Shown piece after piece: positions 1 through 46,665 of a stretch of 46,665 nucleotides of DNA. Source of the DNA: a virus; IMG/VR virus record IMGVR_UViG_3300037086_000473, positions 1 through 46,665 of that record; one strand, given 5' to 3'. Every line of letters begins with the position of its first letter. Positions within the stretch are counted from its first letter, which is position 1. The notes beneath the pieces are model-generated. The model was not told the DNA's origin. It did not search any database and saw only the letters and a program-made list of their open reading frames with translations. A program made the position numbers and the translations under genes.

Positions 1-3000
1 ATGCCAGAAAAATATTGTACCCCCTTATGGAGCTCCACTGTCGCTGGAACATCCACATTTACCCCTTCACCCGGTACTATCTATACAATTGTAGGAATTG
101 GTGGTGGAGGTGGAGGCGGAGGAAGTGGTTGTGATGATAATAATGGAGGTTCAGGAGCTGGTGGAGGAGGAACAAGTGGTGAATTCAAAATCACAACGGG
201 CGTTTCATTAGTTTCATCAGTATCTGTTACAATTGGACCCGGTGGTGCTGGTGGAACCTGGAATTATAAGGCAAATGGAATTGCTGGAAATCCAGGAATA
301 GATACTTATTTGTTAATTGGAGGCTCAGATATATTTAGAGCAGTTGGTGGATATGGTGGCAATTTTGGGCATGAGGGTGTCTCTGGTGTCACTGCAGCGG
401 GTGGAGCGGCTAGATCTAAAGCAAATTGTGCTAATGGCGGAACCGGTGGCACTGGAGCTAGTGGAGAGACTACCTATGGTGGTCCTGGTGGAGCGGGAGG
501 TGGATACGATATAATAAGCAAACTCAGCGCCGTCGATAGAATTCATCTTCCATTTCTTAATTCCTCAGGAGGTGCACCAGGATATGGAGCTTCAAGTTAT
601 GCCAGTACTGGTGGAGATGGGGGCGGAGGTGGAGGTGGGGTTGGAAATGGTGGAGCGGGTGGATATTGCACCGGTCCTCAACAGACTGGTCACCATTTTC
701 CTGGTTATCCTGGTGGGATTGGAGCTGGAGGCGGAGGTGGTCATGGACAACCCACTGGTACTAATACGACAGGTCGACAAGGAGCAGCCGGTGGTCTTGG
801 TGGATCTGGTGGAATTTGGATTTTTACTGAAATAGATGCATCAATCAACATATCTCCATCAAACCAAAGTTTTATTGGTTCAATTTCTGCCACAATAACT
901 AGTTCCTATCCAAATATCTTTTACAGTATAGATGGGAGCGATCCATCTAATCTTTCTATTCCATATATTCAACCAGTTATCATGACAACCAGTACTCATT
1001 TAAAAGCTATTGGTTTTGCAAATGGTCTTTATACTTCCATCGCGGAAACTAATTACACTATAATTCCACCGCAAATAAACATACCCACTCTCAGTGGAAC
1101 CTATATCAATTCTGTTAGTGTCACAATAACTAGTTCCTACCCAACAATTTACTACACCCTTGATGGCAGTGATCCAATTTCTTCTCCTACTAAAATCCAA
1201 TACTCACAACCGGTTGTGGTATCAACGTGTCGCTCAATAAAAGCAGTAGGTTTTGGAAATAACAACTATTATACTAGTGTCGCACAAGCCGACTTCATAA
1301 TCATAAACTCAGCCATTCAAACAACAATTACTCCACCTGGTATCAATGTTTCTACTCCAATTTCTGTTTCAATAGCAAGTCCATATTCAGCTATTTACTA
1401 TACAACAGATGGAAGTGATCCACTCTATTCTTCGAACAAAATTCACTACACTCAACCCATAATAATATCGTATTCTGTTACCTTGAAAGCAAATAGCTTT
1501 TCTGGAACTGTCTATACTCAAACAGTAGAAGCCAATTTTGTGTTTGGTTTTGATCCAACTTTAGATTCCATTATATATAATGGAGACAATTCAATAGCCG
1601 CTTCTCCATCTACAGCAGATCCAACATCATTTCCAACATTGAATCAAATTCTTGCTGAGTATTGGTTCGACATAGTTCTTCCATCAGTGGCAGATGACAC
1701 CGTCATCAATCAAACCTATTTGCATGATTTGGTGACAACTGCTGGAAATTCAACAATTCCAGGAGTTATTCGATATGGATTTATTAATGGAACCTGGCCA
1801 GCTACTCAATATGACCATTTGAATACTCAAGATGTTAAAAATGCTCTCCACAGTACAATCGAATCTGGTGCTTGGGCAACAACAAAGCCGGCTGGTGATG
1901 GTGTTCCAACAACTGGAAAATTTATTGGAGTCAATGATGTAAATGGTACAACAACAGTTATAACCGGGACTCCACTCTATTTGGCAACCAATACCATTTA
2001 TGAATTCAACAATTTAACCCTTAATCAAAATGCTCACATCTATAACGCAGATACAACCGGAAATGCACTTATTATCTTAGTCAAGGGCGCATTGAACATG
2101 ATGTCTGGTAGTACTATAGAATATATCACAAAATCTGCCGCGGCAGTTTCTGCTGGTGTAATTGGCACAGTTGGCACGGGTGGTAGAAACTATTTCGCGA
2201 CATCTGGAGTTGGTGGAAATGGCGGCAGAGGCGCAGATGGATATGGTGGTCATCAAGATGGATACAATGCTCAGAATGGTACTGCGGGAAGTGATTCTGG
2301 GGCTGGAGGAGGCTGGGGTGGAGGTGCTGGAGCAGGCGGCGGTGGTGGTCACGAGTTTGGTGACTGCGATGGAGGCAATGGTGGGGCTGGTGGAGGAGGA
2401 GGATATGGAGGCGCTCGAGGATCTCTTGGAGCTATTGGTTCATCGGGTTCTTCTGGAACAAGTGGTTCTACATATTCATTTGGTCCGAACTTATACAAAT
2501 TTGGTGCTTTATTTGGAAGTTCTTTTATACAAGCACCTTCTGGAACAATTGGTTCTAATGGCGCACAGGGTGGTGCAGGGGTGACTGGAACTGGAGGCGG
2601 CGGCGGTGGAGGAGGAGGTGGAGGGGGTGGAGGATCTGCTTTTTGTGAAGGTGGCGGAGGGGGAGGAGGAGGAGCAATTGGTGCTGGTAGCGATACAGAA
2701 GGTCATCGTGATGAAGGCGGTGGTGGAGGGTCAGGAGGATCGGGTGGTGAAAGGGGGGTTGGTGGAGCTGGCGGCGCAGGCGGCATAGGTGGAATGGGAG
2801 GATGGAGTGGTGGAATAATTTATATTGAAGCAAAGAATATAACCGTAGATACGAGTTCAACACCTGCTCAAATTAAAGCCAATGGAAGTGATGGTGGAAC
2901 TGGTGGAACTGGTGGAGCTGGTGGAACTGGTGGAGCTGGTGGAACAGGGGCAACTGCTGCTCAGGGGGGACATGCGGCGGCGGGATCAGGGTGTGGTCCC

Positions 3001-3477
3001 ACTGGACATACTGGATGTGGAGGAGGTGGAGGTGGAGGCGGGGGCGGAGGAGGCGGAGGCGGTGGCGGCGGTTCTGGAGGCGGGGGAGGCGCAGGTGGCC
3101 CTGGTGGAGGTGGTGGAGGTGGCGTAATAGTAATAAAAACTCATCTTGCTATAGGATTGGTAAGAGGAACTAATACCAATTCTAATTTGAAAGTAGAAGC
3201 TGGACGTGGCGGATTTATGCCTACCGCGGCAACTAGTACTTGGGGAGTAGTTGGATTAAGTGGAGCCACTGGTGGTGGAGGTTCAAGAGGCACAGACGGT
3301 GCGGCAGGAGGACTCTATAATGGTCAAAGCGGTCGTGGTGGTGGACCAGGTGGTGGTGGAGGAGTTGGGGCAGCGGGAGGCGCGGGAGGATCTGGAGCAG
3401 GAACGGGTGGAGGAATTAGTCAAACTGTTAGAGGGAACACTGGTGTTATAGGAAACACCCAAGTCATTATTCTATAA
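1..3477 (+). CDS. Glycine-rich tail adhesin with chitobiase-C-terminal-like repeats
   Basis: Probable receptor-binding adhesin of 1158 aa. Residues about 30-275 and 718-1158 are dominated by glycine, with an almost unbroken poly-Gly run near residues 1006-1030. Such runs recall the polyglycine-II helix bundles of T4-like gp38 adhesins, a comparison of composition only. Residues about 280-515 hold three repeats of roughly 75 aa with the core YYTxDGSDP and a later LKAxxF. This resembles the chitobiase/beta-hexosaminidase C-terminal (CHB_HEX_C) fold common in bacterial surface proteins. Residues 516-717 are an unrecognised beta-rich linker. There is no signal peptide or membrane segment. The ATG is the first base of the window, so a more upstream start or promoter cannot be judged. 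The neighbouring baseplate genes support a tail role. The exact receptor is unknown. Confidence 0.75.
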   Translation: MPEKYCTPLWSSTVAGTSTFTPSPGTIYTIVGIGGGGGGGGSGCDDNNGGSGAGGGGTSGEFKITTGVSLVSSVSVTIGPGGAGGTWNYKANGIAGNPGIDTYLLIGGSDIFRAVGGYGGNFGHEGVSGVTAAGGAARSKANCANGGTGGTGASGETTYGGPGGAGGGYDIISKLSAVDRIHLPFLNSSGGAPGYGASSYASTGGDGGGGGGGVGNGGAGGYCTGPQQTGHHFPGYPGGIGAGGGGGHGQPTGTNTTGRQGAAGGLGGSGGIWIFTEIDASINISPSNQSFIGSISATITSSYPNIFYSIDGSDPSNLSIPYIQPVIMTTSTHLKAIGFANGLYTSIAETNYTIIPPQINIPTLSGTYINSVSVTITSSYPTIYYTLDGSDPISSPTKIQYSQPVVVSTCRSIKAVGFGNNNYYTSVAQADFIIINSAIQTTITPPGINVSTPISVSIASPYSAIYYTTDGSDPLYSSNKIHYTQPIIISYSVTLKANSFSGTVYTQTVEANFVFGFDPTLDSIIYNGDNSIAASPSTADPTSFPTLNQILAEYWFDIVLPSVADDTVINQTYLHDLVTTAGNSTIPGVIRYGFINGTWPATQYDHLNTQDVKNALHSTIESGAWATTKPAGDGVPTTGKFIGVNDVNGTTTVITGTPLYLATNTIYEFNNLTLNQNAHIYNADTTGNALIILVKGALNMMSGSTIEYITKSAAAVSAGVIGTVGTGGRNYFATSGVGGNGGRGADGYGGHQDGYNAQNGTAGSDSGAGGGWGGGAGAGGGGGHEFGDCDGGNGGAGGGGGYGGARGSLGAIGSSGSSGTSGSTYSFGPNLYKFGALFGSSFIQAPSGTIGSNGAQGGAGVTGTGGGGGGGGGGGGGGSAFCEGGGGGGGGAIGAGSDTEGHRDEGGGGGSGGSGGERGVGGAGGAGGIGGMGGWSGGIIYIEAKNITVDTSSTPAQIKANGSDGGTGGTGGAGGTGGAGGTGATAAQGGHAAAGSGCGPTGHTGCGGGGGGGGGGGGGGGGGGSGGGGGAGGPGGGGGGGVIVIKTHLAIGLVRGTNTNSNLKVEAGRGGFMPTAATSTWGVVGLSGATGGGGSRGTDGAAGGLYNGQSGRGGGPGGGGGVGAAGGAGGSGAGTGGGISQTVRGNTGVIGNTQVIIL
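838..1545 (+). repeat. Three tandem protein repeats, CHB_HEX_C-like
   Basis: Three in-frame units of about 75 codons begin near bases 838, 1066 and 1324. Each carries Y(Y/S)(T/I)xDGSDP, then a Q-P-V/I-I/V-like strand, then LKAxxF or IKAVGF. The first two also share the DNA string ACAATAACTAGTTCCTA (around 893 and 1123), which suggests a fairly recent duplication or gene conversion. Confidence 0.75.
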
Positions 3478-3489
3478 CTAGGAACAGAA

Positions 3490-4071
3490 ATGCAACAGTT
3501 GATTTATTGTCTCGACAACAATGCTCTTATGTATAGAGTTGATGTGGTCAATACTCTGGTTCCAAATCCAATCATTAAGAAATTTCGCATTGACAACGGC
3601 ACTATTGATGAAATATTTTATTTGATTAGTGGCATTAAGTCGACCCTTCCTCAAAATATTGTTGATTGGCTGGGTAACAACCAAGCCAATTCACATGAAA
3701 GCTTAGTTTCATTTGTTGATGGCAGTATTGATTATTTTTATCCTGCTTGGGATTTTCCAATTTGGGAAGAAGAAAATAATCCAATAGCCAGTATTCAAAC
3801 AAATTCAGACTTGCTGAGAGCTAGCAATAGCTTCATGGTAAAAATGGCAGCCGATTTATCGGGTCCACATGGAGTATATTACTATTGTCAACGGGATGGC
3901 AGCGTGATTCAAAATCTCTCATTCATCAGAAACTATTTTGAAAAAATCAATAAGATTTCTCTCTACAATACTCTTGAATCGTACGTCTATCAATTAAATT
4001 TTTCAAATCACTTAGTTTTACATAAAAAAGAAGACGAAACTCATTGGGCATATGTTTTGTGCCGAGATTAG
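3490..4071 (+). CDS. Hypothetical protein between adhesin and baseplate genes
   Basis: A 193-aa protein I do not recognise. It starts MQQLIYCLDNNALMYRVDVV and reads as a soluble mixed alpha/beta protein with no membrane segment. It is rich in aromatic residues in the second half (for example YYYC near residue 135) and has four cysteines. An AGGA Shine-Dalgarno lies about 7 bases before the ATG, only 12 bases after the adhesin stop, so it is probably co-transcribed with the adhesin. A role as adhesin-specific chaperone or assembly factor would fit the position, but nothing in the sequence shows it. Confidence 0.65.
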   Translation: MQQLIYCLDNNALMYRVDVVNTLVPNPIIKKFRIDNGTIDEIFYLISGIKSTLPQNIVDWLGNNQANSHESLVSFVDGSIDYFYPAWDFPIWEEENNPIASIQTNSDLLRASNSFMVKMAADLSGPHGVYYYCQRDGSVIQNLSFIRNYFEKINKISLYNTLESYVYQLNFSNHLVLHKKEDETHWAYVLCRD

Positions 4072-4086
4072 CATATTTTATAGCAA

Positions 4087-4213
4087 GCGTGATTCCAACC
4101 GACTATGAGTAGGGCTGGTGAGGTCGATCCCCGAAGCTAGGGGTTAGTGCATCGTCATAATCGATGTATAAGCGTAGGAGGCCGTGGCAAGCCGAACCCC
4201 AACTCGATCACGC
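4087..4213 (+). ncRNA. Candidate structured RNA, GC-rich, closed by an 8-bp helix
   Basis: This stretch is far richer in G+C than its surroundings and holds no convincing gene. GCGTGATT (4087-4094) pairs with GATCACGC (4206-4213) through seven Watson-Crick pairs plus one G-U, enclosing about 110 nt. Inside, GTGCATCG (4147-4154) pairs with CGATGTAT (4162-4169) around a 7-nt loop. CTA/TAG (4103-4105/4110-4112), extended by CC/GG, can form another hairpin. GGGG at 4140-4143 can pair either with CCCC 4129-4132 or, as GGGGTT 4140-4145, with AACCCC 4195-4200, so two exclusive folds are possible. A perfect TAGGAGG (4175-4181) lies inside. I could not fit it to tRNA, tmRNA, hammerhead or HDV consensus. 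It could be a free RNA, a ribozyme or a leader controlling the gene at 4221. The pairings were found by eye. Confidence 0.45.
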
Positions 4214-4220
4214 CCTATCT

Positions 4221-4469
4221 ATGAAAAAAGTAAAAATTATAGAAATAGCGAAAAATCTTCTCACTGGAACAAACTGTGAGAATTGTATAAACTATCACAA
4301 AAATCAATTAGCCCATCGAATCAATCCACCCATAGTCTATCGAGTTGATGGCATATCCTACAACATTGAAGAGTGTCCCGGCTGTTTGGAATTCCACTGT
4401 AAGAGATTTCTTACATTTACATTGAAATCTACCCCTACCGGACGCTCCGTCCAAATCGACATAAACTAA
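4221..4469 (+). CDS. Small Cys-rich protein of the AKxLL..CxxC family
   Basis: An 82-aa protein taken to start at ATG 4221. An upstream in-frame ATG at 4164 would translate the structured-RNA region into an implausible Arg/Pro-rich extension. Cysteines sit at C19 and C22, then C52, C55 and C60, suggesting a bound metal. Residues 10-22, AKNLLTGTNCENC, match the same stretch in the protein at 46058 (AKRLLLSGGCTDC) and less exactly the one at 46327, so it is a distant relative of those paralogues. No Shine-Dalgarno is adjacent. The nearest strong one, TAGGAGG, is 40 bases upstream inside the structured RNA, so folding might control access. The function is unknown. Confidence 0.6.
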   Translation: MKKVKIIEIAKNLLTGTNCENCINYHKNQLAHRINPPIVYRVDGISYNIEECPGCLEFHCKRFLTFTLKSTPTGRSVQIDIN

Positions 4470-4506
4470 ACACCCTCGAAATAGTAGTAAGTTCTCCCGT
4501 TTTCAT

Positions 4507-4520
4507 AAAAGATAAAGAAT
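4507..4520 (+). promoter_or_regulatory. AAAGATA motif directly before the baseplate wedge gene
   Basis: AAAAGATAAAGAAT immediately precedes ATG 4521, with no Shine-Dalgarno in between. It is one of eight occurrences in this window of AAAGATA or TAAGATA plus an AT-rich tail next to gene starts, and probably a promoter of this phage. Its position would make the baseplate genes from 4521 onward one transcription unit. Confidence 0.45.
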
Positions 4521-4883
4521 ATGAAAGGTATCGGATACTACGGTCGCGATTTTTTTGTAGTGAAATCCGACTATGATCTAGTGGCAGAATCAATCACAAG
4601 AATCTTAATGACTAATCCAAATGAACGCCCAGGTCAGCCCTATTTTGGCGTGGGGCTTAAGAACCAGATTTTTGAGCTTCTAGATGAAACGGTTATTTCG
4701 TCAATTGATGCTGCCATTAGAGAGCAGATAGGTGCCTATGAACCTAGAGCCACCATCAACTCATTATTAATGACTCCGGATTCTAACGAAAACACCCTGT
4801 CAGTCAAACTTGGCTTCACTCTTATGGGTGATAAGATAGGTGATCAAAGATTTATTAACGTGGTCTATCAACTAGGAAAATAA
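4521..4883 (+). CDS. Baseplate wedge protein, gp25-like (GPW_gp25 family)
   Basis: A 120-aa protein of the usual length for T4 gp25 and P2 gpW-type proteins, which sit in the inner baseplate wedge and help start sheath assembly. The family signature is visible: ILMTNPNERPGQPYFGVGL (residues about 29-47), matching the normal pattern of GER, a Pro and FGxGL. It is followed by an amphipathic helix with IxxAIxEQIxxYEPR (about 63-76), whose EPR is a hallmark of the family. The next gene, the J/gp6-like protein, starts 3 bases after the stop, the standard partner order in contractile tail operons. The start at 4521 gives the expected N-terminus. Confidence 0.9.
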   Translation: MKGIGYYGRDFFVVKSDYDLVAESITRILMTNPNERPGQPYFGVGLKNQIFELLDETVISSIDAAIREQIGAYEPRATINSLLMTPDSNENTLSVKLGFTLMGDKIGDQRFINVVYQLGK

Positions 4884-4886
4884 ACT

Positions 4887-7196
4887 ATGCCTACAAACAC
4901 TCTAGTATCACTCCCAAATTTCTCCTACACGTCTCTAGACTTTGACACTATCGTCAATGATGTAAAAAATTTGATAAAGGAGCATCCAGAGTATAATCAA
5001 CAATGGGATGACTTTTTGGAATCAAATGCTGGTAGAATGTTTATAGAAACAATGTCATATGTAGTAGAAAAATTGGTATCTAGAACTGATTGGCTGGCTC
5101 AAGAAATGTATATCTCAACAGCCACCCAACGACAATCTCTGATCAATCTTCTTCAGTTGATTAATCACAAACCAAAACTTCCACAAGCTTCTCTTGTTTA
5201 TATGACTCTTTCTCTTTCAAAGTGGATTGCCCCATTTAACCTTCCAATAAGAGAAGTTGTTTCAGGACTTGACACTAATGGGAATGTAATTAGTTTTGAA
5301 TGCTTGCAGCTTGCTGATGATGGAAAACCCGACTATTCTTTCATTTTTCCGGTCAATACCGGCACAGTATCAAACAAAATAACCACTATTTCAAATGTCT
5401 CCTTCTATCAAGGAGCCACCGTTACCGACACCGATATTATTATGAATGGTGTAGATAATGAAAGAGTTCTTCTTTCTAGTTTTCCAGTTATTGAAAACTC
5501 AATTAGAATTCAAGATTCGGTTAAAGGATGGGAGTTTCCAGAAGTCACCTCCTTCATTTCTCCAGTTGCACAAACTGCTAGTTATTTGGATAATAGTGTT
5601 CAACCACCAGTTACAGTGCGCATTCCACCATATATGGTTGAAATTGATGCGAACAACAAAGCTACTATTGTTTTTGGAGCCTCTTCAATTGTTCAAATTT
5701 GCACCAAGGGACAATCCCTTAGAGTTACCTACCGTGTAGGAGGTGGAGCAAATACAAACATTGTATCAAATGCGGTCAGTCAATCAAAAACTTATACTAT
5801 TGGAAGTGATAGGACGACTATTTCTTTTTCAAACCCAGAATCCGCTTTCGGCGGAGCAGATGAAGAAGACTTGGATCAAGCCAAACTAACTGCTCCAATA
5901 AGTCTAAGAAGTGCTGATAAAACTGTAACTTGGGAAGACTATGTCTCTCAATTAGAGAGTTTGACAACGGTGCTTCACGCAAATGTAGTTGGGAAAGAAA
6001 ATGAACCATCTGACATCTATGCTCAATATGGGTATAGTCTGCCTCCATTAGAAACTTGGATCTTTATAACTCCGAATAGAAGCAATTGGGCCAATATAGA
6101 TCCATATCTCTATAATAGTACTCTGCAAATAGAACGCCCATATGATATTCATGATGAATTAGATAGAGAAGACATCACTCTTACTACATCAAATCAAACT
6201 GCTTATTTGAAAAAATACAAAAAATATCAGGGGTTTAATTTGTATGTGACCTTGTCGGGACAATTAGCAGAAGCCTCCTTTGTTGAAACAACTGATTATT
6301 TTATAAACACAACCAATGGAGATTTTACCAGAGTGGCAACAGCAGAAGGTGGAACGATTCCATCTCCTGGATTGAATCAAAATGTTGTCTTGACTGTTAG
6401 ATATATAAGTGAATCTATCATAAGTTTTCGATCAAATACGGTTTTTCAATTTAATGCCAGTCACAGCTATAATGCTTCGGTTGATACCATAAGACTTGAC
6501 ACTCAACCTCAGAGTATTTATGTAAAAAAAGGTGTTAAAATAACAAACGTTTCAGGAATTACAACATATATAGAAGGTGTTGACTACAGAATCGATTATG
6601 ATCTAAACACTGTTGTACGACTTTCTTCTGGAAATATTTCAGATAATCAAATCGTAATTATAACATATGCCAACCATTGGATTCATAATCAATCATCAAA
6701 TAGTTTTGATGAATCAGAGGAGCACACAATACTCACTGCTATTGCCGACAAAAAGATGATTTGCGTCGATAATGTAATTAAAGATTCAATATACACTCCA
6801 TTTGATGTTGTAGCAAATGTTTATTGCTATAAGAACATGAGAAAAACAGTCCAAAATGGTCTTGAAGACTGGCTGAGATCTCGATACACTCTTAATCAAG
6901 TCAACTATAATACTCCACTTGTGAAATCAAGAATAATTGGAGATATGATGAATTTCAATGGTGTTAGATTTGTAGAAATAGCCTATCTTGGAAAAAACTA
7001 TGAAGCGTATCGCAGATATATTTTGAATCAAATAACATTAGATGATTTAAACACTCTAGGTGGAAACACTGTTGAATACAACATTTCTGCTCTATACAAC
7101 GAGATTTTAGTATTGGCAAACGACGAATGGGATGGGAATCAAATAGTAGAGAATAAGAGACACGGGCTCATCTTTACCTATTCAGATGCAACTTAA
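4887..7196 (+). CDS. Baseplate wedge protein, gp6 / baseplate J-like
   Basis: A 769-aa structural protein, likely the wedge component that forms the ring around the hub. The N-terminus has the typical YTSLDFDTIVNDVKNLIKEH followed by DFLESNAGRMFIETMSYVVEKL and ATQRQSLINLL, as in T4 gp6 and baseplate J proteins that begin with a helical, self-associating region. Around residues 310-370 comes FGGADEEDLDQAKLTAP, then DKTVTWEDYVSQL, the classic J-family core (GGxDEE, Ala-Pro, VTxxDY). The region after about 440 is an inserted beta-rich part (repeated YIKKYKKYQGF and VKKGVKI-type strands) that makes it longer than P2 gpJ. No Shine-Dalgarno is visible; it follows the gp25-like gene by 3 bases and is probably translationally coupled. 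Confidence 0.88.
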   Translation: MPTNTLVSLPNFSYTSLDFDTIVNDVKNLIKEHPEYNQQWDDFLESNAGRMFIETMSYVVEKLVSRTDWLAQEMYISTATQRQSLINLLQLINHKPKLPQASLVYMTLSLSKWIAPFNLPIREVVSGLDTNGNVISFECLQLADDGKPDYSFIFPVNTGTVSNKITTISNVSFYQGATVTDTDIIMNGVDNERVLLSSFPVIENSIRIQDSVKGWEFPEVTSFISPVAQTASYLDNSVQPPVTVRIPPYMVEIDANNKATIVFGASSIVQICTKGQSLRVTYRVGGGANTNIVSNAVSQSKTYTIGSDRTTISFSNPESAFGGADEEDLDQAKLTAPISLRSADKTVTWEDYVSQLESLTTVLHANVVGKENEPSDIYAQYGYSLPPLETWIFITPNRSNWANIDPYLYNSTLQIERPYDIHDELDREDITLTTSNQTAYLKKYKKYQGFNLYVTLSGQLAEASFVETTDYFINTTNGDFTRVATAEGGTIPSPGLNQNVVLTVRYISESIISFRSNTVFQFNASHSYNASVDTIRLDTQPQSIYVKKGVKITNVSGITTYIEGVDYRIDYDLNTVVRLSSGNISDNQIVIITYANHWIHNQSSNSFDESEEHTILTAIADKKMICVDNVIKDSIYTPFDVVANVYCYKNMRKTVQNGLEDWLRSRYTLNQVNYNTPLVKSRIIGDMMNFNGVRFVEIAYLGKNYEAYRRYILNQITLDDLNTLGGNTVEYNISALYNEILVLANDEWDGNQIVENKRHGLIFTYSDAT

Positions 7197-7202
7197 AACC
7201 CT

Positions 7203-9566
7203 ATGAGAATATATTACGAAACTAGCCAAAAAATTTATAATCTCTTCACAAATCACCCCATTATGTCGGGGCTGTTAGAGGCATTTGATATTGACAAGCA
7301 GAGATTACAAAGAGTAGCTGATTTTCTTATCTTAAATGATTCTGTAATAAACAACACGGAACTGCCAGTCTATTACAATAATAGTTCCATAATCGATCAA
7401 ATAGCTAATCTATACGGCTATACCACAATACCATGGGATCAATACATTTCACAAAATGGAACAAATTTACTAGAACTTCTAAATTTTACTCTCTATCTCT
7501 ATAAGTTTGGTGCCATCAGCAACTTCTATGAAAAACATCTATTGGATTTTGTTCCAGAATATGATAGAGAACAAATACAAGCTTCTCCAAAACTTAAACT
7601 AAGTGTTGAAAGTCTTGGAAGGAAATTAGATAACATAGAAGACATTCTCTCAAGATTTCCAAATCTCTATAGCATAGATAATTGTCCAGAAGAATTGTTG
7701 GATTATCTCGGACAAACATTGGGATATGAAAGAGAGGACTTTACTCTTACTAACGTCTCATTCAGAGAGTTATTAAAAAATATTATAGAAATCTACAAGA
7801 TAAAGGGCACAAACTATTCTTTCTCTTTCTTTTTCAAATTCTTGGGATTCAATATTGATTTAACAGAGTTCTATTTCAATAAAGACGTTATTAACCCAGA
7901 GTCATTTCCAGGCATTGATGAAGATAGAGTAGAATTTTTTCTCTCTCATATCAATCCAACAGAATACCATTACTATGTCACCGCTCAGGGCAATACCACA
8001 TATATAAAACCAGCCGTACATCTCTATGCTACAAGAAATCTAAATGATTGGGACCAAGAAATTGCTGTTCTTAAGGCTGCTGATTGCAGCAATGCTTCAA
8101 AATATATGAGAGGTGTTGAGACTAAAAATAATGACGGGGTGACTTGGCATCCAAATCCATGGAACTATTTCAAAACAAATCTAATTGAATATAATCTAAA
8201 TCCTTTCATTACTAAATTGAATCTCACTGCAACCGACAATGAAACAATTAAGAAGTATGTGAAATTTTTGAGTCCTACTTATTTGTTCACTTGGATTAAT
8301 ATCAATGTCCAACCTTGGATTGAAGACTACAGCATCGCAATTAGTAATATTGATTTAGGTGTCACGGATCCTGATAACATCGACACTCCAAGTACATTTA
8401 ATCGAAGTATCACGGTGACATTGGGCGATTCAAGACCAACTCCAGATCCTTGGCCACAATTTCAGCCCGGTCAAATGGGTGTTCCAGATCACGCAGTAGG
8501 AGTACCATTTGTAAAGAAAACGGCATTAGATCCTGGATTTTCTCCACCATACTCTGATCACGAACAGCTTGGTTCTTATTATGATAGCACAGGTACTTTA
8601 ATTACCCCAGGACAAATATCTGTTTTCAATAAAGGAAGCGACTTATTCACTGTTTATCAAACCAACTGGATGAATCTCAATTCAGATGGAAAAACTACTC
8701 AAGATGATCAAATTGGAACTCCTCTTAGGAGAGATGGGACTCAAATCAGAAAACCTGGACATCCAAAATATATAGCCAGCATAACTCATAAGGCAGTAAA
8801 ACATTTGACGTTTGATTCTCTTGGGTCTTTTGTTAAGAATTCCAATCTTCCTGATTCTGCCTTGTATTGGCAAGATTACTCATATAGATCTTATCCAGCT
8901 TCTCCGATAACACCACAACCATTTGATAATCAGATAGTGTCTAGTTCGAATATTGTCACATTCGATTGGGATGATATTGTTGGAGCCAGCTCTTATACTA
9001 ATACTAGTAACGTGCATTATGGCAAATACCATTTCCAATTATCAAAGGACCCAACTTTTTCTTCGGTGTTAGCCGAGACAGATCAACTCGACTCAAATGT
9101 GATTACTACCAGCAGCCCACTATTAAACCTATTAGAAACTAAACTCCACAATGGAGTATATCATTGGAGAGTGAGAGTGGATAATGGTGGACTAATTCCA
9201 TTTTCATGGACAGCTTGGTCTAGTGTTTGGAACTTTATTCTTAAAGTATTCCCCTACCCATATGATGGAGAAAATCTTTCGGAAGCCAGTCTTTTCGTAA
9301 TACCAACCTATGACATTCATAATGTTTTGTTGAATGTTGGCCTAGATTTGATGTGGGAATCAGTTCCAAATTCAGAATCCTATCAAGTTCAGGTTTCAAA
9401 CAACAATTTTCAAACGACCCTCAGAGATGAAATAATTACAACAAACGCGTATCAAATAGATATAAAGAATGGAATATATCAGTGGAGACACAGACCAAAG
9501 GACAGGGACAGTGGATATCCAGATTGGAGCACCATTACCCCACTGACATTTACTATAGATTTTTAG
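7203..9566 (+). CDS. Tail protein, P2 gpI-like, with C-terminal Fn3-like repeats
   Basis: A 787-aa protein with a recognisable baseplate/tail head and an adhesin-like tail. Residues about 1-260 resemble phage tail protein I (Tail_P2_I) and gp7-like wedge proteins: around residues 150-180 a segment with CPEELLDYLGQTLGYERED, then a helical stretch ending IKGTNYSFSFFFKFLGFNID, the usual gpI pattern of CPxxLLxxLAxxLG followed by KGT. The C-terminal 220 residues hold two Fn3-like repeats, each with FDWDDI or LMWESV, then SYxVQxS and YHWRVR or YQWRHR. Fn3-like modules decorate phage tails and bind surfaces. It sits 6 bases after the J-like gene, completing a gp25-J-I trio. Its length is several times that of P2 gpI. 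Confidence 0.75.
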   Translation: MRIYYETSQKIYNLFTNHPIMSGLLEAFDIDKQRLQRVADFLILNDSVINNTELPVYYNNSSIIDQIANLYGYTTIPWDQYISQNGTNLLELLNFTLYLYKFGAISNFYEKHLLDFVPEYDREQIQASPKLKLSVESLGRKLDNIEDILSRFPNLYSIDNCPEELLDYLGQTLGYEREDFTLTNVSFRELLKNIIEIYKIKGTNYSFSFFFKFLGFNIDLTEFYFNKDVINPESFPGIDEDRVEFFLSHINPTEYHYYVTAQGNTTYIKPAVHLYATRNLNDWDQEIAVLKAADCSNASKYMRGVETKNNDGVTWHPNPWNYFKTNLIEYNLNPFITKLNLTATDNETIKKYVKFLSPTYLFTWININVQPWIEDYSIAISNIDLGVTDPDNIDTPSTFNRSITVTLGDSRPTPDPWPQFQPGQMGVPDHAVGVPFVKKTALDPGFSPPYSDHEQLGSYYDSTGTLITPGQISVFNKGSDLFTVYQTNWMNLNSDGKTTQDDQIGTPLRRDGTQIRKPGHPKYIASITHKAVKHLTFDSLGSFVKNSNLPDSALYWQDYSYRSYPASPITPQPFDNQIVSSSNIVTFDWDDIVGASSYTNTSNVHYGKYHFQLSKDPTFSSVLAETDQLDSNVITTSSPLLNLLETKLHNGVYHWRVRVDNGGLIPFSWTAWSSVWNFILKVFPYPYDGENLSEASLFVIPTYDIHNVLLNVGLDLMWESVPNSESYQVQVSNNNFQTTLRDEIITTNAYQIDIKNGIYQWRHRPKDRDSGYPDWSTITPLTFTIDF

Positions 9567-9591
9567 AAATAACGCTTAAGGAGATATAAAA

Positions 9592-10440
9592 ATGATATGG
9601 AATGAGTATATCAAAGTGCCAGTTGGAAATTTGGAAATCATTGTCGAGGACCACTATTCTGGAAAACTATTACGTTATGATGACGGTCATAATCAAGTTC
9701 AAGATTGGGCTCGACACGCTCTGTCATATTTGACTGCAGGAAGACCATTTTCGACTTGGGGAAATCATGGGGATTCAATTCCAGAATCTGATCAAGTAAA
9801 TTTGGGAATCACTCATATCAAAGACAGTACTGTTGGAGCTGGAACTGACATAATTACCGTCAGTCCTTGGCAGTGGAATCAAACTACTCAGCCAATTTTT
9901 GCTGGTTTGGTGCAGACACGAAATTCTCAAGGAGCTGATATTTGGGGAGATCCTCCTGTTCCTCCAACCAACACGTCAACTCCACTATATCCATTCTATC
10001 CAACAAAAATGAGATTTGGTACAGGCGGACTCGACAACAATCAGAATCCCTTGACAAACATCTCAACACAGGCAACCAAGCTGAATGCCGCTCAGAGTAC
10101 CACTACGACATTTCCATTTGTGGTTGTTGATAGGACCAATACTAGTGTTGATGAACACATTGCTGTTAGCTCTTCGGGATCAATCGGACTTACAACTAAC
10201 AGAGTTACTTTTGCTTGTAAGCTTCCTGGAGGTACTGGAATAAATAACCAAGGAAATCCATATGATGGATATGTGATTTCTGAGGCAGGACTGTTCTGTG
10301 ATGCTGCAATAGCTCCAACAATCAACAGTGTCTTGAATTATGACATGAGAACGGGTCTTATGTTTGCCTATAGAACATTCTATGGAATTGCCAAAAATCC
10401 GTCAATAGACATAACATTTAGATGGAGTTGCAACTTTTGA
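9592..10440 (+). CDS. Baseplate or fibre-attachment protein with EAGLF motif
   Basis: A 282-aa virion-type protein starting behind a strong AAGGAG ribosome site (spacing 8). The C-terminal part has YVISEAGLFCDA, then MFAYRTFYGIAKNPSIDITFRW and a final aromatic residue. Many phage baseplate and tail-fibre-attachment proteins end with this sort of pattern (SEAGLF, a TF step, IxxxW near the end). The N-terminus has the DDGHNQVQDWARHALSYL helix also typical of such proteins. Function beyond a tail role is not visible. The last ten codons are repeated out of frame right after the stop, see 10408-10468. It is the last gene of the baseplate block before the endonuclease insertion. Confidence 0.6.
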   Translation: MIWNEYIKVPVGNLEIIVEDHYSGKLLRYDDGHNQVQDWARHALSYLTAGRPFSTWGNHGDSIPESDQVNLGITHIKDSTVGAGTDIITVSPWQWNQTTQPIFAGLVQTRNSQGADIWGDPPVPPTNTSTPLYPFYPTKMRFGTGGLDNNQNPLTNISTQATKLNAAQSTTTTFPFVVVDRTNTSVDEHIAVSSSGSIGLTTNRVTFACKLPGGTGINNQGNPYDGYVISEAGLFCDAAIAPTINSVLNYDMRTGLMFAYRTFYGIAKNPSIDITFRWSCNF

Positions 10441-10468
10441 CATCACATTTAGATGGTCTATTAACTAA
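10408..10468 (+). repeat. Out-of-frame near-copy of the gene's C-terminal codons
   Basis: GACATAACATTTAGATGG (10408-10425) recurs as GACATCACATTTAGATGG (10439-10456), 31 bases later. The first copy encodes DITFRWSCNF-stop, the second DITFRWSIN-stop (TAA at 10466-10468). The second begins inside the stop codon of the first and is out of frame, so it is untranslated debris directly before the endonuclease gene. Confidence 0.7.
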
Positions 10469-10509
10469 TTGTTAATTTAATTGTAATACCAAAATAATGT
10501 AACATTGAC

Positions 10510-10548
10510 AAACTCCTTGTAAGATAATTATATACTTACAAGGAGTTT
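10510..10548 (+). promoter_or_regulatory. Perfect 14-bp hairpin hiding the endonuclease ribosome site
   Basis: AAACTCCTTGTAAG (10510-10523) is the exact reverse complement of CTTACAAGGAGTTT (10535-10548), with an 11-nt loop. The right arm contains AAGGAG, the ribosome site for the ATG at 10551, so read-through transcripts would hide it. The left arm and loop contain TAAGATAATTATATAC, the AAAGATA-type motif seen at other gene starts. A transcript starting from it would lack most of the left arm and expose the site. The right arm is followed by T residues (10546-10550), so the hairpin could also act as a terminator for the baseplate block. Confidence 0.65.
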
Positions 10549-10550
10549 TT

Positions 10551-11513
10551 ATGCACTCAAAAAAAATCTTAAGATCATTAAAGTTCGAACACATAGTTGT
10601 ATGTCAAATATGCGGATCAGAATCTACCAAAAGCATCCAGAATCATATTAGATTTAATCATCCAGAAATTAGTATTATGGGGTATATGGAAAAATATGAT
10701 GCTGAAATGATGACTGAGGACGCTAAAAAAGTTAGGGCTGAAAAAAATATTGGGAAAAATAGTGGTAGAATTCAAACAGAAGAAGAAAAAATAATTAGAT
10801 CTGAAAGCAACAAAAGAGTGTGGGCCGACAACCCCGAATTGGTAGAAAATGCTAGAATAAGAGCCAAAAAGCGTACAGAAGAGGGAACAAATCCTCTTCA
10901 ATCAGAAACAGTAAAAGAAAAAAATCGTCAACGTATTACTATTAGAAACAAAACTGAAGAAGCAAGAATCAAGAGTAGAGAAAATGCGTACAAATATTTC
11001 TTTACGGAAGAAGCCATCAGCAAATCGGCTCAAAATAGAATTGGATTAAAACAATCAGAAGAAACAAAGAAAAAAAGATCTAATACTGTTCTCCAACAAT
11101 TTCAAAATGGCAGAAAAGCCCCTCATTCTAAAATCATAGGTACTTATACATCTAAAAAAACTGGTCAAAAATGTTCTTATAGGAGTTTATTTGAACTAAA
11201 GTATTTTCAAATTCTTGATAATGATCCAAGTATTTTGTTTTGGATATATGAGCCTATTTCTATTTCCTATGATTTTGAAGAAGGGGTTCACATCTATTAT
11301 CCAGATATTCTTGCTAACAATAGAGAATTAATCGAGATTAAATCAAAATACTATTGGTTTATGGATAGAGAAAAATGTGAAGCAAAAGCCAAAGCAGCAC
11401 GGCAATATTGCAAAGAACATCATTTAATATATAAAATACTGTACGAGGAAGACTTAGGCATGTCATTAAATTGTGCAGAGCTAGTCAAAAACTACAATTT
11501 TCCAAGAGAATAA
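10551..11513 (+). CDS. Probable homing endonuclease, zinc finger + PD-(D/E)XK
   Basis: A 320-aa protein. At the N-terminus a C2H2-type finger is visible (C18, C21, H32, H37). Residues about 50-190 are Lys/Arg/Glu-rich and repetitive, with recurring SEETKKK-type segments similar to the NUMOD3 DNA-contact modules of phage homing enzymes. The C-terminal 120 residues look like a PD-(D/E)XK nuclease: SLFE (E215), then YYPDILANN (P251-D252) and IEIKSK (E262, K264), the order found in TnsA/Vsr-like folds. It stands alone between structural blocks and has a hairpin-controlled start. A debris copy of the neighbour's end lies upstream. Together these fit a mobile endonuclease. The family assignment is by motif only. 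Confidence 0.7.
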   Translation: MHSKKILRSLKFEHIVVCQICGSESTKSIQNHIRFNHPEISIMGYMEKYDAEMMTEDAKKVRAEKNIGKNSGRIQTEEEKIIRSESNKRVWADNPELVENARIRAKKRTEEGTNPLQSETVKEKNRQRITIRNKTEEARIKSRENAYKYFFTEEAISKSAQNRIGLKQSEETKKKRSNTVLQQFQNGRKAPHSKIIGTYTSKKTGQKCSYRSLFELKYFQILDNDPSILFWIYEPISISYDFEEGVHIYYPDILANNRELIEIKSKYYWFMDREKCEAKAKAARQYCKEHHLIYKILYEEDLGMSLNCAELVKNYNFPRE

Positions 11514-11528
11514 ACCACTAAGTTTTAG

Positions 11529-11540
11529 AAAGATACTTAT
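11529..11540 (+). promoter_or_regulatory. AAAGATA motif abutting ATG 11541
   Basis: AAAGATACTTAT lies directly before the ATG, giving AAAGATAnnTATATG with no Shine-Dalgarno. It restarts expression after the endonuclease gene and would drive the chain of overlapping small genes from 11541. Confidence 0.5.
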
Positions 11541-11774
11541 ATGAACTTTGGTAATGTAATTGTAGAGTTGGCCAGCAGAGAAGATCTCAAAGCTTGGAAT
11601 ATGGAACAAAGGGCTATTCTCTCTAAGATGATTAGAGACCATATTCTCGACAAAACAAGCTCCAATTTTGTAGATCGGGTCCAAACTTTTGCCAAATTCT
11701 TTGCCGACTATTTCAATTCACACGGCGAAACCCCATCAGTCAAGGAAGCTGAGAATTTTATGAAGGTTGTCTAA
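11541..11774 (+). CDS. Small helical hypothetical protein
   Basis: A 77-aa protein I do not recognise, mostly predicted helix by eye (ELASREDLKAW, ILSKMIRDHILD, FAKFFADYF). It has no cysteines or membrane segment. The start is set by the AAAGATA motif and by the lack of another ATG before residue 21. Its stop shares one base with the next start (TAATG), so it heads a coupled series of six small genes. Confidence 0.55.
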   Translation: MNFGNVIVELASREDLKAWNMEQRAILSKMIRDHILDKTSSNFVDRVQTFAKFFADYFNSHGETPSVKEAENFMKVV

Positions 11775-12058
11775 TGAAATACTTTTTTCACTACTACACT
11801 CTGGTATGGGATCAACCACAACCTCGAACTCGATACGATATATACGCCGTAGGTGAATTTGACAACACAAAAACTGAAATTGAGAAGGATGATGACACAT
11901 ATAATTACACCATCTATCCAACTAAAATCATTGGTTCTAATCTTATGCCAAAGGATTTTGCTTCTGGGTTAAATATGTCCGCAGGTCAATATCAACGTTG
12001 GACTTTTGAGAATCTTGACACAGCAAAGAGATACTGCATAGGGGAAATCTTCAAATGA
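11774..12058 (+). CDS. Small hypothetical protein
   Basis: A 94-aa protein, not recognised. It starts MKYFFHYYTLVWDQPQPRTR, has many aromatic residues and an acidic middle (EKDDD), and reads as a compact beta-rich domain. It overlaps the previous stop by one base (TAATG) and the next start by four (ATGA), so it is likely translated by coupling. Nothing shows a function. Confidence 0.55.
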   Translation: MKYFFHYYTLVWDQPQPRTRYDIYAVGEFDNTKTEIEKDDDTYNYTIYPTKIIGSNLMPKDFASGLNMSAGQYQRWTFENLDTAKRYCIGEIFK

Positions 12059-12420
12059 AAGCCTTTTATGTTAGAGATTCTAGCGGAAGCATGATGGCTG
12101 GAACAGCGTTCTCAACTCGACGTCCTTCTGAAGACACAACAGTGGTTCTAATCAAGGACATCGACAAGGGCATTTCACACTATGTTGGAGAATCAACTAA
12201 CATCGAAATATTAGACGCAACCTCAGACATCACATTTGAAGATTGTATCGAATTGAAGCACTTTGATTCACTCTCAGAAGCTATTCATTATTTTTTAGAG
12301 AAGTATTTTACAGCATGGGGAGCTGATATCCATACCCATAATCTCGTTGAAAACATTTTCATTGATCCTTCTCAAGAGTTTGTTGGCTCTTTAGAAACAG
12401 CTTTTAGGTGGATTGAATGA
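12055..12420 (+). CDS. Hypothetical protein
   Basis: A 121-aa protein, not recognised. The N-terminus MKAFYVRDSSGSMMAGTAFS suggests a small beta-domain. The C-terminal half is helical (DSLSEAIHYFLEKYF) and ends in FRWIE. It joins both neighbours through 4-base ATGA overlaps, which supports its being real and coupled. No regulatory site of its own is visible. Confidence 0.55.
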   Translation: MKAFYVRDSSGSMMAGTAFSTRRPSEDTTVVLIKDIDKGISHYVGESTNIEILDATSDITFEDCIELKHFDSLSEAIHYFLEKYFTAWGADIHTHNLVENIFIDPSQEFVGSLETAFRWIE

Positions 12421-12680
12421 AGATACCAAAAGAAAAATATTGGAGCTATCTTCCATTTCAAGACGATAGGCACTCTTTTTTCTTCCCACATTTTACTAAA
12501 AAACACCCAATCTTTGTTGATGAGAATATGATGAAAATATATTTTTGGGATGAACCAACTGAGTCATTTGGTTTTACTTGGGTCGATCCAGATAGTGACT
12601 TTAAGCTTGAAACACGACACAAATATGTAATAGAGGCAATTTTCAGAGCAAAGAATGCAAATATGAGTAAAGATCTATGA
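12417..12680 (+). CDS. Small hypothetical protein
   Basis: An 87-aa protein, not recognised, unusually rich in Phe, Trp and Tyr (FFFPHFTKKHP, IYFWDEP, FGFTWVDPD). It has no cysteine and no hydrophobic stretch long enough for a membrane segment. It is joined by ATGA overlaps to the genes on both sides. Confidence 0.5.
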   Translation: MKIPKEKYWSYLPFQDDRHSFFFPHFTKKHPIFVDENMMKIYFWDEPTESFGFTWVDPDSDFKLETRHKYVIEAIFRAKNANMSKDL

Positions 12681-13255
12681 ACGAGGGGCATAATCACGAA
12701 GTTCTGAAGCTCAAAGCTCTTGAATGGCTTTATTTGCATCAGCATTGTAGATATTTAGCCAGAGAAATGCAGGTTGGTTCATACATCTTTGATGTGGTTG
12801 GTTCTGATGGGTCCAGAGTTTTTCTCATAGAAGCCAAACAATCAAAAGAAGACTTCAAAGCAGATACTAATCGTCTTGATGAGATCAAACAAAAGATACA
12901 AGATTATAAGAAAAAGATCATAGAAACTGGAGACCTGAAGAAATATAAGAAACTGATTAAGGCTGAGAGAGCCAAGAGTTACAAATTTGACGACAGATCG
13001 CTTCTTAGACTTTCTACCATGAGATATATTATGGCTCCGGATGGACTATTAGAGAAGGAAGAAGTCCCTGAAATGTGGGGGTTACTAAATGAAGAACCAA
13101 GAATGATCAAAGAGTCTCCAGGCAATGCTATTGATAGAAGAATCGCTGAGAAGGTCGTCAAAATCATAGCAAAGAAACAAACTAAGATTTTTTTGGAGTC
13201 ACTTGGTGTTACTTTTGATAAGGTGGTTGAGTTTCCAGAGGCAATGTTGATATGA
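12677..13255 (+). CDS. MmcB-like PD-(D/E)XK nuclease-fold protein
   Basis: A 192-aa protein with a nuclease-fold core. VGSYIFDVVG places Asp39, followed after a turn by FLIEAKQSKEDFKAD with Glu52-Ala-Lys54. The string (I/V)E(A/V)KxSxxDFxxD is characteristic of MmcB-type and related PD-(D/E)XK proteins linked to DNA repair. A basic insertion (residues about 70-105) follows and then YIMAPDGLLEKEEVPEMWGLL, which fits the family's later strand and loop. Whether it cuts DNA, binds it or acts on host DNA is not visible. It sits among small unknown genes, joined by ATGA overlaps on both sides. Moderately sure of the fold, not of the role. Confidence 0.55.
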   Translation: MNEGHNHEVLKLKALEWLYLHQHCRYLAREMQVGSYIFDVVGSDGSRVFLIEAKQSKEDFKADTNRLDEIKQKIQDYKKKIIETGDLKKYKKLIKAERAKSYKFDDRSLLRLSTMRYIMAPDGLLEKEEVPEMWGLLNEEPRMIKESPGNAIDRRIAEKVVKIIAKKQTKIFLESLGVTFDKVVEFPEAMLI

Positions 13256-13530
13256 GTTTAGAAATTGGAGATTATGTTACATATGGCATGTCTCCTAATC
13301 TCTATCGCTTGAAAGAGATTCGACTTGGAAAGACTCAAAAAGGAAAACTTAGGCAGTACGACTTGTATTGGGACTTGATTATTGCTGATGATCCATCCCA
13401 TTCTCCTTATGTTCTGAATCGTGGGTTGTATCTGATACCAAAGATGAGATTTCCAAATCCTCTTTCACAAGAAGATGTTATAAGATCGATTTTCTTTCCA
13501 AGAAAAAATCCAGTTTTTGATTTCAAATAG
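13252..13530 (+). CDS. Small hypothetical protein
   Basis: A 92-aa protein, not recognised. MSLEIGDYVTYGMSPNLYRL followed by GKLRQYDLYWDLII looks like a small SH3-like or Tudor-like beta barrel, since GDxVxY openings are common there, but this is a guess. It starts in the previous stop (ATGA) and ends the overlapping chain with TAG. Confidence 0.5.
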   Translation: MSLEIGDYVTYGMSPNLYRLKEIRLGKTQKGKLRQYDLYWDLIIADDPSHSPYVLNRGLYLIPKMRFPNPLSQEDVIRSIFFPRKNPVFDFK

Positions 13531-13548
13531 TAGAAATGAGGCGAAATA

Positions 13549-13863
13549 ATGGAACTAAAAAAACTGGCGAAAAGATTAGATACTAGATCAGCTCGAGAAA
13601 TGATTAATAATGATCATACTGATGAAAACCTCAAAAGTCTTCTTCGACTCGCCATCAACAAAAGTGGACCACTCATTCATCCCACAAAGGACCATGGTTG
13701 GGAAGAATGTATGACCAAGGAGGGATCTGATCTGTGGTTGTGGTATAATAGTTCAAAAGGTACTGAGATTGTAGGTATTGATGCTGAGACCGGAGTTCCA
13801 GTGATAGAGTCCGTAATCGAATCTAGGCTCAAACAAATGAGCCTATTTGCCCATCGAATATAA
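13549..13863 (+). CDS. Hypothetical protein
   Basis: A 104-aa protein, not recognised. It begins with a Lys-rich helix (MELKKLAKRLD). The middle contains HPTKDHGWEECMTKEGSDLWLWYN, then GIDAETG, suggesting a small beta-domain. GAGG about 10 bases before the ATG is a likely ribosome site. It has only a short gap (18 bases) from the preceding gene, so the chain probably continues through it. Confidence 0.5.
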   Translation: MELKKLAKRLDTRSAREMINNDHTDENLKSLLRLAINKSGPLIHPTKDHGWEECMTKEGSDLWLWYNSSKGTEIVGIDAETGVPVIESVIESRLKQMSLFAHRI

Positions 13864-13883
13864 GAATTTGACCCGAAAATCAT

Positions 13884-13899
13884 AAAGATAATAAAAAAT
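13884..13899 (+). promoter_or_regulatory. AAAGATA motif upstream of 13912
   Basis: AAAGATAATAAAAAAT lies about 12 bases before ATG 13912 in a 48-base gap. It is one of eight such sites in the window. This copy has an A-run where others have TATAT, so it is a weaker match. Confidence 0.35.
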
Positions 13900-13911
13900 C
13901 TCTTACAAACT

Positions 13912-14337
13912 ATGAAATTTGAAAATCTTCTGACCGAATCATTCAAAAGGATGCGCCTGAAGTATTCCGGAACACGACCGGACTATCAAGTCAAAGATCC
14001 TAATCCATACGTTTTAGTAATTGATGACGACTACAACGTAGATAGAAATGGTAAGTCGATACTTGGCATCAATTTAAACTATATAAAGGCTGATATGACT
14101 AAACTCATAGATGACATCAATAGAAATGACAATGTTAAGGGTTTTAGGGGGTTTGAATGGACATCAAAGGTTAAGTATCATATGTCGAGAGACAAGCAGA
14201 AGGCATCTAGATTGGTTGGAGAGGAAAGAAAGAGAAGATATAAAGAATTAGTCGAAAACTTCCCCCACTTAGCAAAATTTATCAGACGCTATAAGATCCA
14301 AGGTGTAAGAGACTCTGAAAGAGTGTTCTTTAAGTAA
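13912..14337 (+). CDS. Basic hypothetical protein
   Basis: A 141-aa protein, not recognised. Its opening MKFENLLTESFKRMRLKY resembles that of many T4-like small proteins and of capsid/tail accessory proteins, which is not diagnostic. The C-terminal half is strongly basic (KKRR-like EERKRRYKELV and KFIRRYKIQGVR), suggesting nucleic-acid or protein binding. There is no Shine-Dalgarno before the ATG, but an AAAGATA motif lies just upstream. Confidence 0.5.
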   Translation: MKFENLLTESFKRMRLKYSGTRPDYQVKDPNPYVLVIDDDYNVDRNGKSILGINLNYIKADMTKLIDDINRNDNVKGFRGFEWTSKVKYHMSRDKQKASRLVGEERKRRYKELVENFPHLAKFIRRYKIQGVRDSERVFFK

Positions 14338-14350
14338 GAGGAAACAATTT

Positions 14351-14686
14351 ATGATATTCAATGAGGCTCTTGATTCAAATACAAATCAAAACTTGACGAC
14401 AGTTCGCAAAGCGATAGAAAACAATCCAAAACTCAACGATTATGTGTTTTCTGTCAGACCAGAGATCAATTTCAATCAGACTAGAAATGAGTATCAAATG
14501 TTGATTGTTCTTAGAGATGATCTCTTTACAGACATGAATAATAGCCCAAATACTATGGAAGCCGAGGGCATCATTAAAGAAACAGTATCGAAGTACGGTG
14601 GTAAAGTGAAAAGAAATGGATTTGTGGTCAAAGTTATATTCAAGCCACAGCAGAAAAAAGAAGAAGCGGTTCCTGGTGATAAATAA
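14351..14686 (+). CDS. Hypothetical protein preceding the giant fibre gene
   Basis: A 111-aa protein, not recognised. MIFNEALDSNTNQNLTTVRK opens a helical region. The rest alternates strands and helices (YQMLIVLRDDLF, IIKETVSKYGGKV, GFVVKVIFK), consistent with a small ferredoxin-like alpha/beta fold. GAGG lies about 10 bases before the ATG. It ends 18 bases before the giant fibre gene, so it could be made with it. Confidence 0.5.
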   Translation: MIFNEALDSNTNQNLTTVRKAIENNPKLNDYVFSVRPEINFNQTRNEYQMLIVLRDDLFTDMNNSPNTMEAEGIIKETVSKYGGKVKRNGFVVKVIFKPQQKKEEAVPGDK

Positions 14687-14704
14687 TCAAAGGAGATCTT
14701 GACA

Positions 14705-17700
14705 ATGGGAAATGTAAAACACTGGAGCACTGGAGCTCTTGGAAATACTTATGGAACTGATCCTGGTTATGAAAACTCAAAAGGATTGACCACCGATAAC
14801 CTTCCTGGTATTGAGGCCTATGTTCCAGAAGACATTGTCGATGCAAAAATTGATAATAGACCGTTAAAGAATCTAACTGATAATGATGTTATTCTAGAAA
14901 CAAATACTAGTGACGTGGCATCAGAAGTCGATCATGGAGTGTTTAAGAATAGATATCAAGATTTTTCCCTTGAGATTGGCATTTCTGGAAATTATCCAGA
15001 TCCAGAAAACATCAACAATATAATCAATATCACTCCTTTGAAAATTGACTCTGGTTCATCCATTATCAATGGCCAAATTACTAGAATAGGAAATCAGAAG
15101 ATAGTCTACTTTTTGCGTGATGATGGTTCTCAACTATTCCCAGACTACACTCAAATAAACGATACAAACCAAGTCCTAACAATTATTGACCCAAATTATT
15201 TTGACACATCATATTCAGCAGTTTATAGTTCTGTTGCAGAGAGTTTACCAATCAATTTCACTAATTATAGTATTATAATCAGAAATATAGACACTCTTGG
15301 TGGCGGTCATCCAGAGAGATTAAATGGCCCATACAACACCTATAGGGATTGGGAAGATTTGATTCCACTGGCTCCAGAAGTCTCTACAGTATCTGATTCA
15401 AGTTCAGAAATTGTCAGCTTTGGAAATGATTTTAACTATGGACAATTCTCTCAAGGCTATTGGTTGTCTTCTCCATATTATGATGCAAATAGCGTCAAGA
15501 CCAATATTCTTGGAACAAATGTTGATAGTGTTACTTTGAAGAAAAACATTCTTGTAAAAGACAAGTTGATTTCAACAGATTCGTTTTCTATCGGATCTTC
15601 TGGATCCTATGAATATTCAGTGGTAACAGATGGAGTATTCTTTGATGACGTGGTTTGGACCAATGCAAATCTAGATGCTGACGTACAAGATCTCTATATT
15701 GATTCAACAACTAATGATCTCTATTTCATTACGAGAAGCACTACGTTTAAGAGAATCTGGTACAGATCTGGAGCCTCTGCGTTCACAAGCGCCATCCAAC
15801 TCGAATCACAAGATCTACAGGGCATTTCGGGTCAGCAATTACCAATTGGAATATCTAAGATAAAAAACTATCTAGTTGTATATGGAACAGGTGGATTCAT
15901 CAATATTTTGAACACTACTGGAGCCTTTATTGGAAGCACGCTCTTCAGTATGCCACAAAATTCACCATTGACTACTCAAACTATTAGATCAGTATATGTT
16001 TGGGATAATAAGGTATGGATAGCTGGAGACACTTCTCTCTGGTATTCAAATCTATCAAAATGGACTAGTCCAGAAACTATTTTGACATCAGATTTTACAC
16101 ACATAGATCTCACCACTGGATCGGATGCTGTGTTGGATTCCGCCGGACAACAAGTAATCAGCAGAATAAATAAGCTTGAAAAAGTTCGTGGAAATCTTTA
16201 TTTAGACTCAAGTTTGCAAAATTCGGTTGACAACCTTTTGCTTAATCCGTCATTCGAAAGTGGTGGATTAGGACTCGTTCCCCAATATTGGACAGTAGGA
16301 GACAATGGTTCTGGAACATCAACTCTTCACGTGACTAATGGTGGAAGAGTTGGAAACTATTCAGCTTCTCTGGCAGTCACTTCCCCAGCAATTTCTGCTT
16401 GGGCTACTCAAACATATGTTCCAACAACAATTGATATTGGTGATCGGTATACTTTTTCCATTTACCTTCAATCACCGACAGCAATAACAACTGCACCATC
16501 AATTTTAATTGAAGAATTAGACGGTAATTCAACACCAGTTGGAACCATTACTCCTCTGGTCTGTAATGGTGTTGGTAGTGGATGGACAAGATTTTCATTT
16601 ACCAAAACAATATCATCAGCCACTTCGGTTAGTGTTAGAGTAACTATAACTTCAAATCAAAACAGTCCATTGTTGATAGATACCGTTCAATTGGAATTGA
16701 GCAGTGTAACTAATCAATACACTGAAAATTTTGAGTATTTATTGATTGGATTTACAAAAATTAATTCGAACACTTCAGATGTTCCATTTGCATTAATAGA
16801 TATTAGCGATAAATACCACGTCAAATACGACAAGGGCAAATACGGTTCAATTTCATCAATTAATGATGCAATTTCTATTGGACATAATGAAGTATATTTT
16901 GTGTCTGATACTCAGGTCTATCTTTTGACTTTCTTGAACAATCAGAGCCAATATGATAGATATACAATATCTCCTGTTCTTGATGAGGATATGACAAATA
17001 GAGTTGCCAAGTTTGAATCCATCAAAAAAGTAGGAGATCGCATATTCTTCTCTGGAACACCACTAAATAAAGTAATTAGAGTAACGTCGGCGGATTCCTC
17101 TCCACATACAATCAAAATTATAGATAGTACCACTGGTCAAAGTCTAGTAAAATTGCTCGGTGGGACAACCTTCATACCATTTATTACTGGACACTCAGCG
17201 AGCATTGAATTCAATAGGGTAGATTCTTGCTATGAAGGCGGGGTAACTGATGTTGGAGTTTATATTCCAAATAGTGACATGCCTGTTGTTTATACTGCTA
17301 AGATTATTGTTGATGATATATACACCGATGCCACTATAAGCATTACCCCTCCGAGAACTAATGAGGGTCCATGGACGATAGATCAAATATTCTCAGCTAT
17401 TAAGAATTCTTATACTGGAACAAGATTATCATTTCCATTGGATCTCTCAACATCACCATTTCCAGCTAACCAGGCACAATTGCCAGAATGGCCCAATCCC
17501 ATAAGTTCTTCATCAATCATTGATGGTCTCTATAGTATTGGAAAAAAGGAATTAAGTAGACACGTAAAGGGATCAATTCACAAGATTTTTGCAATGCCTG
17601 GAGTTACTTCTTATTTATTTGTAGCTCGAGGAATGCAGTTATTGAAGTCGAAACTGGATCCAAATATTTTAAAGAGACCTGGTTTTGGTGGAACATATCC

Positions 17701-20700
17701 AAATCCAGGAGAAGCCGATTATGTTCACAATTGGAATTTTTTAAGTTCCAATTATAATCTCACCCACTACAGAAATAAAATCAACAATGATATTCTGTTG
17801 ACAGATGATCCATTTGATAGGTCTTGGTTTGATTTTCCATCAATTGATTCAGGGTATTCTATTCTCAAGGGCAGTGTTAGAATAAAGACAAATCAATCTA
17901 CAGAAGTTGGTTTTGCTGAAGATGTTGACTATGTTGTTGACTATGAAAACAACAAAATTATCAGATATGATGGAACTAATTATTTACAAAATTCTGATGC
18001 GGGTCTTTCAACATCTAAAACTAGTCTTTTGATTAGCTCAGGTGGTACCAATCATACTTCTCCTACAATATTATACAACGGGCTTCCGCCAACAGCTCAC
18101 GTAAATGATTTCTATCTTGTAACTAATTCTGGTATCTCATATAATGGTTTTTATTATTGGACAGGCACTGCTTGGAACAAGTTCTATGATGATCAGATTC
18201 CGAATATTTGGAAATTTTATTTGAACGACCAAAGCAGCACTACCGAATCTCGAATAATGGTTATCGATCTCGATAAAGATTTTGCAAATAGTGCGATACA
18301 AACTTGGGTGAAGCCAGCAACCATTGTATCGACTAATCCAAAATCTATAATTTATCAAACATTCATTCTACCCTATGCTGGAGTTGTGGGTGATACTACC
18401 TTAACATTCTCGGCATATCTCAAATCTTTTGCACATTGTACTGGATTGATTCGAATTGTTGAATGCAACTCTACTAATTCTGATATTATAACTCATGGTG
18501 AAAATGATGGCAATGGAGCAGATTCGACCACGTATACCATAGATTCGACTTCATTTAATATTTGGAAGAAATTCTCAATTTCACATACATTTATAAATTC
18601 GAATTCTACTCAAATTAGGGTTGAGATACAAATAAATAGTACCACACAGATATTAATAGCCAAGACTCAGTTGGAGAGAAGCCCATTCGCAACTCCATAT
18701 ATGGATGCAACCGTTGAATCTAGAATTAATCCAGACATGCATTTGTTTATCGACTATACTGAATACAAAAATCTAATTCCAACGACGGATTATATTTTTA
18801 ATACCATTGATTCTGGAACTACTCCCAATAGAAAAATCAGACTAAGTTCTCATTTCACTAATTTTATTTTGAATGGTCAAATATCTTTGTCTTCGTATGA
18901 TTCTTTTGCTTTCCAATATAAGTATGAAAAAATATTTAACCCTCTTGATTTTGGAAACAGCTTACCAGCAACACAAAGACCATATACTGCTAATGATGAT
19001 TTTTTCCTGTACACTGTCAATGGACGAATTTGGGCCATCAATCAGATGATGTCTATACTTTCTTTGGACACCGTCGATCCATTGAAAATCACTTACAATT
19101 ACCACTTTCCAAGAATTGACCAAATAAAAATTAGAAACACTCCAGATCAATTTGGAAACTACCTTTACATCGTAAAGGGAACAGTTGATCCAACGAATCC
19201 GTATAAGCCAAACGATCCTGGAACTGGAACGGGTATTTCTAGTGGTCGCCGTTATTATGATGGAGTAGCAATTGAAGACATTGTCGACAATGTTGACAAT
19301 GATACTTTGTACGAAATCAATGTCACCTATTTGGATTACCACTACAATAACATTTTCGATAGAAGAATATATATGGATGCCAAGGATCACACTGCATTCA
19401 ATATTTCACTTCTTCCAGAAACAGTTGCTTATTTCCCATTCGTAAAAGACTTTAATTCTACTAATGGAATAGGTCCTCTTAATTTCCTCGAAAATTCAAA
19501 GATCATTCCTATCATCAAGAACTATTTGATTATAGAGAATAACGAAGTTGGAGCTTGGCATGATGGTTATCAATTGAATTTGAGAATTGCATATCCAGGA
19601 AACTCGTTCTATGTTGATCCAATTAGTGGAAATGACAATAATGCTGGAAATTCAGCCAATAACGCTTTCAAAACAGTAGCTGCAGCAGTTGCTGTCCTAA
19701 CACAAGAAAATCCAAACATTGTCATTACTCAACCCGCCGTATTGAATGAGAATATTCAAATTAATCAGTCATTTGCTTATTCAGTTGGTATTTATGCAGC
19801 CTCTTACTGCTATTGGAGAGGCGGACTCCAAAATATTGGCCCTCTGACTGTACAGGGAATTGTTTTCCAGAATACGAGCTTATATCCTCTCAATACTCTT
19901 CTTTTACAATGGTGTACTTTAGAGGATTCAACTATAAGCTGCACATACCCCCAAGATGTCTCATTTGTGAATACTGAATTCAAAGATTGTTATGACAGTG
20001 TCTTGAGAGTTAATAACACTCTATTCCCATCTCCATTCATTTTCCCATATAAGGCAGTAACCGAAACAGACGTTCCACCAGATAACAATATTGTTGCTGA
20101 TCACGATGATGAATCAGTATACCCTGGATATTACTATGCAAAAACGATTCTAAAGTCCAGTACTTTTACATTTACGAACTGTTTAATGTACAAAATAGAT
20201 GCAAATTTTGTTCAATTTGATCCAGATCCAAAACTAGATTGGAACGGAACATTTGATTTTAACTCATGCACAATAGCCTACAATAAGAGTCTATTCTCTT
20301 CAAACAGAACCAATCTAACAATAAACTACGCCGATTCAATTCTCTATCAAAACAGAACTAGTTCAACCGATGCAAGGGCGTTTACATGCAATTCTATCGT
20401 CAATTTCTCTAATTGCTACACTGATTTTGATTTTCTCAATCAAAATTTTGTTTCATCTGATTTAAATTATGGAACGGGACAGTTCTTCACAATTTCTTGT
20501 AGTGGTGGAACCCCAACATCAAATCCACAATTTATTGGAATTGGTGAAGTAACTACTGATTTCTATTTGAGATCTATAGCTAGAGGATCTGCAGTGGATT
20601 CACCTTGTTTGGGTGAGGAGCAAGATTTGGGCTGTTTCTTGGAAACAAGAGGACAAACCAATACTGATGTTCCAAAAAAATTGAGATCTTATGTTGGTTT

Positions 20701-23700
20701 TATTAATGAGGCAGTTCATTATCCAATTACTCTAAACTCTGAAAAAATAACCGTAACTCTGGAGTTTAAGCCAAATGGAAGTGTGAGCACGCCTGGAATT
20801 TTGTTTGATACGAGAGCCGCTGACGATGATTACGATTATATTGTGTTGTCATATAATAATAATGATGTGACTAGTCATAATCCCTATCCTGATTCTCTTA
20901 CTCGTACAGATCCATACAGATTTAGAGTTCTTGTTGGCAACAAAGATCGTCAATATACTATTGTTTCTCCAATACAAATCAAAACCGATGAAGATTTCCA
21001 GAAATGGCACAGAATATCATTTACTGTCAATTTCGAACAAAATATTCTTCCAAAAACTGGTTTCGCTGAAAAAGACAAAGTACAAAATGTAGTCACGCTC
21101 TACCACAACAGTGCCACAGAAATTGAATCTTTTATAAAATACAATCTCAATAGATATGCTGATGGAACTCTCATTTCTGGAAGAGGAGTTGCCACCGATA
21201 ATGATTGGGACTACAACAACATTTGTCAATTCATAACACTAGGTTCTGGATATAGTCCGACAATTCAAAATCCAGATAACCCAAATAACCCTCTCTCAAC
21301 AACTCCAATAATAATGAAGGGTTATTACACAGAACTTAGAATTGACAATAGATTCATCAACAGAAAACAATTTGAATTATGGAATTCAAAACAGGTGGCA
21401 TTTAATGATCCTTTGGATTATATCAATCAAAATCCATTAGCAAGAACCTTCGAGAATAGAACCCTGTCAGAATATTGGGCGCTTGATACGTCTTATGGGA
21501 GGGGCGCGAAGGGAAACTATTTTAAATCAGGATCTCATCAAAGATTTATGTTTGATAATGGAAAATTTTCATGGTTCCTTGGAAATCCAATCACAAATCT
21601 AGTTGCTAGTTCGAATTTCTTTGGATTGAAGAATGCTGGGGTGATTGGAGATTCTGCCATAAATTGGAATACTGTACCCATAAACTTTACACATGATTGG
21701 AGAATATATGTTCTAGATACTGGAGCTGGTATTGTCGCATCTCGTCATGTCGCCGACAATAATCAGAGTGGAACGGGCGGTGTAAGACTCCATATGAATG
21801 GTAAATCTGCTAGCAGTCAAAAAGATCTTGACATTATTCTCGCATCAGAGTTTGCAAATTGGACAGATCTTTCAACGATGATTTCCTACAGATTCACTTC
21901 TGATGGAAGGCTGCACTTTTATACTAAAGATATTGCTGCTACTTCAGTTACAGTGTCCTTTGGCATACCAACGGGTGATGCTCCAGAGGCTATCAAGGTC
22001 GGATATTCAACTGCCACAAAGACCGGTACAATTTCTATTGCTCCTTGGATTATTTCAAATTTACCAAGCGCACCAACTGAAAATGATACCTTGTTTTTCA
22101 ACTATGACCCAACGTATTTAAGATATTCAGCAAACTCTCTTATTTTAACAAAAGCTAATGGCACTTCCATAATCAACACCTATCAAACAACCACGAGTCT
22201 GCCATTAGATGACTATGTTGTTACTTTCTATATTTATTATGATCAAAGCAATTTAAATGATCAGAGTAATGTAGCAATAATAAATTTCTATCAAGGGGGA
22301 GCTAACAATCAACAATTTGATTCTATAGAAAGATTGGACGGTAATTGGTGGCTAGCCACAAAACTTCTTCCTCAAATTTCAGGAAGTATAAATCTAGGTA
22401 TTTCCTTAATTGGAACAGGAACAATTTATGTAGATTCTTGTCAATTGGAATCTGGAAAGTACTCCACTCCATATACAACTAACCCAATATCTGATAACGG
22501 TGGAATAATCATCAACAGAGATTTGATAAATAAGAATAGAGGAACAATCTTCTTCAAATTCAGACCAAGGTTTGATTTTTATGAACCATTAGCAGATGGA
22601 GTTAATAATGCTCATCCTCCAAAAGTATTGTTCGAGTTGTTGGGAGTTGTCCCAGATTCATTGACACAAATTCCTACGGTAAATGCTAATTTGGGATTGA
22701 GAGCTGTATATTACTTTGATTCTTTAAGAAATAGAGGAATAATCAAATTCACAATCAATAGTGATATTTTAACCACTTGGTACCTAGAATTGGTAGATCA
22801 GTTCTGGGATCAATGGCATTCAGTTGGTATAGTTTACGATTTTGATACCAACCGATATGTTTATTGGTTTGATTATTTCAAAAACTCAATTGATCAATTA
22901 CTTGACAACAATTCCTACGTCTACAATGATCTTTACATAGGTAGATCCACTCTAAGAACTACCAATGTGTCTTCTGGCATAGAAATTAGAGATCTCATCA
23001 TAACAAAGTATCCAACTTCAGATGTTGAAATACAGAGTTGGATCAATACTTATGAATTCATTAATATTTCTCAAATTTCTTCTACGTTGATAGATTTTCA
23101 AACAAATATACAAAATTTAATTACTCAGGTTTCTGGTTATACTGGCTTAACATCGGATGTGGAGAATCAACTCACAACAATAACCAATCAAATTGCCACA
23201 ATGGGGGCATTTGAAGCAAATCAAAACAATACACTTACGGGTATGGAAGCTTTTGTAGGGTATCCTTCTGGTGGATCCGGAACACATGAAAATAGAATAT
23301 CTGCACTAGAGACAAGTGCTTCCTCAAGCAATGCTTCTATTATTGCTATTAACAGTGAAATCGACAGTGTTATTGGTTCTGTGGGCGCTCACAGTGCGCC
23401 AGCACCAACTTCTCTTTTAGCTCTTAAAAGCAGACTCGACAATCATGATGTTCTAATAAGTGGTGAAGAGAACCGAGCAGCCTTAGCAGAGATACAAATT
23501 AGAACAGATCTTTCTTCTACCTCAATCAACAAAGGTGCATCACAAATTGGAATCCAAGACACAACAAACGTCTTCACATCTACAAACGTAGAGGGGGCTC
23601 TAACTCAACTAGCAGCTCAATTGGGAACATCTGGAAATCTAACGAGCACACTGCATCAAATGCAGGATAACGGAGATGGATCTACTTGGACTACCCCATT

Positions 23701-26700
23701 AACCCAAAATTTAGTTGCTCTATCAAATGCCATCGGGAACTTTTTCTCTACTTCAATCAATAAGGGAGCATCTTTAATTGGAATCAATGATGCAGCCGGT
23801 GTATACTCAGCCTCAACAGTAGAAGCCGCATTGGCCGAAATAGCAGGAACTGGTAGAACTACTCAAACAGTAGCGTCAAATGCGGCTGCCATAGGCAATC
23901 TTGCTTCTACTTCAACTGGAGCCGGTGCTTCATTAGTTGGAGTAGCTTCTGGATTTACAAATATCAATTCAAATTATTCGGGTGTAACAACAGTTGAAGG
24001 AGCGATAGAAGGAATAGCTAATCAAATTGAAACAGGTTTGGTGGCTGATCAGATCAGTTTTGCTCCAAATGGACTATTCTTGGCTACAAACGTTCAACAT
24101 GCCATAGCTGAATTGGCCGGCACATCAAGAAATCCATCAATGACAGTCGAAGGAAACTATATTGATATTGGGCTCATGAAGGATGGATCTAGTGGTTCAA
24201 ATTGGAGTAGTGGGTCTAATCAAAATCTGGTAGCTTTAAGAACTGATATCGATGCCAATTCGGGTTCTATCAGCACTATTAATACAACTATCGCTCCAAT
24301 ATCACAGATGAAAGATGCGAACAGTGGAGATTGGGACACTTCTTTATATACAGGCCCAATACATACAACTCCCCACAGAGCAAATTTGGTTGATCATGAA
24401 GGAAGAATATATACACTTGAACAAGCTTCTGGCAACTATCTCCAAACCAATCCACAAGGACAACACTTAGAAGCAACACTACTACCTTCGCCCACTAGTA
24501 CCATAGATTTGGGAAATTCCACACTTTATTTTAGAAACATCTATGCGTCAACGGCAACTTTTTATGGAAGTGGAACAACGACAGTTGGTGGTAGTTTGAC
24601 AGTTAGTGGCAACTTGACAGTTAATGGAACTACTACAACAATCAATTCTACAGATACCAACATTACAGACTCAACTTTCACCATTCATGTTCCAGCAGGT
24701 GGTGTTGGAGTTGATGGCGATGCCTACTTTATAGTAAGACGTGGTGCGGCGGGAGGAGCTGAGGGGGGCAAGGACTCAAAGATTTATTGGAATGAGACGG
24801 CAAAACGTTGGCAGGTTATTTATCCCGTATCAGGAGCAATAACACTAGCCAACATTGTTGTTCCATCTGATCTTGCTACAACGGCAACTGCCGGCTTAGT
24901 CACTATTGGAACTGGTATCAGTGTTTCTGGTGGAACAATCTCAGTGACTCCATATTCACTACCTACAGCATCTACGCTTGTTTTAGGAGGAGTTAAGGTT
25001 GATGGAACAACAATCACAATTACTAACGATATAATCTCTGTAGCTAATATCTATACGTTACCAGATGCTACATCCCTTGTAAAGGGTGGAGTTATCATTG
25101 GTTCTAATATTTCTGTAAGCTCCGGAACAATTAGTATAACATCTACTAATATCCATGATGCATTGGGATATACTCCATATGATGCTTCTAATCCAACAGA
25201 ATATCAAACAGAAGCACAAGTGACTGCTCTAATTTCATCGACTAGCTTCCAGGGAGTTTGGGATGCAACAATAAATAACCCAACTATAACCTCGAGCGTT
25301 GGGACAAAAGGACAATATTACATAGTCAATGTAGCAGGAACAACAGTGGTAAATGGAATCTCAATATGGAATATTGGTGATATGATTATTTTTGATGGTT
25401 CTGTTTGGAATAAAATTGAACGTTCTGCCACAATTACGTCTTCAGACGTTATAACAGCATTGGGATTTACTCCATATGACAATTCTAATCCTTCAAGCTA
25501 TTTGACTGCTTCTACATTACCAACAGCTTCAACTCTTGTTCTTGGTGGAGTAAAGGTTGATGGAACAACAATCACCATTGCTAGCGGTATAATTTCTGGA
25601 GCACCAACATATACACTACCAAATGCTACATCCCTTGTAAAAGGTGGAGTTATCGTTGGATCTGGTATTGATGTTTCTGGTGGAACGATATCTATACAAA
25701 CAGCCTCTAGCGTTCAATCAGGTTTATTGTCTTCTACTGATTGGACAACTTTCAATGACAAACAATCAACATCTTATACTCCAACTACTTCTTCTGATTG
25801 GCAAAGTGCCCCAACCAACATTCAGCAGGGACTCGACAATCTCGCAAATTCCATTAATAATACACTACACTTTTCAATCAACACCATTTCTGGTAACAAC
25901 CTTACCCTATCAACCAGAGCTTCAGGAAACATTATCCTAACTTCAGCAGAAAGTATTACTTTCCAAGACGAATATTTAACTTCTCCAATTTCAGTTAGTG
26001 AAACTGGAAATGCAACCCTGGCATCTTTTTTCTCTGGTCATGCAACATCAATAATTGGAGCAATCAATTATATTGCTAGTTTGGCTGGTTCTTTCGTTAG
26101 TAATGCTGTAACAGCGGGTGACACAACCTCCGGATATATCAATTATAATGGAATAACTAAAACCGCCGGACAAATGAATGGTGGAACGGCTGCACCGTCT
26201 CATACTATAAGATTGAATTATGACGGTAATTTATACGCTACCAATTTCTTTGGTACATTAACTGGAGATGTTACTGGAAATGTGTCTGGTTCTGCTGGTA
26301 GTATCAGTTGGGGCAACATCTCTGGAGCTCCTTCGACATTCGCACCTCCAATTGCAACTTCATCTATTTTAGGTGGAGTGATTGTGGGAAGTGGAATTGA
26401 TGTTGGAATAGATGGAACAATTAGTGTTGACTTTGCAGGAAGTGGATCTGCATCAAGCGCAGCACATAGTGATCACGACCACAGTGGTACATATGAGCCC
26501 GTTATTTCAACGAAGAACACGGCATTCAATGTTGACTTTGGAACAACTACAGGAACAGCTGCTGAAGGTGATCACGATCACAGTGGAGTATATCAACCTG
26601 TTGGAAACTACATGTCTTCGTCTGATTTGATTACTCCTCTCTCTGTGGCTAGTCCCCCTATTGACACGCCAACAATTGGAACTATGAGACTATACGATGA

Positions 26701-26764
26701 TTCCGTGACTCCTATTCTATACATTTTCACAAGCGCGGGTTGGAAAACCGTAACCCTATTGTAA
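14705..26764 (+). CDS. Giant 4019-aa modular tail fibre protein
   Basis: Almost certainly a tail fibre or fibre-like adhesin. ATG 14705 is preferred over TTG 14699 because AAAGGAG (14689-14695) is properly spaced from it. Modules in order by residue: 1-200 N-terminal baseplate-attachment type, with VDAKIDNRPLKNL; about 510-680, 1195-1336 and 2310-2590 three CBM4/9-like beta-sandwiches, each ending in a QLExxxxxxTPY-type motif (strictest in the last two); 1634-1980 a right-handed beta-helix, opening YVDPISGNDNNAG; 1992-2232 and about 2595-2790 two LamG/concanavalin-like sandwiches; 2790-3260 repeats of GASLIGI..VExAL; 3260-3850 further fibre repeats such as LPTASTLVLGGV. The C-terminus has DHDHSGTY twice, the His pattern of T4 gp37-type metal-binding needles. 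Confidence 0.85.
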   Translation: MGNVKHWSTGALGNTYGTDPGYENSKGLTTDNLPGIEAYVPEDIVDAKIDNRPLKNLTDNDVILETNTSDVASEVDHGVFKNRYQDFSLEIGISGNYPDPENINNIINITPLKIDSGSSIINGQITRIGNQKIVYFLRDDGSQLFPDYTQINDTNQVLTIIDPNYFDTSYSAVYSSVAESLPINFTNYSIIIRNIDTLGGGHPERLNGPYNTYRDWEDLIPLAPEVSTVSDSSSEIVSFGNDFNYGQFSQGYWLSSPYYDANSVKTNILGTNVDSVTLKKNILVKDKLISTDSFSIGSSGSYEYSVVTDGVFFDDVVWTNANLDADVQDLYIDSTTNDLYFITRSTTFKRIWYRSGASAFTSAIQLESQDLQGISGQQLPIGISKIKNYLVVYGTGGFINILNTTGAFIGSTLFSMPQNSPLTTQTIRSVYVWDNKVWIAGDTSLWYSNLSKWTSPETILTSDFTHIDLTTGSDAVLDSAGQQVISRINKLEKVRGNLYLDSSLQNSVDNLLLNPSFESGGLGLVPQYWTVGDNGSGTSTLHVTNGGRVGNYSASLAVTSPAISAWATQTYVPTTIDIGDRYTFSIYLQSPTAITTAPSILIEELDGNSTPVGTITPLVCNGVGSGWTRFSFTKTISSATSVSVRVTITSNQNSPLLIDTVQLELSSVTNQYTENFEYLLIGFTKINSNTSDVPFALIDISDKYHVKYDKGKYGSISSINDAISIGHNEVYFVSDTQVYLLTFLNNQSQYDRYTISPVLDEDMTNRVAKFESIKKVGDRIFFSGTPLNKVIRVTSADSSPHTIKIIDSTTGQSLVKLLGGTTFIPFITGHSASIEFNRVDSCYEGGVTDVGVYIPNSDMPVVYTAKIIVDDIYTDATISITPPRTNEGPWTIDQIFSAIKNSYTGTRLSFPLDLSTSPFPANQAQLPEWPNPISSSSIIDGLYSIGKKELSRHVKGSIHKIFAMPGVTSYLFVARGMQLLKSKLDPNILKRPGFGGTYPNPGEADYVHNWNFLSSNYNLTHYRNKINNDILLTDDPFDRSWFDFPSIDSGYSILKGSVRIKTNQSTEVGFAEDVDYVVDYENNKIIRYDGTNYLQNSDAGLSTSKTSLLISSGGTNHTSPTILYNGLPPTAHVNDFYLVTNSGISYNGFYYWTGTAWNKFYDDQIPNIWKFYLNDQSSTTESRIMVIDLDKDFANSAIQTWVKPATIVSTNPKSIIYQTFILPYAGVVGDTTLTFSAYLKSFAHCTGLIRIVECNSTNSDIITHGENDGNGADSTTYTIDSTSFNIWKKFSISHTFINSNSTQIRVEIQINSTTQILIAKTQLERSPFATPYMDATVESRINPDMHLFIDYTEYKNLIPTTDYIFNTIDSGTTPNRKIRLSSHFTNFILNGQISLSSYDSFAFQYKYEKIFNPLDFGNSLPATQRPYTANDDFFLYTVNGRIWAINQMMSILSLDTVDPLKITYNYHFPRIDQIKIRNTPDQFGNYLYIVKGTVDPTNPYKPNDPGTGTGISSGRRYYDGVAIEDIVDNVDNDTLYEINVTYLDYHYNNIFDRRIYMDAKDHTAFNISLLPETVAYFPFVKDFNSTNGIGPLNFLENSKIIPIIKNYLIIENNEVGAWHDGYQLNLRIAYPGNSFYVDPISGNDNNAGNSANNAFKTVAAAVAVLTQENPNIVITQPAVLNENIQINQSFAYSVGIYAASYCYWRGGLQNIGPLTVQGIVFQNTSLYPLNTLLLQWCTLEDSTISCTYPQDVSFVNTEFKDCYDSVLRVNNTLFPSPFIFPYKAVTETDVPPDNNIVADHDDESVYPGYYYAKTILKSSTFTFTNCLMYKIDANFVQFDPDPKLDWNGTFDFNSCTIAYNKSLFSSNRTNLTINYADSILYQNRTSSTDARAFTCNSIVNFSNCYTDFDFLNQNFVSSDLNYGTGQFFTISCSGGTPTSNPQFIGIGEVTTDFYLRSIARGSAVDSPCLGEEQDLGCFLETRGQTNTDVPKKLRSYVGFINEAVHYPITLNSEKITVTLEFKPNGSVSTPGILFDTRAADDDYDYIVLSYNNNDVTSHNPYPDSLTRTDPYRFRVLVGNKDRQYTIVSPIQIKTDEDFQKWHRISFTVNFEQNILPKTGFAEKDKVQNVVTLYHNSATEIESFIKYNLNRYADGTLISGRGVATDNDWDYNNICQFITLGSGYSPTIQNPDNPNNPLSTTPIIMKGYYTELRIDNRFINRKQFELWNSKQVAFNDPLDYINQNPLARTFENRTLSEYWALDTSYGRGAKGNYFKSGSHQRFMFDNGKFSWFLGNPITNLVASSNFFGLKNAGVIGDSAINWNTVPINFTHDWRIYVLDTGAGIVASRHVADNNQSGTGGVRLHMNGKSASSQKDLDIILASEFANWTDLSTMISYRFTSDGRLHFYTKDIAATSVTVSFGIPTGDAPEAIKVGYSTATKTGTISIAPWIISNLPSAPTENDTLFFNYDPTYLRYSANSLILTKANGTSIINTYQTTTSLPLDDYVVTFYIYYDQSNLNDQSNVAIINFYQGGANNQQFDSIERLDGNWWLATKLLPQISGSINLGISLIGTGTIYVDSCQLESGKYSTPYTTNPISDNGGIIINRDLINKNRGTIFFKFRPRFDFYEPLADGVNNAHPPKVLFELLGVVPDSLTQIPTVNANLGLRAVYYFDSLRNRGIIKFTINSDILTTWYLELVDQFWDQWHSVGIVYDFDTNRYVYWFDYFKNSIDQLLDNNSYVYNDLYIGRSTLRTTNVSSGIEIRDLIITKYPTSDVEIQSWINTYEFINISQISSTLIDFQTNIQNLITQVSGYTGLTSDVENQLTTITNQIATMGAFEANQNNTLTGMEAFVGYPSGGSGTHENRISALETSASSSNASIIAINSEIDSVIGSVGAHSAPAPTSLLALKSRLDNHDVLISGEENRAALAEIQIRTDLSSTSINKGASQIGIQDTTNVFTSTNVEGALTQLAAQLGTSGNLTSTLHQMQDNGDGSTWTTPLTQNLVALSNAIGNFFSTSINKGASLIGINDAAGVYSASTVEAALAEIAGTGRTTQTVASNAAAIGNLASTSTGAGASLVGVASGFTNINSNYSGVTTVEGAIEGIANQIETGLVADQISFAPNGLFLATNVQHAIAELAGTSRNPSMTVEGNYIDIGLMKDGSSGSNWSSGSNQNLVALRTDIDANSGSISTINTTIAPISQMKDANSGDWDTSLYTGPIHTTPHRANLVDHEGRIYTLEQASGNYLQTNPQGQHLEATLLPSPTSTIDLGNSTLYFRNIYASTATFYGSGTTTVGGSLTVSGNLTVNGTTTTINSTDTNITDSTFTIHVPAGGVGVDGDAYFIVRRGAAGGAEGGKDSKIYWNETAKRWQVIYPVSGAITLANIVVPSDLATTATAGLVTIGTGISVSGGTISVTPYSLPTASTLVLGGVKVDGTTITITNDIISVANIYTLPDATSLVKGGVIIGSNISVSSGTISITSTNIHDALGYTPYDASNPTEYQTEAQVTALISSTSFQGVWDATINNPTITSSVGTKGQYYIVNVAGTTVVNGISIWNIGDMIIFDGSVWNKIERSATITSSDVITALGFTPYDNSNPSSYLTASTLPTASTLVLGGVKVDGTTITIASGIISGAPTYTLPNATSLVKGGVIVGSGIDVSGGTISIQTASSVQSGLLSSTDWTTFNDKQSTSYTPTTSSDWQSAPTNIQQGLDNLANSINNTLHFSINTISGNNLTLSTRASGNIILTSAESITFQDEYLTSPISVSETGNATLASFFSGHATSIIGAINYIASLAGSFVSNAVTAGDTTSGYINYNGITKTAGQMNGGTAAPSHTIRLNYDGNLYATNFFGTLTGDVTGNVSGSAGSISWGNISGAPSTFAPPIATSSILGGVIVGSGIDVGIDGTISVDFAGSGSASSAAHSDHDHSGTYEPVISTKNTAFNVDFGTTTGTAAEGDHDHSGVYQPVGNYMSSSDLITPLSVASPPIDTPTIGTMRLYDDSVTPILYIFTSAGWKTVTLL
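24955..25690 (+). repeat. Direct repeat inside the giant fibre gene
   Basis: The segments 24955-25140 and 25514-25690 are close copies about 560 bases apart. Both encode LPTASTLVLGGVKVDGTTIT, then ATSLVKGGVI(I/V)GS. Both copies share GGTTGATGGAACAACAATCA and GCTACATCCCTTGTAAA. Between them, ALGYTPYD and ALGFTPYD mark the same spacer unit. This is an internal duplication of a fibre-shaft module. Confidence 0.75.
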
Positions 26765-26777
26765 GGAGATCTTATAG

Positions 26778-29042
26778 ATGCCTACCCCTAAATATGAAAA
26801 TCAGGTTTTTCTAATATGGGAAAACAATCCAAAAACTCCAATAACCGCGGCAGCACTGTCTAAGGCTGGAAACTATATAGCTTCTTACCAAGATTTTGAT
26901 GTCTCTGATTTGATGGGAGTTGATCCTCATAAAGAAAATAGTATTTTAATGGTTGACACCTTTAGTAGCGCTCCAGATTATTTAAATAGACTGATAATGA
27001 AGAGGCAGGTTTCAATTGGAATTATCAATACCAATAAAGATCTTTTAGGAAATTTCTACGTTGATGTAAATGACCAATACAAATATTTTGATGTTGGATT
27101 GGAAGACTTATATATAACAACTGCTGATATAGACGATGGTAACAATCCATTAGTTGGTGCGAACAAGGTTTGGTCTAGATCTGGAGAATTAAGACAATGG
27201 TTTGTATATCTTTGTGATAATGAAGATAGCAGTACGGCAAAAATTCTATGTTCTCAAAGTCTAGATCATCCAACTGGACAACCAATGGGAAGTGGAGGAG
27301 CGAGTAAGAGTCCACTCTTTACTAAAGAAAACACTAGAATGATTGGTGGATTCAAAACCAAAGCAGATGGAACAATAGATCCTAATTCGCTCTGGGACAT
27401 AAGTGGAAAGATCAACACCGTTAGATCAAAGAAATATATGATTTTGGATGAATACGCCAATGATTTAGAAGATACTGGAAACATCATTGTTCAAGGAACT
27501 ATTCAAAAGAGATTTATCTATAGACCACTTAGACCAAATGATTTGGATTCAACGACTGTCGCAACTGTGTTTGGTAATAATCTCAGTGTCACGGGCACCA
27601 TTACCTCTTCTGGAAACATTTCAATAGGTGGAAATCTATCAATAGCTGGAACTACTCAAGTAACAGGAAAATTTGATGTTGGGGCAACTCTTCCAATACA
27701 TCAAGTCAATCTCAACTATGATGGATCGCTGACAGCTTTGACATACAGAGTTCCACATACTGGATCTTTTCAATTCATTAATGCAGTTACACCAACTATT
27801 ATCACATCATTGGTTGCTACACCCCCAACAGCTTCAAGAGCATATACTTTTCCAGACGCCTCAAGTGATGGAACTGTTTTAATAGCGGCATCTTCTCAAT
27901 CCTCTGGATTCTTTGATGTTTCTGCCACGTTACCACAACATTCTCCTAATATCAATTATGATGGACAATTGACAGCAACTCAGCATAGAACTCCATATTA
28001 TGGTGCATTTTCTTTTGTAAATGCAATTAGTCCAACAATTTATACTTCTATTACAGCAGTTCCTCCCACTTCTACGAGAACCTATCAATTCTTAGATATT
28101 GGAAGCAATGGATCTATTATGGTGGCGGCCACTTCTCCAAATCCTGGTTTCTTTGATTCAACTACCACCAATCCAAGTGATGTTTCTTCAAGAATTAATT
28201 TCGATGGTAAATTTTACTCTTCTGCTATATATGTGACTGGAAATGTAACAACTACCAGTCCAAATACTATGAGCATTCAGGCTGCTTCAGAAGTTGTTGT
28301 CACTGGAGCTGTGGCCACTGGAGGCCAATTTAGAGCCATAGGTGGAAACTATGGTACTATTTTAAGAAATGATGGCACCAATTTTCAACTGCTTACTACA
28401 AACAGTGGTGATCAATATGGAACATGGAACGCATTTAGACCACTCTCGTTTAGTCTTGCCACTGGTGTCACTACAATTACATCTTTACAAACAGATACGA
28501 TTTCAGCACCAAGCGGAACTTTATCAGTAACTGGAAATCTTAGGGTGACTAGTACAACTATTACCGCAGGAACATTTAATAGTGGAACCACGGCTCCAAC
28601 AAACACAACTCGACTCAATTATGAAGGCTATTTCTATGCAACTAAGGTTTATAATGCTGTTTGGAATGATTTAGCCGAATATTTCAAAGCATCAGATGTT
28701 TCAAAACCTGGAAAGGTTTATGTGATAGAAAATGGACGTGCCTCTCTTTCATATAAGAGAGCTGATAAAAGAGTGCTCGGAGTTTGTTCAGATTCGGCAG
28801 CCTATATAATGAAATCAGAATACCAAAAAGATGGTGTTTTGATTGGTCTTTCTGGAACACTTGACGTTTGGACAAAAAGCAAGCTCAAGGCTGGAGATGA
28901 ATTAGTATCAGACTATGATGGATTTGCTACTAGGGCTAATTGGTTTGAAAAGATATTTAAAAGGGGCGCTATCTTAGGAAAGTCTCTTCTATCAAAGATC
29001 GACAATTCAGAACAAAGAATACCAATATTGATCAGGAGTTAA
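26778..29042 (+). CDS. Tail fibre, WEN-motif class, 754 aa
   Basis: A fibre beginning FLIWENNPKTPITAAALSKA, an N-terminal motif shared with the fibres at 29459 and 31906 and probably the virion anchor. Residues about 290-490 hold three repeats of about 80 aa that start FDVGATLP, FDVSATLP or FDSTTTNP and carry NYDG or NFDG. About residue 610, TAPTNTTRLNYEGYFYAT resembles a stretch of the giant fibre. The last 130 residues (from about 625, VYNAVWNDLAEYF) form a domain like the C-terminal Peptidase_G2/intramolecular chaperone domains of phage appendages, whose job is to help trimer folding. Whether it is cleaved is unknown. AAGGAG spaces well to the ATG, and the gene starts 13 bases after the giant fibre. 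Confidence 0.75.
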   Translation: MPTPKYENQVFLIWENNPKTPITAAALSKAGNYIASYQDFDVSDLMGVDPHKENSILMVDTFSSAPDYLNRLIMKRQVSIGIINTNKDLLGNFYVDVNDQYKYFDVGLEDLYITTADIDDGNNPLVGANKVWSRSGELRQWFVYLCDNEDSSTAKILCSQSLDHPTGQPMGSGGASKSPLFTKENTRMIGGFKTKADGTIDPNSLWDISGKINTVRSKKYMILDEYANDLEDTGNIIVQGTIQKRFIYRPLRPNDLDSTTVATVFGNNLSVTGTITSSGNISIGGNLSIAGTTQVTGKFDVGATLPIHQVNLNYDGSLTALTYRVPHTGSFQFINAVTPTIITSLVATPPTASRAYTFPDASSDGTVLIAASSQSSGFFDVSATLPQHSPNINYDGQLTATQHRTPYYGAFSFVNAISPTIYTSITAVPPTSTRTYQFLDIGSNGSIMVAATSPNPGFFDSTTTNPSDVSSRINFDGKFYSSAIYVTGNVTTTSPNTMSIQAASEVVVTGAVATGGQFRAIGGNYGTILRNDGTNFQLLTTNSGDQYGTWNAFRPLSFSLATGVTTITSLQTDTISAPSGTLSVTGNLRVTSTTITAGTFNSGTTAPTNTTRLNYEGYFYATKVYNAVWNDLAEYFKASDVSKPGKVYVIENGRASLSYKRADKRVLGVCSDSAAYIMKSEYQKDGVLIGLSGTLDVWTKSKLKAGDELVSDYDGFATRANWFEKIFKRGAILGKSLLSKIDNSEQRIPILIRS
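27670..28230 (+). repeat. Three internal repeats in the 754-aa fibre
   Basis: Units of about 240 bases begin near 27670, 27909 and 28150. Each opens with (F)FD, a T-rich stretch, LP or NP, then N(Y/F)DGxxxx. The first two also share SFxFxNAxxPTIxTS and later R(A/T)YxF, ending in IAAS or VAAT. Such a repeat array is typical of a fibre shaft. Confidence 0.7.
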
Positions 29043-29043
29043 T

Positions 29044-29457
29044 ATGAAACTATTTACAGTACCAAATTGTGAGAGCTGTGATAGGGTGGTGTCCCATATA
29101 CAAGAAAATAACAAAAATGTTGAAAAAATTGAATTGGAACTAATCGAAAACAAATGGTGTCAATTAATTGATGGACACATGGTTCCAATAGATGAGAAAC
29201 TTACTTCTTTTCCATCTTTAATGGTTGGAGCCAAAGACAACATAAACTATTACATCTACGGCGATACTGGGTGTATTAGCTATATAGAAAAGGGTTTTTT
29301 ACATGATATAAAAACGTGTCCATTTTTAAATTCGAATTGCATAGAGAATAAATGTGAAAAATTTGTGATAATGAATAAGGGTTTGATTGCCGAGGGTAGT
29401 TGTGCTGATACTTGGACACCCATTTTACTCACTAAGCTTATTTCTCGAGGAGAATGA
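29044..29457 (+). CDS. Glutaredoxin/thioredoxin-like protein with extra Cys module
   Basis: A 137-aa protein with a thioredoxin-fold core: MKLFTVPNCESCDRVVSHI carries the CxxC active pair (C9, C12) after the first strand, and SFPSLMVG (Pro57) supplies the cis-proline. This is the glutaredoxin arrangement. The C-terminal 50 residues add CPF at C92, C99, C104 and C120, in a spacing seen in small zinc- or cluster-binding modules. It starts 1 base after the fibre stop and ends 1 base before the next fibre start, so it is embedded in the fibre operon. It may reduce or isomerise disulphides during fibre folding, or bind metal. Which one is not shown. Confidence 0.6.
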   Translation: MKLFTVPNCESCDRVVSHIQENNKNVEKIELELIENKWCQLIDGHMVPIDEKLTSFPSLMVGAKDNINYYIYGDTGCISYIEKGFLHDIKTCPFLNSNCIENKCEKFVIMNKGLIAEGSCADTWTPILLTKLISRGE

Positions 29458-29458
29458 A

Positions 29459-31582
29459 ATGACTATAGAGCCTAAAGCATTGATAATGTGGGAGAATACT
29501 GCTGAAACACCTCTTGATTCTTCACATTTGTCAAAAGCAATAGATTTTCAAACAGACTCTAAATTCATAACATATGTAAATAATAGTGACACGAGCTTGC
29601 TCGATACTATTACTATCAATGGTACTATTTTCAACAATATTACCACTACTACTTATGCGCTATGGGCAGATGCCATATACACCATCGCTTGGCCTTCTAG
29701 TCCAACGAGTGATGCTCAAGTAAATAAGAAAATATATAACACAACAACACAAGATGTTAAAATTGGCCAGAAAAATGGACCCAATTATAGTTGGATTACT
29801 TCAACCTCCCCATATCAAAAACTATTGAAAATAGCTGCTAAGTCTAAGTTTTCTTTAACATATACGAATATCAATACCAATAGTTTAGTTTATGCCAATT
29901 TTGATGTCGGATCTGATCCAATAGTTCTTTCAATTGAGAGTCTTCTCATAAATTCAGTCAATACAGATTTTTCTCCATCTACGAGCTATGTAATTTATCT
30001 ATATTGGTTGAAATCCTATGGAAATTATGCCTATTTTAAGATAGTTAAGGCAACTGAAGATACAGCCAATACTAATAATTGGAAACAGGGAGGAGTATCC
30101 CAATCAGATACTGGAATAGACTCTACTAGTCCTAGTGGTTATAAAGTAATAGCTTTGAGAAAAGTTGGAGGATTCAAAACAACTGCAGATTCTTCTCCTC
30201 CAAAAATTGATCCGAACAGCGTGTGGGACATTTCAACCTATCACAAAGAGGTTACTTCTGAGGCCTTTAAGATTTTTGATCCCACATTATCCCAAACCAG
30301 AAGTTTGAATGCCTCTGATATCCCAATAGTGGATGTTGGCAACAAATTCAATGCAGCAGACATAGAAATGGCTTTAAATGAGACGAAGATTGTAGTAGAT
30401 CAACTAAACAATGACATGTACAAAACTCAGGATAGATTTGGAGTAGAGCTCAAATTCAGTAAATTGAAATGGAATTCTATTGCCAATTCCCTGTCAGAGA
30501 CTCTTACCAGCGATATCTCTTTGAAAATTACTGCAGGATATATCAACATTGTAGACAGAAGAATTACTGTAGATTCTAATCCAACTCTTCCAATCACCAA
30601 TCCTAGCTATCACGATCTCTATCTTCAGGGTGCCCCACTAGTTATTAACAATAATTCAACTACAACTCCTCGAACGGACATAATTTTAGGACAAAGAGAT
30701 CCTAGTGGAACAGACACGAGACTCTATGAAGGTGTTTGGAGAGTTTATATAGGTGGAACTGGTCAAATTTTCTTGAAAGAAAGTAATGTTGTGACTCCAA
30801 AATATTCTTCAACATATCATGGTTGGTATGATATGGGCAATGGTGCACGATGTATCGGCAAGTTTAAGGTTACAAACAATGGTGGCTATTACATAGAAAA
30901 AATGTCAATTATAAATACCTATGATGAAAACATTCCAACTAATGTTGTCATTATGGTACATGGAACCATGTGTCCGGACGGAATGGTTCCATGTGACGGA
31001 ATGTGGCACGATATTAATGGATATAATCTAAATTCTTACCCCAATATGCCATTATTTTCAAACTCAGCCCCAAATCCAAATTGGCAAAATGGAAGCTGGT
31101 GGGAGGAAACTCCAAACATGTGGGGAAGAACTATAAAGATGATTGGAACATCTACGGGTGTTGCTCCAACTTTGCCATATGCTACTAATAGGTTTAGTTA
31201 TGATTCTGCAACAGGTCAAGTTATTTCGGGCGGAAGTGCGGATGTGGGCATTTCTTCTGGAAGCGACATACACACTCATAATTACGTGCATCAACATACT
31301 GGTGGAACCCTTTCAACATCAGATCCTGGAACGCACACCCACCAATCAACTGATGTGCACATTCAACCACCAGAATCTACAGAACAGGTAGTTGGTGGTA
31401 CTGGAAAATATGTAGCTAGTTCTCAGCATGCCCACGTTGGATCAACAACAACTGGTGGAGCACATACGCATGGACCTCCATATACTTTTGGTGGAGCAAC
31501 GGCGGATCCAATACAGTCAACTACTGATTCTAATAGTTCTTGGTCACCATACAAAGAAATTCTTTTTTGCATAAAGAAATAG
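29459..31582 (+). CDS. Tail fibre, WEN-motif class, with HxH-rich collar-like C-terminus
   Basis: A 707-aa fibre. I choose ATG 29459 because GAGGAGAATGAA ends just before it and the shared motif ALIMWENTAETPLDSSHLSK follows directly. The longer open frame from 29387 would read through the previous gene. The C-terminal 220 residues have GTMCPDGMVPCDG, as in tail-collar (PF07484-like) and microcystin-dependent proteins. A His-rich tip follows: HTHNYVHQH, THTHQSTDVH, HAH and HTHG, likely metal-binding as in T4 fibre needles. The middle is a beta-rich shaft with no recognised domain. Together with its neighbours it forms a series of three fibres of one class. Confidence 0.75.
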   Translation: MTIEPKALIMWENTAETPLDSSHLSKAIDFQTDSKFITYVNNSDTSLLDTITINGTIFNNITTTTYALWADAIYTIAWPSSPTSDAQVNKKIYNTTTQDVKIGQKNGPNYSWITSTSPYQKLLKIAAKSKFSLTYTNINTNSLVYANFDVGSDPIVLSIESLLINSVNTDFSPSTSYVIYLYWLKSYGNYAYFKIVKATEDTANTNNWKQGGVSQSDTGIDSTSPSGYKVIALRKVGGFKTTADSSPPKIDPNSVWDISTYHKEVTSEAFKIFDPTLSQTRSLNASDIPIVDVGNKFNAADIEMALNETKIVVDQLNNDMYKTQDRFGVELKFSKLKWNSIANSLSETLTSDISLKITAGYINIVDRRITVDSNPTLPITNPSYHDLYLQGAPLVINNNSTTTPRTDIILGQRDPSGTDTRLYEGVWRVYIGGTGQIFLKESNVVTPKYSSTYHGWYDMGNGARCIGKFKVTNNGGYYIEKMSIINTYDENIPTNVVIMVHGTMCPDGMVPCDGMWHDINGYNLNSYPNMPLFSNSAPNPNWQNGSWWEETPNMWGRTIKMIGTSTGVAPTLPYATNRFSYDSATGQVISGGSADVGISSGSDIHTHNYVHQHTGGTLSTSDPGTHTHQSTDVHIQPPESTEQVVGGTGKYVASSQHAHVGSTTTGGAHTHGPPYTFGGATADPIQSTTDSNSSWSPYKEILFCIKK

Positions 31583-31592
31583 GAGAAGATTC

Positions 31593-31904
31593 ATGGTTTA
31601 TTTACAGTTGGCTCAACCATATAGGGATTTTGACAAAATCAAAATAACCGATATTTCTTTTTCTGAACAGACAGATAGATCTCAGGCTAGAATAAATGTT
31701 AGATACCAAATATACAAGAAACAGGGAAATCAATATGTAGTTTTGTTCACTCAATCACTTGATATTTTCAATCAAATTGACGTTGGTACTGTAGCTGCCA
31801 TGGCTCCAGGAGCTGGGTTCAATATGTATGATGCTGTTTGTAAAATTCTTCTAGAATATTTAATTTCTAAAAATATTGAGAGCGGTTCTATAGAGGTAGA
31901 GTAA
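31593..31904 (+). CDS. Small hypothetical protein between fibre genes
   Basis: A 103-aa protein, not recognised. It starts MVYLQLAQPYRDFDKIKITD and reads as beta strands followed by a helix (YDAVCKILLEYLISKNI). TAGGAG lies 6 bases before the ATG. The stop is 1 base before the next fibre start (ATG 31906). Genes of this size between fibres are often dedicated fibre chaperones, but no motif supports that here. Confidence 0.55.
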   Translation: MVYLQLAQPYRDFDKIKITDISFSEQTDRSQARINVRYQIYKKQGNQYVVLFTQSLDIFNQIDVGTVAAMAPGAGFNMYDAVCKILLEYLISKNIESGSIEVE

Positions 31905-31905
31905 A

Positions 31906-34900
31906 ATGTCAGAAAAATTAAAGCTAGTTTGGGAAAACAGTCCAGAAACTCCAATAGATGCATCTAGTCTTTCTAAATATGTTGAATACTATTCAGAAGG
32001 ATTAATGTTGTTTGTTGATAGCCCAAACTTTATCAGCAATGGAGACAGTTTTCTTAAACTGAGAGCTAATAGTAAGATACCCGTGAAAATACCGGTAACG
32101 AATGCTTTTTTTGGATTCAATGATTCTGTTGTTTCTCACGACAGCAGATACACACCAGCATCCTGGCAAAACATTACTTTTAGAATAGAAACTAAAAACA
32201 ATTCTTCTGGAAAAAGTATTGCAATTGAGGATTCAACAACGAATCTTATCTTAAATTCATCTTTTGAATCTGCTTTGGCTCCAAATTGGATTGTAAATGC
32301 CACGGGATCGAGTAGTGTTTCAGTTGATTCTGTCGTTTTTCTTGATGGACAAAAATCTGTTAAATTGGTCTTAGATTCATTGGGAAGCAATGTTGCAATT
32401 TCTCAAACTGTTGACAACATAAATACAACAACTTCTCTATATTCTGCCTCTTTTTATTATATGGCAAACTTTGCTCCTGGCGCTCAATCTGGATTTTTGA
32501 ATGTTCAAATAATTGGAACTTCTAGTTGGTTTTTATATCCTACTTCACAGGGATGGACGTGGCAACTGGTTCCATACACCTTTCAAATTCCAATTGATTC
32601 TAGTATGTTGGGAAAGTGGATTAGATATGAAATTTCCAACATAGATATTACTGCAATAGAATCATCAGGAACTCCATCTCTCAAAATTATCATCTCATCT
32701 ACTTCACCACAGCACACATATAATATAGACAGCGTACAACTTGAACAAAAACCATTTTGTTCGTCTTTTACGGTAACAACTCGAGCAGCCTCTCAACTCA
32801 GATTTTCTCCTGATATATTGAGACTAGATGAGGGAACAATAGATTTCAACTTTATGTTGAAAGACGCTCAAATTTCTGGTAATATAAACTTTATAACCTT
32901 GAGAACCATAACTTCTCAAAATGCGCTTTGGTTTTACTATGATTTTGGAAATGAAAATTTCACCCTATCAATACTAGATTCAAGTAATAATCAGCATGTT
33001 CTTATTGGAACTTTCAGCTTAAAAGACTATTTGAATGAATGGATTAGAATTTTAGTCGTTTGGAAAAAACAAACTGGAATGAAATTATTCATTGATGGTC
33101 ATCTCGTTGCATCAGTATCGGATATCTTTACTCCAATTTCTGAATTAAATATTAGATCTGTGGATGGTTTCGAAATAGGTGAGAATGATGGGATTGGATT
33201 ATTGAATGGCCTGCTTGATGATTTCAAAATTAATCTATTTGCGAAATCAGATATTGAAATTGGAGACGATTTCATAAATGGAATCATATCTCCTGATAAA
33301 AACATCTACACACTTTTTGAAAATGTCAATCAAAATATAGTACTAGATGGAAGTTATTTGGATGTTGGAACATCTCTTGCTCCAAATAGTTTTTATTATA
33401 TATGGGCGATGAATGATCTAAATGATGATGGCTCTCTTGCAAAGACGGCTAGAATCATTATTTCACCAAATAATCTAGAGCCAGCAGTTCCAACAGGATC
33501 GCCCACCCTTTTGCGACATTTTGGAAGAATATTTGCTGGTTTTACTACTGATTCTAATAGAATTCCAATATATAGCAGTCTGTGGGATCTAAGCACACAA
33601 TTTACTAAAACGGCAATGTTCGAAAGAATGCTTATACATGGCACTCAAACTACTGGGTATTCTGGAACTCCACTTACAAACATTGAATTTAGATCAACAC
33701 CATATGGAGCTCAAAACGATGCAACATTTAATGTTGATACTCGTTTTACAAAACATGTATATGGAAATGTGGGTGGGATAGATTTTTTCAATTTGGATAC
33801 TGTTGATGGCATTTTGTCGATTGATGACATTCAAATTGATGGTCATCAAATCACCACAACTGCAAATGAATTGTTATTGACAGCAGTGAGTGGGCAAAAT
33901 GTTGAAATTACGGGCGCAACTGTCAACATTCATAAAAATGGTGGATTGATTTGGTTGGATAGTGTTATAATTAATGGAACCAACATATATCCAGCATCAA
34001 ACCTTGGATTAACAATCAACAATGATAAATCACACTCGTCAAGCAACATAATAATAGATTCCATGCTTGGAAACGTTTTGATCAATGGTGCCAATACAAC
34101 CATCAATCCTACTACTAATACCCATATTCAAGGTGTTCAAACACAAATCACTTCTTCTAATGGAGTGGTGATTCATCCAACTGGTGGAAGCATAACAATA
34201 ACCAATTCATCCACTGGAAATCTAACAATTGATAATCTTTCGATCAAAAACAACACTCTCTCTACTACAACGGGCAATCTCATACTCACTGCGACTACTG
34301 GAAGTGTTGTTGAAGTTTCAACAAATGCTAGTTTTGATAATATAGCGTCCCTTTCATTTGGAAGCCAATATCGTCAAATGATAAACGCCTTCTCAAGTGG
34401 AACATTTGGAATAGGAGTTCAAAATTACGCCCAATATTTCAGATCAACAAACCATTTTGCTTTCTATAAGGGTGGTGGACATGCAGATACTGTTTGGACG
34501 GGTGGAACCCTATTAGCAGCCATAACTGATGGTACGGATGGACTTGGTAATTCAGTGTCTCCACCAACGGTGTCCCCGACTAGCAAATTCATTGCCGGAA
34601 AGGTCTATAATGCTGTTTGGAATGATTTGGCCGAATGTTGGGAAAAAGACCAAGAGTATGAAATCGAATATGGAACCGTAATGGTTCAAACTAATCACGG
34701 AATCAGACCTTCTGTTAGACGTGCCGAAAAGGGCACGGTAGGTGTTGTTTCAAATACCTATGGGTTCATTTTAGGAACAGAGGGATATGATGATAGAGAT
34801 CTGAACTCGTCCAAAAAGGCTCCCATAGCCATAAGTGGAAGAGTTTCAGTTAGGCTTTTTGGAGATGTCAAGATTGGAGATCTGTTGGTTTCATATAAGA

Positions 34901-35013
34901 GTGGTTACGCCGCGAGGGCTACCTGGTTTGAGAAAATTTTCAAATATGACAGAATTATAGGTCAGGTTGATTCTCCTGTTAAAAACAGGATCTGTCTGAT
35001 GAAAGTGAAGTAG
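31906..35013 (+). CDS. Tail fibre, WEN-motif class, with CBM4/9- and LamG-like domains
   Basis: A 1035-aa fibre. N-terminus: LKLVWENSPETPIDASSLSKY, the anchor motif shared with the two preceding fibres. Residues about 110-290 form a CBM4/9-like sandwich (LILNSSFESALAPNW opening, later DSVQLEQKPF). Residues 290-450 form a LamG-like domain (RLDEGTIDFNFML, LFIDGHLVA, IGENDG). The shaft follows, and from about residue 901 (VYNAVWNDLAECWEKD) the same C-terminal chaperone-like domain as in the 754-aa fibre. At that junction the two genes share a 23-base identical string. GAGG before the ATG is the likely ribosome site. Sugar binding is inferred from the fold only. Confidence 0.75.
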   Translation: MSEKLKLVWENSPETPIDASSLSKYVEYYSEGLMLFVDSPNFISNGDSFLKLRANSKIPVKIPVTNAFFGFNDSVVSHDSRYTPASWQNITFRIETKNNSSGKSIAIEDSTTNLILNSSFESALAPNWIVNATGSSSVSVDSVVFLDGQKSVKLVLDSLGSNVAISQTVDNINTTTSLYSASFYYMANFAPGAQSGFLNVQIIGTSSWFLYPTSQGWTWQLVPYTFQIPIDSSMLGKWIRYEISNIDITAIESSGTPSLKIIISSTSPQHTYNIDSVQLEQKPFCSSFTVTTRAASQLRFSPDILRLDEGTIDFNFMLKDAQISGNINFITLRTITSQNALWFYYDFGNENFTLSILDSSNNQHVLIGTFSLKDYLNEWIRILVVWKKQTGMKLFIDGHLVASVSDIFTPISELNIRSVDGFEIGENDGIGLLNGLLDDFKINLFAKSDIEIGDDFINGIISPDKNIYTLFENVNQNIVLDGSYLDVGTSLAPNSFYYIWAMNDLNDDGSLAKTARIIISPNNLEPAVPTGSPTLLRHFGRIFAGFTTDSNRIPIYSSLWDLSTQFTKTAMFERMLIHGTQTTGYSGTPLTNIEFRSTPYGAQNDATFNVDTRFTKHVYGNVGGIDFFNLDTVDGILSIDDIQIDGHQITTTANELLLTAVSGQNVEITGATVNIHKNGGLIWLDSVIINGTNIYPASNLGLTINNDKSHSSSNIIIDSMLGNVLINGANTTINPTTNTHIQGVQTQITSSNGVVIHPTGGSITITNSSTGNLTIDNLSIKNNTLSTTTGNLILTATTGSVVEVSTNASFDNIASLSFGSQYRQMINAFSSGTFGIGVQNYAQYFRSTNHFAFYKGGGHADTVWTGGTLLAAITDGTDGLGNSVSPPTVSPTSKFIAGKVYNAVWNDLAECWEKDQEYEIEYGTVMVQTNHGIRPSVRRAEKGTVGVVSNTYGFILGTEGYDDRDLNSSKKAPIAISGRVSVRLFGDVKIGDLLVSYKSGYAARATWFEKIFKYDRIIGQVDSPVKNRICLMKVK

Positions 35014-35064
35014 GATTTCAATCCCTTAACAGGTCTCAAAAACTATCTCTGCGGCCAATCTTTG

Positions 35065-35076
35065 TAAGATACATAT
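35065..35076 (+). promoter_or_regulatory. TAAGATA motif abutting ATG 35077
   Basis: TAAGATACATAT directly precedes the ATG (AAGATAnnTATATG) in a 63-base gap after the fibre block. No Shine-Dalgarno is visible. It probably starts a new transcript for the 35077-42694 genes. Confidence 0.5.
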
Positions 35077-35754
35077 ATGAGCGAAATTACACTAGAAACA
35101 GTTGCAGAGAGCATTGAAAAATTAGAAGACAGTATCATCTCTGATGTTACGGAGCTAAAAACATCAACGGAGATGATACTGAAAGAGCTGACTGGGTATC
35201 TCAACATATCATCTCAGAATCTCACCGATGTTCAAACAACTACTATAAAAATAGACACCACTCTCGCCTCTTTCAAAGATTACTTGCTAAAATTGGACTT
35301 CATAGAGAAAAAATTCATAGAACTTCCACAGAAATTCTATGAACTTGGAGAACAGATAAAACATGTTTCTGAGGCACAGATTCGCTCCGACAAATACGCT
35401 GAAAATGTGGCCGCTTATCTGAAAAGAATGGCCGCGTACATGCAGCAACAAAATACTAAATTTAGTGAGATTTCCAACAATGTTGAAAATTTGACTATAG
35501 CGTATAGTGCTACAAAGGAAGAGATTATGAAGAGTCAAGACAATCTCTTCCACCTGATCAAGACCATTATCACTAGCAAAGAAAATACAGAGGGTGCCAA
35601 AATTGATCTTCAGAAAAGTCAAATCAAACAAAGTGGTGACATAACAAAGACAAAATTCAAATTCTGGGCAAAGATTCTTGGGCTGTTATTGGGATCTGGA
35701 GGAGTCGTGGTTTTGATAGTTGAATTCGTTATTCAAATGTTGAGCAAGAAATGA
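35077..35754 (+). CDS. Coiled-coil protein with C-terminal membrane anchor
   Basis: A 225-aa protein. Residues about 1-190 are long amphipathic helices, likely coiled coils (SIEKLEDSIISDVTELK, FIEKKFIELPQKFYELGEQI, NVENLTIAYSATKEEIM). Residues about 196-221 (FWAKILGLLLGSGGVVVLIV and following) are hydrophobic, followed by KK, a tail-anchor arrangement. There is no signal peptide. It may tether a tail or lysis component to the membrane, or act as an infection-time membrane factor. A holin is less likely given the single late segment and long coil. The next gene overlaps by 4 bases (ATGA), so the two are probably partners. Confidence 0.6.
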   Translation: MSEITLETVAESIEKLEDSIISDVTELKTSTEMILKELTGYLNISSQNLTDVQTTTIKIDTTLASFKDYLLKLDFIEKKFIELPQKFYELGEQIKHVSEAQIRSDKYAENVAAYLKRMAAYMQQQNTKFSEISNNVENLTIAYSATKEEIMKSQDNLFHLIKTIITSKENTEGAKIDLQKSQIKQSGDITKTKFKFWAKILGLLLGSGGVVVLIVEFVIQMLSKK

Positions 35755-36287
35755 ATGAATTAAGAGAAACATTCTCAAGAATAAAAAATCGATTATACAA
35801 ACTAAACTTCTCATTGTTTGACATTTCTGAGCTCATTTCAGCTGTAGAAAAAATCACTGATCCAAATAAGCTTAAAAAAATTAGAGACCACATTGAAAAT
35901 ATGGAAAAATATTTTCAAGATCTTGGAACTGAAATAATGTGGATCAATTCCAAGGAATTTGAGACTGGAAATAGGCTCTTAATAGCAGAACTAATGAAAG
36001 ATCTTATTAGAGACATGGATCAGTGTGTTGATTCTTTTGTTGTGATAATTAAATTGATGGATTACGAAAAAAAAGTAGAACTTAAGAAGTCTGCTGCCTA
36101 TATGAAATCACTAAGAGATCATCTAATTTCGAGAATTAATGAATTCAAAATCAGATTGTTGCGCGGACAGGGTGAACTACAAATCTTTAAAAGAATTTTG
36201 AATGATGCAATAGATAGCTTCGTCAGAGAATTTTACTCTATGCAGTTTCTTAAATTGAAAGAGACCATAGATCAAAAATTGAAATAA
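35751..36287 (+). CDS. Helical hypothetical protein coupled to the membrane-anchored coil
   Basis: A 178-aa protein, not recognised. Nearly all helix by eye with long heptad-like stretches (ISELISAVEKITDPNKLKKI, KRILNDAIDSFVREFYSM) and mixed charge, so a coiled-coil partner is plausible. No membrane segment. It starts inside the previous stop (ATGA), pointing to coupled translation, and ends 1 base before the large fibre gene. Confidence 0.55.
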   Translation: MNELRETFSRIKNRLYKLNFSLFDISELISAVEKITDPNKLKKIRDHIENMEKYFQDLGTEIMWINSKEFETGNRLLIAELMKDLIRDMDQCVDSFVVIIKLMDYEKKVELKKSAAYMKSLRDHLISRINEFKIRLLRGQGELQIFKRILNDAIDSFVREFYSMQFLKLKETIDQKLK

Positions 36288-36288
36288 T

Positions 36289-39200
36289 ATGGTTGAAAAC
36301 ACAATCGTCACAAAGCTCGGATCAGAATCAAATGATTCGCAGCACACTCAATTCTCATCAACAACCAATTGGTCTTTAGGAGCTGGTGACCTTATTGTCT
36401 ATAAGAACGGTGTCCTTCAAACCAGTGCCTCAGATTATACTGTTTTATCAAACAATAGCATTCAATTTAATTCTCCTATCCAAATCACCGACAAAGTAAT
36501 GATGATGGTTAGCAAGCTTATGGAAGCTTCTAACTTGATGACCTACGATGACAGAGTCGTTCAAGTTGATAGAGTTTCAAAAAAGTTGGAAGGAAAAGCA
36601 CAAACGGCGGTCGAAAAGAGAATTTTTGAGGAAGGGATCCCTTCCAATTTTATTATCCACACCAATGATGTTTGGGCTTCTACAGTAGATCCAACTCCAG
36701 CCAATGCCATAACCCAAGGTTTTGCTTTTGCCTACTCGCAGTTTATATTGAGTCAGGATATCACAGTCTCCTCTAATAGAGGATGGTTTGCAACTTCAAA
36801 TGGTATTCTTACTGGAAGAATAATTAATTGGATACCCCCAAGATTTGGTCAGGGGTATACAATCCGTCTTTTTGATTCTCATGGAACTGAAATACCCTCT
36901 TCAGATCCAATGGGTTGGCAATGGGATTATCAAGCTGGTTATCTCTTTATTGAAAACACTCATTCATATTCGATGCCATTCAAGATTAATGGTTGGAGAT
37001 ATACTGGTTCTTATGGAAGTGGATCTGTTGGAGCGGCTTATTGGAAGAACCCAGCACCAACTTTTACAGCTCTTCCTATTTATGGAAATCTAGATGGTGA
37101 TATGCGTCTTGTTCTTGACACCAATAGTATTTGGAGATGGAATAGTTTACAAAATCAATGGATAAGCACGAATTTTGCATCAGCTAGATTCAAAGACCCA
37201 GTAGCCGATATTATTAGTCTTCCTCCAACTGCAAACATTGACGGGGATATTCGTTTAGTTTTGGGCAACAACACTCTATATAGATGGAATGGGACTACCC
37301 ACGCTTGGCAAGTTATCATTCCTGTTCATAACCATGATGATAGGTATTTTACCGAGACAGAAATAAACTCAATGCTTGCTCTATATGCTCCACTCATCCA
37401 TACTCATGATACCCTTTATTATAGAAAAGAAGAGGTTGATAGTTTGGTAAGATGGAGACCATCCGTAATGGACCAGGCCCATCTGCCACCCTATACCGAA
37501 AACAGAGATGGAGACGTAATTCTTACCAGAGATCAAAATATTATTTGGAGATGGATAGGAAATATAGCCAATCCAAAATGGATTCCAATTGTTTATGGTA
37601 ATTTATCCTGGAAACCACCAGTTACTAACCACACAGATCTTCCATCAATTGGAAACGTGGTTGGAGACGTTCGATTAGTCGTCAATGATAATGGAACGGC
37701 TTATTGGTGGGACGGCACAACTTGGCAAAACTTTACAAATCCACTTCATACCCACGATGACAGATATTACACAAAAGTACAAATAGATACGGCGCTGAGA
37801 TGGAAGGCTCCAGTAAATACTTTTGCTAATCTTCCTGTATCTGGAAATACCGATGGTGATGCAAGACTCACATTAGCCAATAATAATGTTTATAGGTGGG
37901 ATGGAACTTTGAATCAATGGGTGCTTTTCTCTGCTTCTCCCAGATGGAGAGAAATGGTACCTCTGCTAACTAATCTGCCAACAATTGGAAACATTGATGG
38001 TGACGTAAGATTTGTAAAAGAAAAGCTCTTGCTATACGAGTGGGAGGCGGCCACCTCTGTTTGGAAACCAATTGGAGCTCCAGTCTCCAACATGGATGAT
38101 AGGTACTACACAAAATACCAACTCGACAATGGTCAGCTGGACACTCGCTACTTTACTCAACAGCAAATAACTGCTCTCTTTAATGTAAACACTGGACATA
38201 ACCATGATGGTATCAATTCAAAAAAGATTGATTACAATAATTTACTCAATCTTCCAACATTTTATTGGAAAGCTCCAGTAGCAGATGTTTCTAGTCTTCC
38301 AACAATTGGAAATACTATTGGAGATGCTCGACTTACTCTTACAAATCCAGCGTGCTACGTTTGGACTGGCGTACAATGGTATTTAGTTGATTCAGGTGTA
38401 TTCGCTCCAATAGATCACAACCATGATGTTCGATATTACACCAAAGCAGAAATAGATCAAGAGTTTGAAGATTTAACATTGTGGATAACCGCCCAATTGG
38501 CAATGAAAGCAGACATCAACCACACTCACGATGATCGCTACTACACAAAAACCCAGGTTGATGCTAAATTTGATATCACCCATGGACACAACCATGATGG
38601 TTACAATTCAAGAAGAATTTCTTATTATGATCTAATAGATCTTCCAATCATTCCACAATTCAATCCGAATGATTATTGGACAAAAACTGAACTTGAGGCG
38701 GTGCACACCCCAGCAGTCCAAATGATAAATTGGGAGAATGTTTTCAATAAGCCAGATTTAGCCAACACTCATTGGAAATCTCCAGTACAAACTGTTTTAG
38801 ACTTGCCAAACACGGGAAATGAAATTGATGACATTCGATTAGTTCTTGACACGTCCGACATATATGTTTGGAACGGAATACAGTGGAATGTTATTGGTCA
38901 TTGGCAAAATAACTATGTTGCTTATTGGAGAGAGCCAATAGATGCTTATGATGATTTGCCATTAGGCAATTTGAATGTAAATGGTGACGTTCGATTAGTT
39001 TTAAGTGAAAACAAATTATACAGGTGGGATTCGTCTCTTAATTTTTGGGTAAGCTTAGTATCAACAGCAACCAATGTCCAAGTATACTTGAACGGCTTGC
39101 AGTTGTTGGAGGGCGTAGAGTGGGTGAGAGTCAAAGAGAAAGCAATCGACATAATTGCAATGGATCCAGATAACCCATCTCTTCCAGCAGTGAGAGCCGG

Positions 39201-41400
39201 AGATAAAGTTACTATGGTAATTGCTGGAGACTATTATATTAGAAGAGACTTTATTGCTCAAACTGCTCAGACCATATTTGAAGTCTTTAGTTCATACCAC
39301 AGAGAAGACATTGTAGTAAGTGGAAATCCGACGACAATCAGACTAACCTTCCCATATATTCTACATGGTGCCAACTTGATCGTTTGGCTCAATGGACTAT
39401 TGAAGAGAGTGAATGAGGACTACTACGAAATAAATCCAACTCAATTTGCTTTCCAATATCCATTAAATCCTGGAGACCATGTTATTGCTATCATCATGGA
39501 ACAAGCAAGCGGTGAGGGTGAATACATACGAGAAGATCAGGTTGCAACCGCCGGCCAGACAACATTTGGTCTTAGTAACTTCTATATTCCAGGATCTGGA
39601 AGATTACTAGTATATTTCAATGGAGATTTGTTGAAGAATGGAACTGATTATTATGAATTAAGCAACACTACTATAGAAACGCTTAATCCAATGATTGCTG
39701 GAGATAAATTCTCATTTATTTTACTTGGGCAAGGAATTTCTGGTGGATGTTGTAATGCTGAGGATGTCATATTGGGGATTCCAACCGATAAAACATGGAA
39801 TGATGGTTTGTTGTATTTCTTTGAGCAAATGAAGGTTAACGATGCAATTGATCAAATAAATGAGACTTTGTTGCAAATGGCTCCGACACCACCCACAAAC
39901 TTCAATGGAAAAGCCCTTGTTCTTACCTTGAGCTTAGTTCCTGGATATGAGTCACAGGGAAATACAAATTATGAAACAGTCGCTGGTGCCTATCACACAT
40001 ATTTAACAGAAACTACCACATTTACTGTAGAAACTCCAGATCAAACTGGATTTGCAGATGCCGACAAGGGATCACTTTCGCTCTATATAAATGATGTTTT
40101 AGTAGATCAATTCAGTCTTTACAATGCATTCGTTGTGCTCAATGCTAATGGAAATCAGAGCTCTGTTAGTTATGGTTCTCAATCTCAGGGAGCTCGACAG
40201 AATGAGGGAATAGGTGGAACTAGTGGAGCCATAAGAAACTCTACAAATGGCAAAATTTCTGTCATGAGTGTTGGCAAATACAACAATTTCAAAATGTGGC
40301 AAAAGGGAGACATTAGAATTAACATTACTCCAGGAGTTCTTCGACAAGGATATAATACTATTTATTTAACACATGTTGATGGAACTAATTTCACAAGAAG
40401 AACAAATACCCTCAAACTCTTCTTAGATACTGCATCGTCCAGGCCACACATAGACATCAGTCCTGGATTAACTGCATTGACCCAAATTTCTAATAAATAC
40501 ATCTCAGGTGTCAGATACTACTCAATAGGAGACACCTTTAACACAGATTTTGTCACTATTGGAGCATTCAGCAACACATATACTTCAACTCCATTCTCAA
40601 TAAGCATGCCTGGTCTACAACCATTAGACATAGCGTTTAATGATCCTCATGTTTTTGGTCCAGCTTCTCCACCAAGAATTGGAGATCTAGCAGAATACAA
40701 TGGCCCCTTTGCTCTCAACAAGTTCAGCGACTATAGTATAGATGCTGTTTTGACTATTGCATGTAGGGATCCATTTGGTGTTGGACCCTCAACACAAACG
40801 GCTTCTCAGCACAATTTAGTCAATACTTTCACAAATGGATCTACTGATTTGATTGAATACTTTAGAGATGAAAAATTCAGACTTCCTCTTGATTCATACG
40901 ACACAATCCCGACTAGAACTGATCAATGGAATAGTTCAGCCGTTTTGACAAATGGTAATGCTTTAATTTTTAATTTGAGACTCAAATATCCAAACATCAA
41001 TTTTACTACCCCATACAGACCACAGCCTCAAATTGCAAATTATTCCTCATTTACTGGAGCACAAGCATATATTAGAAGTTTTTATAAAGTAGCGGCAAAA
41101 AACAGCGGAACTTTTATCATCAATGGCATCACCCTACAAGATCTTCAAAACAATAGAATTTTGATTGATCTTAAGCTTCCAACTCAAACTGGCTGGATGT
41201 CTCTCAACAAACCATATGACGTCATTATTTTCAAAGGTCTTGATGGTGATGGATGTCTTCTGAATTCAGATGGCGGCCAACATTTTACCTATTCGTCCGG
41301 GACGTTCTCAACTGCTAATAGCGACTATATGATCATAGCGAGAATAACACTGCCAAACTCAACAGCACCAGAAATAATCTACATGGAACTACAATGGTAA
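36289..41400 (+). CDS. 1703-aa repeat-rich fibre protein
   Basis: A very large fibre-type protein. Residues about 33-75, 925-978, 1010-1068 and 1090-1150 carry copies of a phage fibre module of the form VYxNGxLxxxxxDY then GDKV. Residues 151-244 are a domain shared with the protein at 41621 (LSQDITVSSNRGW to NGWRYTG). Residues 251-924 hold nine repeats of 41-47 aa with LPxxGNxxGDxRL and a final W, separated by seven or eight segments with HxHDDRYYTK-like His and Tyr patterns, possibly metal-binding. The C-terminal 500 residues are an unrecognised beta-rich receptor-binding candidate. No Shine-Dalgarno is visible; the start is 1 base after the previous stop. No signal peptide. Confidence 0.75.
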   Translation: MVENTIVTKLGSESNDSQHTQFSSTTNWSLGAGDLIVYKNGVLQTSASDYTVLSNNSIQFNSPIQITDKVMMMVSKLMEASNLMTYDDRVVQVDRVSKKLEGKAQTAVEKRIFEEGIPSNFIIHTNDVWASTVDPTPANAITQGFAFAYSQFILSQDITVSSNRGWFATSNGILTGRIINWIPPRFGQGYTIRLFDSHGTEIPSSDPMGWQWDYQAGYLFIENTHSYSMPFKINGWRYTGSYGSGSVGAAYWKNPAPTFTALPIYGNLDGDMRLVLDTNSIWRWNSLQNQWISTNFASARFKDPVADIISLPPTANIDGDIRLVLGNNTLYRWNGTTHAWQVIIPVHNHDDRYFTETEINSMLALYAPLIHTHDTLYYRKEEVDSLVRWRPSVMDQAHLPPYTENRDGDVILTRDQNIIWRWIGNIANPKWIPIVYGNLSWKPPVTNHTDLPSIGNVVGDVRLVVNDNGTAYWWDGTTWQNFTNPLHTHDDRYYTKVQIDTALRWKAPVNTFANLPVSGNTDGDARLTLANNNVYRWDGTLNQWVLFSASPRWREMVPLLTNLPTIGNIDGDVRFVKEKLLLYEWEAATSVWKPIGAPVSNMDDRYYTKYQLDNGQLDTRYFTQQQITALFNVNTGHNHDGINSKKIDYNNLLNLPTFYWKAPVADVSSLPTIGNTIGDARLTLTNPACYVWTGVQWYLVDSGVFAPIDHNHDVRYYTKAEIDQEFEDLTLWITAQLAMKADINHTHDDRYYTKTQVDAKFDITHGHNHDGYNSRRISYYDLIDLPIIPQFNPNDYWTKTELEAVHTPAVQMINWENVFNKPDLANTHWKSPVQTVLDLPNTGNEIDDIRLVLDTSDIYVWNGIQWNVIGHWQNNYVAYWREPIDAYDDLPLGNLNVNGDVRLVLSENKLYRWDSSLNFWVSLVSTATNVQVYLNGLQLLEGVEWVRVKEKAIDIIAMDPDNPSLPAVRAGDKVTMVIAGDYYIRRDFIAQTAQTIFEVFSSYHREDIVVSGNPTTIRLTFPYILHGANLIVWLNGLLKRVNEDYYEINPTQFAFQYPLNPGDHVIAIIMEQASGEGEYIREDQVATAGQTTFGLSNFYIPGSGRLLVYFNGDLLKNGTDYYELSNTTIETLNPMIAGDKFSFILLGQGISGGCCNAEDVILGIPTDKTWNDGLLYFFEQMKVNDAIDQINETLLQMAPTPPTNFNGKALVLTLSLVPGYESQGNTNYETVAGAYHTYLTETTTFTVETPDQTGFADADKGSLSLYINDVLVDQFSLYNAFVVLNANGNQSSVSYGSQSQGARQNEGIGGTSGAIRNSTNGKISVMSVGKYNNFKMWQKGDIRINITPGVLRQGYNTIYLTHVDGTNFTRRTNTLKLFLDTASSRPHIDISPGLTALTQISNKYISGVRYYSIGDTFNTDFVTIGAFSNTYTSTPFSISMPGLQPLDIAFNDPHVFGPASPPRIGDLAEYNGPFALNKFSDYSIDAVLTIACRDPFGVGPSTQTASQHNLVNTFTNGSTDLIEYFRDEKFRLPLDSYDTIPTRTDQWNSSAVLTNGNALIFNLRLKYPNINFTTPYRPQPQIANYSSFTGAQAYIRSFYKVAAKNSGTFIINGITLQDLQNNRILIDLKLPTQTGWMSLNKPYDVIIFKGLDGDGCLLNSDGGQHFTYSSGTFSTANSDYMIIARITLPNSTAPEIIYMELQW
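37039..39060 (+). repeat. Nine protein repeats with LPxxGNxxGDxRL
   Basis: Nine units, at roughly residues 251-924 of the fibre, carry W(K/R)xPV, LPxxGNxxGDxRL, then (L/V)YxW and a final W. Between most lie segments with HxHD and RYYTK. The units are strongly diverged from one another, so the array is old rather than recently copied. It probably forms a rod with regularly spaced binding loops. Confidence 0.7.
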
Positions 41401-41410
41401 GGAGTAAAAA

Positions 41411-41620
41411 ATGATTAATAATCTAGACAAGCTTATTAAAGCAAGAGAACAAGCACTTGGTGCGTTAAAACAACCATCGACTTATTCCAATGCCGAAATC
41501 AAAGATCTCGCACAATTGGTTACCCAATCGCATGAACATATTATGAAGTCTCTAAAAGTATTGAACGAGAATCAAAAAGAACTCTATGATATAATTGTGA
41601 AAATGTCAAGTGAGAAATAA
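41411..41620 (+). CDS. Small helical hypothetical protein
   Basis: A 69-aa protein, all helix by eye (LDKLIKAREQALGALKQP, AQLVTQSHEHIMKSLKVL), likely a coiled-coil dimer or trimer. AAGGAG sits 7 bases before the ATG. The stop TAA directly abuts the next ATG. It lies between two proteins sharing a domain, so a structural or assembly role in that system is likely but unproven. Confidence 0.55.
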   Translation: MINNLDKLIKAREQALGALKQPSTYSNAEIKDLAQLVTQSHEHIMKSLKVLNENQKELYDIIVKMSSEK

Positions 41621-42694
41621 ATGCCCTCAGACCCCATAAAGATTGATCTCGCATATAAAAGATTATCAAAAAAACAATACACCTCTACACTGAAGGCGTG
41701 GCACGAGGAATTTCCAGGTAAAGCTCTCAACATCCGTCTGAAAGAAATATGGATTGACAACATTCCAATAGATCCACCAACCTCAACCACTGGAGTTGTT
41801 CAAGTCATATCAGATCTGATCTTGACTGAGGACATCGCTGTTGATAATCACTTAGCTTGGTTAGCATGTTCTGCTACTGGTGACCTGACATCAAGAATTG
41901 GAAATTGGATTCAACCAGACCAAGATTTACATCAGGGCTATTATGTCAAAATTACTGACAATAATGGAACTCAAATTTATGTTGGAGATCCAGTTGGTTG
42001 GGAATTTGATTATGCTAACGGCATTCTAATCTTCACAAATATTCCTACTGGTTTTACTCCTCCGTTTCACGTAGTAGGATACCGCTATATTGGAGCAACT
42101 GGAATAGATCCAGACACATTCATCACACCACTTGATAAAGCATATGACTCCTCACAAAATGATGGTAGTGGCAGAGTGATTCAAGTTGATTTTGGACCAG
42201 TCACACTTAACGCTTCTAACGGGTCGGCTGCTTTGCAACTTTCACCCGTTCCATATACACCATCTCTCAATGTCCAGGCCGGTCAGATAGTCAATAATAA
42301 TGGAATATTGTATCTCTATGATGACTCAAGAAGTAAGTGGCTTTCAATGCAGAGAAGCAACATAGTATTTGGAGCAAAAAGAGCGGATGGTAAATTTCTC
42401 AACTTGGGAGATTTCTCATCCAATATGTCTGGCTGGCCTGCTCTTAGGGCAGGAACAATCACTGGAATAACTTGTCAAGCTGCCTCTGGATATTCTTCAA
42501 AACAATTCTTTTTGCTCAAAAACAACAACACAACTCCAATCATCACATTCAATCTTTTTAATTACTACTATTCAAATGCTAATTTGAACGTGGATTTTGG
42601 TGCAAATGATCTGGTCAAGATCCTTGCTTCTTCTCAATTTGGTCCCACCTTTCAAACAATCATTAACCTAGAAATTTGCTGGGGTATATCTTAA
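41621..42694 (+). CDS. Tail protein sharing a domain with the 1703-aa fibre
   Basis: A 357-aa protein. Residues about 66-165 align with residues 151-244 of the 1703-aa protein: LILTEDIAVDNHLAWLACSA against FILSQDITVSSNRGWFATSN, then a common (I/V)GNWIxPxxxxxQGY-like part, GDPVGWEFDYANGIL and VVGYRYIG. The C-terminus (about 260-357) reads as a beta-sandwich that ends in a short hydrophobic strand. The start abuts the previous stop. It is probably a second component of the same fibre or a cap that uses the same attachment domain. Confidence 0.6.
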   Translation: MPSDPIKIDLAYKRLSKKQYTSTLKAWHEEFPGKALNIRLKEIWIDNIPIDPPTSTTGVVQVISDLILTEDIAVDNHLAWLACSATGDLTSRIGNWIQPDQDLHQGYYVKITDNNGTQIYVGDPVGWEFDYANGILIFTNIPTGFTPPFHVVGYRYIGATGIDPDTFITPLDKAYDSSQNDGSGRVIQVDFGPVTLNASNGSAALQLSPVPYTPSLNVQAGQIVNNNGILYLYDDSRSKWLSMQRSNIVFGAKRADGKFLNLGDFSSNMSGWPALRAGTITGITCQAASGYSSKQFFLLKNNNTTPIITFNLFNYYYSNANLNVDFGANDLVKILASSQFGPTFQTIINLEICWGIS

Positions 42695-42809
42695 AATTTT
42701 AGAGCGATTGGCTCTTATGATAGAATAATCTTAGTGAGACATGTGCGTTTCTTTTTGGTCTTGGTTCAAACCCAGACAAAAGATAAGCATATATCAATAC
42801 GGAGGATCT
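42695..42809 (+). promoter_or_regulatory. Intergenic region with AAAAGATA motif at 42778-42785
   Basis: A 115-base gap. AAAAGATAAGCATATATC starts at 42778 and is followed by GGAGG (42801-42805), the ribosome site of ATG 42810. A weak stem (AGAGC 42701-42705 with GCTCT 42711-42715) has no T-run, so I do not call a terminator. This is the only promoter-like site before the small genes from 42810. Confidence 0.5.
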
Positions 42810-43232
42810 ATGAACGATAGAGAAAAACTCGACGTTTGGAACGGCATATGCATCAAACATGGTTGGGCAAAACCCAGAGAGCTCGAACAGTGGCTATTGA
42901 AGAACAGTGTCAGATTTACTGCTGCTGGTGATGCAATTCCTGATGAGAGTTACAAACTCGACAATGTCTACAACACCCAAACATTCGTTGATGGTGTTCC
43001 TCCTGAGCATCTTGCCACCCTGGTTCTTGAAGCCCTTACTGGTTCGTTGATTTTTCCCAACATAGAAATTGACAAAACTTTTTGGACCATCGCCATAAAG
43101 CGATTCAAGGAAGAATTTGAACTGGCTCTTCCAAAGACAATCGTGCCCAACTATGTTTTCGAGAAGAAACAGAAGAGAATCATGGAAGAGAAAAAGGAAA
43201 TGAATTTAGAGGAAGGCAAAGAAAAGGTATAA
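42810..43232 (+). CDS. Hypothetical protein
   Basis: A 140-aa protein, not recognised. I choose ATG 42810 because GGAGG lies 4 bases before it. The open frame also extends back to ATG 42741 but adds an unlikely leader that overlaps the promoter motif. The body is helical with REKLDVWNGICIKHGWAK and, later, KTFWTIAIKRFKEEFELAL. It ends in a highly charged tail (KKQKRIMEEKKEMNLEEGKEKV). No membrane segment. It is 7 bases from the next gene. Confidence 0.6.
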   Translation: MNDREKLDVWNGICIKHGWAKPRELEQWLLKNSVRFTAAGDAIPDESYKLDNVYNTQTFVDGVPPEHLATLVLEALTGSLIFPNIEIDKTFWTIAIKRFKEEFELALPKTIVPNYVFEKKQKRIMEEKKEMNLEEGKEKV

Positions 43233-43239
43233 TCAGATC

Positions 43240-43644
43240 ATGAAAGCCTCTCTGTCCAAAGCCGATGTCAAAAGGATTTCTGCTCGTTCTCGAAGAAAGA
43301 TTGCTCTGAAAAGATGGTTGGAAAAAGAGCGCTTCTTTGTGGGCGGCAAGATTCAATACATCTATTCAGTTTCTTTTTATCCAGCCTACGCAAATAGCTT
43401 CAAAAAAATCAGAGCTATTTTCAAAACCTATTCTCTCAACAAAGATCCTGATGGTGAGCAGTGGAGCGCGAAACCGATTTTTGATTCTCATGGAAAATCA
43501 ATTGCTCTCTCAAGATTTTTCTGGCTCAGGATCAGTCGCCAACTGAAACGGCTCTCCTTCTCCAAGAGAGCATATTTAGAAATGAGTGGAATTTTTGATT
43601 TCTTGAAAAAGAGAGATTTTGTCGGCGATCTTGAAAAGATTTAG
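43240..43644 (+). CDS. Basic hypothetical protein
   Basis: A 134-aa strongly basic protein, not recognised (KADVKRISARSRRKIALKRWLEKERF at the start). Arg/Lys-rich helices suggest nucleic-acid binding. AAGG is about 11 bases before the ATG. Its stop TAG (43642-43644) interlocks with the stop of the opposing minus-strand gene (TTA at 43641-43643), a 4-base tail-to-tail overlap. Confidence 0.55.
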   Translation: MKASLSKADVKRISARSRRKIALKRWLEKERFFVGGKIQYIYSVSFYPAYANSFKKIRAIFKTYSLNKDPDGEQWSAKPIFDSHGKSIALSRFFWLRISRQLKRLSFSKRAYLEMSGIFDFLKKRDFVGDLEKI

Positions 43645-44234
43645 GGTCTTTTGCCTGGGATTTTGATGCCGACCCATTTGAGTTGTCTTTGAGAAAGAGC
43701 CAATTCTGATTCTTTGTCTTTTTCCCAGGTAGTTTTTATCAACTTCTCACCGTAATATCTTCTTGTCATCGAAAACGATCTCTTGTCTTTCTTGTAAAGA
43801 AACAGACACATTTGAGCTATTTGGCCTTCTGATGAGGCGACATTGGTGGGTTCAAATTTCTCTTCCTGAGCCACATGTTTAATATGATTATACAGATCAA
43901 ACATATTCTTGCTGTCGAAAGTGTCTCCATTGCAAGCCTTCCAAAAATCAGCAAAACTCATTTTCTTACTAACTGGTTTTTCTCTTGTAGTTTCATATTC
44001 AACATCTGGATTGTAAATTTTTCCAATCGGAACATGATGAGATTCTGTGCGAATGAAATCCATCATCATCCTTTGACCCTTCATTGCCTCAATATATTCT
44101 AAAGCAACTTTATAGGTGATGATTCTTTCATCGACATGAACAGGCCTACCGCCTTTGTAGTAAAACCCAAGTTTGTCGTATGGATTTTCTTTATCGTAAA
44201 TAACAGCTTCTTTCATAATCCTGTCGAATCTCAT
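43641..44234 (-). CDS. Only minus-strand gene: hypothetical protein
   Basis: A 197-aa protein, not recognised. ATG at 44234 is chosen because the phage's AAAGATA motif abuts it, as at 11541 and 35077. An ATG at 44216 with a weak AGG before it is an alternative, and a longer frame to 44318 would run through the motif. Visible features: basic patches (MSFADFWKACNGDTFDSKNM, WEKDKESELALSQRQLKWVG) and an aromatic middle. No membrane segment or cysteine cluster. It is convergent with 43240 and divergent from 44306, and the divergent gap of 71 bases would hold both promoters. Confidence 0.55.
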   Translation of the reverse strand: MRFDRIMKEAVIYDKENPYDKLGFYYKGGRPVHVDERIITYKVALEYIEAMKGQRMMMDFIRTESHHVPIGKIYNPDVEYETTREKPVSKKMSFADFWKACNGDTFDSKNMFDLYNHIKHVAQEEKFEPTNVASSEGQIAQMCLFLYKKDKRSFSMTRRYYGEKLIKTTWEKDKESELALSQRQLKWVGIKIPGKRP

Positions 44235-44246
44235 ATATCTATCTTT
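44235..44246 (-). promoter_or_regulatory. AAAGATA motif on the minus strand, abutting ATG 44234
   Basis: Read on the minus strand the sequence is AAAGATAGATAT followed by ATG. The match to the plus-strand sites at 11529 and 35065 on the opposite strand, and only beside a start codon, supports the motif as a genuine signal. Confidence 0.5.
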
Positions 44247-44305
44247 GCATATTTCTATTTTAGAGTGTCGTTCATTTATAGTATGATGATTGTAGGAGAT
44301 CACAG

Positions 44306-45439
44306 ATGCCGCAGACATATTACAGAACCTACAAATCCGCCAAATTCGTTGATAAGATTGAGTTCAATCTCGCTCAGGTCAGCGCTTCTGAGAATGATGA
44401 GTTCCAGCTTGTCAATAGCTTCTATGATCCGCATGGATTCGACTGTGAGCTCTGTGGCCATAAACACTGCAACTATGCACTGATCGTCAAAGACATCCAA
44501 ACAAAGAAAGAACTCCGCGTGGGAAGCGAATGTATCCAACATTTTAAAGATCGTGGGGTCGACATAGACGTCGCTGAAGGCTTGATCAAGAGAGTCATGA
44601 AGGCCACGGCGGAGGCTCGCAGGGAATTGAAAGATGAGTTGGCCGAGAAGGCTTGGGATGCAATGCCTGAAGCAGAAAGGGCCAAGATCAAGTCATGGGA
44701 GAAGTATCGCGTCATGGAGGAACTCGGCAAAAACGCTATGAAGGCGCTCAGCAAGCATGAAAAGGCAGAGCTGACGGTCCAGGCCTTCATGGTCGTGCAA
44801 GCAAAAGAGCTCCTCCTTGAGGTTGCTCGTAATCACGCTACTCTGACTGAGGAGCAGATAGCTCACATTGTCGAACTTGGTCTCAAAGACAAGATGGACG
44901 ATGCTCAGCGCAGAGCGGTTCGAGCAAAAGCCATAGCTGATGCCAACATGGTTCAGACAAAGATGTCTGAGGAAATTCGCAAGGCTAAAGAAACAGGCTT
45001 CGTCCTTCTAGATCAGAAGGTCATTGATGATCTTTCGAATCAGTGGGTTGCTAACTACGATCCAGCTTACGCTACCTCTGGTTATAACCCTGTCAAGAGT
45101 CTTTATCAGACATACTTGAACGAACGCGATGCAATCATTCGACAATATCCAGAGGTAGTCAATTATCAGGGCAAAAATGCTGCAGCGTTAGACATCAAGA
45201 ACTTCCTCATTCAGCGCGGATATGTTACCTACGCTCAGCAAAATCTCGTTAAGAACATCGTGCAGAGGGAGAATACCCCAATCGACACTGAGTTTGAAAC
45301 CGCCCTCGCATATCTCAAGGCAAACCTCGTCAGCTCCTTTGTCGAGTCTATCGGATCTTTTTACACCCAGAAGGGGTATGTCACTCCTGCTCAGCGTGGG
45401 GCTATCATAAAGCTCTATGAGAGAGTCATAGTGAAGTGA
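44306..45439 (+). CDS. Zinc-finger domain protein, GC-richer than neighbours
   Basis: A 377-aa protein. Residues 44-80 hold C47-x2-C50, then H52, H54 and C55, and, after a strand, RVGSEC (C76). This zinc-site pattern (CxxC, then VGSxC) occurs in several phage and host small domains. The rest is helical and highly charged (ATAEARRELKDELAEKAWDA and later). The C-terminus has two similar helical pairs, IQRGYVTYAQQNLVKNIV and TQKGYVTPAQRGAIIKLY. TAGGAG lies 7 bases before the ATG, and a TATGAT -10-like box is just upstream. Its G+C approaches half in the middle, clearly above the window's roughly one third, suggesting recent acquisition. The function is unknown. Confidence 0.6.
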   Translation: MPQTYYRTYKSAKFVDKIEFNLAQVSASENDEFQLVNSFYDPHGFDCELCGHKHCNYALIVKDIQTKKELRVGSECIQHFKDRGVDIDVAEGLIKRVMKATAEARRELKDELAEKAWDAMPEAERAKIKSWEKYRVMEELGKNAMKALSKHEKAELTVQAFMVVQAKELLLEVARNHATLTEEQIAHIVELGLKDKMDDAQRRAVRAKAIADANMVQTKMSEEIRKAKETGFVLLDQKVIDDLSNQWVANYDPAYATSGYNPVKSLYQTYLNERDAIIRQYPEVVNYQGKNAAALDIKNFLIQRGYVTYAQQNLVKNIVQRENTPIDTEFETALAYLKANLVSSFVESIGSFYTQKGYVTPAQRGAIIKLYERVIVK

Positions 45440-45693
45440 GACCCGAATTCAACTTCATTCTCACCTCTGACGAACATGATAAAGATCTCTTCTTTGGGCC
45501 GCTAGAGGGAGAAAGCTTTATTCAGATCCAATCTCATTGGATCATGGCCCATATAATGGCCGCAGCGGGTGTTTTTCCTTCTGCCTCTCAAGCTCGAAAT
45601 AATGGTTGGAACAAGCCCATTCCTGATGGTTTTTCTGATATGGTTGCTGGAAAGCTCAAATTCCGGTTGACTATTTTCAAAGAAAAAATCTGA
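45436..45693 (+). CDS. Small hypothetical protein, GTG start
   Basis: An 85-aa protein. It opens with GTG overlapping the previous stop (GTGA), a usual coupled arrangement. The last half contains MAAAGVFPSASQARNNGWNK then PIPDGF and GKLKFRLTIF. The AGxFxSxxQAR string loosely resembles an S4-type RNA-binding motif (as in tyrosyl-tRNA synthetase tails), which I give only as a weak lead. No Cys or membrane segment. Confidence 0.45.
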   Translation: MRPEFNFILTSDEHDKDLFFGPLEGESFIQIQSHWIMAHIMAAAGVFPSASQARNNGWNKPIPDGFSDMVAGKLKFRLTIFKEKI

Positions 45694-45760
45694 AACATTT
45701 TTCAATCTTTTCAATAAAGATAATCTGTAGTGGAGTAAAAAATCTTTTTGGAGCAAAATA
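45694..45760 (+). promoter_or_regulatory. Intergenic region with AAAGATA motif at 45716-45730
   Basis: AAAGATAATCTGTAG at 45716-45730 lies in this 67-base gap, about 30 bases before ATG 45761. The GGAG at 45750-45753 is the ribosome site. It is the weakest of the eight motif copies because the TATAT part is missing. Confidence 0.35.
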
Positions 45761-45961
45761 ATGGAAACCTTTGTGCAGTTCTTGAAAGTTCGGGGTGTTA
45801 TTAGTGAGCAGCAAATAAAAGAATTAGAGACTGAAACAAGAACAACGACTGAAAAAATCGCCAAGGTTTTGATCAGGAAAAATCTTCTTCCAAAAGAGAA
45901 GGTTGTTCAAACTCTGCAGGATTATGCAATAGAATGCAGCAGGAATTGTAACGAAGCATAA
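45761..45961 (+). CDS. Small protein, possibly MshEN/T2SSE_N-like
   Basis: A 66-aa helical protein: FLKVRGVISEQQIKELETE, then KIAKVLIRKNLLPKEKVVQTLQD. The pair of helix-loop units with (G)xISxxQI and NLLPxExVVxxL recalls the N-terminal half of type II secretion ATPase domains (GspE_N/MshEN). It is too short to be sure. GGAG spaces well to the ATG. The protein stands alone with no recognised partner. Confidence 0.4.
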   Translation: METFVQFLKVRGVISEQQIKELETETRTTTEKIAKVLIRKNLLPKEKVVQTLQDYAIECSRNCNEA

Positions 45962-45969
45962 TTCTTTTC

Positions 45970-46074
45970 ATGAGGAAAGACCCTAGCGCAAACGCAGAAT
46001 GTTTCTATTGCCATAGTTTGTGTCAGGGGCGCACCTATTCTAAAAATCGAGACAGAAATGATACTCAAAAATAA
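45970..46074 (+). CDS. Very small Cys-containing ORF (34 aa)
   Basis: A 34-codon frame starting ATG 45970, with ECFYCHSLCQGR giving C11, C14 and C18. A CxxC(x3)C core fits the Cys theme of the following two genes and of 4221. It overlaps the next ATG (46058) by 17 bases. No Shine-Dalgarno is visible, so it could be a chance frame or a truncated relative. Confidence 0.3.
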   Translation: MRKDPSANAECFYCHSLCQGRTYSKNRDRNDTQK

Positions 46075-46369
46075 GGTTGAAACAGCTAAGCGTCTGCTTC
46101 TTTCAGGCGGCTGTACAGATTGTTTCTGTTATCATGGAGTATTCAATACTGCCAAGGTCATCAATTTTCCAAAAGGGATGCCCCTTAGTGAAGAAGATAA
46201 TCAAAAGATTTTTCTTGGAGCTATTGGAGAAATGCTTCCAAGAAGAGAATGTGGATTGAAGATAGATTTTCAGAAAGGAAATGAAATTCCAATAGTTGAA
46301 ATCCCAGAAAAGGGGTATTGTAACGGATGGTTGAGCAAAGACACAAAGAAGTTCAAGGATCTAAAATAA
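46058..46369 (+). CDS. Small CxxC protein, paralogue of 46327
   Basis: A 103-aa protein of unknown role. C19 and C22 (AKRLLLSGGCTDC) line up with the same positions in the protein at 4221, and the rest pairs with the next gene: RRECGLKIDFQ matches RERRCSLDIHF, and PEKGYCNGWLSKD matches PKEGYCDNWGKRD. Five cysteines (C19, C22, C24, C65, C88) suggest a metal site. It overlaps the next frame by 43 bases. Start ATG 46058 has no clear Shine-Dalgarno. Confidence 0.6.
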   Translation: MILKNKVETAKRLLLSGGCTDCFCYHGVFNTAKVINFPKGMPLSEEDNQKIFLGAIGEMLPRRECGLKIDFQKGNEIPIVEIPEKGYCNGWLSKDTKKFKDLK

Positions 46370-46665
46370 CAGCTCTTCCAGATCAAGAAGCAAAAAGACT
46401 TCTCCTTGAGAGATCATGCAAGAATTGTTACGTGCTGATTGCGCTTCTAAAGACTGTTACGACTGTTGGAAAGAATGGAGCTATTCTTTTCGAGGATTCT
46501 GAAACTAAAGTGATGTTCCTGGAGACACTCTACCCTCTTCTTAGAGAGAGGAGATGTTCACTCGACATTCATTTTGAAGGTGCTACTCCAACTATCAAAT
46601 TTCCAAAAGAAGGATATTGTGACAATTGGGGAAAAAGAGACGATGAAGAACCAGATGAAATATGA
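46327..46665 (+). CDS. Small CxxC protein, paralogue of 46058
   Basis: A 112-aa protein ending at the last base of the window. It repeats the layout of its neighbour: AKRLLLERSCKNC (C31, C34), RERRCSLDIHF (C77), PKEGYCDNW (C98). The acidic tail DDEEPDEI is unique to it. The start is uncertain: ATG 46327 lies inside the previous gene, with AAAGGGG about 11 bases before it. The pair probably arose by duplication. Metal binding is inferred from the Cys pattern. Confidence 0.55.
   Translation: MVEQRHKEVQGSKITALPDQEAKRLLLERSCKNCYVLIALLKTVTTVGKNGAILFEDSETKVMFLETLYPLLRERRCSLDIHFEGATPTIKFPKEGYCDNWGKRDDEEPDEI

Follow-up and report, generated by a model that had tools for sequence, protein, structure and literature searches.

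A candidate promoter inside a Shine-Dalgarno hairpin precedes a putative homing endonuclease gene in a distant T4-related phage

INTRODUCTION

Hairpins that hold the Shine-Dalgarno sequence of upstream-initiated RNA occur at the gene for the T4 endonuclease I-TevI and at mobE of Aeromonas phage Aeh1, and at both of these genes late transcripts lack the left arm of the hairpin and are translated (PMC2988022). Hairpin control is established for the T4 lysozyme gene e and implicated for T4 segB (PMC3014915, PMC2988022). At gene e a late promoter lies in the DNA of the hairpin 5′ strand (PMC3014915), and segB, which codes for a free-standing endonuclease, has its Shine-Dalgarno in a hairpin and a predicted late promoter in the left arm.

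We describe a similarly built locus in a 46,665-bp viral record, which was analyzed whole (the window) and is without close relatives in the collections searched. Judging by sequence, its T4-like baseplate genes (gp25-like at 4521 and gp6-like at 4887) identify the virus as a distant T4-related phage. The original prediction for this locus invoked T4 as precedent for control by a hairpin, and the literature bears this out for I-TevI, segB, Aeh1 mobE, and gene e (PMC2988022, PMC3014915). The locus resembles segB further in having 22 to 24 nt from promoter end to ATG and a similar energy switch; however, segB has an ATAAATA promoter (AAGATA here), codes for a GIY-YIG nuclease, and lies among tRNA genes and not after a baseplate block. 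I-TevI, also a GIY-YIG nuclease, is intron-encoded, and has early or middle upstream RNA, where the present locus probably has late RNA; mobE codes for an HNH nuclease and lies in a ribonucleotide reductase gene; and gene e is not an endonuclease gene and has two tandem late promoters.

RESULTS

A perfect inverted repeat encloses the ribosome site

The ATG at 10551 is preceded by an inverted repeat with arms AAACTCCTTGTAAG (10510-10523) and CTTACAAGGAGTTT (10535-10548), complementary at 14/14 positions and separated by an 11-nt loop (Table 1). With loops of 3 to 20 nt allowed, no other perfect inverted repeat in the window is as long, and perfect repeats with arms of at least 14 arose in none of 300 dinucleotide shuffles of the window. 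The local fold has an energy of -19.2 kcal/mol (z = -6.5), a stability equaled by none of 200 shuffles. The claim that such a repeat hides AAGGAG 5 bases from the ATG is exact by sequence, and in the predicted fold of an upstream-initiated RNA this Shine-Dalgarno is paired within the stable hairpin. A search of IMG/VR for the exact hairpin pattern gave no match, and a search of the window for known RNA families and tRNAs found none. The second-longest perfect inverted repeat in the window (12 bp, 13-nt loop) is at 30958-30994, within a 731-aa ORF (29387-31582).

Table 1. Features of the hairpin locus and related sites in the window
Feature	Position	Strand	Remarks
AAAGATA	4508-4514	+	Precedes the gp25-like gene; may be the promoter of the upstream baseplate block
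Upstream gene of baseplate block	9592-10440	+	Follows gp25-, gp6-, and Tail_P2_I-like genes
Left arm	10510-10523	+	Anti-Shine-Dalgarno CTCCTT and first bases of the promoter-like motif; complementary to 10535-10548
Promoter-like TAAGATA	10520-10526	+	Spans left arm and loop
Hairpin loop	10524-10534	+	Holds the putative transcript start (about 10532 if T4 late promoters are a guide)
Right arm	10535-10548	+	Contains AAGGAG (10540-10545)
T-run TTTTT	10546-10550	+	Between AAGGAG and ATG; marginal intrinsic-terminator tail (Carafa-type d = 0.7)
Putative free-standing homing endonuclease gene	10551-11513	+	320 aa; zinc-finger-like N-terminus, helical linker, TnsA-like PD-(D/E)XK domain
AAAGATA	11529-11535	+	5 nt ahead of the ATG of the following gene (11541)
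Gap sites of [AT]AAGATA	4508, 10520, 11529, 13884, 35065, 45716	+	The six gaps that carry the motif

With TTTTT behind it, the hairpin might mainly be an intrinsic terminator closing the baseplate transcript, its overlap with the ribosome site being secondary, and only transcripts begun inside the hairpin would then contain the endonuclease gene. It is the sole plus-strand candidate in the window by a Carafa-type score, and T4 mobE and segF have terminators at their 5′ ends, that of mobE being weak (PMC2988022). We nonetheless regard this reading as unlikely: the score is at threshold, the tail has five Ts, the stem is low in GC (5/14 pairs), the loop is large, and a standard scan did not detect the hairpin. 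Moreover, the Shine-Dalgarno falls precisely within the right arm, 5 nt ahead of the ATG, and a T-run is not a constant feature of the device at other genes (L109, L330). The T-run may, as suggested, terminate some of the baseplate transcript, the hairpin being unique on the plus strand of the window but at threshold in its d value. The only minus-strand terminator-like hairpin (35313-35344, d = 5.3) lies within an ORF at 35077-35754.

Predicted opening energies depend on where the RNA starts

The ribosome site of the 10551 gene is the least accessible of the 34 starts in the window: positions -14 to -4 need 17.95 kcal/mol to be opened, with 8.1 kcal/mol at the next highest and about 3 to 4 at most others. 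If the RNA starts at 10512 or further upstream, opening AAGGAG costs about 13 to 16 kcal/mol (14.7 for read-through RNA), and for starts at or after 10520, the exact start of the motif TAAGATA, it costs about 2.9 kcal/mol. The same calculation applied to positive controls gave a fall from 13.7 to 4.2 kcal/mol for T4 gene e and from 11.9 to 4.6 for T4 segB. With the start placed 6 nt beyond AAGATA, as in T4, transcription would begin at 10532 and the leader would be about 19 nt. That a short transcript would lose the left arm and free its ribosome site is thus upheld as a prediction from energies (about 15 to 2.9 kcal/mol).

We favor a translation gate with its promoter inside the hairpin, standing before a free-standing phage homing endonuclease gene, and put its probability at roughly two in three. 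Read-through RNA from the baseplate genes would hold both arms, form the 14-bp hairpin, and hide AAGGAG, so that the endonuclease would hardly be translated from it; part of this RNA may also terminate at the T-run. An AAGATA-type promoter in the left arm and loop would instead yield RNA without the left arm, with a short leader and a free ribosome site, from which the endonuclease would be translated. Synthesis of the endonuclease would thereby depend on its own promoter and not on read-through.

AAGATA motifs are placed in gaps before genes

Window-wide over-representation of AAAGATA was considered and rejected (14 seen, 15.2 expected), and what is unusual is placement only. On the plus strand, 6/15 [AT]AAGATA sites are in intergenic DNA, which makes up 1.6% of the window, and on the minus strand none of 11 is intergenic. 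Ten gaps upstream of genes measure 20 bp or more, and six of them carry the motif, compared with a mean of 0.35 and a maximum of 3 in shuffles (n = 3,000). When no motif was preset, AAGATA was the 6-mer in most gaps (again six of ten), and a 6-mer shared by six gaps arose in just 2 of 3,000 shuffled sets; the motif, which is AT-rich, was defined on this single 46.7-kb fragment. Because it occupies so many gaps relative to the shuffle mean, AAGATA is probably a promoter of this phage and likely the counterpart of the T4 late promoter. The expectation that left arm and loop bear an AAAGATA-type motif was correct, in that TAAGATA is the phage's own intergenic motif.

The T4 late ATAAATA (TATAAATA type) is absent from all intergenic gaps of the window. 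The hairpin here carries TAAGATA and not TATAAATA, a sequence that defines the T4 version of the arrangement and not its principle. We found no earlier description of this promoter motif in the literature searched under TAAGATA.

Sites at 4509, 11530, and 35066 place AAGATA 5 to 6 nt before the ATG of three genes, whose messages would be leaderless if the start point is T4-like. An exact TTGACA (10505-10510) lies just 5′ of the hairpin with an 18-nt spacer to TATATA (10529-10534); together these are a possible host-type promoter, one that would start near the Shine-Dalgarno itself.

If AAGATA were incidental, the hairpin could still gate translation and be opened by another trigger, such as RNase processing or a host or phage RNA-binding protein. 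RNase E processing at T4 segB and an RNase E-like site at Aeh1 mobE (PMC2988022) offer models for this, and the promoter status of AAGATA is itself only probable. We think such a trigger very unlikely, as the motif recurs strongly upstream of genes and is placed so that a T4-like start removes the whole left arm.

The original prediction had gone on to early silencing and late translation. This timing is not implied for the proposed gate, as the same motif (4508) precedes the baseplate block (gp25-like, 4521), and read-through and short transcripts may therefore share one class. The upstream RNA here is probably late, and the device would serve to shield the gene from read-through and not to time its expression; insulation is the safer statement.

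The downstream gene codes for a TnsA-like nuclease

The C-terminal domain of the 10551-11513 product matches the Pfam TnsA-like N family (1.1e-8) and also T4 gp4-like proteins. Its nuclease part is 30 to 37% identical to T4 gp4-like head completion proteins and to the HY03 and PspYZU05 endonucleases. These last have the same TnsA-like PD-(D/E)XK domain and are encoded between two TerL gene pieces, although in both of them the endonuclease gene overlaps its neighbors and therefore has no such leader. The fold retains its catalytic residues, E215, D252, E262, and K264 being invariant in the nuclease-domain comparison. An AlphaFold model (mean pLDDT 77, and >90 over most of the nuclease part) matches Tn7 TnsA (1f1z/1t0f) with a Foldseek probability of 1.00. 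Residues 18-37 have a zinc-finger-like CxxC-H-H pattern followed by long helices, and no Pfam DNA-binding domain was matched. Of the predicted homing endonuclease, the nuclease gene, with TnsA-like fold and intact catalytic residues, is thus present, and a free-standing homing role is plausible from sequence and model.

Searches of phages, IMG/VR, and genome contigs brought up no useful close relative of the endonuclease or of the genes upstream, nor a near relative of the locus in which compensatory stem changes could be sought. A profile search returned mostly T4 gp4-like head-completion proteins and one real endonuclease relative, L037. This nearest true relative is free-standing, downstream of a gene read as coding for a capsid protein, and its start is without a Shine-Dalgarno hairpin.

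The 320-aa ORF sits between gene 9592-10440 and the gene at 11541. The 3′ end of the former is duplicated after its stop (10408-10425 and 10439-10456, 17/18 nt identical), coding for DITFRWSCNF-stop in frame and DITFRWSIN-stop in the relic, with synonymous differences ATA/ATC and AGT/TCT. It resembles the diverged remnant of a gene end after insertion of an endonuclease, a likeness that is suggestive only; because the duplicate looks like an insertion relic, the homing target may be this 3′ end. The collections searched yielded no relative in which this site is empty. On the other side, the gene at 11541 keeps its own AAAGATA, which would allow its expression independently of the insertion, so that the insertion need not silence it.

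Hairpins of the same design precede other genes in IMG/VR

We scanned IMG/VR with the pattern CTCCT...ATAAATA...AAGGAG, in which a T4-type late promoter lies in the left arm or loop; the pattern itself forces the outer 5 to 6 pairs, and only the extra pairs and the neighboring genes are informative. Genes directly after such hairpins include endonuclease-like ones of several families: L262 (DUF7487, to which the endonuclease of 10551-11513 is a weak match as well), L109 (DUF4379), L330 (DUF559), L253 (HNH), and L305 (HNH, weak). L309, HNH-like by inspection with no Pfam match, has a T-run and then the ATG, as here. In this set, opening costs 11 to 17 kcal/mol on read-through RNA and 0.1 to 3.4 on short RNA, ranges within which both values for the 10551 gene (14.7 and 2.9) fall; a further candidate, L303, is weaker (4.8). 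T4-like late genes also follow ATAAATA hairpins, with at least eight for head-tail adaptor, at least six for tail tube, and at least two for baseplate hub. Neck (head-tail adaptor) and tail tube genes with the device are L282, L220, L232, L288, L280, L295, L299, L320, L227, L216, L238, and L284.

The inverted repeat could also act as DNA, a palindromic operator through which the endonuclease or a dimeric regulator represses its own transcription in the manner of I-TevI. The 14-bp palindrome is centered on the promoter-like motif, and I-TevI binds an operator over its late promoter, as I-TevII and I-TevIII are thought to do (PMC2988022). Yet the arms coincide with the Shine-Dalgarno and anti-Shine-Dalgarno, which an operator does not need, and the same arms recur before unrelated endonucleases and structural genes; we judge an operator highly improbable.

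The notion that AAGATA is a promoter class of phages generally was unsupported when the hairpin patterns were compared in IMG/VR: 26/99 listed matches to CTCCTT-AAGATA-AAGGAG lie before a start with an ORF of at least 50 aa, versus 58/106 listed matches to the ATAAATA version. A stem helix of at least 9 was seen in 20/57 cases, versus 3/20 for the control motif AATAATA, a small comparison among the matches listed that points the same way.

DISCUSSION

By its construction the locus falls in the T4 hairpin-gated class, though both its promoter motif and its type of nuclease are different, and we infer that it works in that way. In favor of the gate are a hairpin beyond chance, the energy switch, the T4 controls, the recurrence of the motif, the nuclease gene, the parallels elsewhere, and published precedent. 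Against it are the nearest endonuclease relative, L037, which has no hairpin, the AT-richness of the motif and its derivation from a single fragment, and the TTGACA upstream.

We tentatively suggest, as a possibility that we hold to be somewhat less than even, that the promoter inside a Shine-Dalgarno hairpin is a general and repeatedly invented module of T4-related phages. In each lineage the left arm would be made from the late-promoter motif of that lineage, ATAAATA or AAGATA, and the module would let many late structural genes (neck, tail tube, hub), like endonuclease genes of unrelated families, ignore read-through RNA; in this phage such promoters would also stand 5 to 6 nt before some starts and give leaderless messages.

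With this locus, a control described for endonucleases of T4 and Aeh1 would reach a distant T4-related phage that has another promoter motif and a TnsA-like nuclease. The locus also suggests that insulation of this kind from read-through has been gained repeatedly by selfish endonuclease genes. AAGATA is a testable late-promoter candidate for an uncultured phage lineage, and, with the device also standing before several T4-like structural genes, what such hairpins do in late gene clusters could be tested in cultivated phages.
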